A stretch of 42,775 nucleotides of DNA. Source: Candidatus Gastranaerophilales bacterium. GTDB lineage: Bacteria; Cyanobacteriota; Vampirovibrionia; Gastranaerophilales; Gastranaerophilaceae. The position numbers and the translations under genes were made by a program. Shown here piece by piece: positions 1 through 42,775 of the stretch. The notes below the pieces were generated by a model, which was not told where the DNA came from, made no database searches, and saw only the letters and a list, made by a program, of their open reading frames with translations. The stretch spans positions 1 to 42,775 of the forward strand of contig CALVEJ010000009.1 in NCBI GenBank assembly GCA_944326535.1, in the 5' to 3' direction. Within the stretch, counting starts at the first letter, position 1. Every line of letters begins with the position of its first letter.

Positions 1-671
1 TCTAGTGGATAGGTTATGGGCTCATTGTTTAAAGAAACCAGAGCAACGTATTTTCTCGGTACATTCATTTTGACAATGGCAGAGTATTCTTCATTTGGGG
101 CAACAATAGCAGGTGCATCCAGCTTCATGGGAATAAATCTTGCGACACCATATCTCATTGAAGCCTTTTCATTAATTACAAATTCCGAAACAATTCTCCA
201 CTCGTTGGAAAATTTCTTGAGATAATAAATAGACGTGGACTCTGAATCAATATAACCGTTGCCTTTTATATAATCAACAGAGGCGTTTGTAAGTCCGCTA
301 AGCCGCTCATTTGCAATAACTGTAGCATTATCTATATCAACGTTGACTGACAGAACCTTTATTGAATATCTGGCATCCGGAAAATCCTTCCAAGCATCCA
401 AGACGAATTTTTTCAGTGTAGCCTTGTCATATCCGTCAGAATTTCTGTATGAATCATCGTGCAATTTTAAAAATGCATCCAGATTTTGGTTATTTGTGTA
501 TTTTTGATAATCTTCAAATATTTTTCTAATTTGAATTTCAGCAGGTATTTCCGATCTTTTGTGAAAACCTATTGATGAAATATCTATTGCAAGCTTGTCA
601 TCTTGTGCATAAGCACCTGCTGATGTACAAACAAATATTATAGTAAAAAATAGTATTAAAAGTTTTTTCAT
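1..671 (-). CDS. Secreted NTF2-like domain protein (C-terminus beyond window)
   Basis: An open frame runs leftwards from an ATG at 671 and reaches position 1 without a stop, giving at least 223 residues. The first ~23 residues form a clear signal peptide (MKKLLILFFTIIFVCTSAGA, then YAQD), so the product is exported. Residues ~45-150 look like an NTF2/SnoaL-type cone fold: a helix with FEDYQKYTNNQNLDAFLKLH, a FVLDAWKDFPDARYSI segment, then beta strands ending in YYLKKFSNEWRIVSE. Such domains bind small ligands or are simply structural. It is divergent from coaX, with 96 bases between the two starts. The fold assignment is by eye, and no specific function can be named. Confidence 0.75.
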   Translation of the reverse strand, partial: MKKLLILFFTIIFVCTSAGAYAQDDKLAIDISSIGFHKRSEIPAEIQIRKIFEDYQKYTNNQNLDAFLKLHDDSYRNSDGYDKATLKKFVLDAWKDFPDARYSIKVLSVNVDIDNATVIANERLSGLTNASVDYIKGNGYIDSESTSIYYLKKFSNEWRIVSEFVINEKASMRYGVARFIPMKLDAPAIVAPNEEYSAIVKMNVPRKYVALVSLNNEPITYPL

Positions 672-746
672 GCTAATATTCTATCCTCTCCCTGAACATT
701 ATAACAAAAATTAAACTTTATCTTAAATTATTTAATAATTTTTGTG

Positions 747-763
747 TATAATTATTTTGAGGT
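747..763 (+). promoter_or_regulatory. coaX -10 box and ribosome site
   Basis: TATAAT at 747-752 is followed by GAGG at 759-762, five bases before the coaX ATG at 768. With a start point ~6-7 bases after the -10, the leader would be only about 9 bases, beginning at the ribosome site. No good -35 box is visible 16-18 bases upstream. Confidence 0.4.
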
Positions 764-767
764 AAAT

Positions 768-1541
768 ATGCTATTATCACTGGATATTGGTAACACAACT
801 ACAACTATAGGTCTATTTGACGGTGACAATCTTGTTGACACTTGGTCAATAGCTTCGGAAAAACATCGTTCTGAAGATGAACTCGGAATTTTACTTATAA
901 ACCTTTTAACATTCCATAATTATTCGGATTTTATTGACTCTGCCTGCATGTGCAGCGTTGTAGAGTGTCTTACGGAAAGATATCAAAATGCAATTAAAAG
1001 ATATTTGGGAATAAAACCTTTTATCGTCACTAACAAGACAACAAATCTTTTAAAATATAATGTTGATTATCCGGAGGAAGTCGGTGCAGATAGAATTGTA
1101 AATGCATTTGCTGCATATAGCCTGTACAAAAGTGACTGTATCGTTGTTGATCTGGGCACGGCAACGTCTTTTGACATTGTGACAGGCAGTGGAGAATTTC
1201 TCGGCGGTGTAATATGTGCCGGTATGAAAATTCAGGCGGAAAGTCTGAAAAAGTTTACATCAAAACTCCCATTGATTAAAATTGAAGCACCCAAAAATGC
1301 AATAGGAAAAAACACTATAGATGCAATGCTTTCGGGTACGGTAAGAGGCCATGCCTGCATGATCAGCGGACTGATAGAAGAATGTTCAAAAGAGCTTGGC
1401 AGTAATCCGATTGTTATTGCCACGGGCGGATATTCTGAAATTGTTGCTCAATACATGAAAAAAACTTTTGATTATATAAATCCCTACATTACTTTAGAGG
1501 GGTTAAAGCTTATTTATGATGCACATGTTCTCAATGTATAG
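768..1541 (+). CDS. coaX: Type III pantothenate kinase
   Basis: Phosphorylates pantothenate to 4'-phosphopantothenate, the first step of coenzyme A synthesis; cytosolic. The N-terminal phosphate-binding motif LLSLDIGNTTTT, the GADRIVNAFAAY segment (~residues 110-121) and the VVDLGTATSFDIVTGSGEF / GGVICAGM region are those of the CoaX branch of the ASKHA superfamily, not the CoaA P-loop enzyme. I start it at the ATG at 768, giving 257 residues (usual family length), because GAGG lies five bases upstream and the family begins at MLLSLDIGN; a GTG at 744 is in frame but overlaps the -10 box. It is a single gene, divergent from the secreted protein on its left. Confidence 0.95.
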   Translation: MLLSLDIGNTTTTIGLFDGDNLVDTWSIASEKHRSEDELGILLINLLTFHNYSDFIDSACMCSVVECLTERYQNAIKRYLGIKPFIVTNKTTNLLKYNVDYPEEVGADRIVNAFAAYSLYKSDCIVVDLGTATSFDIVTGSGEFLGGVICAGMKIQAESLKKFTSKLPLIKIEAPKNAIGKNTIDAMLSGTVRGHACMISGLIEECSKELGSNPIVIATGGYSEIVAQYMKKTFDYINPYITLEGLKLIYDAHVLNV

Positions 1542-1637
1542 GAATTTGAGATAAATCATTCATTAAAACGAGTAAATCATATAAAAACAGCGTTAAAATA
1601 TTTACATAAGGGTACTTGTGTATATTTTGGAGGGGAT

Positions 1638-1931
1638 ATGTATAATGCTGTGAAACAACACTGCTTTCAGCAACCTGATACTATTTCAGCTGCAAAAGTT
1701 ACTCCTATAAATGAACTCTATGTTCCTCAAACTAACGGAGAAATTTCTGTTTCAATTATGCAGAACTGGACTCTTCAAGCAACAGAATGCTATGAAATAA
1801 ATTCTGACTGTACCAGATGCTCATTGTACGGAGGAAACTATTCGTTTATATGTCAGATGCCCAAAATAGTAAAAGCTTTGCTAAAAGCTTATGGACCGCC
1901 TCAGAATTCACAAAGTGCAAATGAACTCTAA
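1638..1931 (+). CDS. Small cysteine-rich hypothetical protein
   Basis: Not recognised. 97 residues, preceded by a strong ribosome site GGAGGGG at 1629-1635. Five cysteines (9, 51, 58, 61, 72), four of them in a C-x6-C-x2-C-x10-C pattern around TECYEINSDCTRCSLYGG and NYSFICQMPK, could bind zinc or an Fe-S cluster; this is inference. No signal peptide or membrane segment. The C-terminal part (IVKALLKAYGPPQ) is probably helical. Its stop codon overlaps that of the convergent minus-strand gene (1928-1931), with no room for a terminator. The good ribosome site and soluble composition support a real gene. Confidence 0.7.
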   Translation: MYNAVKQHCFQQPDTISAAKVTPINELYVPQTNGEISVSIMQNWTLQATECYEINSDCTRCSLYGGNYSFICQMPKIVKALLKAYGPPQNSQSANEL

Positions 1932-2269
1932 AACTTTTCTATAACAAATTTTGTTGCATCATCTATTGTTTCCGGAGTATTTAGGTTTTTTTCGATATCT
2001 CCCACCGAATTTGATACAGTCGATTTGTTTTTCATCCTCTTATATGCATATAAGAGAACAAACAGCACGATACCCGAACCGCAAACAAGAACCATTGCTT
2101 TTAAAAATTTTGAAAAAACCTTTTTTAATTCAGATTTTTTTTCAATTTTTGTTTTTGGTATTAACGGACTTGCAGATACAGGCAAATCCGCAGATAACGG
2201 CAGTACAAGAAATATGCCAAGGAGCATTGATACAAATATCTTAACTAATTTTGATGAAAATTTTTGCAT
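1928..2269 (-). CDS. Small exported/membrane protein downstream of RNase E/G
   Basis: Not recognised as a named family. 113 residues: an N-terminal hydrophobic signal-like segment (LVKIFVSMLLGIFLVLPL, ~8-25), a basic stretch (KTKIEKKSELKKVFSKFLK), a second membrane segment (AMVLVCGSGIVLFVLLYAY, ~58-76) followed by basic residues (KRMKNK), then a soluble acidic C-terminus. The likely topology is a periplasmic loop if the first segment is cleaved or spans. It starts 18 bases after the RNase E/G stop with GGAG just ahead of its ATG, so it is the last gene of that operon. A link to RNA degradation or to membrane tethering of the RNase is speculation from position only. Confidence 0.7.
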   Translation of the reverse strand: MQKFSSKLVKIFVSMLLGIFLVLPLSADLPVSASPLIPKTKIEKKSELKKVFSKFLKAMVLVCGSGIVLFVLLYAYKRMKNKSTVSNSVGDIEKNLNTPETIDDATKFVIEKF

Positions 2270-2287
2270 AACATCTCCGATATGTGC

Positions 2288-4138
2288 CTATTCTGACTTT
2301 TCAGCCGCTTTTTTGCGTGTTCTTGAAGCTTTGCGTGTTTTGGTTTGTTTTTTAGGCTTTTCTTCGACAGACTGCTGTTCATCGGCTGCAGTAGTCTGCA
2401 CTGTTTGCTCAGCATCTGTTTTTATTAATTCCTTAGCAGCTTCTTTGGCTTTTGCTGCTGCCTTAGCTTTTCTAGGTGTACGTTTCTTTGCTTTTGGTTC
2501 AGCCTGCAGTTCTACCGGCATATCCTGTTCTTTTGCTTCAAACGGTTCTGTTTTTGCCGGTTCTTCAGGTTTTACATCTTCAGCCAAAAGATCATTTACT
2601 TCTGAGATTAGTTCCTGCAAAGCAGCATCATCTTTTCTCTTGTTATTTTTTCTGTTTTTATTAAATCTTTTATTTCTATTGTCTCTTTTGTTTTGATTTT
2701 GCTGTTCTTTTTCTTCAGGCTGTTGTATATCATCAACCTGAACATTTTCCTGAGAGTTTTCTTTAGTATTGTGCAATCGTCTGTCATACTCATTTTTGAT
2801 GTTATTTTGACCGTTTTGTGAGTTATTTGCATTTTGATGATTGAATACTTTATTATGTTTTTTCCCGTTATTGATTGGCAATTTCAATTTTGCTGCTTTT
2901 GATCTTTGTTCACCTTCGCTCAAAGAAGAAGCAAAACCAAAATCCTCTAGCAATTCACCTGTTCCATGACAATGCGGGCATTTTTTCGTAAATATTTCAG
3001 ACAGACTTTGCCCCTGTCTGTGTCTTGTCATTTCAACGAGTCCCAGATCTGAAAGCTGTCCGACCTGCGGTTTTGCTTTATCAGCCTCAACCGCAAGTTC
3101 AAGTTCTTCCATAATGGCAATTTTATCTGCGCGGCTCAGCATATCGATAAAATCAATAATAATCATTCCGCCTATGTTCCTGAGCTTAAGCTGTCTTGCA
3201 ATTTCAGTAACAGCTTCTTTGTTGGTTTTTAAAATAGTTTCATCCTGTGTTGCAGAACTGATAAATTTACCGCTGTTTACATCAATTACAGTAAGAGCTT
3301 CCGTTGTTTGAATAAACAGATAACCGCCTGAAGGCAGATTGACTTTAACCTGAAGCGCCTGTTCTATTTCTTTTTTTACACCCGAAGCAACAAGAAGCGG
3401 CTCACTGCCTTTGTAAACAGAAATATCAATATTTTTGTTTAGATTCCAGTTTTGAATCAGCTGCTGCACTCTATGCATTGCATAAGGTGTATCAACAACT
3501 ATTTCTTTTACATCCTCTGTACAAGCTTCTCTAATAACTCTATAGAGCAAGTCCTGATCTCTGTATAAAAGGTTAGGCGCATCAACAAGCTCTGCCTGAG
3601 TAACAATTGTATTCCACTTTTCAAGAAGGATTTCCAAATCCTCTTGTATTTCAGCTTCAGTTTGCCCTTCAGCTTCAGTCCTGATAATTACACCGACTCC
3701 GACAGGTTTAAGCAAGCTCACAATAGATTTTAGCCTTGCTCGTTCTTTTGAAGACATAATTTTTTTGCTTACATTAATACCTGTTTCCTGAGGCATAAGA
3801 ACACAAAATCTGCCCGGAAGACTCAGGGATGTAGTGACACGTGGACCCTTGTGCCCTGTAGGCTCTTTTACAACCTGAACAACAAGTTTTTGTTTGGGTG
3901 AAAGTTTATCTTGAAGCCCGCCTTTTCCGATTACGTCAGCTGCGTGCAAAAATCCCATTTTATCCGAACCTACATCTACAAATGCAGCTTCAATACTGGG
4001 CAAAATATTTTCAACTTTACTCAAATATACATCACCGAGCAGGATTTCACCCCTGTTAATATAAAATTCAGTTGCTTTATTATCCTCGAAAACAGCGGCA
4101 ATATTGTCACGTTCCGCAATTACAATTGATTTAGCCAT
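2288..4138 (-). CDS. rne: Ribonuclease E/G family endoribonuclease
   Basis: Endoribonuclease for mRNA decay and rRNA/tRNA processing, cytosolic or membrane-associated. Residues ~35-117 are the S1 RNA-binding domain. The catalytic core carries the Mg-binding aspartates D286 (VIDVNSGKF) and D329 (IIIDFIDM), and the zinc-link CPHCHGTG has C387 and C390. After residue ~400 comes a ~215-residue low-complexity tail, first N/Q/K-rich, then E/A/K-rich, ending in basic RKASRTRKKAAEK. Total length of 616 is closer to cyanobacterial RNase E than to the ~490-residue RNase G. In cyanobacteria a C-terminal basic peptide recruits PNPase; this basic end may be the analogue (inference). The ribosome site is AAAGGA. 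It sits between a radical SAM gene (gap 45) and a small membrane protein (gap 18). Confidence 0.95.
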   Translation of the reverse strand: MAKSIVIAERDNIAAVFEDNKATEFYINRGEILLGDVYLSKVENILPSIEAAFVDVGSDKMGFLHAADVIGKGGLQDKLSPKQKLVVQVVKEPTGHKGPRVTTSLSLPGRFCVLMPQETGINVSKKIMSSKERARLKSIVSLLKPVGVGVIIRTEAEGQTEAEIQEDLEILLEKWNTIVTQAELVDAPNLLYRDQDLLYRVIREACTEDVKEIVVDTPYAMHRVQQLIQNWNLNKNIDISVYKGSEPLLVASGVKKEIEQALQVKVNLPSGGYLFIQTTEALTVIDVNSGKFISSATQDETILKTNKEAVTEIARQLKLRNIGGMIIIDFIDMLSRADKIAIMEELELAVEADKAKPQVGQLSDLGLVEMTRHRQGQSLSEIFTKKCPHCHGTGELLEDFGFASSLSEGEQRSKAAKLKLPINNGKKHNKVFNHQNANNSQNGQNNIKNEYDRRLHNTKENSQENVQVDDIQQPEEKEQQNQNKRDNRNKRFNKNRKNNKRKDDAALQELISEVNDLLAEDVKPEEPAKTEPFEAKEQDMPVELQAEPKAKKRTPRKAKAAAKAKEAAKELIKTDAEQTVQTTAADEQQSVEEKPKKQTKTRKASRTRKKAAEKSE

Positions 4139-4183
4139 AATAATTCCTTTAAATATCTGTAAACTTATTTAACCTGTGCTTTA

Positions 4184-6688
4184 CTATAGAACGTTTAAAT
4201 TCTCATCATAAAAAGCGACTCTGGTTATATTAAACTTTGTCTCAGGATAGAAAATTTTCATCAAATCATCAGCACGAACAGACGGAATATCAGCATTCTG
4301 TCCTGTTTTTAATGTTACATACAATTTGTTGTTACTGATTTCAACATCTTTTACTGATTGTTTAATGTTTACTAATTTGTCTACACCTTTTTTTGTCTTC
4401 TTCTTTAAGAATATTTCATCTTCTGAAGTAAGCTTATCTTTAATATACATTAAATCCTCAAAATTTGAAACATCTTCAATCAAATGAACTATCTCATATC
4501 TTGCCCACTGGGTTGTATGGTCAAGAGACATAGTATTTTTATCAATTTCACAAATATTAATAATCTGCGCCATTGGATCAAACGAACTGTTTAAAATATC
4601 AATTAAGTTATTTATGTCATGTTCCCCGTACAGCTCAAAATCTATAAACTCAGTATTGCTTTCAAGAAATATCGGCAATGCTGCACCGAGTGAAATTTTG
4701 GGGATTGGATTAAATCCCTCTGTAAATACAACAGGAAGTTGTGAACGAAACAGTCCTTTTACAAGAGTATTTTGCCAATCAAGGTGTGAAAGAAACTTTA
4801 AATAACCTTTTTTTGTAACTTTTGCTCTGTATTTTCTAATATCGTCTCTTGAGTATGACTTTTTCTCAGTGATGACCGGTATATATGGTTTATCAATGTG
4901 TTTTGCAACTTTAAAAGAAGAGCAAATACCGCAATTTGAACATTTTGTTTCACAAGGCACGCTCGCTGCACTATTCATTGCCTTTTTGTATTCTTCTACA
5001 AACCAGTCTTTTTTTATACCGACATTTATAAAATCCCATGGCAGTTTGTCATTAATACCGAACTCTTTTTGTGAAAGCTCTGCAAGAGAAATACCGCAGC
5101 TTTCAGCAATACTGTACCACTTGTCCTTATCAAAATTTTCATCCCATGCATCTAGATAGCATCCGTTCTCATAAAGAGCGTTTATGTATTTACAAAGAGA
5201 TGCGTCTCCTCTGGTTATAACTGCTTCAATTTCAGAAATATATTTTTCATGAATTTTAATTTTAACACCCTTTAAAGAACGGGATTTTTCCCTGATGTAA
5301 GAAATTTTGTCAGATATTTTTTGCAAAGAATCCTGTCCGCACCATTGAAACGGAGTAAACGGTTTCGGTACAAAAATAGACAGAGTGCATGTCAGTTTTA
5401 AGTCATAATTAAGCCCGAGTTCTTTTTTGATGAGCTTTGCTCTGTATTTAATACCGTTCAACAATTCAATAAACTCATCAATATCCGCATATGTCTCCGT
5501 AGGAAGTCCGAGAATAAAATAGTATTTTATGCTGTCGTAGCCATTTTTGTAGCAATCAAGAGTAGTATTTATTATTTGTTCTCGTGATATATTCTTATTT
5601 ATGACATCTCTCAGACGTTGTGAACCCGCTTCCGGCGCAAGTGTTATTGTTGTTTTTCTGACATCTTTTACCAGATTTGAAAGTCTTATATTAAACTTGT
5701 CTATTCTTTGACTCGGCAAAGAGGCAGAAACCTTTTTATCGCTAAAATAACATGTTAATTCTTCAAGCACCGGTTCTATATTTGTATAGTCATTTGATGA
5801 GAGTGACAGCATCGAAAATTCGTCATAGCCTGTGTTTTTTACCAAATCCTTAGTAATAGATATAATATCCTGGGCTTTTCTTTCTCTTATCGGCAGATTT
5901 ACATGCCCGGGCTGGCAAAATCTGCACATTCTTCCGCATCCTCGTCTTATTTCAACAACTGCTCTGTCATGAATAGAGGTGGAAAATGGCACGGGATGTT
6001 TTCTCGGCGCCGAGTCAGAAGAAAAATCATAGATTCTCTTATTAATAATCTTTCCGTCATAAAACTCTGGTACATATACGCCCTCAATCTCGGAAAGTGC
6101 AAGCAAAATATCTTTTCTTTTCTTGCCGGAAGCTTTGTTTGTCTTGTATGCCTCAACAACTTCTTTTAAGATATCTTCGCCATCACCGATTAAAAAAGCA
6201 TCTACGAAATCTTTTATCGGCTCCGGATTGTATGTACACGGTCCTCCTGCCAGAACTATAGGATGAGATTCTTGTCTGTCCTTGGAAACAACAGGAATAT
6301 CTGACATTTCCATCATTGCAAGCATTGTCGGATATGCAAGCTCATATTGAAGAGAAAAGCCAAGCATGTCAAAATCGCCAAGACAAACTTTTGATTCAAC
6401 CCCATAAAGAAACAACCCCTGTTTTTCAATTTCATTTTTACAGTCAGTATCAGGTGCATATGCACGATCACACATACAGCCGTCTATGGAATTCAATGTC
6501 TCATAAAGTATTCTGTGCCCCAGATTGCTCGCACCAACTTCATATTTATCAGGAAAAACAATGGCAAATCTTACGTCAGCCGTTTCAAAATCCTTGTTGT
6601 ATGAATAAAGTTCATGTCCTACATATTGATAAGGCTTGTTAACATTAAAAAGAAGCTTATCCAGCGTATTTTTGTCTAACTTTCTCAT
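4184..6688 (-). CDS. TIGR03960-type B12-binding-domain radical SAM protein fused to DUF2344
   Basis: A radical SAM enzyme of unknown reaction. Residues ~1-200 resemble the cobalamin-binding-like N-domain of the TIGR03960 family (FPDKYEVGASNLGHRILYE). The radical SAM Fe-S cysteines C251, C255 and C258 lie in RRGCGRMCRFCQPGHV. A second cysteine cluster (CETKCSNCGIC) precedes the C-terminal ~200-residue DUF2344/TIGR03936 domain (GYLKFLSHLDWQNTLVKGLF, GFNPIPKISLGAALP). This fusion commonly lies next to rng/rne in other bacteria, as here, suggesting a role in RNA or ribosome modification (inference). I use the ATG at 6688 (834 residues, GGAA ahead of it) rather than the in-frame TTG at 6697, which has no ribosome site. 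It is 15 bases after the upstream gene. Confidence 0.92.
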   Translation of the reverse strand: MRKLDKNTLDKLLFNVNKPYQYVGHELYSYNKDFETADVRFAIVFPDKYEVGASNLGHRILYETLNSIDGCMCDRAYAPDTDCKNEIEKQGLFLYGVESKVCLGDFDMLGFSLQYELAYPTMLAMMEMSDIPVVSKDRQESHPIVLAGGPCTYNPEPIKDFVDAFLIGDGEDILKEVVEAYKTNKASGKKRKDILLALSEIEGVYVPEFYDGKIINKRIYDFSSDSAPRKHPVPFSTSIHDRAVVEIRRGCGRMCRFCQPGHVNLPIRERKAQDIISITKDLVKNTGYDEFSMLSLSSNDYTNIEPVLEELTCYFSDKKVSASLPSQRIDKFNIRLSNLVKDVRKTTITLAPEAGSQRLRDVINKNISREQIINTTLDCYKNGYDSIKYYFILGLPTETYADIDEFIELLNGIKYRAKLIKKELGLNYDLKLTCTLSIFVPKPFTPFQWCGQDSLQKISDKISYIREKSRSLKGVKIKIHEKYISEIEAVITRGDASLCKYINALYENGCYLDAWDENFDKDKWYSIAESCGISLAELSQKEFGINDKLPWDFINVGIKKDWFVEEYKKAMNSAASVPCETKCSNCGICSSFKVAKHIDKPYIPVITEKKSYSRDDIRKYRAKVTKKGYLKFLSHLDWQNTLVKGLFRSQLPVVFTEGFNPIPKISLGAALPIFLESNTEFIDFELYGEHDINNLIDILNSSFDPMAQIINICEIDKNTMSLDHTTQWARYEIVHLIEDVSNFEDLMYIKDKLTSEDEIFLKKKTKKGVDKLVNIKQSVKDVEISNNKLYVTLKTGQNADIPSVRADDLMKIFYPETKFNITRVAFYDENLNVL

Positions 6689-6703
6689 AAATTCCAAATA
6701 CCG

Positions 6704-7048
6704 TTATATAATGTTTTTTGGCAAAAATTTGTCTATTTCAATAATTGTTCCGTCAAGTTCATTATTTCTAAACATAAGCAGAAAATCAAGCAGTCTGTCA
6801 TTTGGAACATTGTAGCTGTACAATGACGGTGCACCGTTTTTATCTCTCATTACTTTAACTATATAATGGCAGTCTTTTGCATAGTTCAACAGGTTTTCCG
6901 CTTTAAACGGATATCCGTTTACATCTTTATCCATTCTTACATAACTAAACCCGGCAAAAGATTTAACCTTTTCTTTTTCATTGACCGGTTTATTCTTTAT
7001 GTGTTTGCTAAATATATTAATAACTTTTTTACTAATTTCTTCAGACAT
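6704..7048 (-). CDS. Hypothetical protein, first gene of the radical SAM-RNase operon
   Basis: Not recognised. 114 residues, soluble, no signal peptide. The N-terminus is helical and charged (EEISKKVINIFSKHIKNK), followed by an alpha/beta-looking part with SFAGFSYVRMDKDVNGYPF and YSYNVPNDRLLDFLLMFRNN. There is no clear Shine-Dalgarno sequence before the ATG at 7048; an A/T-rich TTAATA lies 6 bases upstream, so a leaderless start is possible but weakly supported. It is transcribed with the radical SAM gene (gap 15 bases), which is the only clue to function. A perfect intrinsic terminator of the upstream gene separates it from the HEAT-like gene. Confidence 0.65.
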   Translation of the reverse strand: MSEEISKKVINIFSKHIKNKPVNEKEKVKSFAGFSYVRMDKDVNGYPFKAENLLNYAKDCHYIVKVMRDKNGAPSLYSYNVPNDRLLDFLLMFRNNELDGTIIEIDKFLPKNII

Positions 7049-7102
7049 ACAAATTATTAAAACTTATTTTGAGCGTCTTGGCTAACATTTTACAAAATTC
7101 AA

Positions 7103-7133
7103 CAAAAAAAAGAGCAGACATATTGTCTGCTCT
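7103..7133 (-). terminator. Intrinsic terminator of the P/Q-rich HEAT-like gene
   Basis: Perfect 10-bp stem AGAGCAGACA (7111-7120), loop TAT, TGTCTGCTCT (7124-7133), followed on the minus strand by eight U (7103-7110). It lies 25 bases past the stop of the gene at 7159-8289. Confidence 0.92.
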
Positions 7134-7158
7134 TTATATTAATTATGTATTCCTATGA

Positions 7159-8289
7159 CTATGCGTTAGGGATAGTGTCCAATTTAGCAAGTCCTTCTGC
7201 TGCTACTTTTTGGACATTTTCATCTGCATCCTGTTTAGACAATTCAAAGATTTCTTTCATAACAGGTTTGTATTCAGGTCTTGCATTGTAAGCAAGTGCT
7301 GCAAGACCGCTTGCTCTCAACATCGGGTTCGGGTTGTCTTTTATTGTTGTAACAATTTGTTCCATACCCGGAAGATCCTTGATGTCAGGTGTCATGTTGT
7401 TTGTTTTCTTGAATTCATCAATCAAGAGGTTTTGCAGAATAGCTGTTGTAAACAGTGCATACTGTTTGTTTCGTTCTGCCATCTCTAACGGAGAGATTTT
7501 ATTTGCTTCTACCATATCAGCTTCTGACAATTGTTTACCTGAAAGCAGCTGTTGTCTCAAATCCTTTTGATGTTCAGTTGGTCCTTCAAGAGCTGAAGTA
7601 TCTTTACCGATTACACCGAGTAATGATTCCATCAATGCTGTGTCAAGAAGTGTCGGCGCCAATTGTAAATTGTTTTGAGCCAAATCTGCAACTTTTTCTA
7701 TTGCATCGCCGGCTTTTTGCAAATCATCGGATTTGATATCCTGAATTACTGCAGGCAGGCTGAAATCTGACGGAACAGCTGTTGGTTGCGCCTGAGCTTG
7801 AGCTGCTTCCGGAGCAGGAATTACAGAAGGCGGAACTTGTTGATTTACAGTTTGTTGATTAATTATCTGGGGTGCAGGAGCAGCTGCCGGAGCAGTTGCA
7901 GTTTGCTGTTGATACTGAGGAACAGGCTGCTGTTGTGCCTGAGGATAAACTGTTTGTTGTACCGGTATCGGTTGAGTATAAACCGGAGCTTGTGTTTGAA
8001 CCGGCGGATAATATTGCGGCTGAGGCTGTGTCATAACAACCTGTCCCTGCTGTTGAACAACAGGTGCTGTTTGTACTGCCGGATAATAAACAGGTGCTTG
8101 AGCAGCTTGAGGATAGCTGTATATTGGCGCCTGAGGATATGCATATGTACTTGATTGCTGTGTACCCGGAGTGTTTACCTTCGGATCAAGAATATTAATT
8201 TTAATTGCATTGTATTCAGCGGGTGATTGTTGAGGATATGTTGCAACTGGTGCGTATCCGTAATTTGCTGGTAAAGGTGCTTGTATCAT
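7159..8289 (-). CDS. Proline/glutamine-rich protein with C-terminal HEAT-like repeats
   Basis: Function unknown. I start at the ATG at 8289 (376 residues), which has AAAGGGG eight bases upstream and aligns with the start of the neighbouring 65-residue protein; an upstream in-frame start would add ten residues. Residues 1-30 contain a short conserved block, AEYNAIKINI, shared with that neighbour. Residues ~35-175 are low complexity, rich in P, Q, Y and A with recurring YPQ/PQ units, surely disordered. Residues ~185-376 are helical and HEAT/ARM-like (LQKAGDAIEKVADLAQ; LRASGLAALAYNA; VQKVAAEGLAKLD), suggesting a protein-binding scaffold. There is no signal peptide. It ends at a strong terminator, so it is probably monocistronic. 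Confidence 0.8.
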   Translation of the reverse strand: MIQAPLPANYGYAPVATYPQQSPAEYNAIKINILDPKVNTPGTQQSSTYAYPQAPIYSYPQAAQAPVYYPAVQTAPVVQQQGQVVMTQPQPQYYPPVQTQAPVYTQPIPVQQTVYPQAQQQPVPQYQQQTATAPAAAPAPQIINQQTVNQQVPPSVIPAPEAAQAQAQPTAVPSDFSLPAVIQDIKSDDLQKAGDAIEKVADLAQNNLQLAPTLLDTALMESLLGVIGKDTSALEGPTEHQKDLRQQLLSGKQLSEADMVEANKISPLEMAERNKQYALFTTAILQNLLIDEFKKTNNMTPDIKDLPGMEQIVTTIKDNPNPMLRASGLAALAYNARPEYKPVMKEIFELSKQDADENVQKVAAEGLAKLDTIPNA

Positions 8290-8330
8290 TTCATTCCCCT
8301 TTGTAATATCGTTTGACACTTATTTAAGAG

Positions 8331-8390
8331 AACTCAATATTTAAAATTGCTATTTGTCCCTTATAAATTAATAAATCTTAACATTGAGTT
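8331..8390. repeat. Inverted repeat in the leader of the HEAT-like gene
   Basis: AACTCAAT at 8331-8338 and ATTGAGTT at 8383-8390 are perfect inverted copies 44 bases apart, between the 65-residue gene and the start of the HEAT-like gene. They could pair in a leader RNA or be two operator half-sites; they could also be chance. Confidence 0.35.
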
Positions 8391-8410
8391 TCGGCTATAA
8401 ATAAATAAGA

Positions 8411-8426
8411 AACCGTAAACACGGTT
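8411..8426 (-). terminator. Weak hairpin after the 65-residue gene
   Basis: AACCGT (8411-8416), loop of 4, ACGGTT (8421-8426), directly after the stop codon on the minus strand and followed by an interrupted T/A tract (TCTTATTTATTT). It is a weak intrinsic terminator candidate; read-through into the next gene is possible. Confidence 0.45.
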
Positions 8427-8428
8427 GT

Positions 8429-8626
8429 TTATGCATTATAATTTACATTTTGTCCCGCATCTGCCGGAGCCGGAATAGGCATAGGTGCCGGTTGAAGCAT
8501 CGGTGCAGTTTGTTGTGCAGGTATAGCACCGTTCGGAGCATCAACATTTGCACCAGAAATATTAATTTTGATAGCATTATATTCTGCAGCTGGTGACGGA
8601 ACATAAGTCATAGGTTGTTGAATCAT
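8429..8626 (-). CDS. Small protein sharing the EYNAIKINI peptide
   Basis: Function unknown. 65 residues from the ATG at 8626, chosen because GGAGG lies directly upstream at a good distance and because the resulting N-terminus (MIQQPMTYVPSP) matches that of the HEAT-like protein (MIQAPLPANYGYAP). Both then carry EYNAIKINI. The remainder is P/A/Q-rich and ends in asparagine (ADAGQNVNYNA). It looks like the N-terminal module of the larger neighbour without the HEAT-like part, as if derived by duplication. A -10 TATAAT at 8657-8662, inside a palindrome, probably drives it. Confidence 0.72.
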   Translation of the reverse strand: MIQQPMTYVPSPAAEYNAIKINISGANVDAPNGAIPAQQTAPMLQPAPMPIPAPADAGQNVNYNA

Positions 8627-8654
8627 TTTTCCTCCGTTAAATGAGATGGTTTTT

Positions 8655-8677
8655 CGATTATACTTGCTAAATAATCG
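8655..8677 (-). promoter_or_regulatory. -10 box within an inverted repeat upstream of the 65-residue gene
   Basis: On the minus strand TATAAT (8657-8662) lies inside a 7-bp inverted repeat CGATTAT (8655-8661) / ATAATCG (8671-8677) with a 9-base spacer. A repressor binding the palindrome would block the -10. There is no strong -35. Confidence 0.4.
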
Positions 8678-8875
8678 AATATAAAAATTTTTGTTAGTAA
8701 AATGTGTTTTCGGTAACAAAAGTTAACACAAAAAATTTATATTAACGATAATTTCGGCATAAACCCTTTTCTATACTCAGAATACAACTAACAATATTTA
8801 TTTGCAAATTTAGATTAACCACCTGTCAGTAGTAAAAAAAATCTGTTTGTATTAATATTAAGTGAAGAGGTAAAC

Positions 8876-10522
8876 ATGCCGATAAAACACTCAACATACT
8901 CTGTAATCATTGTAGGAAGCGGGATAGCAGGTCTCTACGCCGCAATAAAGATGTCGGAAACTTTAAAACTGTCTGACGGAATACTTGTCATGACAAAATC
9001 ACAGCTTTCTGAGTGCAATTCCAGATATGCACAAGGCGGTATTGTCGGTGTTTTGCCTGAAAATAAACTTGATTCCGTAAGTCTTCACGTTGCTGACACA
9101 ATAAAAGCGGGCTGCGGATTGTGTGATTTTAATGTAGTCAAATTCATTTCAGAAAACAGTCAGCATGCCATTAAAGACTTAATGAAATATGGGGTTAAAT
9201 TTGACAGAAACGAAAAAAATGAATTAAATTACACCCTTGAAGGCGCACACAGTGTCAGAAGAATTTTGCATGTCGGCGGTGATGCAACAGGCTACGGAAT
9301 AGAAAAAGAACTGGTAAACAAGATAAAAAATGATCCGGTAATTTCTGCCAATATAACAGTTTATGAAGACACTCTTGCGACTGATTTGCTTATTGATTCA
9401 AAAAATATATGCAGAGGCGTAATTGCATACAACAGTGTTTCTCAGGAGTATGAGGCTGTATATGCACCGGTCACCGTTCTTGCAACAGGCGGTACAGGAC
9501 AGGTATATAAATACACAACAAATCCGTCTGTAACCACAGGCGACGGACTTGCACTTGCCATCAGAGCCAATGCAAATGTAAAAGATATGGAGTTTATTCA
9601 ATTTCACCCGACAGCGCTTTCTTTAAAAAATGATGACTCAAGATTTTTGATTTCAGAATCTGTCAGAGGTGAAGGAGCAAAACTTGTAAACCAAAATAGT
9701 GAATATTTTATGTCGGATCATCCGCAAAAAGATCTTGCGCCGAGAGATGTTGTTGCAAGGGCAATATATGCACAGCTTTCTCAAGGAAACGATGTATTTT
9801 TGGATGCCACCGGCATAAATATTGAAAAATTCAAAACAAGATTTCCAAATATATATAAAACCTGTATTGACAACGGTATTGATGTTTCGAAAGATTTTAT
9901 ACCGGTTTCGCCTGCGGCTCACTATTGTATGGGCGGTATAAAAACCGATGTTAACGGAAAAACATCTATTGAAAATTTATATGCAATTGGCGAAGTCGCA
10001 TGTACATCACTGCACGGAGCTAACAGACTTGCCAGCAATTCTTTGCTTGAGTGTGTGGTCACGGCATATGAACTTGTAAATACACTTGCAAAAGAAAAAC
10101 TTCTTCCGTCAAACATCATAGATGAAAAAATTATGTCTACAATTAAATCTTATGCGCAGGATGATGACTCGTTTGATGACAATATCGATGCAGATGCATT
10201 GAAAACGGAATTAAAACAAGTAATGTGGAACAAAGTCGGTATTTCAAGAACAGAAACATCTTTAAATAAAGCTCTTGAAATCATAAATGAAATTGAAAAC
10301 GAATTTACCAATAGCAACCCACAAAAAAGCAAATACAATACTGTATCAGAATACGAACTGAGAAATATGATTTATGTTGCAAAATGTATTATCAATGCTG
10401 CATTAAATCGAAAAGAATCAATTGGTGCACACTACAGAGCTGATTTTGAACCACAAAGACAAACAAACACAATTTCTTCTGAATTTGGAGAAAAAACAGA
10501 TGACTCAAAAATTATTGCATGA
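8876..10522 (+). CDS. nadB: L-aspartate oxidase
   Basis: Oxidises L-aspartate to iminoaspartate for quinolinate and NAD synthesis, with FAD; cytosolic. The dinucleotide motif VGSGIAGLYAAIKM lies at the N-terminus; RYAQGGIVGV, EFIQFHPTAL, SESVRGEGAKL, SPAAHYCMGGI and HGANRLASNSLLE are the signature blocks of the NadB/succinate dehydrogenase flavoprotein family. The length of 548 is normal for NadB, and the absence of the SdhA-type C-terminus plus the neighbouring nadC decides the call. The ribosome site is GAGG. It overlaps nadC by 23 bases and is followed by etfB and etfA. In an anaerobe the electron acceptor cannot be oxygen: fumarate is the known alternative, and ETF is suggested by the operon. 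No nadA is in the window. Confidence 0.95.
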   Translation: MPIKHSTYSVIIVGSGIAGLYAAIKMSETLKLSDGILVMTKSQLSECNSRYAQGGIVGVLPENKLDSVSLHVADTIKAGCGLCDFNVVKFISENSQHAIKDLMKYGVKFDRNEKNELNYTLEGAHSVRRILHVGGDATGYGIEKELVNKIKNDPVISANITVYEDTLATDLLIDSKNICRGVIAYNSVSQEYEAVYAPVTVLATGGTGQVYKYTTNPSVTTGDGLALAIRANANVKDMEFIQFHPTALSLKNDDSRFLISESVRGEGAKLVNQNSEYFMSDHPQKDLAPRDVVARAIYAQLSQGNDVFLDATGINIEKFKTRFPNIYKTCIDNGIDVSKDFIPVSPAAHYCMGGIKTDVNGKTSIENLYAIGEVACTSLHGANRLASNSLLECVVTAYELVNTLAKEKLLPSNIIDEKIMSTIKSYAQDDDSFDDNIDADALKTELKQVMWNKVGISRTETSLNKALEIINEIENEFTNSNPQKSKYNTVSEYELRNMIYVAKCIINAALNRKESIGAHYRADFEPQRQTNTISSEFGEKTDDSKIIA

Positions 10523-11345
10523 TTTTATTGTTGCAGAACACATTGAAAATGCTTTAAAAGAAGATATAGGTTATGGAGACATTACTACTGATTTTATCTA
10601 CAATGAAAACGATAAAATCAAGGCTAATCTGAATACAAGACAGGACTGTATTGTCTGCGGTATTGATGTATTTGAAAAAGTATTCAATATACTTTCGAGC
10701 AATGTAAAAGTAACAAAATTTTTTAAAGACGGAGACTCTGCTCATGCAGGTCAATGTCTGGCTGCAGTAGAAGGTCCGGCAAGAGCCGTGCTGATTGGTG
10801 AAAGAACAGCACTAAATTATATGCAGAGAATGTCCGGAATTGCTACTGAAACAAGAAAATATCAAGATGCAATAAAACCTTATACAGCAAGTGTTACAGA
10901 CACAAGAAAAAATACACCCGGCTTTAGAATGTTTGAAAAGTATGCTGTTATGACAGGCGGAGCAAAACTTCACCGCTTTAACCTTTGTGACTGTGTAATG
11001 ATAAAAGATAATCACATCAAACATGCCGGTTCTATCACAGCGGCTGTTGAAAGATTAAGAGAAGGTTTATCTCATACACACAAAATAGAAATAGAATGCG
11101 ATACATTAGAACAAGTTCAAGAAGCACTGAGTGCTGGCTGTGATATTATAATGCTGGATAATATGTCTGTTGAAGACATGAAAAAATGTGTAAAGATAGT
11201 AAACAAAAGGGCTATTGTTGAAGCTAGCGGAAATGTTAAAATAAATACAATCAATGAAATAGCATCTGCCGGAGTAGATGTAATTTCTACAAGTGCCATT
11301 GTAGCAGCTGCACCGGTAATAGATTTAGGATTGGATATATCTTAA
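10500..11345 (+). CDS. nadC: Nicotinate-nucleotide pyrophosphorylase (quinolinate phosphoribosyltransferase)
   Basis: Converts quinolinate and PRPP to nicotinate mononucleotide, CO2 and PPi in de novo NAD synthesis. The motifs GERTALNYMQRMSGIAT, TDTRKNTPGFRMFEKYAV, GGAKLHRFNLCDCVMIKDNH and IEIECDTLEQ are those of the type II PRTase NadC. I start it at the ATG at 10500 (281 residues, the usual size), with GGAG nine bases upstream inside nadB; the in-frame start at 10422 would add 26 residues with no family support. Its stop shares one base with the etfB start (TAATG), so translation is probably coupled. Confidence 0.95.
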   Translation: MTQKLLHDFIVAEHIENALKEDIGYGDITTDFIYNENDKIKANLNTRQDCIVCGIDVFEKVFNILSSNVKVTKFFKDGDSAHAGQCLAAVEGPARAVLIGERTALNYMQRMSGIATETRKYQDAIKPYTASVTDTRKNTPGFRMFEKYAVMTGGAKLHRFNLCDCVMIKDNHIKHAGSITAAVERLREGLSHTHKIEIECDTLEQVQEALSAGCDIIMLDNMSVEDMKKCVKIVNKRAIVEASGNVKINTINEIASAGVDVISTSAIVAAAPVIDLGLDIS

Positions 11346-12157
11346 TGAGCTTCAAAATATTAGTTTGCATAAAGCAAGTCCCTGATACTGATGATATCAA
11401 ATGGACAGAACACAATACCATTCAAAGAGAAGGGCTTGAATCTATAATAAACCCCTTTGATCTCGGTGCAATAGAACTTGCACTAAAAGCAAAGGATATG
11501 CTTTCAAAAAGCAATGTACAAGCTGAAATAGATGTTATATCTATGGGTCCGCCGCAAGCAAAACAAGCGCTGATGACAGCACTTGCGCTCGGATGCCAGA
11601 ATGCTTTTCTGCTTAGTGACAAAAAGTTTTCAGCAGCTGACACTCTGGCGACAGCATATACTCTATCACAGTTTATAACAACAAAAATTCCTGATTACAA
11701 ACTCATTATATGCGGACAGCAAGCAATTGACGGAGATACAGCACAAACACCGTCAAGTATGGCACAAAAATTGAATACAGCACAGATTACAAATGCAGTA
11801 GCATTACAGGAAATTAACGAAGCATATTCAATTTGGGTTCAGGATACAAAATCGCAAAAAAGAACCGTGAAATCAGGTTTTCCTCTTCTTGTTGCAACTA
11901 CATTAAAGAATATAGAAAAACTGCCAGATATAAACGGATATATTCGTGCGCAAAAGACTGAAATAAAGGTCTGCAACGCAGAAGAGATAAATGCAGATAA
12001 AGCCAAAATAGGTCTTTTGGGTTCCCCGACACAGGTAAAAAAAGCTTTTGTACCGGAAATACAAAGAAATACAACATTAATTGAAAATGAACCGACTAAC
12101 CATTGTGCAAATTATATATTGAATGAAATAAAATCTTGTAAGGCAAATAATGAATAA
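11345..12157 (+). CDS. etfB: Electron transfer flavoprotein beta subunit
   Basis: The small ETF subunit; with EtfA it carries FAD and passes electrons from flavin dehydrogenases. The features ILVCIKQVPDTDDIKW, INPFDLGAIELAL, ISMGPPQAKQALMTALALG, SAADTLATAYTL and GQQAIDGDTAQ follow the FixA/EtfB family, and resemble from memory the ETFs of electron-bifurcating anaerobes, with a GSPTQV block near the C-terminus. 270 residues is typical. There is no independent ribosome site; its ATG overlaps the nadC stop. It overlaps etfA by 8 bases. Being in the nadBC operon hints that NadB or NAD metabolism feeds this ETF (inference). Bifurcation cannot be decided from sequence reading alone. Confidence 0.93.
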   Translation: MSFKILVCIKQVPDTDDIKWTEHNTIQREGLESIINPFDLGAIELALKAKDMLSKSNVQAEIDVISMGPPQAKQALMTALALGCQNAFLLSDKKFSAADTLATAYTLSQFITTKIPDYKLIICGQQAIDGDTAQTPSSMAQKLNTAQITNAVALQEINEAYSIWVQDTKSQKRTVKSGFPLLVATTLKNIEKLPDINGYIRAQKTEIKVCNAEEINADKAKIGLLGSPTQVKKAFVPEIQRNTTLIENEPTNHCANYILNEIKSCKANNE

Positions 12158-13124
12158 AAAAGCGCTGATATATATAGAAATAAATAATAATATAGAAAAA
12201 GTTTCAAAAGAAATTATTTCAAAAATAAATACTCTGTCTAATGATATTGAGATAGACGGTGTTGTCATTTCTGACGAAATGACAATAAGAAACAATTTTG
12301 ATGAATTAAAACAATTAAAACTGGATAAGCTGTATTTAATAAAGGACAACCTGTTTGATACGTTTCAAACTTGCCTTTTTGCAAACGTGCTTTCATCATT
12401 TTTGAAAGAAAACAATCCCGATATTTTTCTGATGGGAGCAACAGAAAATGGCAGAGATCTTGCACCGAGAACGGCATCAACTCTGGATATAGGTCTTACT
12501 GCTGACTGCACTGAACTTCAGCTGGATGAAAACGCCAATCTTCTCGCTACTCGCCCGACATACGGCGGAAAAATGATGGCAACAATTATCTCTAAAACAA
12601 AACCGAATTTTGCTACTGTCAGACCAGGGGCGTTTAAGGAAAACGCAAGTGCTGCTGGCTTACCTGAAATAATTGAAGCAATTCCTGCAATAAACGGACA
12701 TGAGTTTTTAATTGAAGTATTAAAATGTGAGCCAAAACCGCAAATTGAAGACTGGACATGCGCTGATGTAATTGTTGCGGGTGGACTGGGATTAAAAACG
12801 AAAGAAAATTTTGAAAAGGTATATGAGTTTTGCCAAATAACAGGTGCTAAACCGGCGGCTTCAAGAGCTGCAGTGGAATTAGGCTGGGCTCCGTCAGATA
12901 TTCAAGTCGGGCAAACAGGCTGTTCTGTATGTCCAAAATTGTATATAGCACTTGGTATTTCAGGTGCAATGCAGCACATGGCAGGTATAACCAATGCGGA
13001 TAGAATTATTGCTGTCAATACAGACAAATATGCACCAATTATGCAGGCTTCAGACACCGCAATTGTTGCAGATGCTTGTTCTATACTGCAAAACATGATT
13101 GATGAATGCACTGTCAACAGATAA
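12150..13124 (+). CDS. etfA: Electron transfer flavoprotein alpha subunit
   Basis: The FAD-binding large ETF subunit, 324 residues. The N-terminal half is the Rossmann-like ETF domain; the C-terminal FAD domain shows ADVIVAGGLGL, ASRAAVELGWAPSDIQVGQTG, LYIALGISGAMQHMAGI and IIAVNTDKYAPI. Oddly, the position after QVGQTG, usually K or T, is C258 and a second cysteine follows at 261 (QTGCSVCPKLY), next to the expected flavin. It overlaps etfB by 8 bases and stops 6 bases before the convergent response regulator gene, with no terminator visible between them. Confidence 0.94.
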   Translation: MNKKALIYIEINNNIEKVSKEIISKINTLSNDIEIDGVVISDEMTIRNNFDELKQLKLDKLYLIKDNLFDTFQTCLFANVLSSFLKENNPDIFLMGATENGRDLAPRTASTLDIGLTADCTELQLDENANLLATRPTYGGKMMATIISKTKPNFATVRPGAFKENASAAGLPEIIEAIPAINGHEFLIEVLKCEPKPQIEDWTCADVIVAGGLGLKTKENFEKVYEFCQITGAKPAASRAAVELGWAPSDIQVGQTGCSVCPKLYIALGISGAMQHMAGITNADRIIAVNTDKYAPIMQASDTAIVADACSILQNMIDECTVNR

Positions 13125-13130
13125 ACTACG

Positions 13131-13793
13131 TTAAACCAAACCTTCTTTTATAGCTTTTACTGCAGCCTGTGTACGATCATCAACAACAAGTTTTTGAATT
13201 ATATTGCACACATGAGCTTTAGCGGTATGTTCGCTTATCGTCAAAGTATTAGCTATTTCAGAATTTGATTGTCCGTCTACTACAAGCTTTAAAACCTCAT
13301 ATTCTCTTTCGGTAAGATTGGCATGCTGAGCCCTGAAAGCAGCTCTGGAATTCTGTTTTGCCGGGATAAAGCAGGAGGATTTATCTCTGATTAAAGGAAC
13401 AATCTGAGGATCAAGCCATATTGCGCCGTCACTAACCGATTTTATGACCATTGTAAGAAGCTCTGTGTTAATGTCCTTTAATACATAGGCGTAGGCACCC
13501 GCACTCAGGGCATCCATAACCTCTTTTTCATTAATATGAGAAGTAAGCATCATAATTTTTTGATCGACATTATTTGCCAAAATCCGCTTTGTTGCTTCAA
13601 TACCCGATATATCAGGCAATCCTATATCCATAAGAATTACATCAGGGTTTAGTATCTTTGCCTTTTCAACGGCTTCTTTACCTGTTTCTGCCTCTGCAAT
13701 AAGTTTTATATCCTGTGTATCATTAAACAAAGACCTTAACCCTACTCTCAAGAGTTTTTGATCTTCTACCATAAGAATTGATACAGACTTCAT
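13131..13793 (-). CDS. NarL/FixJ-type response regulator
   Basis: A two-component transcription regulator of 220 residues. The receiver domain (1-~120) has acidic pocket E10/D11, phosphoacceptor D56 (DVILMDIGLP), T84 and K106 (YVLKDIN). The LuxR-type HTH is at ~157-218 (NLTEREYEVLKLVVDG, ISEHTAKAHVCNIIQKL). The ribosome site is GGAG, 8 bases before the ATG. No histidine kinase lies in the window, so it is an orphan here. It is divergent from the methyltransferase operon across a 302-base region holding three copies of a ~30-bp repeat, making it a natural candidate regulator of that operon and of itself; this is inference from position only. Confidence 0.93.
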   Translation of the reverse strand: MKSVSILMVEDQKLLRVGLRSLFNDTQDIKLIAEAETGKEAVEKAKILNPDVILMDIGLPDISGIEATKRILANNVDQKIMMLTSHINEKEVMDALSAGAYAYVLKDINTELLTMVIKSVSDGAIWLDPQIVPLIRDKSSCFIPAKQNSRAAFRAQHANLTEREYEVLKLVVDGQSNSEIANTLTISEHTAKAHVCNIIQKLVVDDRTQAAVKAIKEGLV

Positions 13794-13909
13794 ACACTCT
13801 CTCCACTCAAAATTTTCTAATTAAAATATAAGAAAAAATTTTTTACACAACATCACCCAAAAAAAATTTTGCGTATGATATTTTTTTTCATTAAAAATTT
13901 ACTTATTTT

Positions 13910-13939
13910 TTATTACTATTCGATATATAGTGATAACAC
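13910..13939 (+). repeat. 30-bp motif, copy 1
   Basis: Core CGATATATAGTGATAA at 13921-13936. First of three direct copies between the divergent response regulator and methyltransferase genes. The rest of this 302-base region (13794-14095) is A/T tracts plus the promoter at 14061-14089; no small gene is apparent in it. Confidence 0.8.
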
Positions 13940-13961
13940 TATTCTTCGTGATGTTAGTTAT

Positions 13962-13991
13962 TTATAACGATACGATATATAATGATAATAA
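13962..13991 (+). repeat. 30-bp motif, copy 2
   Basis: Core CGATATATAATGATAA at 13973-13988, 52 bases after copy 1. Its left flank TTATAACGATA closely resembles those of copies 3 and 5. Confidence 0.8.
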
Positions 13992-14007
13992 TCACAGACA
14001 CATGTTG

Positions 14008-14037
14008 TTATATCGATACGCAATATAGTGATAATAT
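14008..14037 (+). repeat. 30-bp motif, copy 3
   Basis: Core CGCAATATAGTGATAA at 14019-14034, 46 bases after copy 2, ending 23 bases before the -35 box of the methyltransferase promoter, as expected of an upstream activator or repressor site. Confidence 0.75.
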
Positions 14038-14060
14038 TTTTATTAAGTTAGTAAAATAAA

Positions 14061-14089
14061 TTCACATAAATAATACCCATGCCTATAAT
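14061..14089 (+). promoter_or_regulatory. Promoter of the methyltransferase operon, probably leaderless
   Basis: TTCACA (14061-14066), 17-base spacer, TATAAT (14084-14089), then exactly 6 bases to the ATG at 14096. There is no Shine-Dalgarno sequence, so the transcript most likely begins at or next to the start codon. Confidence 0.75.
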
Positions 14090-14095
14090 AAAAAT

Positions 14096-15202
14096 ATGGA
14101 AATTGACAAAAAATCATTCAAAAACAAAATAAACTTTTTATTTACTGCCGACGGATCAGCAGGATTGTACAATATGGAAGTAGATGATGTTTATCATTCT
14201 GTATACGGCGCAAAATCAGAAGCTATAGAAAAATTCATTATGCCTCTCGATTTTGAAAAAATATTTTTTAACCGAAAAGAACTAAAAATCTTAGACATTT
14301 GTTATGGAATCGGGTATAACACAAAAGCACTAATAAAAAAAATAATAGAGACAAAATATATTGGGAATGTAGAAATTGATTTGTTGGAATACAATTTAAA
14401 TCTTATACTAGTTTCTCCTTTTATAAAGGACGGGTTTTTCAAAACATATCCTGAAGTATCATATGCGCTCATTCAAAACCTGCTGCACATCATTTACGAA
14501 AACAAAGATGAGCTTTGTTCAATGCTGAATAAATCAACAAACAAAAAATTCTATGAACCGTTTTATCGCCATTTAATTAAAAAATTTAAAAACTTCCGGT
14601 ATAATTTATACCCCCGTGAGAAAAATAACGCCTTCTTACATAATATATATTATCACTGTATATCGCATAGCATGAAAAACAGGTTAAAATACCTTAAAAA
14701 TAAGAATTTTGTAATTACACCTCATATAGGCGACGCAAGACAAGCTGTAAAAGAGCTGTCAGGCTGTTATGATATTGTCTTTTTAGATGCATTTACGCCG
14801 GCAAAGCAGCCGCTTTTGTGGACACTGGATTTTTTTAAGGAGCTTTACAGAGTCACCAAAAAAGATTGCATGATACTTACATACTCAAATTCATCATCCG
14901 TCAGACATGCAATGCTTGAGTCAGGATTTTTTGTCGGAAAACTTTTTGACAAAGAAAATAGAAACTGCGGAACATGTGCATCAAAAAATCAGGATTACAT
15001 AAAAAACAAACTTGATGATTTTGATCTGGGGTTGATGAAAACTAGTGCGGGTGTTTATTATATTGATAAAAACTTAAACTCATCAAATGATGAAATATTA
15101 AAAGAGCATGAAATGAGGAAACAACAACTTCAGCTTGAATCATCAAGCCAATTTATAAAAAGATACAAAAACAATCAGGAGCATTTAAATGAAAAAATAT
15201 GA
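14096..15202 (+). CDS. MnmC-like SAM-dependent methyltransferase
   Basis: Probable tRNA wobble-uridine methyltransferase (making mnm5U from nm5U), by resemblance to the N-terminal domain of E. coli MnmC. Matching blocks: TADGS (18-22), DDVYHSVYGAKSEA (30-43), SAM motif I ILDICYGIGYNT (65-76), LLEYN (96-100), GDARQAV (212-218) and FLDAFTPAKQPLLWT (229-243). The C-terminus ends in a charged helix. At 368 residues it is longer than the ~250-residue MnmC methylase domain because of a ~100-residue helical insertion (~105-205). Unlike E. coli MnmC it has no fused FAD domain, but an FAD oxidoreductase gene overlaps it by 14 bases. It has no ribosome site. Motif copy 4 lies inside the coding sequence. 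The substrate is inferred. Confidence 0.8.
   Translation: MEIDKKSFKNKINFLFTADGSAGLYNMEVDDVYHSVYGAKSEAIEKFIMPLDFEKIFFNRKELKILDICYGIGYNTKALIKKIIETKYIGNVEIDLLEYNLNLILVSPFIKDGFFKTYPEVSYALIQNLLHIIYENKDELCSMLNKSTNKKFYEPFYRHLIKKFKNFRYNLYPREKNNAFLHNIYYHCISHSMKNRLKYLKNKNFVITPHIGDARQAVKELSGCYDIVFLDAFTPAKQPLLWTLDFFKELYRVTKKDCMILTYSNSSSVRHAMLESGFFVGKLFDKENRNCGTCASKNQDYIKNKLDDFDLGLMKTSAGVYYIDKNLNSSNDEILKEHEMRKQQLQLESSSQFIKRYKNNQEHLNEKI
14646..14675 (-). repeat. 30-bp motif, copy 4 (inside the methyltransferase gene)
   Basis: Inverted relative to copies 1-3. The core on the minus strand is CGATATACAGTGATAA (14650-14665), one mismatch from copy 1; the flank is less conserved. Confidence 0.6.
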
Positions 15203-16463
15203 TCTGGTCATATGCGGCGGAGGAACAGCGGGTGTGGCTGCCGGATATATTTCGGCAAAACTCGGATTAAAAACATTGATTATTGAAAAAAATATTCACC
15301 TTGGAGGAACAATCACTTCTGCTCTTGTTATGCCAGCAATGAAATCTAATACAAAAAATATAAACTGTGATTTTTTGAATGATTTTGTTGCCGAATTAAA
15401 AAAATTAGGCGGTCAGATTGAATATGGAGACGGCAATATAGGCTGGTTTAATCCCGAGCTTTCAAAAATTGCACTTGATAATATGCTCGAACGTGTAAAT
15501 TGTGATGTACTATATAATACTGAAATCGTAAATGCCGTTTCAGAGAAAAATCATGTAAAATCTGTTTGTGTATCCTCAAAAATATTATCACTATATATCG
15601 ACTCGTTATATTTTGTGGACACAACAGGCGATGGAAATTTTTCTGCAATTTTAAAAAATAAAATTTTAGAAGATTTTTCTCAAAGACAACCGATGACAAT
15701 GAGATTTCATGTTTCAGGTGTTGATTTGAAAAAGTTTTCTGACTGGTTGTTAGAATTTGACAAAGACAGAAATGTCTCGACATCATTTGTTATAGACGGG
15801 GACATTCATCTTTCGACTGCCTGCACGTGGGATACAGACAGAAACTGGGCATTATGGCCCATATTTAAGCAAGGTATAGAGGATGGCATAATTACTGAGA
15901 CTGATGCCTCTTATTTTCAGCTGTTTACTATACCCGGTATGCCGGGAACAGTATCTATGAACTGCCCAAGAATATTGCTGGACAAGGATATAGACCCATT
16001 AGATCCGTTACAGGTATCAAAAGCCATATCATATTCAAGAAAGCAGATATTCAGGCTGTATTCCTTTATGCGTAAGTATTTTCCGGGTTTTGAGAACTCG
16101 TTTATTTCAAATATTGCAGATATGTTAGGAGTTAGAGAATCCAGAAGAATCTGCGGAAAAAGAATTTACACAAAGGATGACATTTTAAGCGGAGAAACAT
16201 ACGGAAATCCGGTTCTTCACTCAGATTATCCCATAGATATTCATTCATACAAAAAAGATTCATCAACACTTGAAAAGGCTTCCGTAGAATATGAATTACC
16301 TATTGAGTGCCTGATTTCATCTGATTTTGACAATTTGTTTATGGCGGGCAGAAATATTTCTGCTGATTTTAGTGCACAAGCAGCTCTAAGAGTCCAAACA
16401 TCCTGTTTTTCAATGGGTGAAGCCGTAGCAAAACATATTGCATCAATTCTAATTAAAAATTAG
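15189..16463 (+). CDS. FAD-dependent oxidoreductase (PF12831-like)
   Basis: 424 residues. The N-terminal FAD motif is YDLVICGGGTAGVAAGYISA (4-23), followed by LIIEKNIHLGGTITSALVMP; residues ~142-148 read VDTTGDG and the C-terminus has LFMAGRNISADFSAQAALRV, both typical of the FAD_oxidored family, which has no single known reaction. AGGAG lies seven bases ahead of the ATG, and the start is inside the methyltransferase gene, so the two are co-expressed. In E. coli the second MnmC domain is an FAD enzyme that prepares the methylase substrate; this unrelated FAD enzyme could play that part (inference). Its stop overlaps the stop region of the convergent aldolase-like gene by 4 bases. Confidence 0.85.
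   Translation: MKKYDLVICGGGTAGVAAGYISAKLGLKTLIIEKNIHLGGTITSALVMPAMKSNTKNINCDFLNDFVAELKKLGGQIEYGDGNIGWFNPELSKIALDNMLERVNCDVLYNTEIVNAVSEKNHVKSVCVSSKILSLYIDSLYFVDTTGDGNFSAILKNKILEDFSQRQPMTMRFHVSGVDLKKFSDWLLEFDKDRNVSTSFVIDGDIHLSTACTWDTDRNWALWPIFKQGIEDGIITETDASYFQLFTIPGMPGTVSMNCPRILLDKDIDPLDPLQVSKAISYSRKQIFRLYSFMRKYFPGFENSFISNIADMLGVRESRRICGKRIYTKDDILSGETYGNPVLHSDYPIDIHSYKKDSSTLEKASVEYELPIECLISSDFDNLFMAGRNISADFSAQAALRVQTSCFSMGEAVAKHIASILIKN
15581..15610 (-). repeat. 30-bp motif, copy 5 (inside the FAD oxidoreductase gene)
   Basis: Inverted copy whose 16-base core (15585-15600) is identical to copy 1 and whose flank matches copy 2 (TATAACGA). Conservation of this length inside a coding sequence is notable. 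Confidence 0.75.
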
Positions 16464-17428
16464 CGCAATATATTTTCAAATGCTTGTTTGTCAAAATATA
16501 CCGGACATTCTTTGCGAATTTTTTGCGCACAATCATACATTTCTTCAAAACTTAAGTCTAAAAATATGTTTGCATAATTAGGATGTATATCAAAAAGTCC
16601 TGATACAAAATAAGGTATATTGTATCCCCAGGTATATTTTTTATGTAAATATGTATAATATTTTTCTATTAGGCTTAAATATGTTGATACAGAGTAATTT
16701 TTAGAACCTTTTGCAGCCAGATATCCTGTTAGAATTTCAATAGGCAGATTGCCAGCGCAGCGTCCTATACCATATACAGATGCATCAACAATATCAACAC
16801 CACACTCAATAGCGCATATTGTGTTTGAAAATGCTTGTTGAAGGTTGTTGTGTGAATGAAATCCCAAATTTTCATAACCGCAATTTCTCAATTTTTCAAT
16901 AATTCTTTTTACATCAGACGGATACAAAGAGCCGAAACTGTCAGCAAAATATAAGGCTTTGAGCATCTTTTCAGCGTGATATTTCTTTAAAAGCTGATAA
17001 TGAGAATCTTCAAACCTTGATATTGCCATAAGGTTCAAAAACACTTCATACCCCATTTCAAATAGCTGCGAACAAACAGCAAAAGCTTCTTCTATTCTGT
17101 CGGGATACACAGCAACCCTTACAACGCTGACAGGAGTCTTTTCAGGATTATAATCAATAAAACTTTTTATATCAAATTTACCTATATCAACCATTACACA
17201 TAACTTGCAATTGGCATCTATAGATATAAGATTATTAAGCATTTCATCAGTACAATTATAAAACTTGCCTTTTATATCATTATTCTGAATATTTCTGTAT
17301 CCTATTTCAAAATAGTCAACACCTGACTTAACCGCAGTTTTATATGTTTCAGAAACAATTTCTCCCGTAAAATCCCAGTTATTTACATGCCCACCGTCTC
17401 TGATTGTACAATCCAGTATTTTAACCAT
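16460..17428 (-). CDS. DRE-TIM metallolyase / aldolase-like enzyme
   Basis: A TIM-barrel carbon-carbon lyase or condensing enzyme related to 4-hydroxy-2-oxovalerate aldolase and HMG-CoA lyase; specific substrate unknown. Motifs: KILDCTIRDGGHVNNWDF at the N-terminus (the R-D-G signature and first metal aspartate), MVDIGKF, FADSFGSLYP, the metal-binding H-x-H in LGFHSHNNLQ, and DASVYGIGRCAGNLP. I start at the ATG at 17428 (322 residues) with GGGAG upstream; this ATG lies inside the last codons of the LdpA-like gene (8-base overlap), so translation is coupled. An upstream in-frame ATG at 17494 would add 22 hydrophobic residues with no family support. No acetaldehyde dehydrogenase partner is present. 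Confidence 0.85.
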   Translation of the reverse strand: MVKILDCTIRDGGHVNNWDFTGEIVSETYKTAVKSGVDYFEIGYRNIQNNDIKGKFYNCTDEMLNNLISIDANCKLCVMVDIGKFDIKSFIDYNPEKTPVSVVRVAVYPDRIEEAFAVCSQLFEMGYEVFLNLMAISRFEDSHYQLLKKYHAEKMLKALYFADSFGSLYPSDVKRIIEKLRNCGYENLGFHSHNNLQQAFSNTICAIECGVDIVDASVYGIGRCAGNLPIEILTGYLAAKGSKNYSVSTYLSLIEKYYTYLHKKYTWGYNIPYFVSGLFDIHPNYANIFLDLSFEEMYDCAQKIRKECPVYFDKQAFENILR

Positions 17429-18401
17429 AAATTTCTCCCATATAAGAAAGAGACGTATCAACCAGCTGCTTAGCCTGAAAAAGAGCATTGTCAAAGACTT
17501 CCTTGTTTGTATAGAAATCGTCTCTAATTATAAATTCTCTGACAATTTTTCTTGCATAAGAGCCAATGGCAACACCGTGTGCATCTATATTACACATTTT
17601 TGCCAGCCGGGTTGTTTTCGAATTAGTTCCGCCCGAAAGCATTAAATATACAGGAAGTTTTTCATTTTGAAAAATTTCAGCAGCAGCAACTGCCTGCAAA
17701 GTTGTTTTGTAATCGTCATCCTGACCGCTCATAGGCGCACCGTCAGCTTGAATAATTGTTGTATAAGGTTTTCTGTTCAAAATCAATTTTCGTATTCTTT
17801 TTATCAATTGTTCATTGCCCAATTTGGAACGATCGATACAGATACTCAGCATACCGTCGTAGAGATGATTAATTATATTCCATTTCTCTTCTGTTTCAAA
17901 TTCATCACTGCCTGATGCGTGAAGCTCAATGCAGTCAATTCTTTTATCAATCAGCGGAGGAATTATTTTATTAAAGTCCTGTACTGTTGTCTTCATAGAT
18001 ATCGCATTACTACTGCAGGTTTTAATACAATTAGAACAGCCGATACATCGTTTTTTATCTATCTCAAAACAGCCGTTTTTATGTATAACAGCGTTATTTG
18101 GACAGTTTTTAATACACTCGCTGCAACCGCTGCATTTATCAGGCAGAATTTCCGCTTTACAGACATGAGGATCGCCTTGAATACCCAAACTGACACAAAT
18201 AAAACGATTTTGTTCACAACCTGATTTTTTTATTCCGTTTTTGGCTGCATCAACAATTTCCGGCTTAGCACACACATCAAACAATACTGCGCCTGCACGG
18301 GAATATAAAAAGACAAGTCTTTCAACTTCTCTGACATCCTCATTACCTGCAGCACAAACAAGTTTAAAACATTTTTTTTCGTTTAAAATATCATCCAACA
18401 T
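17421..18401 (-). CDS. ldpA: LdpA-like 4Fe-4S protein
   Basis: Resembles cyanobacterial LdpA, an iron-sulfur protein that conveys redox state to the circadian clock. 326 residues from the ATG at 18401. The start KCFKLVCAAGNEDVREVERL and the phrases LYSRAGAVLFDVCAKPEIV, VSLGIQGDPH, IDCIELHASG, TTIIQADGAPMSG, VYLMLSGGTNSKT and GVAIGSYARKIV follow the LdpA order as I remember it. Two ferredoxin motifs bind two 4Fe-4S clusters: C90/93/96/100 and C119/122/125/129. The C-terminal half looks like a TIM-barrel-like domain. A TTTACA-N16-TAATAT promoter at 18428-18455 supports this start over the ATG at 18443. There is no photosynthesis gene nearby, so its role here is probably a general redox or enzymatic one. 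It is coupled to the aldolase-like gene. Confidence 0.8.
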   Translation of the reverse strand: MLDDILNEKKCFKLVCAAGNEDVREVERLVFLYSRAGAVLFDVCAKPEIVDAAKNGIKKSGCEQNRFICVSLGIQGDPHVCKAEILPDKCSGCSECIKNCPNNAVIHKNGCFEIDKKRCIGCSNCIKTCSSNAISMKTTVQDFNKIIPPLIDKRIDCIELHASGSDEFETEEKWNIINHLYDGMLSICIDRSKLGNEQLIKRIRKLILNRKPYTTIIQADGAPMSGQDDDYKTTLQAVAAAEIFQNEKLPVYLMLSGGTNSKTTRLAKMCNIDAHGVAIGSYARKIVREFIIRDDFYTNKEVFDNALFQAKQLVDTSLSYMGEIYG

Positions 18402-18427
18402 AGCAAAAACCGCACTGTATAAAGCAT

Positions 18428-18455
18428 ATATTAGCATAAACAAAGTTTCTGTAAA
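18428..18455 (-). promoter_or_regulatory. Promoter of the LdpA-like/aldolase operon
   Basis: Minus strand: TTTACA (18450-18455), 16-base spacer, TAATAT (18428-18433), about 20 bases before the start point and ATG region at 18401. It overlaps the opposing ribE promoter. Confidence 0.6.
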
Positions 18456-18475
18456 AAGAATTTTTGTGATAAATT
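18447..18475 (+). promoter_or_regulatory. ribE promoter, probably leaderless
   Basis: TTCTGT (18447-18452), 17-base spacer, TAAATT (18470-18475), then exactly 6 bases to the ATG. The hexamers are weak, but no ribosome site precedes ribE and the spacing equals that of other leaderless candidates here. Confidence 0.45.
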
Positions 18476-18481
18476 ATTCAT

Positions 18482-19123
18482 ATGTTTACAGGACTTATTG
18501 AAGAAGTAGGACAAATTGAAGATATAAAGTACTCAGATAATGCACTTTATATCAAAATTAAAGCTGAAAAAGTATTAGATGGTATAAAAATTGGTGATAG
18601 TATAGCAATAAACGGAGCCTGCCAAACTGTAACAGAATTTACTGACAGAGATTTTACCGTTTTTTCATCAGCTGAGACTGTTAAAGTTACAAATTTCTCT
18701 TCGTTAAAAAAAGGTCAATACGTAAATCTCGAAAGAGCAATGCTATTGTCTCAAAGACTGGACGGACACATTGTGAGCGGGCATGTTGACGGTGTTGCTT
18801 ATATTGATAAAATAGAAAAATTTGCAGAAAATACAGAAATACATTTCACAACAGAAAAACAAATCTCTAATCAAATTGTAAAAAAAGGCTCTGTAACTAT
18901 AAACGGAATAAGTCTTACTGTAGCTGATGTTGCAGACTCAAAATTCAAAGTTGCCGTTATCCCGCATACATTAAAAAACACAAACTTAAACTGCCTGAAA
19001 ATAGGCGACACAGTCAACATTGAGACCGATATTATTGCAAAATATGTTGAAAAATATTTATCATCGAACCATAATAATACCAGTATAGATATGAATTTTT
19101 TAGAAAGAAACGGATTTCTTTAA
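18482..19123 (+). CDS. ribE: Riboflavin synthase alpha subunit
   Basis: Dismutates two 6,7-dimethyl-8-ribityllumazine to riboflavin plus a pyrimidinedione. 213 residues with the universal start MFTGLIEEVGQI and two lumazine-binding barrels: the first has DSIAINGACQTVTEF and FSSAETVKVTNF; the second begins near GHIVSGHVDGVA and has GSVTINGISLTVADV. The C-terminal ERNGFL is a short extension. It shares one base with ribBA (TAATG). There is only a short gap to the divergent LdpA-like gene, so no FMN riboswitch fits. ribD and ribH are not in the window. Confidence 0.95.
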   Translation: MFTGLIEEVGQIEDIKYSDNALYIKIKAEKVLDGIKIGDSIAINGACQTVTEFTDRDFTVFSSAETVKVTNFSSLKKGQYVNLERAMLLSQRLDGHIVSGHVDGVAYIDKIEKFAENTEIHFTTEKQISNQIVKKGSVTINGISLTVADVADSKFKVAVIPHTLKNTNLNCLKIGDTVNIETDIIAKYVEKYLSSNHNNTSIDMNFLERNGFL

Positions 19124-20421
19124 TGTCATTAATCGAAACTATTAAACAAAATATAAATAATGTCTTTTCGGAAGATAACAGCAAAAATTGCTTTGACAGC
19201 ATAGAAGAAGCAATTGAAGGAATAAAAAAAGGTGGAATGATTATAATTGCCGATGACGAAGCAAGAGAAAACGAAGGCGATTTGATTTGTGCTGCAGAAT
19301 TTGCAACTCCGGAAAATGTAAATTTTATGATTAAAGAAGCAAAAGGTGTACTTTGTGCACCGATTAGTGCTGACAGAGCAAAAAAACTCGGTCTTGACTT
19401 TATGGTCAAAAACAATACGGACATAAAGGGCACTGCTTTTACACAAAGTATTGATGCCGATCCAAAATACGGTGTCACAACAGGTGTATCAGCTATCGAC
19501 CGCTCTATTACTCTTAAGCTTATTGCAGATGAAAAATCATCTCCTGTAGATTTCAGACAGCCGGGACATATATTTCCTCTTATTGCAAAAAAAGGCGGTG
19601 TATTGGAAAGAGTCGGGCACACGGAAGCTGCAGTTGATATATGCAAACTTGCAGGTTTAAAAGATGCCGGTGTTTGTTGTGAAATAGTAAACGAAGACGG
19701 AACAATGGCAAGACGTGACGACTTGAGAAAATTTGCTGACAAGCACAATCTAAAGTTTGTTACTGTTGCACAGCTCATTGCATACAGACTTAAAAATGAA
19801 AAATTGATGATAAGAGAGGCTGAGGTCAATCTGCCTACTGCATTCGGAACATTCAGACTAATCGGTTACAGACATGCTCTAACAGGACAGGAACACGTAG
19901 CATTGCTTAAAGATGACGGCAGTGACAAGATACCTCTTGTCAGAATGCACAGTATCTGCCTCACCGGAGATACATTCCACAGCCTGAGATGTGACTGTAA
20001 CAGCCAGCTCCAAAACTCCATGAAAATGATTGATGAGTACGGCAAAGGAGCAGTTGTATATTTGATGAACCATGAAGGCAGAGGCATAGGTATTGTGAAT
20101 AAAATTAAAGCCTATGCACTTCAAGACCAGGGTGAAGACACTATTCAAGCCAATCTGTCACTGGGCTTTAATTCGGATTTGAGAGATTATGGCGACGGAG
20201 CTCAAATATTGCTGGATCTCGGTTTTAAAAAGTTTAAGCTGATAACCAATAATCCTCAAAAAATTGTAGGACTGGAGGGCTACGGGCTTGAAATAGCAGA
20301 GAGGGTTCATGTTGACTCTGAATGCACAAAATACAATTACAGATATCTATGTACCAAAGCAAACAAAATGCATCACCTGCTTGAGATAGATATGAAAAAA
20401 ACACAACTGGAGCAAAAATAA
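19123..20421 (+). CDS. ribBA: Bifunctional 3,4-dihydroxy-2-butanone-4-phosphate synthase / GTP cyclohydrolase II
   Basis: Supplies both precursors of riboflavin. Residues ~20-230 are the RibB domain (IIADDEARENEGDLI, TGVSAIDRSIT, HIFPLIAKKGGVLERVGHTE). Residues ~235-432 are the RibA domain with zinc cysteines in CLTGDTFHSLRCDCNSQLQ and the GTP-binding NHEGRGIGIVNKIKAYALQ block, followed by ANLSLGFNSDLRDY. 432 residues fits the fused enzyme, plus a ~20-residue N-terminal leader. It overlaps ribE and the GNAT gene by one base each, forming a coupled three-gene operon. Confidence 0.96.
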   Translation: MSLIETIKQNINNVFSEDNSKNCFDSIEEAIEGIKKGGMIIIADDEARENEGDLICAAEFATPENVNFMIKEAKGVLCAPISADRAKKLGLDFMVKNNTDIKGTAFTQSIDADPKYGVTTGVSAIDRSITLKLIADEKSSPVDFRQPGHIFPLIAKKGGVLERVGHTEAAVDICKLAGLKDAGVCCEIVNEDGTMARRDDLRKFADKHNLKFVTVAQLIAYRLKNEKLMIREAEVNLPTAFGTFRLIGYRHALTGQEHVALLKDDGSDKIPLVRMHSICLTGDTFHSLRCDCNSQLQNSMKMIDEYGKGAVVYLMNHEGRGIGIVNKIKAYALQDQGEDTIQANLSLGFNSDLRDYGDGAQILLDLGFKKFKLITNNPQKIVGLEGYGLEIAERVHVDSECTKYNYRYLCTKANKMHHLLEIDMKKTQLEQK

Positions 20422-21401
20422 TGACACAAACTTTGCAATATAATGTTCAGGAGTATTCTGACGAACAAAAAAATATATTTATGGGTCTGTACAATGACTT
20501 TAAAACCAAAGCTTACTCAGAATACAAATTTGAGCTGGAGCCATTGGATTATGATGATTTTACAGCAAGCGTAAACGAAGGCTTGATTAAATGTCTTATT
20601 CTATTTGAAGACTCCATTCCTACTGCTTTTATGGTTTACACTACAGAAATCAGCGAAGCGCTTGAATTAAACATTATACACTGTATTGGTGATGAAAACA
20701 GAAACTCAAAAAGAAAAATCTTGATGGAAAAATTTCTTGAACTCAATAAAGATATTCTGAAAGAAAAAATTGTCACCTATCCAATGCTCGGTACACAGGA
20801 AGAGTTCACACCGGAGATTACAAATTTTGGTTTCAAACTCGTAGGATTGTCTGTAGAGCGTTTTTACTTTGAAAATAATACCTCAAGAGATATTTTTAAA
20901 AACTACAAACCGCTACCGCTGCCGGAAGGGTATAAAATTACTGGTTGGGAATCAAAATATAAAGAGGATATGGTAGATGTAATTAATACGGCTTTTGCAA
21001 AGACATCAGATGCTCTTTTTGACCCGAGATTTTTAACCAAAGAAGGCAGCCAAGACATTCTGGAAAAAATTACAAATAACATATACGGCAAATTTTTACC
21101 CGATTGCACGAGTGTTCTTCTATACAAAGATAAACCTGTCGGTATTTGTTTTACAAATATAACAGCAGGTAGAATAGCAAATATACCTCTCATTGGTATG
21201 GGTAAAGAACACTGTTCAAAAGGATTGGGGCTTTCTCTTTTGCATTCAAGCATGAAAAAGCTTTTGTCTTATTACGGAAATACATTGTCAGAAGTCAATG
21301 CAAGTACAGAAACAGACAACTACCCTGCATTAAAAATGTACAGACGACTTGGATTTAAAGAAGATTACTACTATCCTCAGGCATACAAGCCTGTTGAATA
21401 A
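20421..21401 (+). CDS. GNAT-family N-acetyltransferase in the riboflavin operon
   Basis: 326 residues. The C-terminal ~150 residues hold a recognisable GNAT fold with the acetyl-CoA loop (GMGKEHCSKGLGLSLLHS) and the end motif NASTETDNYPALKMYRRLGF. The N-terminal half (EYKFELEPLDYDDFTASVNE ... FMVYTTEISEALELNIIHCI) looks like a second, degenerate GNAT domain, so this may be a tandem-GNAT protein. The substrate is unknown. Start and ribBA stop share one base, so it is co-translated with the riboflavin genes; whether it acts on a flavin-related molecule is open. It ends at a bidirectional terminator. Confidence 0.82.
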   Translation: MTQTLQYNVQEYSDEQKNIFMGLYNDFKTKAYSEYKFELEPLDYDDFTASVNEGLIKCLILFEDSIPTAFMVYTTEISEALELNIIHCIGDENRNSKRKILMEKFLELNKDILKEKIVTYPMLGTQEEFTPEITNFGFKLVGLSVERFYFENNTSRDIFKNYKPLPLPEGYKITGWESKYKEDMVDVINTAFAKTSDALFDPRFLTKEGSQDILEKITNNIYGKFLPDCTSVLLYKDKPVGICFTNITAGRIANIPLIGMGKEHCSKGLGLSLLHSSMKKLLSYYGNTLSEVNASTETDNYPALKMYRRLGFKEDYYYPQAYKPVE

Positions 21402-21419
21402 ACTTTATAAAACAAATAA

Positions 21420-21459
21420 AAAAAAGAGGTCTTCAAATTATAATGAAGACATCTTTTTT
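21420..21459. terminator. Bidirectional terminator between GNAT and the 461-residue protein gene
   Basis: A 16-position stem with one mismatch (A-run plus GAGGTCTTCA, loop AATTATAA, TGAAGACATC plus T-run) gives U tracts on both strands. It lies exactly between two convergent stop codons. Confidence 0.88.
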
Positions 21460-21460
21460 A

Positions 21461-22846
21461 TTATGCAATTCTTCCTTTAAAGCTTTTTTCAAGCTGTCTT
21501 TCAATCTCTGCCTGAACATGAAAATCTTTGTTTCCGTTTTGTTGTTTTGCTCTGTACTTCATCATAGAATAAGGAACAATCAAACCGAGGAACAAACATG
21601 TAATTCCCATATTTGCTGCTACTGAACCGATTTTCATATTTCTGCACTTTTTCAAGAATTCAGCAATAGCCTTTTCACCTTTTGGTGCACTATCAGCAAG
21701 TTTTTTAACATTATTTGCAAAAGCCTGTACATCATCAGCGTTTATGTATTGATGAGGATCTATTATACCGGTATCTTTTGCTTTACCTGCAAGCTTTTCA
21801 AGCCAGCTGCCTTCTTTGATAGTTTTAATTAAACCTGATTTTTTAGCTGCTTTAATTACTGTATTGTCAGCAGAAGATTTGTTTGAATTATAAATAAATT
21901 CAAACAGTTTTTTCTTGTCTGATGCCAAATCAGTGACAGCTTTTACATCATCATAAACTTTGCCTGAGCTGATAGCATCTTTCATATAGTCAGAAGAAAG
22001 CACCTCTGCATGAAGGTCTATCGGTTTCTTAAAGAATTTTTCGCTTACTTTTTCAATACCCTTTTGTATGTATCTGCCCGCAACATACATAAAGAACAAC
22101 AAACTGCCTTCTTTTATAGCAGTTTCGGCAAGTTCAGTTTTTGTTCTGGAATTTACAAGTCTTTCACCGGTAATACCGGCATCAACAATAAAAAGGTTTT
22201 TCACAGGATCAAACATAAATCCCTGCAAAACAGAGCCAACACCTTTAAAAGAAGGAGTTTTAGAAGGTTTCTTTTCAGCTTTGTATTCATTTACTGAAAA
22301 GGCTTTAAAAGCAGGACTTTTTGCAACATTATTGTTGTAAAAATGCTGTTCTGATTTTTTAGCCCAGAACTGTTTTTCTATTTCTTTTTTTGTATAGTGC
22401 TGCTTAACTTTTACAAGTGTAAAGAAAGATGCAAGAGTCAACGCCGTAGCAGTAACAAACTTGCCTATAAACAAACCTTTTGTTTTGGAAGAAAACTTGG
22501 CAGCTTTTTCCAATGATTGAGCTATTGATTTATTTTCAAGGGATGCTGCATATTTTTTTGCAACTTCTAGCTGCTGAGCATCATTCAAAAGTCTGACATC
22601 GATGTCAGGATTAATTTTTGCTATTTTGTAAACAGAGTTATCAATAGCCCATTTAAAAAACGGTAAGCCTCCCATCCAGATAGCCTGGGTACCGAATTCG
22701 TCGATAAATCTGTCTTTTGCTTCTATTTTTCCGCCGGCATTGTATGAAAAAGCTGTCATACCGGTGCTGTTAACTATATCTTTTGTAAATAACGGCAATA
22801 ATGAAGAATGATCGCCAAATGCTGTAGTGAGTTTGTTAATTAACAT
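21461..22846 (-). CDS. Lineage-specific membrane protein, 461 residues
   Basis: No characterised family recognised. The N-terminus MLINKLTTAFGDHSSLLPLF, then NSTGMTAFSYNAGGKIEAKD and FGTQAIWMGGLPFFKWAIDN, looks strongly constrained. Probable membrane segments: ~KFVTATALTLASFFTLVKV (130-150), EGSLLFFMYVAGRYI (~250-265) and IGSVAANMGITCLFLGLIVP near the C-terminus. Between them are lysine-rich soluble stretches. There is no cleavable signal peptide. AAAGGA lies seven bases before the ATG at 22846. A 26-codon ORF with its own ribosome site ends 28 bases upstream and may be its leader. The gene ends at a strong bidirectional terminator. An envelope role is likely, but no function can be assigned. 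Confidence 0.82.
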   Translation of the reverse strand: MLINKLTTAFGDHSSLLPLFTKDIVNSTGMTAFSYNAGGKIEAKDRFIDEFGTQAIWMGGLPFFKWAIDNSVYKIAKINPDIDVRLLNDAQQLEVAKKYAASLENKSIAQSLEKAAKFSSKTKGLFIGKFVTATALTLASFFTLVKVKQHYTKKEIEKQFWAKKSEQHFYNNNVAKSPAFKAFSVNEYKAEKKPSKTPSFKGVGSVLQGFMFDPVKNLFIVDAGITGERLVNSRTKTELAETAIKEGSLLFFMYVAGRYIQKGIEKVSEKFFKKPIDLHAEVLSSDYMKDAISSGKVYDDVKAVTDLASDKKKLFEFIYNSNKSSADNTVIKAAKKSGLIKTIKEGSWLEKLAGKAKDTGIIDPHQYINADDVQAFANNVKKLADSAPKGEKAIAEFLKKCRNMKIGSVAANMGITCLFLGLIVPYSMMKYRAKQQNGNKDFHVQAEIERQLEKSFKGRIA

Positions 22847-22874
22847 CTAAAAATCCTTTATACACAGGGGTATA

Positions 22875-22955
22875 TTATAGACCCCATACCAAGTTCATAA
22901 CTAATACAATTTTTCCGTTTTTCCTTGATTGTGTATTTCGTCGGTTATTAAACAT
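22875..22955 (-). CDS. 26-residue small protein or leader peptide
   Basis: Minus-strand ATG at 22955, preceded by AAGGAG with seven-base spacing, reads 26 codons to a TAA at 22875-22877. The product is basic at the N-terminus (MFNNRRNTQSRKNGK) and hydrophobic at the end (IVLVMNLVWGL). Its last codons lie in a 5-bp GGGGT/ACCCC hairpin (22867-22885) located just ahead of the ribosome site of the 461-residue gene. That arrangement suggests a translated leader controlling the downstream gene, or a tiny membrane-binding protein. Evidence is the ribosome site and position only. Confidence 0.5.
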   Translation of the reverse strand: MFNNRRNTQSRKNGKIVLVMNLVWGL

Positions 22956-23064
22956 TTGATTTCTCCTTAGTTTGTATGTTTTTTTAATGTATATGAAGAA
23001 CAATTTGTGCTAAACATAAGCTGCAATTTTATAATTTGTAACAATATTTTTGAATTTTTGAAGA

Positions 23065-23096
23065 CAAAAAAGCCTTCCGAATTTATCAGAAGACTT
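23065..23096 (-). terminator. Terminator-like hairpin, minus strand
   Basis: Minus strand AAGTCTTCT (23088-23096), 9-base loop, GGAAGGCTT (23070-23078), a 9-bp stem with two G-U pairs, then six T. No gene is obviously terminated by it, which suggests a short non-coding transcript from 23100-23170. Confidence 0.55.
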
Positions 23097-23161
23097 CACA
23101 AATTCTTACTCTATGCTCATGCAGAACTACTGCAATCTTTTCAAAAATATTGCGAAGACTT
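23065..23161 (-). ncRNA. Candidate small RNA
   Basis: A minus-strand -10-like TATACT (23168-23173) is followed by ~97 bases that contain an 11-bp-class hairpin (23132-23153, one internal mismatch), TGCAG/CTGCA (23120-23134) and the terminator at 23065-23096. The nonamer GAAGTCTTC occurs at both ends. The -35 is poor, so this is only a suggestion. Confidence 0.22.
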
Positions 23162-23367
23162 CTAGTTAGTATAAAATTGTCGTTTTTGATATTTTCTGAT
23201 TCTCATTTTTGCAATCCTAAAATACAAAACATTATTCTTCAACATGACAATAATTGCACAAACAAAAAACTTTGTCCAGTGTTTTATTACACGAGTAGGA
23301 GATGTTATTTAAATCAATATAAAAATATGATAAAATACTTGAGTTGTATTACAAAAAGGAGAGAAGA

Positions 23368-24396
23368 ATGGCTCACGAATTAAAGGTTTTTATGGATAGT
23401 GATATAGACAAAAGCAAAATTTTAAACAAAAAAGTTGCAATAATCGGATACGGCTCTCAGGGATACGGTCAATCTACGAACCTCAAAGACAGCGGTGTTG
23501 ATGTAGTTGTCGGTGTCAGACCTGATGGACCTTCTGCAAAAAAAGCTGAAGCGGAAGGTTTGAAAGTTATGACCATTGAAGATGCAGTAAAATGGGCAGA
23601 CTTAATTCAAATATTGATACCTGATGAAGTTCAGGCAAAAGTTTATGAAGAAAAAATCAAACCAAATCTCAGAGCCGGTCAATACCTGATGTTTGCACAC
23701 GGGTTCAATATTCACTTTAAAAAGATTGTTCCGCCTGCTGATGTTAATGTATTAATGGTTGCACCTAAAGGACCCGGTCACACAGTCAGAAGCGAATACT
23801 TGCTCGGTAAGGGCGTACCCTCTTTGATTGCTGTATACCAGGATCCGTCAGGGGACTCAAAAGAGGTGGCTCTTGCATATGCTTCAGCAATTGGAGCAGG
23901 AAGAGCAGGTATTTATGAAACAACGTTTAAAGAAGAAACGGAAACTGATCTCTTTGGTGAACAGGCAGTACTGTGCGGCGGACTTTCAGCTTTGATAACT
24001 GCAGGTTTTGAAGTTCTTGTCGAAGCCGGTTACTCGCCTTATATGGCATATTTTGAATGCTTGCATGAAATGAAACTCATTGTTGATCTGATAAATCAAG
24101 GTGGTATCTCAGATATGAGATATTCTATTTCTAATACAGCTCAATGGGGTGACATGATAATAGGTCCGAGAATTATCACACCTACAGTAAAGGAAGAAAT
24201 GAAAAAAGTTCTTGCTGAAATTCAAAGCGGTAAATTCGCTGATGAATGGATGGCAGAGTGCGCTTCAGGAATGAAGAAGTTTAAAGAACTGGCAAAACAA
24301 GGTGAAGAACACCAGATTGAGGTAGTAGGCAGAGAACTACGCTCAAAATTTGCTTGGAAAGATAATGACAAAATCATAGACAGAAACAAAAACTAA
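23368..24396 (+). CDS. ilvC: Ketol-acid reductoisomerase (class I)
   Basis: Isomerises and reduces acetolactate or acetohydroxybutyrate with NAD(P)H in branched-chain amino acid synthesis. The Rossmann motif [20 protein letters not shown] is followed by the cofactor-specificity loop [13 protein letters not shown]. The C-terminal knotted domain has [43 protein letters not shown] and [20 protein letters not shown] (acidic metal ligands). 342 residues is class I length. I start at the ATG at 23368, which has GGAG at 23358-23361; an in-frame TTG at 23344 lacks support. It ends at a perfect terminator, so is monocistronic; ilvB/N/D are elsewhere. Confidence 0.96.
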
Positions 24397-24421
24397 ATAT
24401 CTCATAGATATTAAATAGGCT

Positions 24422-24452
24422 AAAAGGCTGCAAAAATATTGCAGCCTTTTTT
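24422..24452 (+). terminator. ilvC terminator
   Basis: Perfect 12-bp stem AAAAGGCTGCAA (24422-24433), loop AAATA, TTGCAGCCTTTT (24439-24450), then T's, 26 bases after the ilvC stop. Confidence 0.93.
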
Positions 24453-24556
24453 CTTGACTTTTATTGATAAATCATTAATCCAATACCGTGTGAAAGCATC
24501 AGTGTCAACTTAAATTGTAAATTTTTTGTAACATTAGAATCAAAATTCCTAAAGTT

Positions 24557-24584
24557 TTTACAAAGCGTTGCCGATTAATATAAC
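24557..24584 (+). promoter_or_regulatory. Promoter of the first MGMAASQ-family gene
   Basis: TTTACA (24557-24562), 16-base spacer, TATAAC (24579-24584); leader of ~30 bases carrying AAGGAG before the ATG at 24623. Confidence 0.6.
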
Positions 24585-24622
24585 AGATATGCAAATTGTT
24601 TAAAACATAAGGAGTATTAGCA

Positions 24623-25702
24623 ATGGGAATGGCAGCATCACAAGCCAGATATTTATCACTTACTGCAAGAAAGACCAACACAGAATATGAAGGTCAGCAG
24701 GTTAACCAGCAGAGAACAGCGCTGGCAAACCAGAGTGCAGGCTTATTCAATCAAATGCTAGCTCTGGAAGTTCCGACTCCTCCTATGGCTACTGACTACT
24801 CAAAAACTGTATATACATTTGTAGATACATCTACATCGGAAAGTATTTCTCTTGACAGTATTTACAAAAATCCTGTTGTAGAAGGAGAACAGCAAACATA
24901 TACTATTTCAGGTTCTACAAAAGAAGCATCTGTTCTCTCAAACGTCACCAATTTAATCTATGGAGGCACTGGTACAAACGGATTTACAATAGATAACAGC
25001 GATGGTACATATACAATCAGTGTAAACGGTTCTACAGGAATGACATTACAGGGACCTAATACTTACAACGGACTTACACAGTATTTTCAAGAAGCTGAAA
25101 AAGAAGCTGGAAATACAGGCGACACTCCTGCTATGGGTCAAACATACTTTAAATTTACTAATGCCGGAACAGGTATAGAATATTATATTCCTACATTTGA
25201 TGGAGCAGAAACTCTTGAAGAGCTTGAAAGGTATCTTGAATCAAATCCCGGTACAAATTTGAGAGCATATTCAGCTCAAAGCTATACAAAAGATGAGTAT
25301 TTCCATATTGATGATGCAATTCTTACAACTGCATCTGACGGAACAGGTAGATATGACTATATTTCATTCTATCCCGATGATCAATATGTAAACGGCGACC
25401 GCAACTCCGGTCAGCTTGTTGAAAATGCTCAAAGAATAACTTGTAAATTGACACAACAAACTATACAAGATGATGATGCATATGATGCAGCAATGGAAAC
25501 ATATACAGCCAAAAAAGCAATTTACGACAAGACAATAGCTGACATTGATGCAAGAACAACAGTAATTCAACAACAGGATAAAACTCTTGAATTGCACCTT
25601 GACCAGCTTGATACAGAACAACAGGCAATACAAACAGAAATGGACGCAGTTAAAAAGGTTATTGATAAGAACATAGAAGAAACATTCAAGACATTTGCAT
25701 AA
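24623..25702 (+). CDS. MGMAASQ-family protein, large member A
   Basis: Not a family I can name functionally. 359 residues in three parts. Residues 1-54 are a conserved helical, glutamine-rich head (MGMAASQARYLSLTARK, EYEGQQVNQQRTALANQSAG) ending in EVPTPP. Residues ~55-285 are a threonine/serine/tyrosine/asparagine-rich beta-type region (DYSKTVYTF, GLTQYFQEAEKEAGN, YFKFTNAGTGIEYYIP). The last ~75 residues form a predicted coiled coil (ELHLDQLDTEQQAIQTEMDA then VKKVIDKNIEETFKTFA). There are no signal peptide, membrane segments or cysteines. Conserved helical ends around a variable middle recall flagellin-like or other self-assembling exported proteins, but there is no sequence match to those. 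It has its own promoter, and AAGGAG precedes the ATG. Confidence 0.85.
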   Translation: MGMAASQARYLSLTARKTNTEYEGQQVNQQRTALANQSAGLFNQMLALEVPTPPMATDYSKTVYTFVDTSTSESISLDSIYKNPVVEGEQQTYTISGSTKEASVLSNVTNLIYGGTGTNGFTIDNSDGTYTISVNGSTGMTLQGPNTYNGLTQYFQEAEKEAGNTGDTPAMGQTYFKFTNAGTGIEYYIPTFDGAETLEELERYLESNPGTNLRAYSAQSYTKDEYFHIDDAILTTASDGTGRYDYISFYPDDQYVNGDRNSGQLVENAQRITCKLTQQTIQDDDAYDAAMETYTAKKAIYDKTIADIDARTTVIQQQDKTLELHLDQLDTEQQAIQTEMDAVKKVIDKNIEETFKTFA

Positions 25703-25718
25703 TACTCCGATTTTTCTG

Positions 25719-25788
25719 CCGGCTTTTTGATGACAGTTTGATTAAAATCAAAAACCAATGAAGTTAATCAGATACTACAGAAAGCCGG
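25719..25788 (+). repeat. Long-range inverted repeat after member A
   Basis: CCGGCTTT (25719-25726) and AAAGCCGG (25781-25788) pair across 54 bases; the loop itself contains TTTGATT-AA-AATCAAA. The sequence TCTTTATTTT follows. It may be a two-hairpin terminator structure. Confidence 0.5.
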
Positions 25789-25809
25789 TCTTTATTTTAA
25801 GAAATCGAG

Positions 25810-25833
25810 CATACATTATATGTATGATTTTTT
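25810..25833 (+). terminator. Weak terminator downstream of member A
   Basis: CATACAT-TAT-ATGTATG stem-loop (25810-25826), then A and six T's (25828-25833). The stem is AT-rich, so termination may be partial. Confidence 0.55.
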
Positions 25834-25844
25834 GCAAAAAAGGC

Positions 25845-25874
25845 TTTAAAACACTAGGATGTAAACTATATAAT
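25845..25874 (+). promoter_or_regulatory. Promoter of member B
   Basis: TTTAAA (25845-25850), 18-base spacer, TATAAT (25869-25874). The leader is about 98 bases. Confidence 0.45.
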
Positions 25875-25978
25875 AAAGGTAATAAATCTTAATATAAAAT
25901 AGAAAAAACATGACAATAGGATAAAAATTATTAAATTTTAATGGTTAGTTAGTAAAAATTAAGAACGGAGACAAATAT

Positions 25979-26968
25979 ATGGGTATGGCAGCATCTCAAG
26001 CCAGATATTTGGGCTTAACGGCAAGAAAAATCAATGTAGAATATGAAGGACAACAGGTAAACCAACAAAGAACAGCACTGGCAAATGAAAGTGCCGGTCT
26101 TTTTCGCAGGTTGCTGAGTCTTGAAGTACCGACAGCACCATCACAGGCTGATTATTATACTGATCAATATACATACAGTGATCCGACAAGTGCTGACGGA
26201 ACAGTAACAATATCATCAATAACAGAAAATCCGGGTACAGAGCCTACAACTTATACTGTTGTAACAACATATCCGGAAACTGTTCCACAATATAATGCAA
26301 TTATGGATCAGACTGTCTCTGTAGTCGGAAACACAGGAAAAATACAATTGAGCAACGGCAATCAATTTGATCTTGAGGGCCCTATAAGCGGACTTGGACA
26401 GGCTGATATTGATGAATTCAATAAAGCTATGGGGATTACTGATCCGAATGATCCAAAATACAACTCAACCGATGACACATACTACAGATTTACAAATACA
26501 GCAAATAATACAACATACTATATAAACGCTTCGACAACAATGTTTGACCCCGGTGACAATCAGCAAATTACTCAAGTAGTTGACTTTTTAACAAAAATGC
26601 CGGTTGAACAACAAGTTACAAAAACCATTGAAAATGCTACCCTCGGCACAACATCATCGGGACTGTTCAATTCAATATATTGGACAGATGAAGACGGTAC
26701 TCACTCGTACTCTTTAACACAGGGTCAAAGTTATGATGAGGTCGCATACAATGATGCAATGGCTCAATATAATTATGACAAGTCAGTATATGACAAAGAG
26801 ATTGCTGATATTAACGCAAAAACAGAGGAGCTGCAGCAAACTGACAGAACCCTTGAGTTGAGACTAAAACAACTTGATACAGAACAAGAAGCACTTCAAA
26901 CAGAACTTGACTCTGTTAAGAAAGTTATTGATACAAACGTTGATAATGTATTTAAAACATTTCAATAA
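25979..26968 (+). CDS. MGMAASQ-family protein, large member B
   Basis: 329-residue paralogue of member A. The first ~50 residues are nearly the same (MGMAASQARYLGLTARKINV, EYEGQQVNQQRTALANESAG, then EVPTAP). The middle has diverged but keeps landmarks (DQYTYSD, YYRFTNTANNTTYYINAST, YSLTQGQS). The C-terminal coiled coil is again conserved (ELRLKQLDTEQEALQTELDS, VKKVIDTNVDNVFKTFQ). No cysteine, no signal peptide, no membrane segment. GGAG lies eight bases before the ATG. It is followed after 29 bases by the glycine-rich gene, so the two are probably co-transcribed. Slow change of both ends and fast change of the centre suggests the centre is exposed or specificity-determining (inference). Confidence 0.85.
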   Translation: MGMAASQARYLGLTARKINVEYEGQQVNQQRTALANESAGLFRRLLSLEVPTAPSQADYYTDQYTYSDPTSADGTVTISSITENPGTEPTTYTVVTTYPETVPQYNAIMDQTVSVVGNTGKIQLSNGNQFDLEGPISGLGQADIDEFNKAMGITDPNDPKYNSTDDTYYRFTNTANNTTYYINASTTMFDPGDNQQITQVVDFLTKMPVEQQVTKTIENATLGTTSSGLFNSIYWTDEDGTHSYSLTQGQSYDEVAYNDAMAQYNYDKSVYDKEIADINAKTEELQQTDRTLELRLKQLDTEQEALQTELDSVKKVIDTNVDNVFKTFQ

Positions 26969-26997
26969 TTAGTTAAAAGAGATATGCGAGGACAACA

Positions 26998-27825
26998 ATG
27001 TCTTATAAAAACGACGGATACTTGGTAATAGCAAATAAATTCAGTAAAGCAAGCTCTGATGCCAAAGCACAGCTTTTTGAAACATATGACAGATTAAGAG
27101 ATATCACTGTCAGCGGTTCATCTCTTGACGGTGCCGGTTTTGGAACGGCTGGAAGTTTTCTATGGCAGATTGCAAGATTGATTTCTCCAAGCGCATTTAT
27201 GCCTGTTCTTGGCGGCAATACGTCAATGAATATTCCAGGTACCTCGTACTGGTCTCCAATAAGCGGTGGTAACTCCATTTTGGACAGCGGTTCGGCTGCA
27301 TTCGGAGTAGCAGGCTTGGGTAATTATCCCGGATTTCCAAGCGGTGCAGCACCTATTGCCTGGGGTTTCGGAATGGATACAAGTTACAGCGACGGAACAA
27401 TTACGGGCGGCGCATCAAATTTGTATAGTACGTCAAGTATCGGAGGTTCTGTTGGACTTAATGCTGCAGCGTACGGTGCCGGCATAGCAACGGGATTTGG
27501 TGTTCCCGGTACAAGCTGGCTGCTTCCTGCGGCAGGCGTTGTTTCGGGCTTTGCCGGTGTTGTTCAGGCTATGGCGCCTTATATGGGCAGCTTCGGTCTA
27601 GGTGCAACTGTTCTTGGCAACCTTTTACAGGGTACTACATCTGCGGGTCTTGCGGCATATCAAAATATTTCGGGAAATATCCTTTCAAATGCTGATACTG
27701 TTCTTTCAAACAAAGTTAGAAATATTGAAACGGTTGTAAAAATGCTGGATACACAAGGAGATATTGTTAAGAAAATGCTCAAAGATGATATCGAAGGTGA
27801 CAGCAAACAAGTCCAAAATATGTAA
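26998..27825 (+). CDS. Glycine-rich hydrophobic protein in the MGMAASQ cluster
   Basis: Not recognised. 275 residues. Residues 1-45 are helical and charged (NKFSKASSDAKAQLFETYDR). Residues ~45-220 are very rich in G, A and S with aromatic residues (FGTAGSFLWQIARL, GLGNYPGFPSGAAPIAWGFG, SWLLPAAGVVSGFAGVVQAM, GSFGLGATVLGNLLQGTTSA), giving weakly hydrophobic segments. Residues ~225-275 are a helical or coiled-coil tail (NADTVLSNKVRNIETVVKML). There is no signal peptide. GAGG precedes the ATG by six bases. Hydrophobic centre plus helical ends could mean a membrane-inserting or self-assembling protein that works with the paralogues on either side; this is inference from composition and context. 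Confidence 0.78.
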   Translation: MSYKNDGYLVIANKFSKASSDAKAQLFETYDRLRDITVSGSSLDGAGFGTAGSFLWQIARLISPSAFMPVLGGNTSMNIPGTSYWSPISGGNSILDSGSAAFGVAGLGNYPGFPSGAAPIAWGFGMDTSYSDGTITGGASNLYSTSSIGGSVGLNAAAYGAGIATGFGVPGTSWLLPAAGVVSGFAGVVQAMAPYMGSFGLGATVLGNLLQGTTSAGLAAYQNISGNILSNADTVLSNKVRNIETVVKMLDTQGDIVKKMLKDDIEGDSKQVQNM

Positions 27826-27847
27826 TGTACTTGTACAATGGAGTAAG

Positions 27848-28072
27848 ATGAAAAATATTACATATCTGAGAACATTAAATGAAGTAATCTCGAATAAATT
27901 TATTCTTTTTTCGGTAATTAAACGTGTTGTAAACTTTTATTACAATATGTATTTTTATCACCCGAATATATTCAAGAATTTTTCTAATATGTCGATAAAC
28001 AATACAGAACACAAAAAAAGTTTGGCATTTTTAAAAGCAGCAGGGAGCTCAAATATTAATTTTATATATTAA
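27848..28072 (+). CDS. Small hypothetical protein, doubtful
   Basis: An ATG at 27848 with GGAG four bases upstream opens a 74-codon frame in an otherwise empty 338-base gap. The product is basic and aromatic (LRTLNEVISNKFILFSVIKR, VVNFYYNMYFYHP) and ends in SSNINFIY. Codon use is more A/T-extreme than in the neighbours. It could be a real small gene of the cluster or a chance frame in AT-rich DNA; an in-frame upstream extension into the previous gene is not credible. The remaining 28073-28163 holds a short hairpin directly ahead of the next gene. Confidence 0.4.
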   Translation: MKNITYLRTLNEVISNKFILFSVIKRVVNFYYNMYFYHPNIFKNFSNMSINNTEHKKSLAFLKAAGSSNINFIY

Positions 28073-28163
28073 GAAATATTAATATTGAGTATAAACAGGG
28101 CAATAAACTTTAGTGTTTTGTTTTTATAGTTATGTGAAGGTCGAAGTGACCAAGGAGTAAACA

Positions 28164-28436
28164 TTGTTTTTAGACGTATTACAAACAAATCTTCAAAAAA
28201 TAGTGAACTTCTTCGGGTATCTGATGGCTTATTTCAGAAGGCACAATATATTGCAAATATTTGTCAATCAAATTGTGACCATGGTAAAAGACTATTTGAC
28301 AATGAACAGAAAACTCAAAATGGCAAAATACAGAGTCAATTACCAGCTGTACAGATTGAATCAAATGGAGCAATTAATAGCCGAAAATAATGAGCACGTT
28401 TTCCTGCGTGGAAACAAAATCAACCTTCAGCGTTAA
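28164..28436 (+). CDS. Small helical protein with TTG start
   Basis: Not recognised. 90 residues. It begins at TTG (28164) with AAGGAG at 28152-28157 and six-base spacing; no in-frame ATG exists before codon ~20, and a stop precedes the TTG closely. The product is helical and amphipathic (TNLQKIVNFFGYLMAYFRRH, LQIFVNQIVTMVKDYLTMNR) with a basic C-terminal half (KLKMAKYRVNYQLYRLNQME). A GGTC-GAAGT-GACC hairpin (28139-28151) abuts the ribosome site. A second open frame without a usable start runs over the same region. Gene F follows after 31 bases, so the two are likely co-transcribed. Confidence 0.55.
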   Translation: MFLDVLQTNLQKIVNFFGYLMAYFRRHNILQIFVNQIVTMVKDYLTMNRKLKMAKYRVNYQLYRLNQMEQLIAENNEHVFLRGNKINLQR

Positions 28437-28467
28437 ACTATAATAACTAGACAAGGGTGGAAGTGCT

Positions 28468-28797
28468 ATGGGAATGGCAACGTCACAATTAAGATTAATG
28501 TATCTGCATGCATACAGACTCGATCTTGAGTACAAGATGCAATTAATTACCGAGGCAAAGATGAATTTGTCAAAGACTTGTACTGACCTGCTCAATGTCG
28601 GTACGGATCTTGATGCCGATGACCCTATGGTAAAAATGCTCGAAGCCCGTAAAGAACGATTAAATATTATGGAGAAAAAACTGGATATGCAAATGCAGCA
28701 TTATCAACATAAGCTGCAAATGATTAATACAGAATACGATTCCTGCGAAAAAATGCTCGGTGAAAACATCAAACGATCATTCCAGTACGGTGGTTAA
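28468..28797 (+). CDS. MGMAxSQ-family protein, short member F
   Basis: 109 residues: the minimal form of the family in members A and B. The head MGMATSQLRLMYLHAYRLDL keeps the MGMAxSQxR start and the EY position; there is almost no central region; the tail (RLNIMEKKLDMQMQHYQHKL then QMINTEYDSCEKMLGENIKR, SFQYGG) aligns with the coiled-coil tails of A and B (TE-x-D/A ... K-x8-N ... F). All helical, with two cysteines. A GGGTGG ribosome-like site precedes it. Its stop overlaps the stop of the convergent protease gene. Its existence shows that head and tail are the defining modules of the family. Confidence 0.82.
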   Translation: MGMATSQLRLMYLHAYRLDLEYKMQLITEAKMNLSKTCTDLLNVGTDLDADDPMVKMLEARKERLNIMEKKLDMQMQHYQHKLQMINTEYDSCEKMLGENIKRSFQYGG

Positions 28798-29504
28798 TCT
28801 GTATTTGATTTAGAAAGTTTGTTATCTGACATAGACAGTTTTATAAAGTTTTTTGCTTCATTAATAGGCACTGCAAATCCTATACCGATATTGGATATAT
28901 TGTTGTCAGGATTGTATATTGATTGGCTTATGCCTATTACCTCGCCATGTATATTAATAATAGGGCCTCCTGAATTGCCCGGATTTATAGCAGCATCTGT
29001 CTGTATTTTATTTTTGCTGTAATCTATTCTGGAGACAATACCGGTTGTTAAAGTACCGCTAAACCCGAACGGATTACCGATAGCCAGCACTCTTTGACCT
29101 ACTTTGACCTTTTCTGAGTCTCCAAGCTCTATCGTGGGCAAAGCTTTTTTTGCATTAATTTTTATAAGAGCAAGATCATTATCTTTACCCATAACAGAAA
29201 TAGTTTTGCCTTTAAAAACCTCTCCTGTTGAAATTGTAACCTGAACGGCAGGAGCATTATCCACGACATGAGAACTTGTCAGTATAATACCTCTGGGATC
29301 AATAATACATCCCGTGCCGCTTGAGAGTCCTTCTTTTAAATCTGCTTCAATCAGAACTATTGCTGGCGCCATTTTTTCATATATTCTTGTGATAACAGTG
29401 TCTTCATCATCGGCATAATTACTTAATATTCCGGCGCTGCTAATCTGTATACTTGACGAAAATAACATAATAAACGCTAACAATCTAACCACATGTTTAT
29501 GCAT
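28794..29504 (-). CDS. HtrA/DegP-like trypsin-type serine protease without PDZ domain
   Basis: Exported quality-control protease. 236 residues from the ATG at 29504, which has GAGGAG upstream and begins a signal peptide (VVRLLAFIMLFSSSIQISSA). The catalytic triad is visible: H79 (LTSSHVVD), D110 (KDNDLALIKI) and S178 (INPGNSGGPI). The characteristic VGQRVLAIGNPFGFSGTLT and IGFAVPINEAK blocks are present. It ends after the protease domain: no PDZ domain follows, unlike DegP/DegS, so substrate recognition or oligomerisation must differ. An upstream in-frame start at 29621 has no support. It is convergent with the MGMAxSQ cluster; a role in processing those proteins is only a thought from position. 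Confidence 0.92.
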   Translation of the reverse strand: MHKHVVRLLAFIMLFSSSIQISSAGILSNYADDEDTVITRIYEKMAPAIVLIEADLKEGLSSGTGCIIDPRGIILTSSHVVDNAPAVQVTISTGEVFKGKTISVMGKDNDLALIKINAKKALPTIELGDSEKVKVGQRVLAIGNPFGFSGTLTTGIVSRIDYSKNKIQTDAAINPGNSGGPIINIHGEVIGISQSIYNPDNNISNIGIGFAVPINEAKNFIKLSMSDNKLSKSNTD

Positions 29505-29688
29505 AAAAACTCCTCGTAAAATATTTCTTATCTCTAAGGCATTATGAATAAGCATTAAAAAAAAATTAATATAAAGATAGTGAAAATATATGTTAATTAA
29601 TCTTTTAATTAAAATCAGCAAAAAAAGTATAAATATTTAATTTTACAAAAATTAGCTCGTAAAAAACCCTATTTAAAAATTTATGATT

Positions 29689-29710
29689 TATAATTCATAT
29701 TGGAAGGAAA
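29689..29710 (+). promoter_or_regulatory. -10 box and ribosome site of the GlcD-like operon
   Basis: TATAAT at 29689-29694 and GGAAGGAAA at 29702-29710, ahead of the ATG at 29713. The leader would be ~12 bases. The -35 is not convincing. Confidence 0.45.
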
Positions 29711-29712
29711 TC

Positions 29713-31119
29713 ATGATTACACTAACAAAAGAAAAAACATTTCAAAACAGTATAACACAACAGATAGAAAAAATTGCAGGCAAAGACAATGTTATTAGCG
29801 ACATTGAAGGTGTTTATGCCTACTCATTTGACTGTGCCCACATACCTTTCAATAAAAATAACAAAACAATTGTTGTATTTCCGCAAAATACACAGCAGGT
29901 AAGCGATATAATGAAAATCGCAAACAAAAACAAAATTCCCGTCATTGCAAGAGGTGCAGGCTCAAATCATGCCGGCGGATGTGCACCTGTAAACGGCGGT
30001 ATAATCCTGCATTTTTCTAAAATGAACAAAATACTTGATATCAGCAGTGAAAACTTAACCTGCAGAGTACAGCCGGGTGTAGTTGTAGCAGAACTCCAAA
30101 AAGCAGCTAAAAACCGAGGGTTGTTTTTCCCGCCGGATCCGTCAAACCTGGCAGTATCTACGGTCGGAGGAGGTATTGCTCTAAGTTCCGGTGGTCCCAG
30201 AGCATTCAAATACGGTACATTCAAAGACTATGTACTTGAGCTGGAAGCTGTTTTAGCAGACGGAACAATTATCAGAACCGGTGCTCAGACAGCAAAAAAT
30301 GTAACCGGATACAATCTTACACAGCTGCTTGTGGGCTCGGAGGGAACCCTTGCAATAGTTACAGAAGCAACAATGAAACTTATTCCCGCACCTGAGCACA
30401 CAAATGTTATGCTTGCATATTTTGACACAATTGAATCTGCAGTAAATGCAGTAAGTGCAATCATAAATAACCATCTTGTACCGTCAGTCGTAGATCTGCT
30501 TGATAAAAAAACAATACAGACAATTGAAGATTTTTATCCGTCAGGGCTTTTAACCGACAAAGAAGCTGTTTTGCTGATTGAAACAGATGGGGATAGAGAA
30601 TCTGTTGAAAAACAAATGTCAAAAATTGAAAATCTCTGCAAAATACAGGGGGCCGGCAATATAGTTTGTGCCGAAGACGAACAGCACAGAGAAAAAATTT
30701 GGACAACGAGAAGATCTGCTTTTGCGGCTTGTGCAAAACTGGCACCAAATGTAGTTACAGAGGATGTTGTTGTACCGAGATCAAAGATAGCAGAGCTTGC
30801 AGGCGGCATACTAAAAATAAGCGAAAAATATAACATAATTACAATGGTCATGGGGCATATAGGGGACGGAAATATTCATCCTAATTTTGCACTTGATTTA
30901 CGTGACAGAATACAAAGCGAAAACTTTCAAAAAGCCAAGTCAGAATTATTTGAACTTGCTGTTTCTTTAGGAGGAACACTTTCCGGAGAACACGGCATCG
31001 GATGCCAGAAAGCAAAGTATTTGCCATTGGCGGTAGATAAGGTTACACTAAAATTAATGAAAGAAATAAAAAATCTATTTGATCCGAATTACATTCTCAA
31101 TCCGGACAAAATGATATAA
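29713..31119 (+). CDS. glcD: GlcD/D-lactate dehydrogenase-type FAD-linked oxidase
   Basis: Oxidises a 2-hydroxy acid (glycolate, D-lactate or similar) with FAD. 468 residues. The N-terminal FAD-binding domain (PCMH type) has IARGAGSNHAGGCAP, PPDPSNLAVSTVGGGIALSS and VTGYNLTQLLVGSEGTLAI. The C-terminal domain has VMGHIGDGNIHPNF and LSGEHGIGCQKAKY (substrate and metal histidines). I start at the ATG at 29713 with GGAAGGAA upstream. GlcE and GlcF partners are absent; close relatives in anaerobes pass electrons to an ETF, and an etfBA pair lies in the nadBC operon of this window. Exact substrate unknown. It is followed after 14 bases by cutA. Confidence 0.88.
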   Translation: MITLTKEKTFQNSITQQIEKIAGKDNVISDIEGVYAYSFDCAHIPFNKNNKTIVVFPQNTQQVSDIMKIANKNKIPVIARGAGSNHAGGCAPVNGGIILHFSKMNKILDISSENLTCRVQPGVVVAELQKAAKNRGLFFPPDPSNLAVSTVGGGIALSSGGPRAFKYGTFKDYVLELEAVLADGTIIRTGAQTAKNVTGYNLTQLLVGSEGTLAIVTEATMKLIPAPEHTNVMLAYFDTIESAVNAVSAIINNHLVPSVVDLLDKKTIQTIEDFYPSGLLTDKEAVLLIETDGDRESVEKQMSKIENLCKIQGAGNIVCAEDEQHREKIWTTRRSAFAACAKLAPNVVTEDVVVPRSKIAELAGGILKISEKYNIITMVMGHIGDGNIHPNFALDLRDRIQSENFQKAKSELFELAVSLGGTLSGEHGIGCQKAKYLPLAVDKVTLKLMKEIKNLFDPNYILNPDKMI

Positions 31120-31133
31120 ACAACGAGGAAACT

Positions 31134-31448
31134 ATGAAAAATTGTATTATATACTGTACGGTACCAAACGAATTTAGTGCAAATCTTATAGCAACAACAC
31201 TTGTTGAAGAAAATCTAGCTGCTTGTGTAAATATAGTTCCTTCTGTTACTTCTGTATACAAATGGAATGAAAAAGCACAGGAAGATAAAGAACTGCTTTT
31301 GATTATTAAAACAAGACAAGAGCGTTTTAATGACGTAGAAATGAAAATAAAAGAACTGCATGAATATACAATTCCCGAAATTGTGGCAATACCAATTATT
31401 CAGGGAAGCGAAGAATACCAAAACTGGATTGTCGACGAAACAAAATAA
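31134..31448 (+). CDS. cutA: CutA1 divalent-ion tolerance protein
   Basis: A small trimeric protein linked to copper tolerance and found in nearly all life; its biochemical role is unclear. 104 residues match the family from end to end: CTVPNEFSANLIATTLVEE, NLAACVNIVPSVTSVYKWN, ELLLIIKTRQERFNDVE and HEYTIPEIVAIPI. GAGG precedes the ATG. It lies in the GlcD operon; its stop is directly followed by the ATG of the metallopeptidase gene. Confidence 0.95.
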   Translation: MKNCIIYCTVPNEFSANLIATTLVEENLAACVNIVPSVTSVYKWNEKAQEDKELLLIIKTRQERFNDVEMKIKELHEYTIPEIVAIPIIQGSEEYQNWIVDETK

Positions 31449-32282
31449 ATGAACAAACTTACAGAAGAAGAAAAAATTTACAAAGAAACATTTGAAAAAA
31501 TGGTCAACTTTGTACGTTCACTGGGTCTGGATGTAAACACAAATACAAAAGCCCGCGGACATCAGGGATTTTTTCTTAAAAACAGAATAGATATATCATC
31601 AAATATCTGTTTTAAAAGAAAAATCGAAGTGCTTATTCATGAATTTACACACTATATTCATTACCAAATAGATCCTTCGATAACAAAAAGCCATGGTTCG
31701 CTGAGTATATTATTTCCCAATTCAGATGTAGAAAGAATTGAATCAGAGTTATTTCGTATTACAAAATTTATTGATCAGAATAAAGCATTGCATACACTTT
31801 ATACACAAAGGGAAAAAACACTCGATGAAATAAAAGAAATTAGCAATGAAATAAAAATTGAATATCCTGATTTCAAACGTTCAGCACCATTTAAAAAAAT
31901 TGAAAAAGAAATAAAAAAAACTGATGCAAAATACCTTCTCAAATACGACAGAGTAAAAGTAAAAACAATGTTTTTAGGAAAAACAAATGATTACTCAATA
32001 AAAACAATTGACGATGACTTTCCTCAATTTGGACCAAACACAAAAAATTATATTATTTTGAAATCAAAACAAAGACTGCTAAAAAGAATCAGCAGCAGAA
32101 TAAACAGGTTAAATTCTTACTACAAAAGACCGACAGAACTTTTTGCAAGATTTGTAGAAGCATTATTTGTTGATACGGCAAAAGTCTCTGAACTCGCACC
32201 GCATGCATACCTTGTTTTCTGTTCTGAGCTGTCAAAAAACAGATACCTTGAACTTGCTGATATGATAAATAACTTTTTTTAA
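31449..32282 (+). CDS. Predicted zinc metallopeptidase (HExxH protein)
   Basis: 277 residues, no signal peptide. Residues 64-68 are HEFTH in VLIHEFTHYIHYQ, a zincin motif; a later PTELFARFVEALF (~230-242) supplies a conserved glutamate that could be the third ligand, a layout like ImmA/IrrE or large-ATPase-linked zincins. The middle is highly charged and helical (KTLDEIKEISNEIKIEYP, KKIEKEIKKTDAKYLLKYDR). There is no independent ribosome site; the ATG touches the cutA stop, so it is translationally coupled. No dedicated HTH partner is present. Peptidase activity is inferred from the motif; the target is unknown. Confidence 0.72.
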   Translation: MNKLTEEEKIYKETFEKMVNFVRSLGLDVNTNTKARGHQGFFLKNRIDISSNICFKRKIEVLIHEFTHYIHYQIDPSITKSHGSLSILFPNSDVERIESELFRITKFIDQNKALHTLYTQREKTLDEIKEISNEIKIEYPDFKRSAPFKKIEKEIKKTDAKYLLKYDRVKVKTMFLGKTNDYSIKTIDDDFPQFGPNTKNYIILKSKQRLLKRISSRINRLNSYYKRPTELFARFVEALFVDTAKVSELAPHAYLVFCSELSKNRYLELADMINNFF

Positions 32283-32287
32283 GAATT

Positions 32288-32315
32288 TTCACTATTAAAT
32301 CATATAATGTATAAT
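32288..32315 (+). promoter_or_regulatory. Promoter of the Mce gene, probably leaderless
   Basis: TTCACT (32288-32293), 16-base spacer, TATAAT (32310-32315), then exactly 6 bases to the ATG at 32322; another TATAAT lies at 32302-32307. No Shine-Dalgarno sequence. Confidence 0.6.
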
Positions 32316-32321
32316 TGTCGT

Positions 32322-32972
32322 ATGAAAAAACATATGATATGGCTAGTTGAACTGCTTGTATGGGGAATAATTATATTCTCCGTATTATTTGTTTCGCTGT
32401 TTATATACAACAAAAATGTTAGTGAAAAATACACGTATTATGTTTTCTTCAAAGATGTTGACGGACTCATAAAAGGTTCACCTGTAAAAATTCAGGGATA
32501 TCAGGTAGGATATGTTTCAAATATATCTATAGTGAATGAAGATGTATTTGTGACATTTATAATTACTGATCATGATGTGGAAATGCCGCAGCAGCTTGCC
32601 GCAAGTGTCGAATTTACAGGCATGGGCGGTTCAAAATCCCTGGAGCTGTTTGTTCCACCTCAGGATGCAAAAAACAAAAATCTTATTACGACAAAAGAAC
32701 CCAGAAGAATTAACGACTTTTATGTGTACCAAAATCAAATTGCACAAAATATAGTAACAATGACATCTGATTTTATGAGAATGTTTAATGACAAAACAAG
32801 CGGAAAAGTAAAAAATTTTATTTCAAATCCGGCTTTAATAAGAGATACAAATTCCGCATTGGATTCAATTAGCAAACAAGAATTAAAAATCCTAAAAATT
32901 ATGGAGAAAAAGAGAAACAATGACAAACAACGTGACAATAGTGAACCATCCGCTATGCGAACACAACCTTAG
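32322..32972 (+). CDS. MlaD/Mce-domain protein
   Basis: Likely part of a lipid transporter between inner and outer membranes. 216 residues from the ATG at 32322: one N-terminal membrane anchor (MIWLVELLVWGIIIFSVLFV), then an Mce domain (~30-125) with VFFKDVDGLIKGSPVKIQGY, QVGYVSNISI and FTGMGGSKSLELFVP, then a helical tail. I prefer this start over the ATG at 32307 because of the -10 spacing. MlaE/MlaF (permease and ATPase) are not adjacent. The 3' end overlaps upp by 53 bases, and the hydrophilic last 17 residues (NNDKQRDNSEPSAMRTQP region) are read from the beginning of upp in another frame. Confidence 0.85.
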   Translation: MKKHMIWLVELLVWGIIIFSVLFVSLFIYNKNVSEKYTYYVFFKDVDGLIKGSPVKIQGYQVGYVSNISIVNEDVFVTFIITDHDVEMPQQLAASVEFTGMGGSKSLELFVPPQDAKNKNLITTKEPRRINDFYVYQNQIAQNIVTMTSDFMRMFNDKTSGKVKNFISNPALIRDTNSALDSISKQELKILKIMEKKRNNDKQRDNSEPSAMRTQP

Positions 32973-33576
32973 TGTAATAAGAGACAAAGATATAAACTCT
33001 GACGGATTTAAAAATTCAATGAAACGGCTTGCTACCATTTTAATATTGGAAGCAACAAAAAATCTTCCGCTAAAAGAATATTCTGTAACAACACCGATAA
33101 AAACCTGCAGAGCAAACAAAATCAGCGATGAATACAAAATCATTTTTGCGCCGATCCTGCGTGCGGGATTGGCAATTTCTGAGGCTGCAGCGGAAATTGT
33201 GCCCGATGCAAGCATACAGCATGTGGGCATGTATAGAGATGAAACCACACTGGAACCGGTATGGTATTACGACAAAACACCTGTTCACTATTCGGATCCT
33301 GAGCATATTAAAGTCTTTATTCTCGACCCGATGCTGGCTACCGGAAACTCTGCGCATGCTGCAATTTCTCTGTTTTTGAAAAAGGGAATATTGATGGAAA
33401 ATCTTGTCTTTGTTTCAATACTCAGCGCTCCTGAGGGAATAAACCTGTTAACAAAAGACTTTCCCGATCTAAAAATAATAACTGCCAAAATTGACGAGCG
33501 TTTAAATGAAAGAGGATACATTGTCCCCGGACTGGGAGATGCAGGTGATCGTCTTTTTAATACATTTGAGAAATAA
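32920..33576 (+). CDS. upp: Uracil phosphoribosyltransferase
   Basis: Salvages uracil with PRPP to UMP. 218 residues with the typical opening VTIVNHPLCEHNLSVIRD, LRAGLAISEAAAEIVP, HVGMYRDETTLEPVWYY, the PRPP loop VFILDPMLATGNSA and the C-terminal RGYIVPGLGDAGDRLFNT uracil-binding end. Starting at the ATG at 32920 places 53 bases inside the Mce gene; the family start supports it. pgeF begins one base after its stop. Confidence 0.96.
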   Translation: MTNNVTIVNHPLCEHNLSVIRDKDINSDGFKNSMKRLATILILEATKNLPLKEYSVTTPIKTCRANKISDEYKIIFAPILRAGLAISEAAAEIVPDASIQHVGMYRDETTLEPVWYYDKTPVHYSDPEHIKVFILDPMLATGNSAHAAISLFLKKGILMENLVFVSILSAPEGINLLTKDFPDLKIITAKIDERLNERGYIVPGLGDAGDRLFNTFEK

Positions 33577-33577
33577 T

Positions 33578-34330
33578 ATGTTTTTCTATAACTACGTAAA
33601 TAACAAAAAAATTCTTCAATCAGATATTTTACCGAAAAACAAAGTACAGCATCTTTTTACTACAAGAGAAAGCGTTGTTACAGCTAAAGATGCAGCGGAG
33701 CTTGAACAAAAATGTAAAGAAAATCTTATTGATATAGCAGATTTTCTTTCTGTTAATCCTGATAACATAATTGTTCCGCAGCAAACACACTCATCAAATA
33801 TAGAAACAGCAAAGAAAAACAAAAGCTATCCAGATACGGATGCACTTATTTTAGAAGATTCGGATATTGCAATATTGCTAAATTTTGCAGACTGTACTCC
33901 GGTCATTTTATATGACGAAAAGAATAATATAGGAGCCATTGCCCATGCAGGGTGGAGGGGTACGGCTTCAGCTATTGTCCCCAAAGTAGTAAAACAACTA
34001 CAGCAAAACTATAATACACAAACCGAAGATATAATTGCTGTAATTGGTCCTGCAATATCACTGAAAAATTATCAGGTAAACATTGATGTATTTGAAAAAG
34101 TAAAAAATACTCTAACAAAAGAATATGATGATTTTTTCAAATATGATAAACTCCATGAAAAATACAATATTGATTTAAAAACGGTAAATGAACATCAGCT
34201 TGAAGAATTAGGCGTAAAGAGAATTGACAAGTGCAACTATTGTACTTATGATGCCGTTGATATATTCTTTTCATATAGACGGGAAAACGGAAAAACAGCA
34301 CGACATAGTGCAATATTGAAATTAAATTAA
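33578..34330 (+). CDS. pgeF: Peptidoglycan editing factor / laccase-domain protein
   Basis: Family YfiH/PgeF (old name polyphenol oxidase), reported to remove misincorporated residues from peptidoglycan precursors and also to have purine nucleoside activities. 250 residues from the ATG at 33578, one base after the upp stop. Metal ligands are visible: H71 (VPQQTHSSNI), C106 (NFADCTPVIL) and H123 (AIAHAGWRGTA). The C-terminal part has CTYDAVDIFFSYRRENG, as expected. A longer in-frame start at 33506 lies within upp and has no family support. Confidence 0.93.
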   Translation: MFFYNYVNNKKILQSDILPKNKVQHLFTTRESVVTAKDAAELEQKCKENLIDIADFLSVNPDNIIVPQQTHSSNIETAKKNKSYPDTDALILEDSDIAILLNFADCTPVILYDEKNNIGAIAHAGWRGTASAIVPKVVKQLQQNYNTQTEDIIAVIGPAISLKNYQVNIDVFEKVKNTLTKEYDDFFKYDKLHEKYNIDLKTVNEHQLEELGVKRIDKCNYCTYDAVDIFFSYRRENGKTARHSAILKLN

Positions 34331-34360
34331 ACAAATAAATAATATTAGGGGAGCTAAATA

Positions 34361-35677
34361 ATGTCAGTTATAGACAAACTATCATCTATCAGCGATACAC
34401 TAAGCGAAGTTTTTAAATTTGCGACGGAAAATCAGGAAATTAAAGAAGATTTTGAGGAATATCTGAAAACAATAGGGCTTTATAATGCACCGGCATCACA
34501 GGTTAATTCGGTCATAGTTTCTTACGTTTTTGAGCGTGTTTTTCACAAAGGTGCCGATACGGTTTTTTCAATGTTTTTGAAAGAAAAACAAGATATTGAT
34601 TCGCAGACAAAAAAAATTGTCGAAGCTCTGCAGCAGTCTATAGATGCACTATTTGAAGTCAAAAACATACACAAAAACGGATTTGATCTTGACAATCTTG
34701 TAAATGAAAAAAAATACTTTGCGATGCCGCTTGTAAAAATGAGCCACCTAAAAGGAATTTACAAAGGCTCTTATATGCTCGCAAGGATTTTTCCGTTTGA
34801 AAATGAGTATTACATAATAGAAATCAGAGAAACATTCTCGTCTCTTGATAAAAACAGAGTATTGAAATATGCCGTTGCCAAAATAATTGAGCAGCCGGAA
34901 AATCTATACAAAGACAACAAAGACAAAATAAATGAAATAGAAAATGAAATTTCAAAATTTACGGAAAAATTTATTGATTGCTTTGGTACAGATGAAATAA
35001 TTACAACAAACGAATTTGTTGACCAGCTTATAAGCGACTTTAACGATTATTATTTTGGTGTAGAAGAGGCAAAGACACCCGAAGAGATTAAAGAGCTTGT
35101 AAAACCTATAGAAAGTTTTTCTTATTTTAAAGTACCTGAATTTAACAGTACATATGACAACTATATCGAATCATCAATGGCTGGTTTCAGCAGCCATAGC
35201 AAAAAATATGATGTAGGCGTAATCTTTGACAAAGAGTCAGGCATGTTTATTGTTCCTTTTTACGGAACACTATGTCATATTTGCAAAACGGAAAATTACA
35301 AAGAAATTGAAGGCTGGTCGGAATGCATAAAATCATTTATTGAAAATGACAAAATTCCTGCATCACTGGTAAAAAGAGTTTCGGACAAATATCCGTCATT
35401 TGTTAATATCCTAAATGACCTGTATGAAACAAATATGAGCATTGATGAATATCTGGAAAAATACAAAATAGACTATTTGAAAAATAAAATATATTCACCA
35501 ACAAGTGTTCTATACTCATCAAAGGCATTTGGCGATCTGATGGGCTTTATTCCAAGCGAAGAAGAAACAAAAGCAAAAGAGATACAAAAGAACTTTGGTT
35601 CATCTGTGGGAAGAAATGACCCATGTCCCTGCGGAAGCGGTAAAAAATATAAAAAATGCTGCGGAGCTATGGTATAA
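34361..35677 (+). CDS. SEC-C motif protein with unknown N-terminal domain
   Basis: 438 residues. Only the last ~20 are recognisable: the zinc-binding SEC-C motif [19 protein letters not shown], known from the SecA C-terminus and many unrelated proteins. The rest is soluble, acidic and mostly helical ([39 protein letters not shown]), with no domain I can name. There is no signal peptide. GGGGAG precedes the ATG. It sits between pgeF and the uracil-DNA glycosylase; spacing of ~30 bases on both sides suggests co-transcription. Binding of a nucleic acid or ribosome/SecB partner through SEC-C is possible but unproven. Confidence 0.7.
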
Positions 35678-35713
35678 TCTGATATACATATTATTTTTAC
35701 CGAAAGGATACAA

Positions 35714-36346
35714 ATGGAACATCTTCTGACAAAAATATCTTGTTCAACAACTGAGGAAAAAGAAAAAGCACTAAAAGAACTTCAAAATGTTTGTACACAA
35801 TGCAAAGCATGTGAATTGTATAAAACAAGGACAAGTACCGTTTTTTCAGACGGAAGTGCATCTGCACGGATTATGCTGATAGGAGAAGCTCCCGGAGCAG
35901 ATGAAGATGCAACTGGAACACCATTTGTCGGCAGAGCAGGTCAATTGCTGAACACTTTTTTAGAAGAAGCCGGAATTGACAGAAAAAAAGATCTTTATAT
36001 CTGCAACACAATAAAATGCCGTCCGCCGCAAAACAGAGTACCCACAAATGAAGAAAAAGCCGCATGCCAGGCTTATCTGATGGGACAAATTTCGATTGTA
36101 AACCCCAAAATTATCCTTCTTTGCGGTTCAACAGCAGCAAATTCATTTATTGATCAGGATTTTAAAATCTCTCAGATAAGGGGAAAATGGCTTAATATTT
36201 TTGAAAATATTGAAGTTATGGCTATTTTTCATCCGTCTTACCTGCTCAGAAACCATTCTCTTGAACAGGGCAGCCCAAGATGGCTGATGAAAAAAGATTT
36301 GGAGAATATAAAAAACAAACTTGATGAAATAAAATCAAATATCTAA
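35714..36346 (+). CDS. Type-4 uracil-DNA glycosylase (4Fe-4S)
   Basis: Removes uracil from DNA. 210 residues. The Fe-S cysteines are C30 and C33 (CTQCKACELYKTRT), C102 (NTIKCRPPQNR) and C118 (EKAACQAYL). Motif I is IGEAPGADEDATGTPFVGRA and motif II is AIFHPSYLLRN. These place it in the thermophile/bacterial family 4 UDG rather than Ung. AAAGGA precedes the ATG. Another 4Fe-4S repair enzyme, Nth, lies 3.3 kb downstream. Confidence 0.94.
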   Translation: MEHLLTKISCSTTEEKEKALKELQNVCTQCKACELYKTRTSTVFSDGSASARIMLIGEAPGADEDATGTPFVGRAGQLLNTFLEEAGIDRKKDLYICNTIKCRPPQNRVPTNEEKAACQAYLMGQISIVNPKIILLCGSTAANSFIDQDFKISQIRGKWLNIFENIEVMAIFHPSYLLRNHSLEQGSPRWLMKKDLENIKNKLDEIKSNI

Positions 36347-36425
36347 TAACTGTTTATACTCATATATATCTCTGTTTTTCTGTTACAATAAGAATTATGC
36401 AATACTTATTGAGGATATTTGAAAG

Positions 36426-37655
36426 ATGGAAGAAAGATTTGTTTTAAAAGAAGAATTTATAAAACAGGCTGAATCAGTTTCAAGAGGTGCAGAACTTCTA
36501 CCCGGAGGAATAAAAGAACTTGCCATAAAAATGCAAAAATCCGCTGAATCAGGAAAGCCTATACGTGTAAAACTCGGTATGGACCCGACAAGACCTGACT
36601 TGCATCTCGGACACACGGTTGTAATGAGAAAACTCAAAAAATTTCAGGAACTCGGACACAAAATTGTTCTGCTCGTAGGCGGAGCCACAGCAATGGTAGG
36701 CGATCCGTCAGGAAAATCAGAAACCAGACCGGCTCTGACAAAAGAGCAGGTTGAAGAAAATGCAAAAACATATTTTGAACAAATGTCCAAGGTTCTTGAC
36801 ACATCTAAGGCTGAAGTCGTAAACAATGCGGATTGGCTGCATAAAATGAAGCTGACAGACCTTCTCAAGCTTGCTTCAAATGTAACTGTTGCTCAAATGA
36901 TGACAAGAGATGACTTTGCAAAAAGATATGCAGAGGGCAAACCAATAGCAATTCATGAGTTCTTCTACCCTCTTATGCAGGCATACGACTCAGTTGCCAT
37001 AGATGCGGATATAGAAATTGGAGGTACCGACCAGAGATTTAATGTGCTTCTCGGCAGAGAAATTCAAGAGGCTTACGGGAAACCGAATCCGCAAATGGTA
37101 ATGCTTCTTCCTCTTCTTGAAGGTACAGACGGGCTTGTTAAAATGTCAAAAACATATCCGGAACACTGCATATCATTAACAGATTCCGCAAAAGATATGT
37201 ACGGAAAACTTATGTCAATTCCAGATACATTGATTATGAGATACTACTCGCTTCTTACTGATATTTCAGACGATGAACTGAAACAAATAGAAGAAAAACT
37301 TAAAACTGAAAACCCCAGAGACATAAAAATGAAACTCGCATATACAATTACAAATGAATATCATTCTGATGAAGAAACAAAAAAAGCTCAGGATGAATTT
37401 GTTAATGTAGTGCAAAATAAAGGAATACCCGAAGATATTGAGTCATTCAAACTGAGTGAAAATAAAAACATTCTGGATCTGCTTTTAGAACTCGGTTTTG
37501 TAGCCAGCAAGGGTGAAGCCAAAAGACTAATTGCCGGAGGCGGAGTAAAATTGGATAATGAAAAAATATCGGATATTTCAACAACCATTGAAACATCTTC
37601 TTTACCCAAAATACTCCAAGCGGGAAAAAGAAAATTTATGAAACTTGAAAAATAG
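36426..37655 (+). CDS. tyrS: Tyrosyl-tRNA synthetase
   Basis: Charges tRNA-Tyr. 409 residues: class I HIGH motif as HLGH (60-63) in RPDLHLGHTVVMRKL, GDPSGKSETRP, YPLMQAYDSVAI, GGTDQRFNVLLGRE and the KMSKS motif as KMSKT (239-243). A C-terminal S4 RNA-binding domain (~342-409) has LGFVASKGEAKRLIAGGGVK. The variant resembles TyrZ-type enzymes. GAGG lies 11 bases and GAAAG directly upstream of the ATG. The 79-base gap before it is too short for a T-box; a TACAAT-like -10 is present. It is followed by cysK after 9 bases. Confidence 0.95.
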   Translation: MEERFVLKEEFIKQAESVSRGAELLPGGIKELAIKMQKSAESGKPIRVKLGMDPTRPDLHLGHTVVMRKLKKFQELGHKIVLLVGGATAMVGDPSGKSETRPALTKEQVEENAKTYFEQMSKVLDTSKAEVVNNADWLHKMKLTDLLKLASNVTVAQMMTRDDFAKRYAEGKPIAIHEFFYPLMQAYDSVAIDADIEIGGTDQRFNVLLGREIQEAYGKPNPQMVMLLPLLEGTDGLVKMSKTYPEHCISLTDSAKDMYGKLMSIPDTLIMRYYSLLTDISDDELKQIEEKLKTENPRDIKMKLAYTITNEYHSDEETKKAQDEFVNVVQNKGIPEDIESFKLSENKNILDLLLELGFVASKGEAKRLIAGGGVKLDNEKISDISTTIETSSLPKILQAGKRKFMKLEK

Positions 37656-37664
37656 GTCATATTA

Positions 37665-38612
37665 ATGCAAAAAATACAAGCAAATATACACTCAAATATT
37701 CTTTCTCTTATCGGGAGCACTCCATTGGTCAGACTGAATAAAATAAACAAAGGTTTTGCTGATGTAGTTGTAAAGCTTGAATATTTTAATCCGGCGGGTT
37801 CTGTAAAAGACAGAGCAGCACTGCATATGATAGAAAAAGCAGAAAGAGAGGGCCTTGTCGATAAAGATACAGTAATTGTTGAACCGACAAGCGGAAATAC
37901 CGGCATTGGACTCGCTCTTGTATGTGCTGTTAAGGGATATCAGCTGATTCTTACTATGCCGGAGAACATGAGTACTGAAAGAAGAAAAATGCTCTCAGCA
38001 TACGGTGCGGATATAGTTCTTACACCAGCCGAAGCAGGTATGAAAGGAGCAGTCAACGAAGCAATGAGAATTGCGGATCATTTCCCAAAAAGCTTTATTC
38101 CTTCACAATTTTCAAATCCTGCCAATCCCGAAATACACGAACTTACGACAGCACAGGAAATTATTAAAGATACCGAAGGAAAAATTGACATTTTTGTTGC
38201 ATCATTTGGTACCGGCGGTACAATTTCAGGTGTAGGCAAGGCGCTAAAGAAATTTAATCCGCAAATACAGATTATAGGCATAGAACCGGAAGAAAGCCCT
38301 CTTGTAACTCAAGGCATAGCCAGACCGCATGCAATACAGGGCATAGGAGCAAACTTTATTCCGAAAAACCTAAATCAGGATTTTATAGACAAAATAGTGA
38401 CAGTTTCAGGAAAACATGCAATAGAAACTTCTATAGAAATGTCCAGAAAAGAAGGTATCTGCTGCGGTATTTCTTCAGGTGCAAATGTATATGCCGCATT
38501 GGAACTATCAAACAAAGAAGAAAACAGAGACAAACTTATTGTTGCAATAACCGCAGATTATGGAGAAAGATATCTTTCAACACCATTGTTTGATACTGGA
38601 GCAACACTTTAA
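37665..38612 (+). CDS. cysK: Cysteine synthase A (O-acetylserine sulfhydrylase)
   Basis: Makes cysteine from O-acetylserine and sulfide with PLP. 315 residues: [11 protein letters not shown], the PLP-lysine motif [19 protein letters not shown], the substrate loop [24 protein letters not shown]-like region, the phosphate-binding [16 protein letters not shown] and [12 protein letters not shown]. It is 9 bases after tyrS and 10 bases before cysE, so the pair encoding the cysteine synthase complex is co-expressed. The end [14 protein letters not shown] is canonical. Confidence 0.95.
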
Positions 38613-38622
38613 GGCGGATAAA

Positions 38623-39285
38623 ATGCTTTTTAAACGTGCATTATTACAAATCAAAGAAGACATAAAAACTATTTACGAAAAAGATCCTGCTGCGACAAAT
38701 ATTGTAGAAGTCTTTTTGTGCTATCCGGGTTTACATGCTCTTATTGCTCACAGAATTGCGCACAAATTAAGATACTGGGGTATACCGGTTATACCAAGGC
38801 TTATTTCTTATTGGAGCAGAATTTTTACCGGTATAGAAATCCACCCGGGAGCACGCATTGGAAGAAGATTTTTTATTGACCATGGAATGGGTGTTGTAAT
38901 AGGGGAAACTACATACATTGGTGACGATGTCCTGTTGTATCAGGGCGTAACGCTTGGCGGTACAGGCAAAGAACATGGAAAAAGGCACCCTACTCTCGAA
39001 GACAATGTAATTGTCGGAGCGGGGGCAAAGATATTGGGAAATCTGACAATAGGAAAGAACTCAAGAATAGGTGCAGGCTCGGTTGTCGTTGATGATGTAC
39101 CGGCTGATTCAACAGTTGTAGGTATTCCGGGACGAGTTGTTCATCAAAGAGTAATGATAAACGGACAATTGCAGCACAACAGACTTCCTGACCCTGTCAA
39201 ATGCCAGCTCAACAGACTTACGTATGAAGTTCAGGAAATAAAAGAACAGTTAAATATCAAAACTTCCGGAAAAACAGACTGTTAA
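38623..39285 (+). CDS. cysE: Serine O-acetyltransferase (short EpsC type)
   Basis: Acetylates serine with acetyl-CoA, feeding CysK. 220 residues from the ATG at 38623, preceded by AAGGCGG; an in-frame ATG at 38560 would overlap cysK and add 21 unrelated residues. A short N-terminal helical part ([36 protein letters not shown]) is followed by left-handed beta-helix repeats with catalytic histidines ([40 protein letters not shown]). A C-terminal helical extension ([17 protein letters not shown]) follows. The short N-terminus is the Gram-positive/cyanobacterial style. Confidence 0.94.
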
Positions 39286-39339
39286 TATTAATTTTACACT
39301 TCTTAATTTTTTAAGGTATGTATTTTTTATATTTTTTTG

Positions 39340-39345
39340 TATAAT
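39340..39345 (+). promoter_or_regulatory. -10 box of the ferredoxin gene
   Basis: TATAAT preceded by TG (TTTGTATAAT); no clear -35. The ~45-base leader contains GGG-TTGTC-CCCCCC, a possible small hairpin, before the AAAAGGAG ribosome site. Confidence 0.4.
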
Positions 39346-39396
39346 AATTTCATAGGGTTGTCCCCCCTAATTTATATAATTTAAAAGGAGAAAGAA

Positions 39397-39576
39397 ATGA
39401 AAGTAAAAATTAATGACGGATGCATAGCTTGCGGTGCTTGCGAATCAGTTTGCGATGCAGTATTTTCTATCGAAGATACAGCTGTAGTTAACGAAGCAGC
39501 AGTTGCCGGCAACGAAGATTGTGTTAAAGAAGCTGCTGAATCTTGCCCGGTAGGCGTTATCGAAGTAGAAGAATAA
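39397..39576 (+). CDS. Single-cluster 4Fe-4S ferredoxin
   Basis: A low-potential electron carrier of 59 residues. The cluster ligands are C9, C12, C15 (DGCIACGACESVC) and C52 (ESCPVGVIEVEE). C19 and C43 occupy the positions of the structural disulfide of Thermotoga maritima ferredoxin, which this protein resembles over its whole length, including a MKVK start and VEE end. The second cluster of clostridial ferredoxins is missing. AAAAGGAG gives a strong ribosome site, and it has its own promoter and terminator, so it is probably highly expressed. Such ferredoxins serve anaerobic oxidoreductases, hydrogenases and radical SAM enzymes. Confidence 0.95.
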   Translation: MKVKINDGCIACGACESVCDAVFSIEDTAVVNEAAVAGNEDCVKEAAESCPVGVIEVEE

Positions 39577-39608
39577 TTCTTTAACAAAAATCGATAAATA
39601 AATATTAA

Positions 39609-39642
39609 AACAGCTCTCATGTTTTCATGGGAGTTGTTTTTT
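39609..39642 (+). terminator. Ferredoxin terminator
   Basis: A 13-bp stem with two wobble pairs: AACAGCTCTCATG (39609-39621), TTTT loop, CATGGGAGTTGTT (39626-39638), then T's. The following nth start lies only 14 bases further. Confidence 0.9.
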
Positions 39643-39644
39643 GT

Positions 39645-39650
39645 TATAAA
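39645..39650 (+). promoter_or_regulatory. -10 box of nth, probably leaderless
   Basis: TATAAA ends exactly 6 bases before the nth ATG at 39657 and there is no ribosome site. It overlaps the tail of the ferredoxin terminator, so nth must start its own transcript here or be read through. Confidence 0.45.
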
Positions 39651-39656
39651 TAAAGC

Positions 39657-40310
39657 ATGAAAAGAAGCACTGAAAACATAGACAAAATCATATCCAATAT
39701 AAAAAATGCAAATCTTCCTCAAACAGAATTTGTAAAAATGATGGAGGAATTTCATGACCCTTTTAAGGTTCTTATATGCTGCATATTAAGCCTGAGAACA
39801 AATGACAAAACGACATATCCCTGCTCTTTGAGAATGCTTGAACTGGGTACTGAACCAAAAGACTTCTTAACCGTTGACGAAGAAACCTTAGCAAAAGCAA
39901 TTTATCCTGTCGGTTTCTACAAAAATAAAGCACGACAGATACTTGATATATCAAAAGAAATTGTTGAAAAATACAAAGGAAAAGTACCGGAGTCTATAGA
40001 AGAACTGGTAAAGTTCAAAGGAGTCGGAAGAAAAACAGCAAATCTTGTAATGGCAAAAGGCTTTGATAAACCAGCCATATGCGTAGATGTACATGTACAC
40101 CGAATATCAAACAGGCTGGGGTGGGTAAAAACATCTATTCCTGATGAAACTGAAATGGAATTGAGAAAACTTCTTCCTAAAAAGTACTGGCTTGATATAA
40201 ATACAATTTTAGTTACATTTGGACAGAATATTTGTAAACCGCAAAGACCGATGTGTGATAAATGCCCGATAAAAGAATACTGCGAAACATATGAAAACAA
40301 AAAAGACTGA
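39657..40310 (+). CDS. nth: Endonuclease III
   Basis: DNA glycosylase/AP lyase for oxidised pyrimidines. 217 residues. The helix-hairpin-helix has catalytic K126 (FKGVGRKTANLVM) and the GPD-type aspartate is D144 (ICVDVHVHRISNRLG). The 4Fe-4S loop has C193, C200, C203 and C209 (C-x6-C-x2-C-x5-C), the standard pattern. No Shine-Dalgarno sequence precedes the ATG; see the -10 box at 39645. The stop codon lies inside the stem of a bidirectional terminator. Confidence 0.95.
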   Translation: MKRSTENIDKIISNIKNANLPQTEFVKMMEEFHDPFKVLICCILSLRTNDKTTYPCSLRMLELGTEPKDFLTVDEETLAKAIYPVGFYKNKARQILDISKEIVEKYKGKVPESIEELVKFKGVGRKTANLVMAKGFDKPAICVDVHVHRISNRLGWVKTSIPDETEMELRKLLPKKYWLDINTILVTFGQNICKPQRPMCDKCPIKEYCETYENKKD

Positions 40311-40330
40311 TTAAAAATCAGTCTTTTTTA
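40301..40330. terminator. Bidirectional terminator between nth and the 91-residue gene
   Basis: Perfect stem AAAAGACTGATT (40301-40312), AAA loop, AATCAGTCTTTT (40316-40327), then T's; the A-run on the other side gives U's for the minus-strand gene. Confidence 0.92.
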
Positions 40331-40348
40331 TACTCCGATATTTCAAAA

Positions 40349-40624
40349 TTATTTTCTTCCGCCAGAGATGAAGTTAATTACATCGAACAAAGAATCTTTG
40401 ACAAATTCAACTGCAAGTTCCTGAACAGGTCTTTGATCAATATAATCAAATGCGATATAAAGCGGATCTCTTGAATTTTTAAATCTCATTCTTATATCTT
40501 TCTTATCAAGAACAGCAAGGCTTGCTTGAAGTTTGTTTTCCTGTTGAGCTTTTCTCAAAAGCGGTCTGAATTGTCCGTTTCCGCCTCTGTTATTATTTGT
40601 ATTTCCTGCTGGATTAATGCCCAT
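40349..40624 (-). CDS. Small hypothetical protein
   Basis: Not recognised. 91 residues from the ATG at 40624, with AGAGGA eight bases upstream; an in-frame TTG at 40630 is too close to the ribosome site. The N-terminus is G/N-rich and probably disordered (NPAGNTNNNRGGNGQ), followed by a charged helical part (RPLLRKAQQENKLQASLAVL, DPLYIAFDYIDQRPVQELAV) and FVKDSLFDVINFISGGRK. No signal peptide or membrane segment. It is a single gene facing nth across a shared terminator and divergent from lpxD. Confidence 0.7.
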   Translation of the reverse strand: MGINPAGNTNNNRGGNGQFRPLLRKAQQENKLQASLAVLDKKDIRMRFKNSRDPLYIAFDYIDQRPVQELAVEFVKDSLFDVINFISGGRK

Positions 40625-40812
40625 TTTCAAATTCCTCTTTATTCATTACTCTTACATATATATAAAGTTATATACTTTTAAAAAATTGCGTATATATTTT
40701 TTATATATTACAAAATTGTTACAAAATAATTTATATTAAATAAATATAAAATTTTTGGTAATTTTAGTTACTTGTATTACAATAATAAAAAGCCAGATTA
40801 AGGAGTAGAGAG

Positions 40813-41901
40813 ATGAAAACTTACAGAATAGAGGAAATTACAGAAATCGTAGGCGGTATTCTTACAAAAGTTGAAGACGCATCAATTGACAAACTCAGAC
40901 CGCCGCTGTTAGCTGACGAAAAAGCACTTGCACTCGCACTGTCAGAAGAAGAAATAGAAAATCTTTCAAAAACACAGGCAAAAGTTGCACTTGTTCCTCT
41001 TGGTGTCAATTTTGAACATATTTCAACAATTGAAGTTGAAAGACCGAGATTGGCAATGATGAAGCTCCTTCATCTCTTTTATGATGCACCGGATGCACCT
41101 ATTGGTATTCATCCGAGCGCAGTAATCCACCCTGATGCAAAAATCGGAGAAAATGTATCTATAGGACCGAATGTTGTTATTTCAAGAAATACGGTTATAG
41201 GAAATAATACAAAACTGCTTGCCAATATTTATATAGGCAAAAACTGCACTATCGGAGAAAATTGTTTATTTCACCCCGGCGTAAATATCGGTGACTGTTC
41301 ACAAATCGGAAACAGAGTAATACTACAGCACGGTGTAAGCATTGGTGCAGACGGTTTCAGCTTTGTAACAGAAAACCCGGATGTTATTGAACAGGCAAGA
41401 AAAGAAGGTGCCGTAAAAGAACAAAACACAAAACAAAAAGTATACAAAATTCCTTCTATCGGCGGTGTTGTAATATCTGATGATGTTGAAATAGGTGCAA
41501 ATACTTGTATTGACAGAGGTACTATTGAAAATACGGTAATAGGACCTCAAACAAAAATTGATAACCTTGTACAAATCGGACACAACTGTAAAGTTGGCGG
41601 TGCTTGTATGATAGTTTCACAAGCCGGTGTTGCAGGAAGCTGCAAAATCGGTGACAGAGTAGTAATTGCAGGTCAAGCAGGCTTGGCTGATCACCTTGAA
41701 ATCGGCTCTGATTCAATTGTTATGGCTCAAGCAGGCGTAACAAAATCATTCCCTGACAAGTCAATTATCATAGGCGCTCCGGCTGTTCCGAGAAAAGACT
41801 TTATCAAACAGCTAAAAATGCTAAAAGCTGCAGAAGAAGTTGTTGCAAAATTCAAAAAATACGAACATCTTCTTGAGTCATTTGAACAGGGAGAAAATTA
41901 A
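40813..41901 (+). CDS. lpxD: UDP-3-O-acylglucosamine N-acyltransferase
   Basis: Adds the N-linked hydroxyacyl chain from acyl-ACP in lipid A synthesis. 362 residues: an N-terminal ~100-residue alpha/beta domain; a left-handed beta-helix of hexapeptide repeats from ~100 ([20 protein letters not shown]); an insertion with [20 protein letters not shown]; the catalytic histidine in [13 protein letters not shown]; and [15 protein letters not shown]. The C-terminal helix ([20 protein letters not shown]) binds acyl-ACP. AAGGAG precedes the ATG. Its stop shares one base with lpxC, the usual gene order of lipid A operons. Confidence 0.95.
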
Positions 41902-42716
41902 TGAACATGACTGCTTCAAATACGATATTAAGAGAAACAACAGTTTCATCAAAGGGTCTTATGACCGGTATAGATTCTACAGCGAGGCTTGTTCCTTCCG
42001 ATAAAAAGGGAATTAGGTTTCATATTGGAGACAATGTAGTCGAAGCACATGTTGATAATGTTATTTCAACAGAACACTGTACCGTAATAGGGAATGAAAC
42101 AGCGAAGGTAATGTTAATTGAACACTTTATGGCAGCCTGCGCAATATGCCATATTGAAGCTATTGATGTATACCTCTCTCATTTTGAACTTCCTATTTTG
42201 GGCGGAGGTTCCGCAGAATGGGTTGAAATATTTAAAGAAGCTGGCAATACAGCAAATGAGACTTATGTTCTTACGGAACCTGTTTCGTACTTTAACGGAA
42301 AAACACATTTGATTGTTGTACCATCAGATGAATTTAAGGTAACTTACAGCGTAAACTTTAATCATCCGGAACTCAATCACAGATGGGTTTCTCTTGATAA
42401 AGAAAAAATGAATGAGATTATTGAAGCAAGAACTTTCGGATATTTGAAGGAATTAGAAATGCTTCAGGCTGCCGGTTATGCACGTGGTGTAAGCATTGAG
42501 AACACAGTGGGTATGACAGAAACAGGATACACTACAGAACTAAAAAGTGATTTTGAACCGGCAAAACATAAAATTCTGGATTTAATAGGTGACTTTTATC
42601 TTACGGGATTTAACCCTCTGGACTTAAAAGCGGAGGTTATTGTAAAAGAAGCAGGTCATGCTGTCCATGTAAAAGTCGCAAAAATGCTAAAAGATAAAAT
42701 AAAAAAGGAGATATAG
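41901..42716 (+). CDS. lpxC: UDP-3-O-acyl-N-acetylglucosamine deacetylase
   Basis: The committed zinc-dependent step of lipid A synthesis. 271 residues, slightly shorter than the ~305 of E. coli LpxC. Zinc ligands correspond to H75 (VMLIEHFMAAC), H223 and D227 (PAKHKILDLIGD). Other family blocks are STEHCTVIG, FELPILGGGSAEWVE and EARTFGYLKE. The usual DGSA after the P-I segment is GGSA here. It is coupled to lpxD (one-base overlap) and to fabZ (adjacent stop and start). It is direct evidence for an LPS-type outer membrane. Confidence 0.95.
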   Translation: MNMTASNTILRETTVSSKGLMTGIDSTARLVPSDKKGIRFHIGDNVVEAHVDNVISTEHCTVIGNETAKVMLIEHFMAACAICHIEAIDVYLSHFELPILGGGSAEWVEIFKEAGNTANETYVLTEPVSYFNGKTHLIVVPSDEFKVTYSVNFNHPELNHRWVSLDKEKMNEIIEARTFGYLKELEMLQAAGYARGVSIENTVGMTETGYTTELKSDFEPAKHKILDLIGDFYLTGFNPLDLKAEVIVKEAGHAVHVKVAKMLKDKIKKEI

Positions 42717-42775
42717 ATGGAAAACGAAGTTAATACAGAACAAACAATGCAGTTTGATGTAATGCAAATCATGGA
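42717..42775 (+). CDS. fabZ: 3-hydroxyacyl-ACP dehydratase FabZ (start only)
   Basis: Only 19 codons are in the window. After a short leader (MENEVNTEQT) the sequence MQFDVMQIM matches the FabZ opening that normally precedes the LPHRYPFL block. AAAGGAG lies before the ATG, and the lpxC stop is immediately upstream. lpxC-fabZ adjacency is standard, so the call is reasonable although the active site is outside the window. Confidence 0.75.
   Translation, partial: MENEVNTEQTMQFDVMQIM

Follow-up and report, generated by a model that had tools for sequence, protein, structure and literature searches.

What is a bacterium doing with five copies of a motif of about 30 bp, three direct and two inverted, that lie partly between and partly inside genes? 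Such copies had been noticed in a preliminary description of a 42,775-nucleotide stretch of DNA from a Candidatus Gastranaerophilales bacterium (the window), where they were taken to suggest DNA looping by a specific DNA-binding protein. Using a position weight matrix (PWM), we recovered all five copies in the described places and orientations, the motif unit being 28 bp long as delimited by the PWM (Table 1). Every other PWM score in the window was 8 or less, in line with the absence of further good copies that had been claimed. Sites 1 and 5 do carry the same 16-bp core (CGATATATAGTGATAA), as had also been noticed, and this core had six matches with three or fewer mismatches in the window compared with 0.57 expected, a number that was reached by none of 100 shuffles. 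When the whole 1.97-Mb genome was scanned, the five copies were the five best core matches, with the top ranks confined to this locus, and they were followed by one unrelated match with two mismatches and then by a chance-level tail of matches with three mismatches.

Table 1. Genes, array sites and dif site of the locus (positions in the window)
Feature	Position	Strand	PWM score	Description
NarL/LuxR-type response regulator gene	13131..13793	-		Pfam PF00072 + PF00196
Array site 1	13911..13938	+	36.8	Left of dif, directed at dif
Array site 2	13963..13990	+	37.8	
Array site 3	14009..14036	+	26.2	
Methyltransferase gene hosting dif	14096..15202	+		ORF; Methyltransf_30, MnmC2-like; Pfam PF05430, E 2.4e-22
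dif site, 28 bp	14633..14660	-		TACAGTGATAA-TATATA-TTATGTAAGAA (XerC arm-centre-XerD arm); inside methyltransferase gene
Array site 4	14648..14675	-	30.5	Within methyltransferase gene; overlaps XerC arm of dif
FAD-dependent oxidoreductase gene hosting site 5	15189..16463	+		ORF; Pfam PF12831, E 1.2e-78
Array site 5	15583..15610	-	38.8	Within FAD oxidoreductase gene; right of dif, directed at dif

Conservation in relatives beyond codon-level expectation, a test that had been set in advance, was indeed found: the core is present at this locus with at most one mismatch in 18 of 23 genomes of the genus, and in both the methyltransferase and the oxidoreductase gene synonymous codons are most conserved at the intragenic motif copy (z of 4.0 and 3.9, respectively), indicating that the DNA itself is constrained. 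In 20 genus relatives with the locus, copies are found between the response regulator and methyltransferase genes, with one inverted copy in each enzyme gene; in a few genus genomes, one intragenic copy has three mismatches to the core. The named relatives that have the locus are mostly metagenome-assembled Candidatus Gastranaerophilales bacteria, and across about 30 genera the motif cluster accompanies the same genes in differing genomic contexts, with a consensus that drifts.

As for the surrounding genes, identity within the genus is 83-92% for the response regulator and thereby far higher than for its neighbours, the methyltransferase (53-68%) and EtfA (55-68%). Downstream of the oxidoreductase gene, the window carries genes for an HMGL-like aldolase and for a protein with an LdpA_C domain (16460-18443, minus strand), a domain known from a cyanobacterial clock-related protein; this pair is absent at the corresponding position in most genus relatives.

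The preliminary description had overlooked an 18-bp palindromic dif core that touches copy 4 (positions 14636-14653; TTACATAATATATATTAT, whose reverse complement is ATAA-TATATA-TTATGTAA). The site has the architecture of dif, with two arms of about 11 bp, a 6-bp centre and a conserved core, and 16 of the 18 core positions are identical to the E. coli site GGTGCGCATAATGTATATTATGTTAAAT located between yneL and hipA, which we take, from established knowledge, to be E. coli dif (the record carries no such annotation). This core is the sole exact copy in the window's genome, and exactly one exact core per genome was found in 50 of 54 genomes, always at the array locus, where three further genomes of the 54 have a core with one mismatch. 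Moreover, the 18-mer is invariant, codons included, in 103 of 106 distinct methyltransferase genes, and a core with no or one mismatch lies near the oxidoreductase gene in seven genomes (five genera) that yielded no methyltransferase gene at this place. XerC/D-like genes were seen in sampled loci of three family genomes, and a search of these same loci yielded no FtsK. The centre of the locus is almost certainly a dif site. A protein-coding coincidence is ruled out, since synonymous codons are fixed and since dif persists without the methyltransferase gene; judging from this pattern, selection acts on the DNA itself and keeps a sharply defined single dif, with an invariant core, inside a protein gene.

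Our literature search turned up nothing on dif in Gastranaerophilales, whose class is usually considered close to Cyanobacteria. Prediction of dif failed in Cyanobacteria, and dif is typically a single-copy site near the skew shift, 93.9% of predicted dif sites being non-coding (PMC3025954). The site described here resembles the 28-bp site of the XerCD/dif system by its core (ATAA-6 bp-TTATGTAA), by its presence once per chromosome and by its place at a GC-skew switch; unlike the mostly non-coding predicted dif sites, it is located inside a protein gene family-wide.

The position on the chromosome was analysed through third-codon-position GC skew, with gene strands read separately, in sampled 20-kb segments. 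At the locus, plus skew gives way to minus skew in two genomes with long contigs: in G157 between 227 and 262 kb, where dif is at 236.8 kb, and in G027 between 762 and 832 kb, where dif is at 806 kb. With a G-rich leading strand, a terminus should show this sign; near the locus in the window's own genus, the skew is too weak for a decision. The position of dif, central in the array and at the GC-skew switch, points to a chromosome terminus, not to a promoter, and the locus is most likely the place where replication of the circular chromosome ends and the copies are separated.

We found the array conserved throughout the Gastranaerophilales family, at 113 distinct loci on which the family profile was rebuilt (all assemblies being drafts, mostly metagenome bins). 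With this profile, the site density within 1 kb of dif was 2.7 per kb on the left and 1.3 per kb on the right, and 797 kb of DNA taken from elsewhere in three family genomes held no site with a score of at least 16. A site is also found at dif itself (with a score above 14 at 102 of the 113 dif copies), besides which most loci hold three to five sites, and the commonest spacing between neighbours is 42 bp, or about four helical turns. Taking the stronger strand at each site centre, we counted 241 plus and 29 minus sites left of dif, and 190 minus and 20 plus sites right of it. The majority per locus is directed inward in 98 loci versus 2 on the left and in 98 versus 0 on the right, the remainder being ties (Fisher p of 2e-76 for polarity, a value that overstates independence as the loci are related). 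Polarity is weakened at palindromic sites, where both strands are found at one centre (61 cases). The natural reading of such opposed, locus-confined sites is that a sequence-specific DNA-binding protein recognizes them, as had been proposed. We thus describe the locus as a terminus element made of dif and of a polar array of putative binding sites for a protein, and the array very probably belongs to a terminus/dif complex. No description of a polar array around dif was found in the dif literature that we searched. A mobile or repeat element was rejected, as the copies are at fixed places in distant genomes and absent from the DNA sampled elsewhere, and so was an RNA element, as there is no Rfam match and sites are on both strands.

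How might such an array act? In the Tus fork trap, groups of polar sites are opposed, with dif between the innermost ones, and the RTP trap is also made from opposed clusters; no fork traps other than those of Tus and RTP are described, and these two are regarded as convergent and occur in few bacteria (PMC10331603). Opposed groups of sites enclose dif here as well and, given this Tus-like layout, we tentatively prefer, by analogy, a polar replication fork barrier as the leading mechanism of the array. A dedicated trans-acting protein would bind the array sites of about 28 bp, and the bound sites would be polar barriers, so that each replication fork could enter and could not leave; forks would then fuse at dif, where chromosome dimers would be resolved by Xer recombination. 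A more specific version, which we regard as possible but on balance doubtful, is that this is a third, family-wide fork trap with an origin separate from those of Tus/Ter and RTP/Ter, with polar sites packed within 1-2 kb of dif and partly overlapping it, a new terminator protein class, and fork fusion and dimer resolution coupled in one nucleoprotein complex. The array is similar to Tus/Ter and RTP/Ter in having two opposed groups of non-identical polar sites around dif, but its sites lie within about 1-3 kb, one of them overlapping dif, whereas known fork traps span far larger regions; its sequence is also unlike that of Ter sites. Among the genes linked to the loci, neighbour clustering gave neither a conserved DNA-binding gene nor a candidate terminator gene: only the two enzyme genes are near-universal, the loci having been largely chosen through one of them.

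Nearly as likely as a fork trap, and a serious if still less than probable alternative, is an accessory or anchoring complex modelled on ArgR/PepA at cer or MatP at matS, in which a protein would coat the flanks of dif and join them, and would control Xer recombination or tether the terminus at the septum without stopping forks. It is ranked so high because one array site overlaps the XerC arm in most loci, which a plain fork barrier does not need and which counts against a fork trap. The frequent spacing of about four helical turns also argues for such a complex, as does the requirement of cer for some 180 bp of accessory sequence to which ArgR and PepA bind (PMC5357621). However, the array sites are located 0.5-1 kb and more from dif, much farther than in cer, which also has no strict inward polarity on both sides. 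The plasmid Xer sites cer and psi are like this locus in combining an Xer core with an extra protein-binding sequence on the XerC side (a putative one here), but the array is chromosomal, present on both sides and at kilobase distance. As for MatP/matS, its sites are similarly restricted to the terminus region, yet they are palindromic and spread over about 800 kb, whereas the array is polar and spans less than about 3 kb. Between the fork barrier and this complex, a family-wide polar array that inverts at dif would provide either a testable third case of a fork trap or an Xer accessory complex of a new kind, and its sequence can serve as a precisely defined bait with which to fish for the binding protein.

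It is unlikely that the array serves transcription, with a regulator, perhaps the adjacent NarL-type one, binding upstream and intragenic operators and controlling the methyltransferase and oxidoreductase genes through DNA looping, along the lines of the preliminary description. Three sites are indeed located in the divergent intergenic region and the response regulator is linked to the array in 40 of 113 loci, but in many genera its clear orthologue (67-72% identical) lies away from the array, and at 27 such loci checked the motif was absent within 1.5 kb in every case. As the motif does not accompany these orthologues, the NarL/LuxR-type regulator next door is probably not the reader of the array, and the proposed looping control was not supported. 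A promoter-centred reading is disfavoured as well, since the array stays with dif in genomes without the methyltransferase gene, and since its centre is dif, at the GC-skew switch, where the orientation of the sites flips.

Even less likely is a replication origin or a ParB-like centromere, with array sites bound by an initiator or a partition protein. In its favour, the rpoBC, atp and spc/str ribosomal-protein operons point away from the locus (contigs G027:C11 and G157:C1); if the locus is a terminus, these operons are head-on to replication, which is unusual and speaks against a terminus. Similarly, ParB (ParB_N) is present in one and missing in 12 of 13 family genomes, and matches to canonical palindromic parS are at control level in these 13 genomes, the window's genome included. 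From these searches, the Gastranaerophilales family seems to partition its chromosome without ParABS; a ParB/parS centromere proper is rejected on the same counts. Against an origin or a centromere, however, the locus has the dif core in its middle, the skew has the sign of a terminus provided that the leading strand is G-rich, dnaA is located elsewhere, and tRNA genes are mainly directed toward the locus (14 toward, 7 away; rRNA is absent from most of these assemblies, making rRNA direction unusable). Least likely of all is that the array sites are extra half-sites for XerC itself scattered around dif: a GATAA end is common to array sites and to about half of the dif XerC arms, but array sites have no XerD arm and the two do not co-vary at the base before ATAA (of 113 dif arms, 53 end in TATAA and 52 in GATAA, and in either group of loci GATAA is the preferred end in the array), hence the reader of the array is probably other than XerC.

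Beside the single dif core, some genomes contain several variants of it with one substitution in the centre (TTACATAATAAATATTAT or TTACATAATACATATTAT), which frequently form inverted pairs with a distance of 160-1000 bp. One such pair is found in the window's genome (contig C33, 19258 on the minus and 19839 on the plus strand), and similar ones in G002, G013, G054, G018 and G170; they are reminiscent of pdif modules, small cassettes with Xer sites at both ends. In G157 (C1:513147-513874), two dif-like sites (TTACATAATATATTTTATCGG and a partial copy) are in opposite orientation about 0.7 kb apart. Two scans of viral contigs also detected the dif core in two small contigs, L412 (IMGVR_UViG_2974617054_000001, 5398 bp) and L422 (4383 bp). 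In L412, the XerD side is the same as at the dif site of the window over the extended sequence TTATGTAAGAAGG, which suggests that L412 may be a phage of the Gastranaerophilales group that integrates at dif, and L422 contains the core twice, as a direct repeat near the contig ends.
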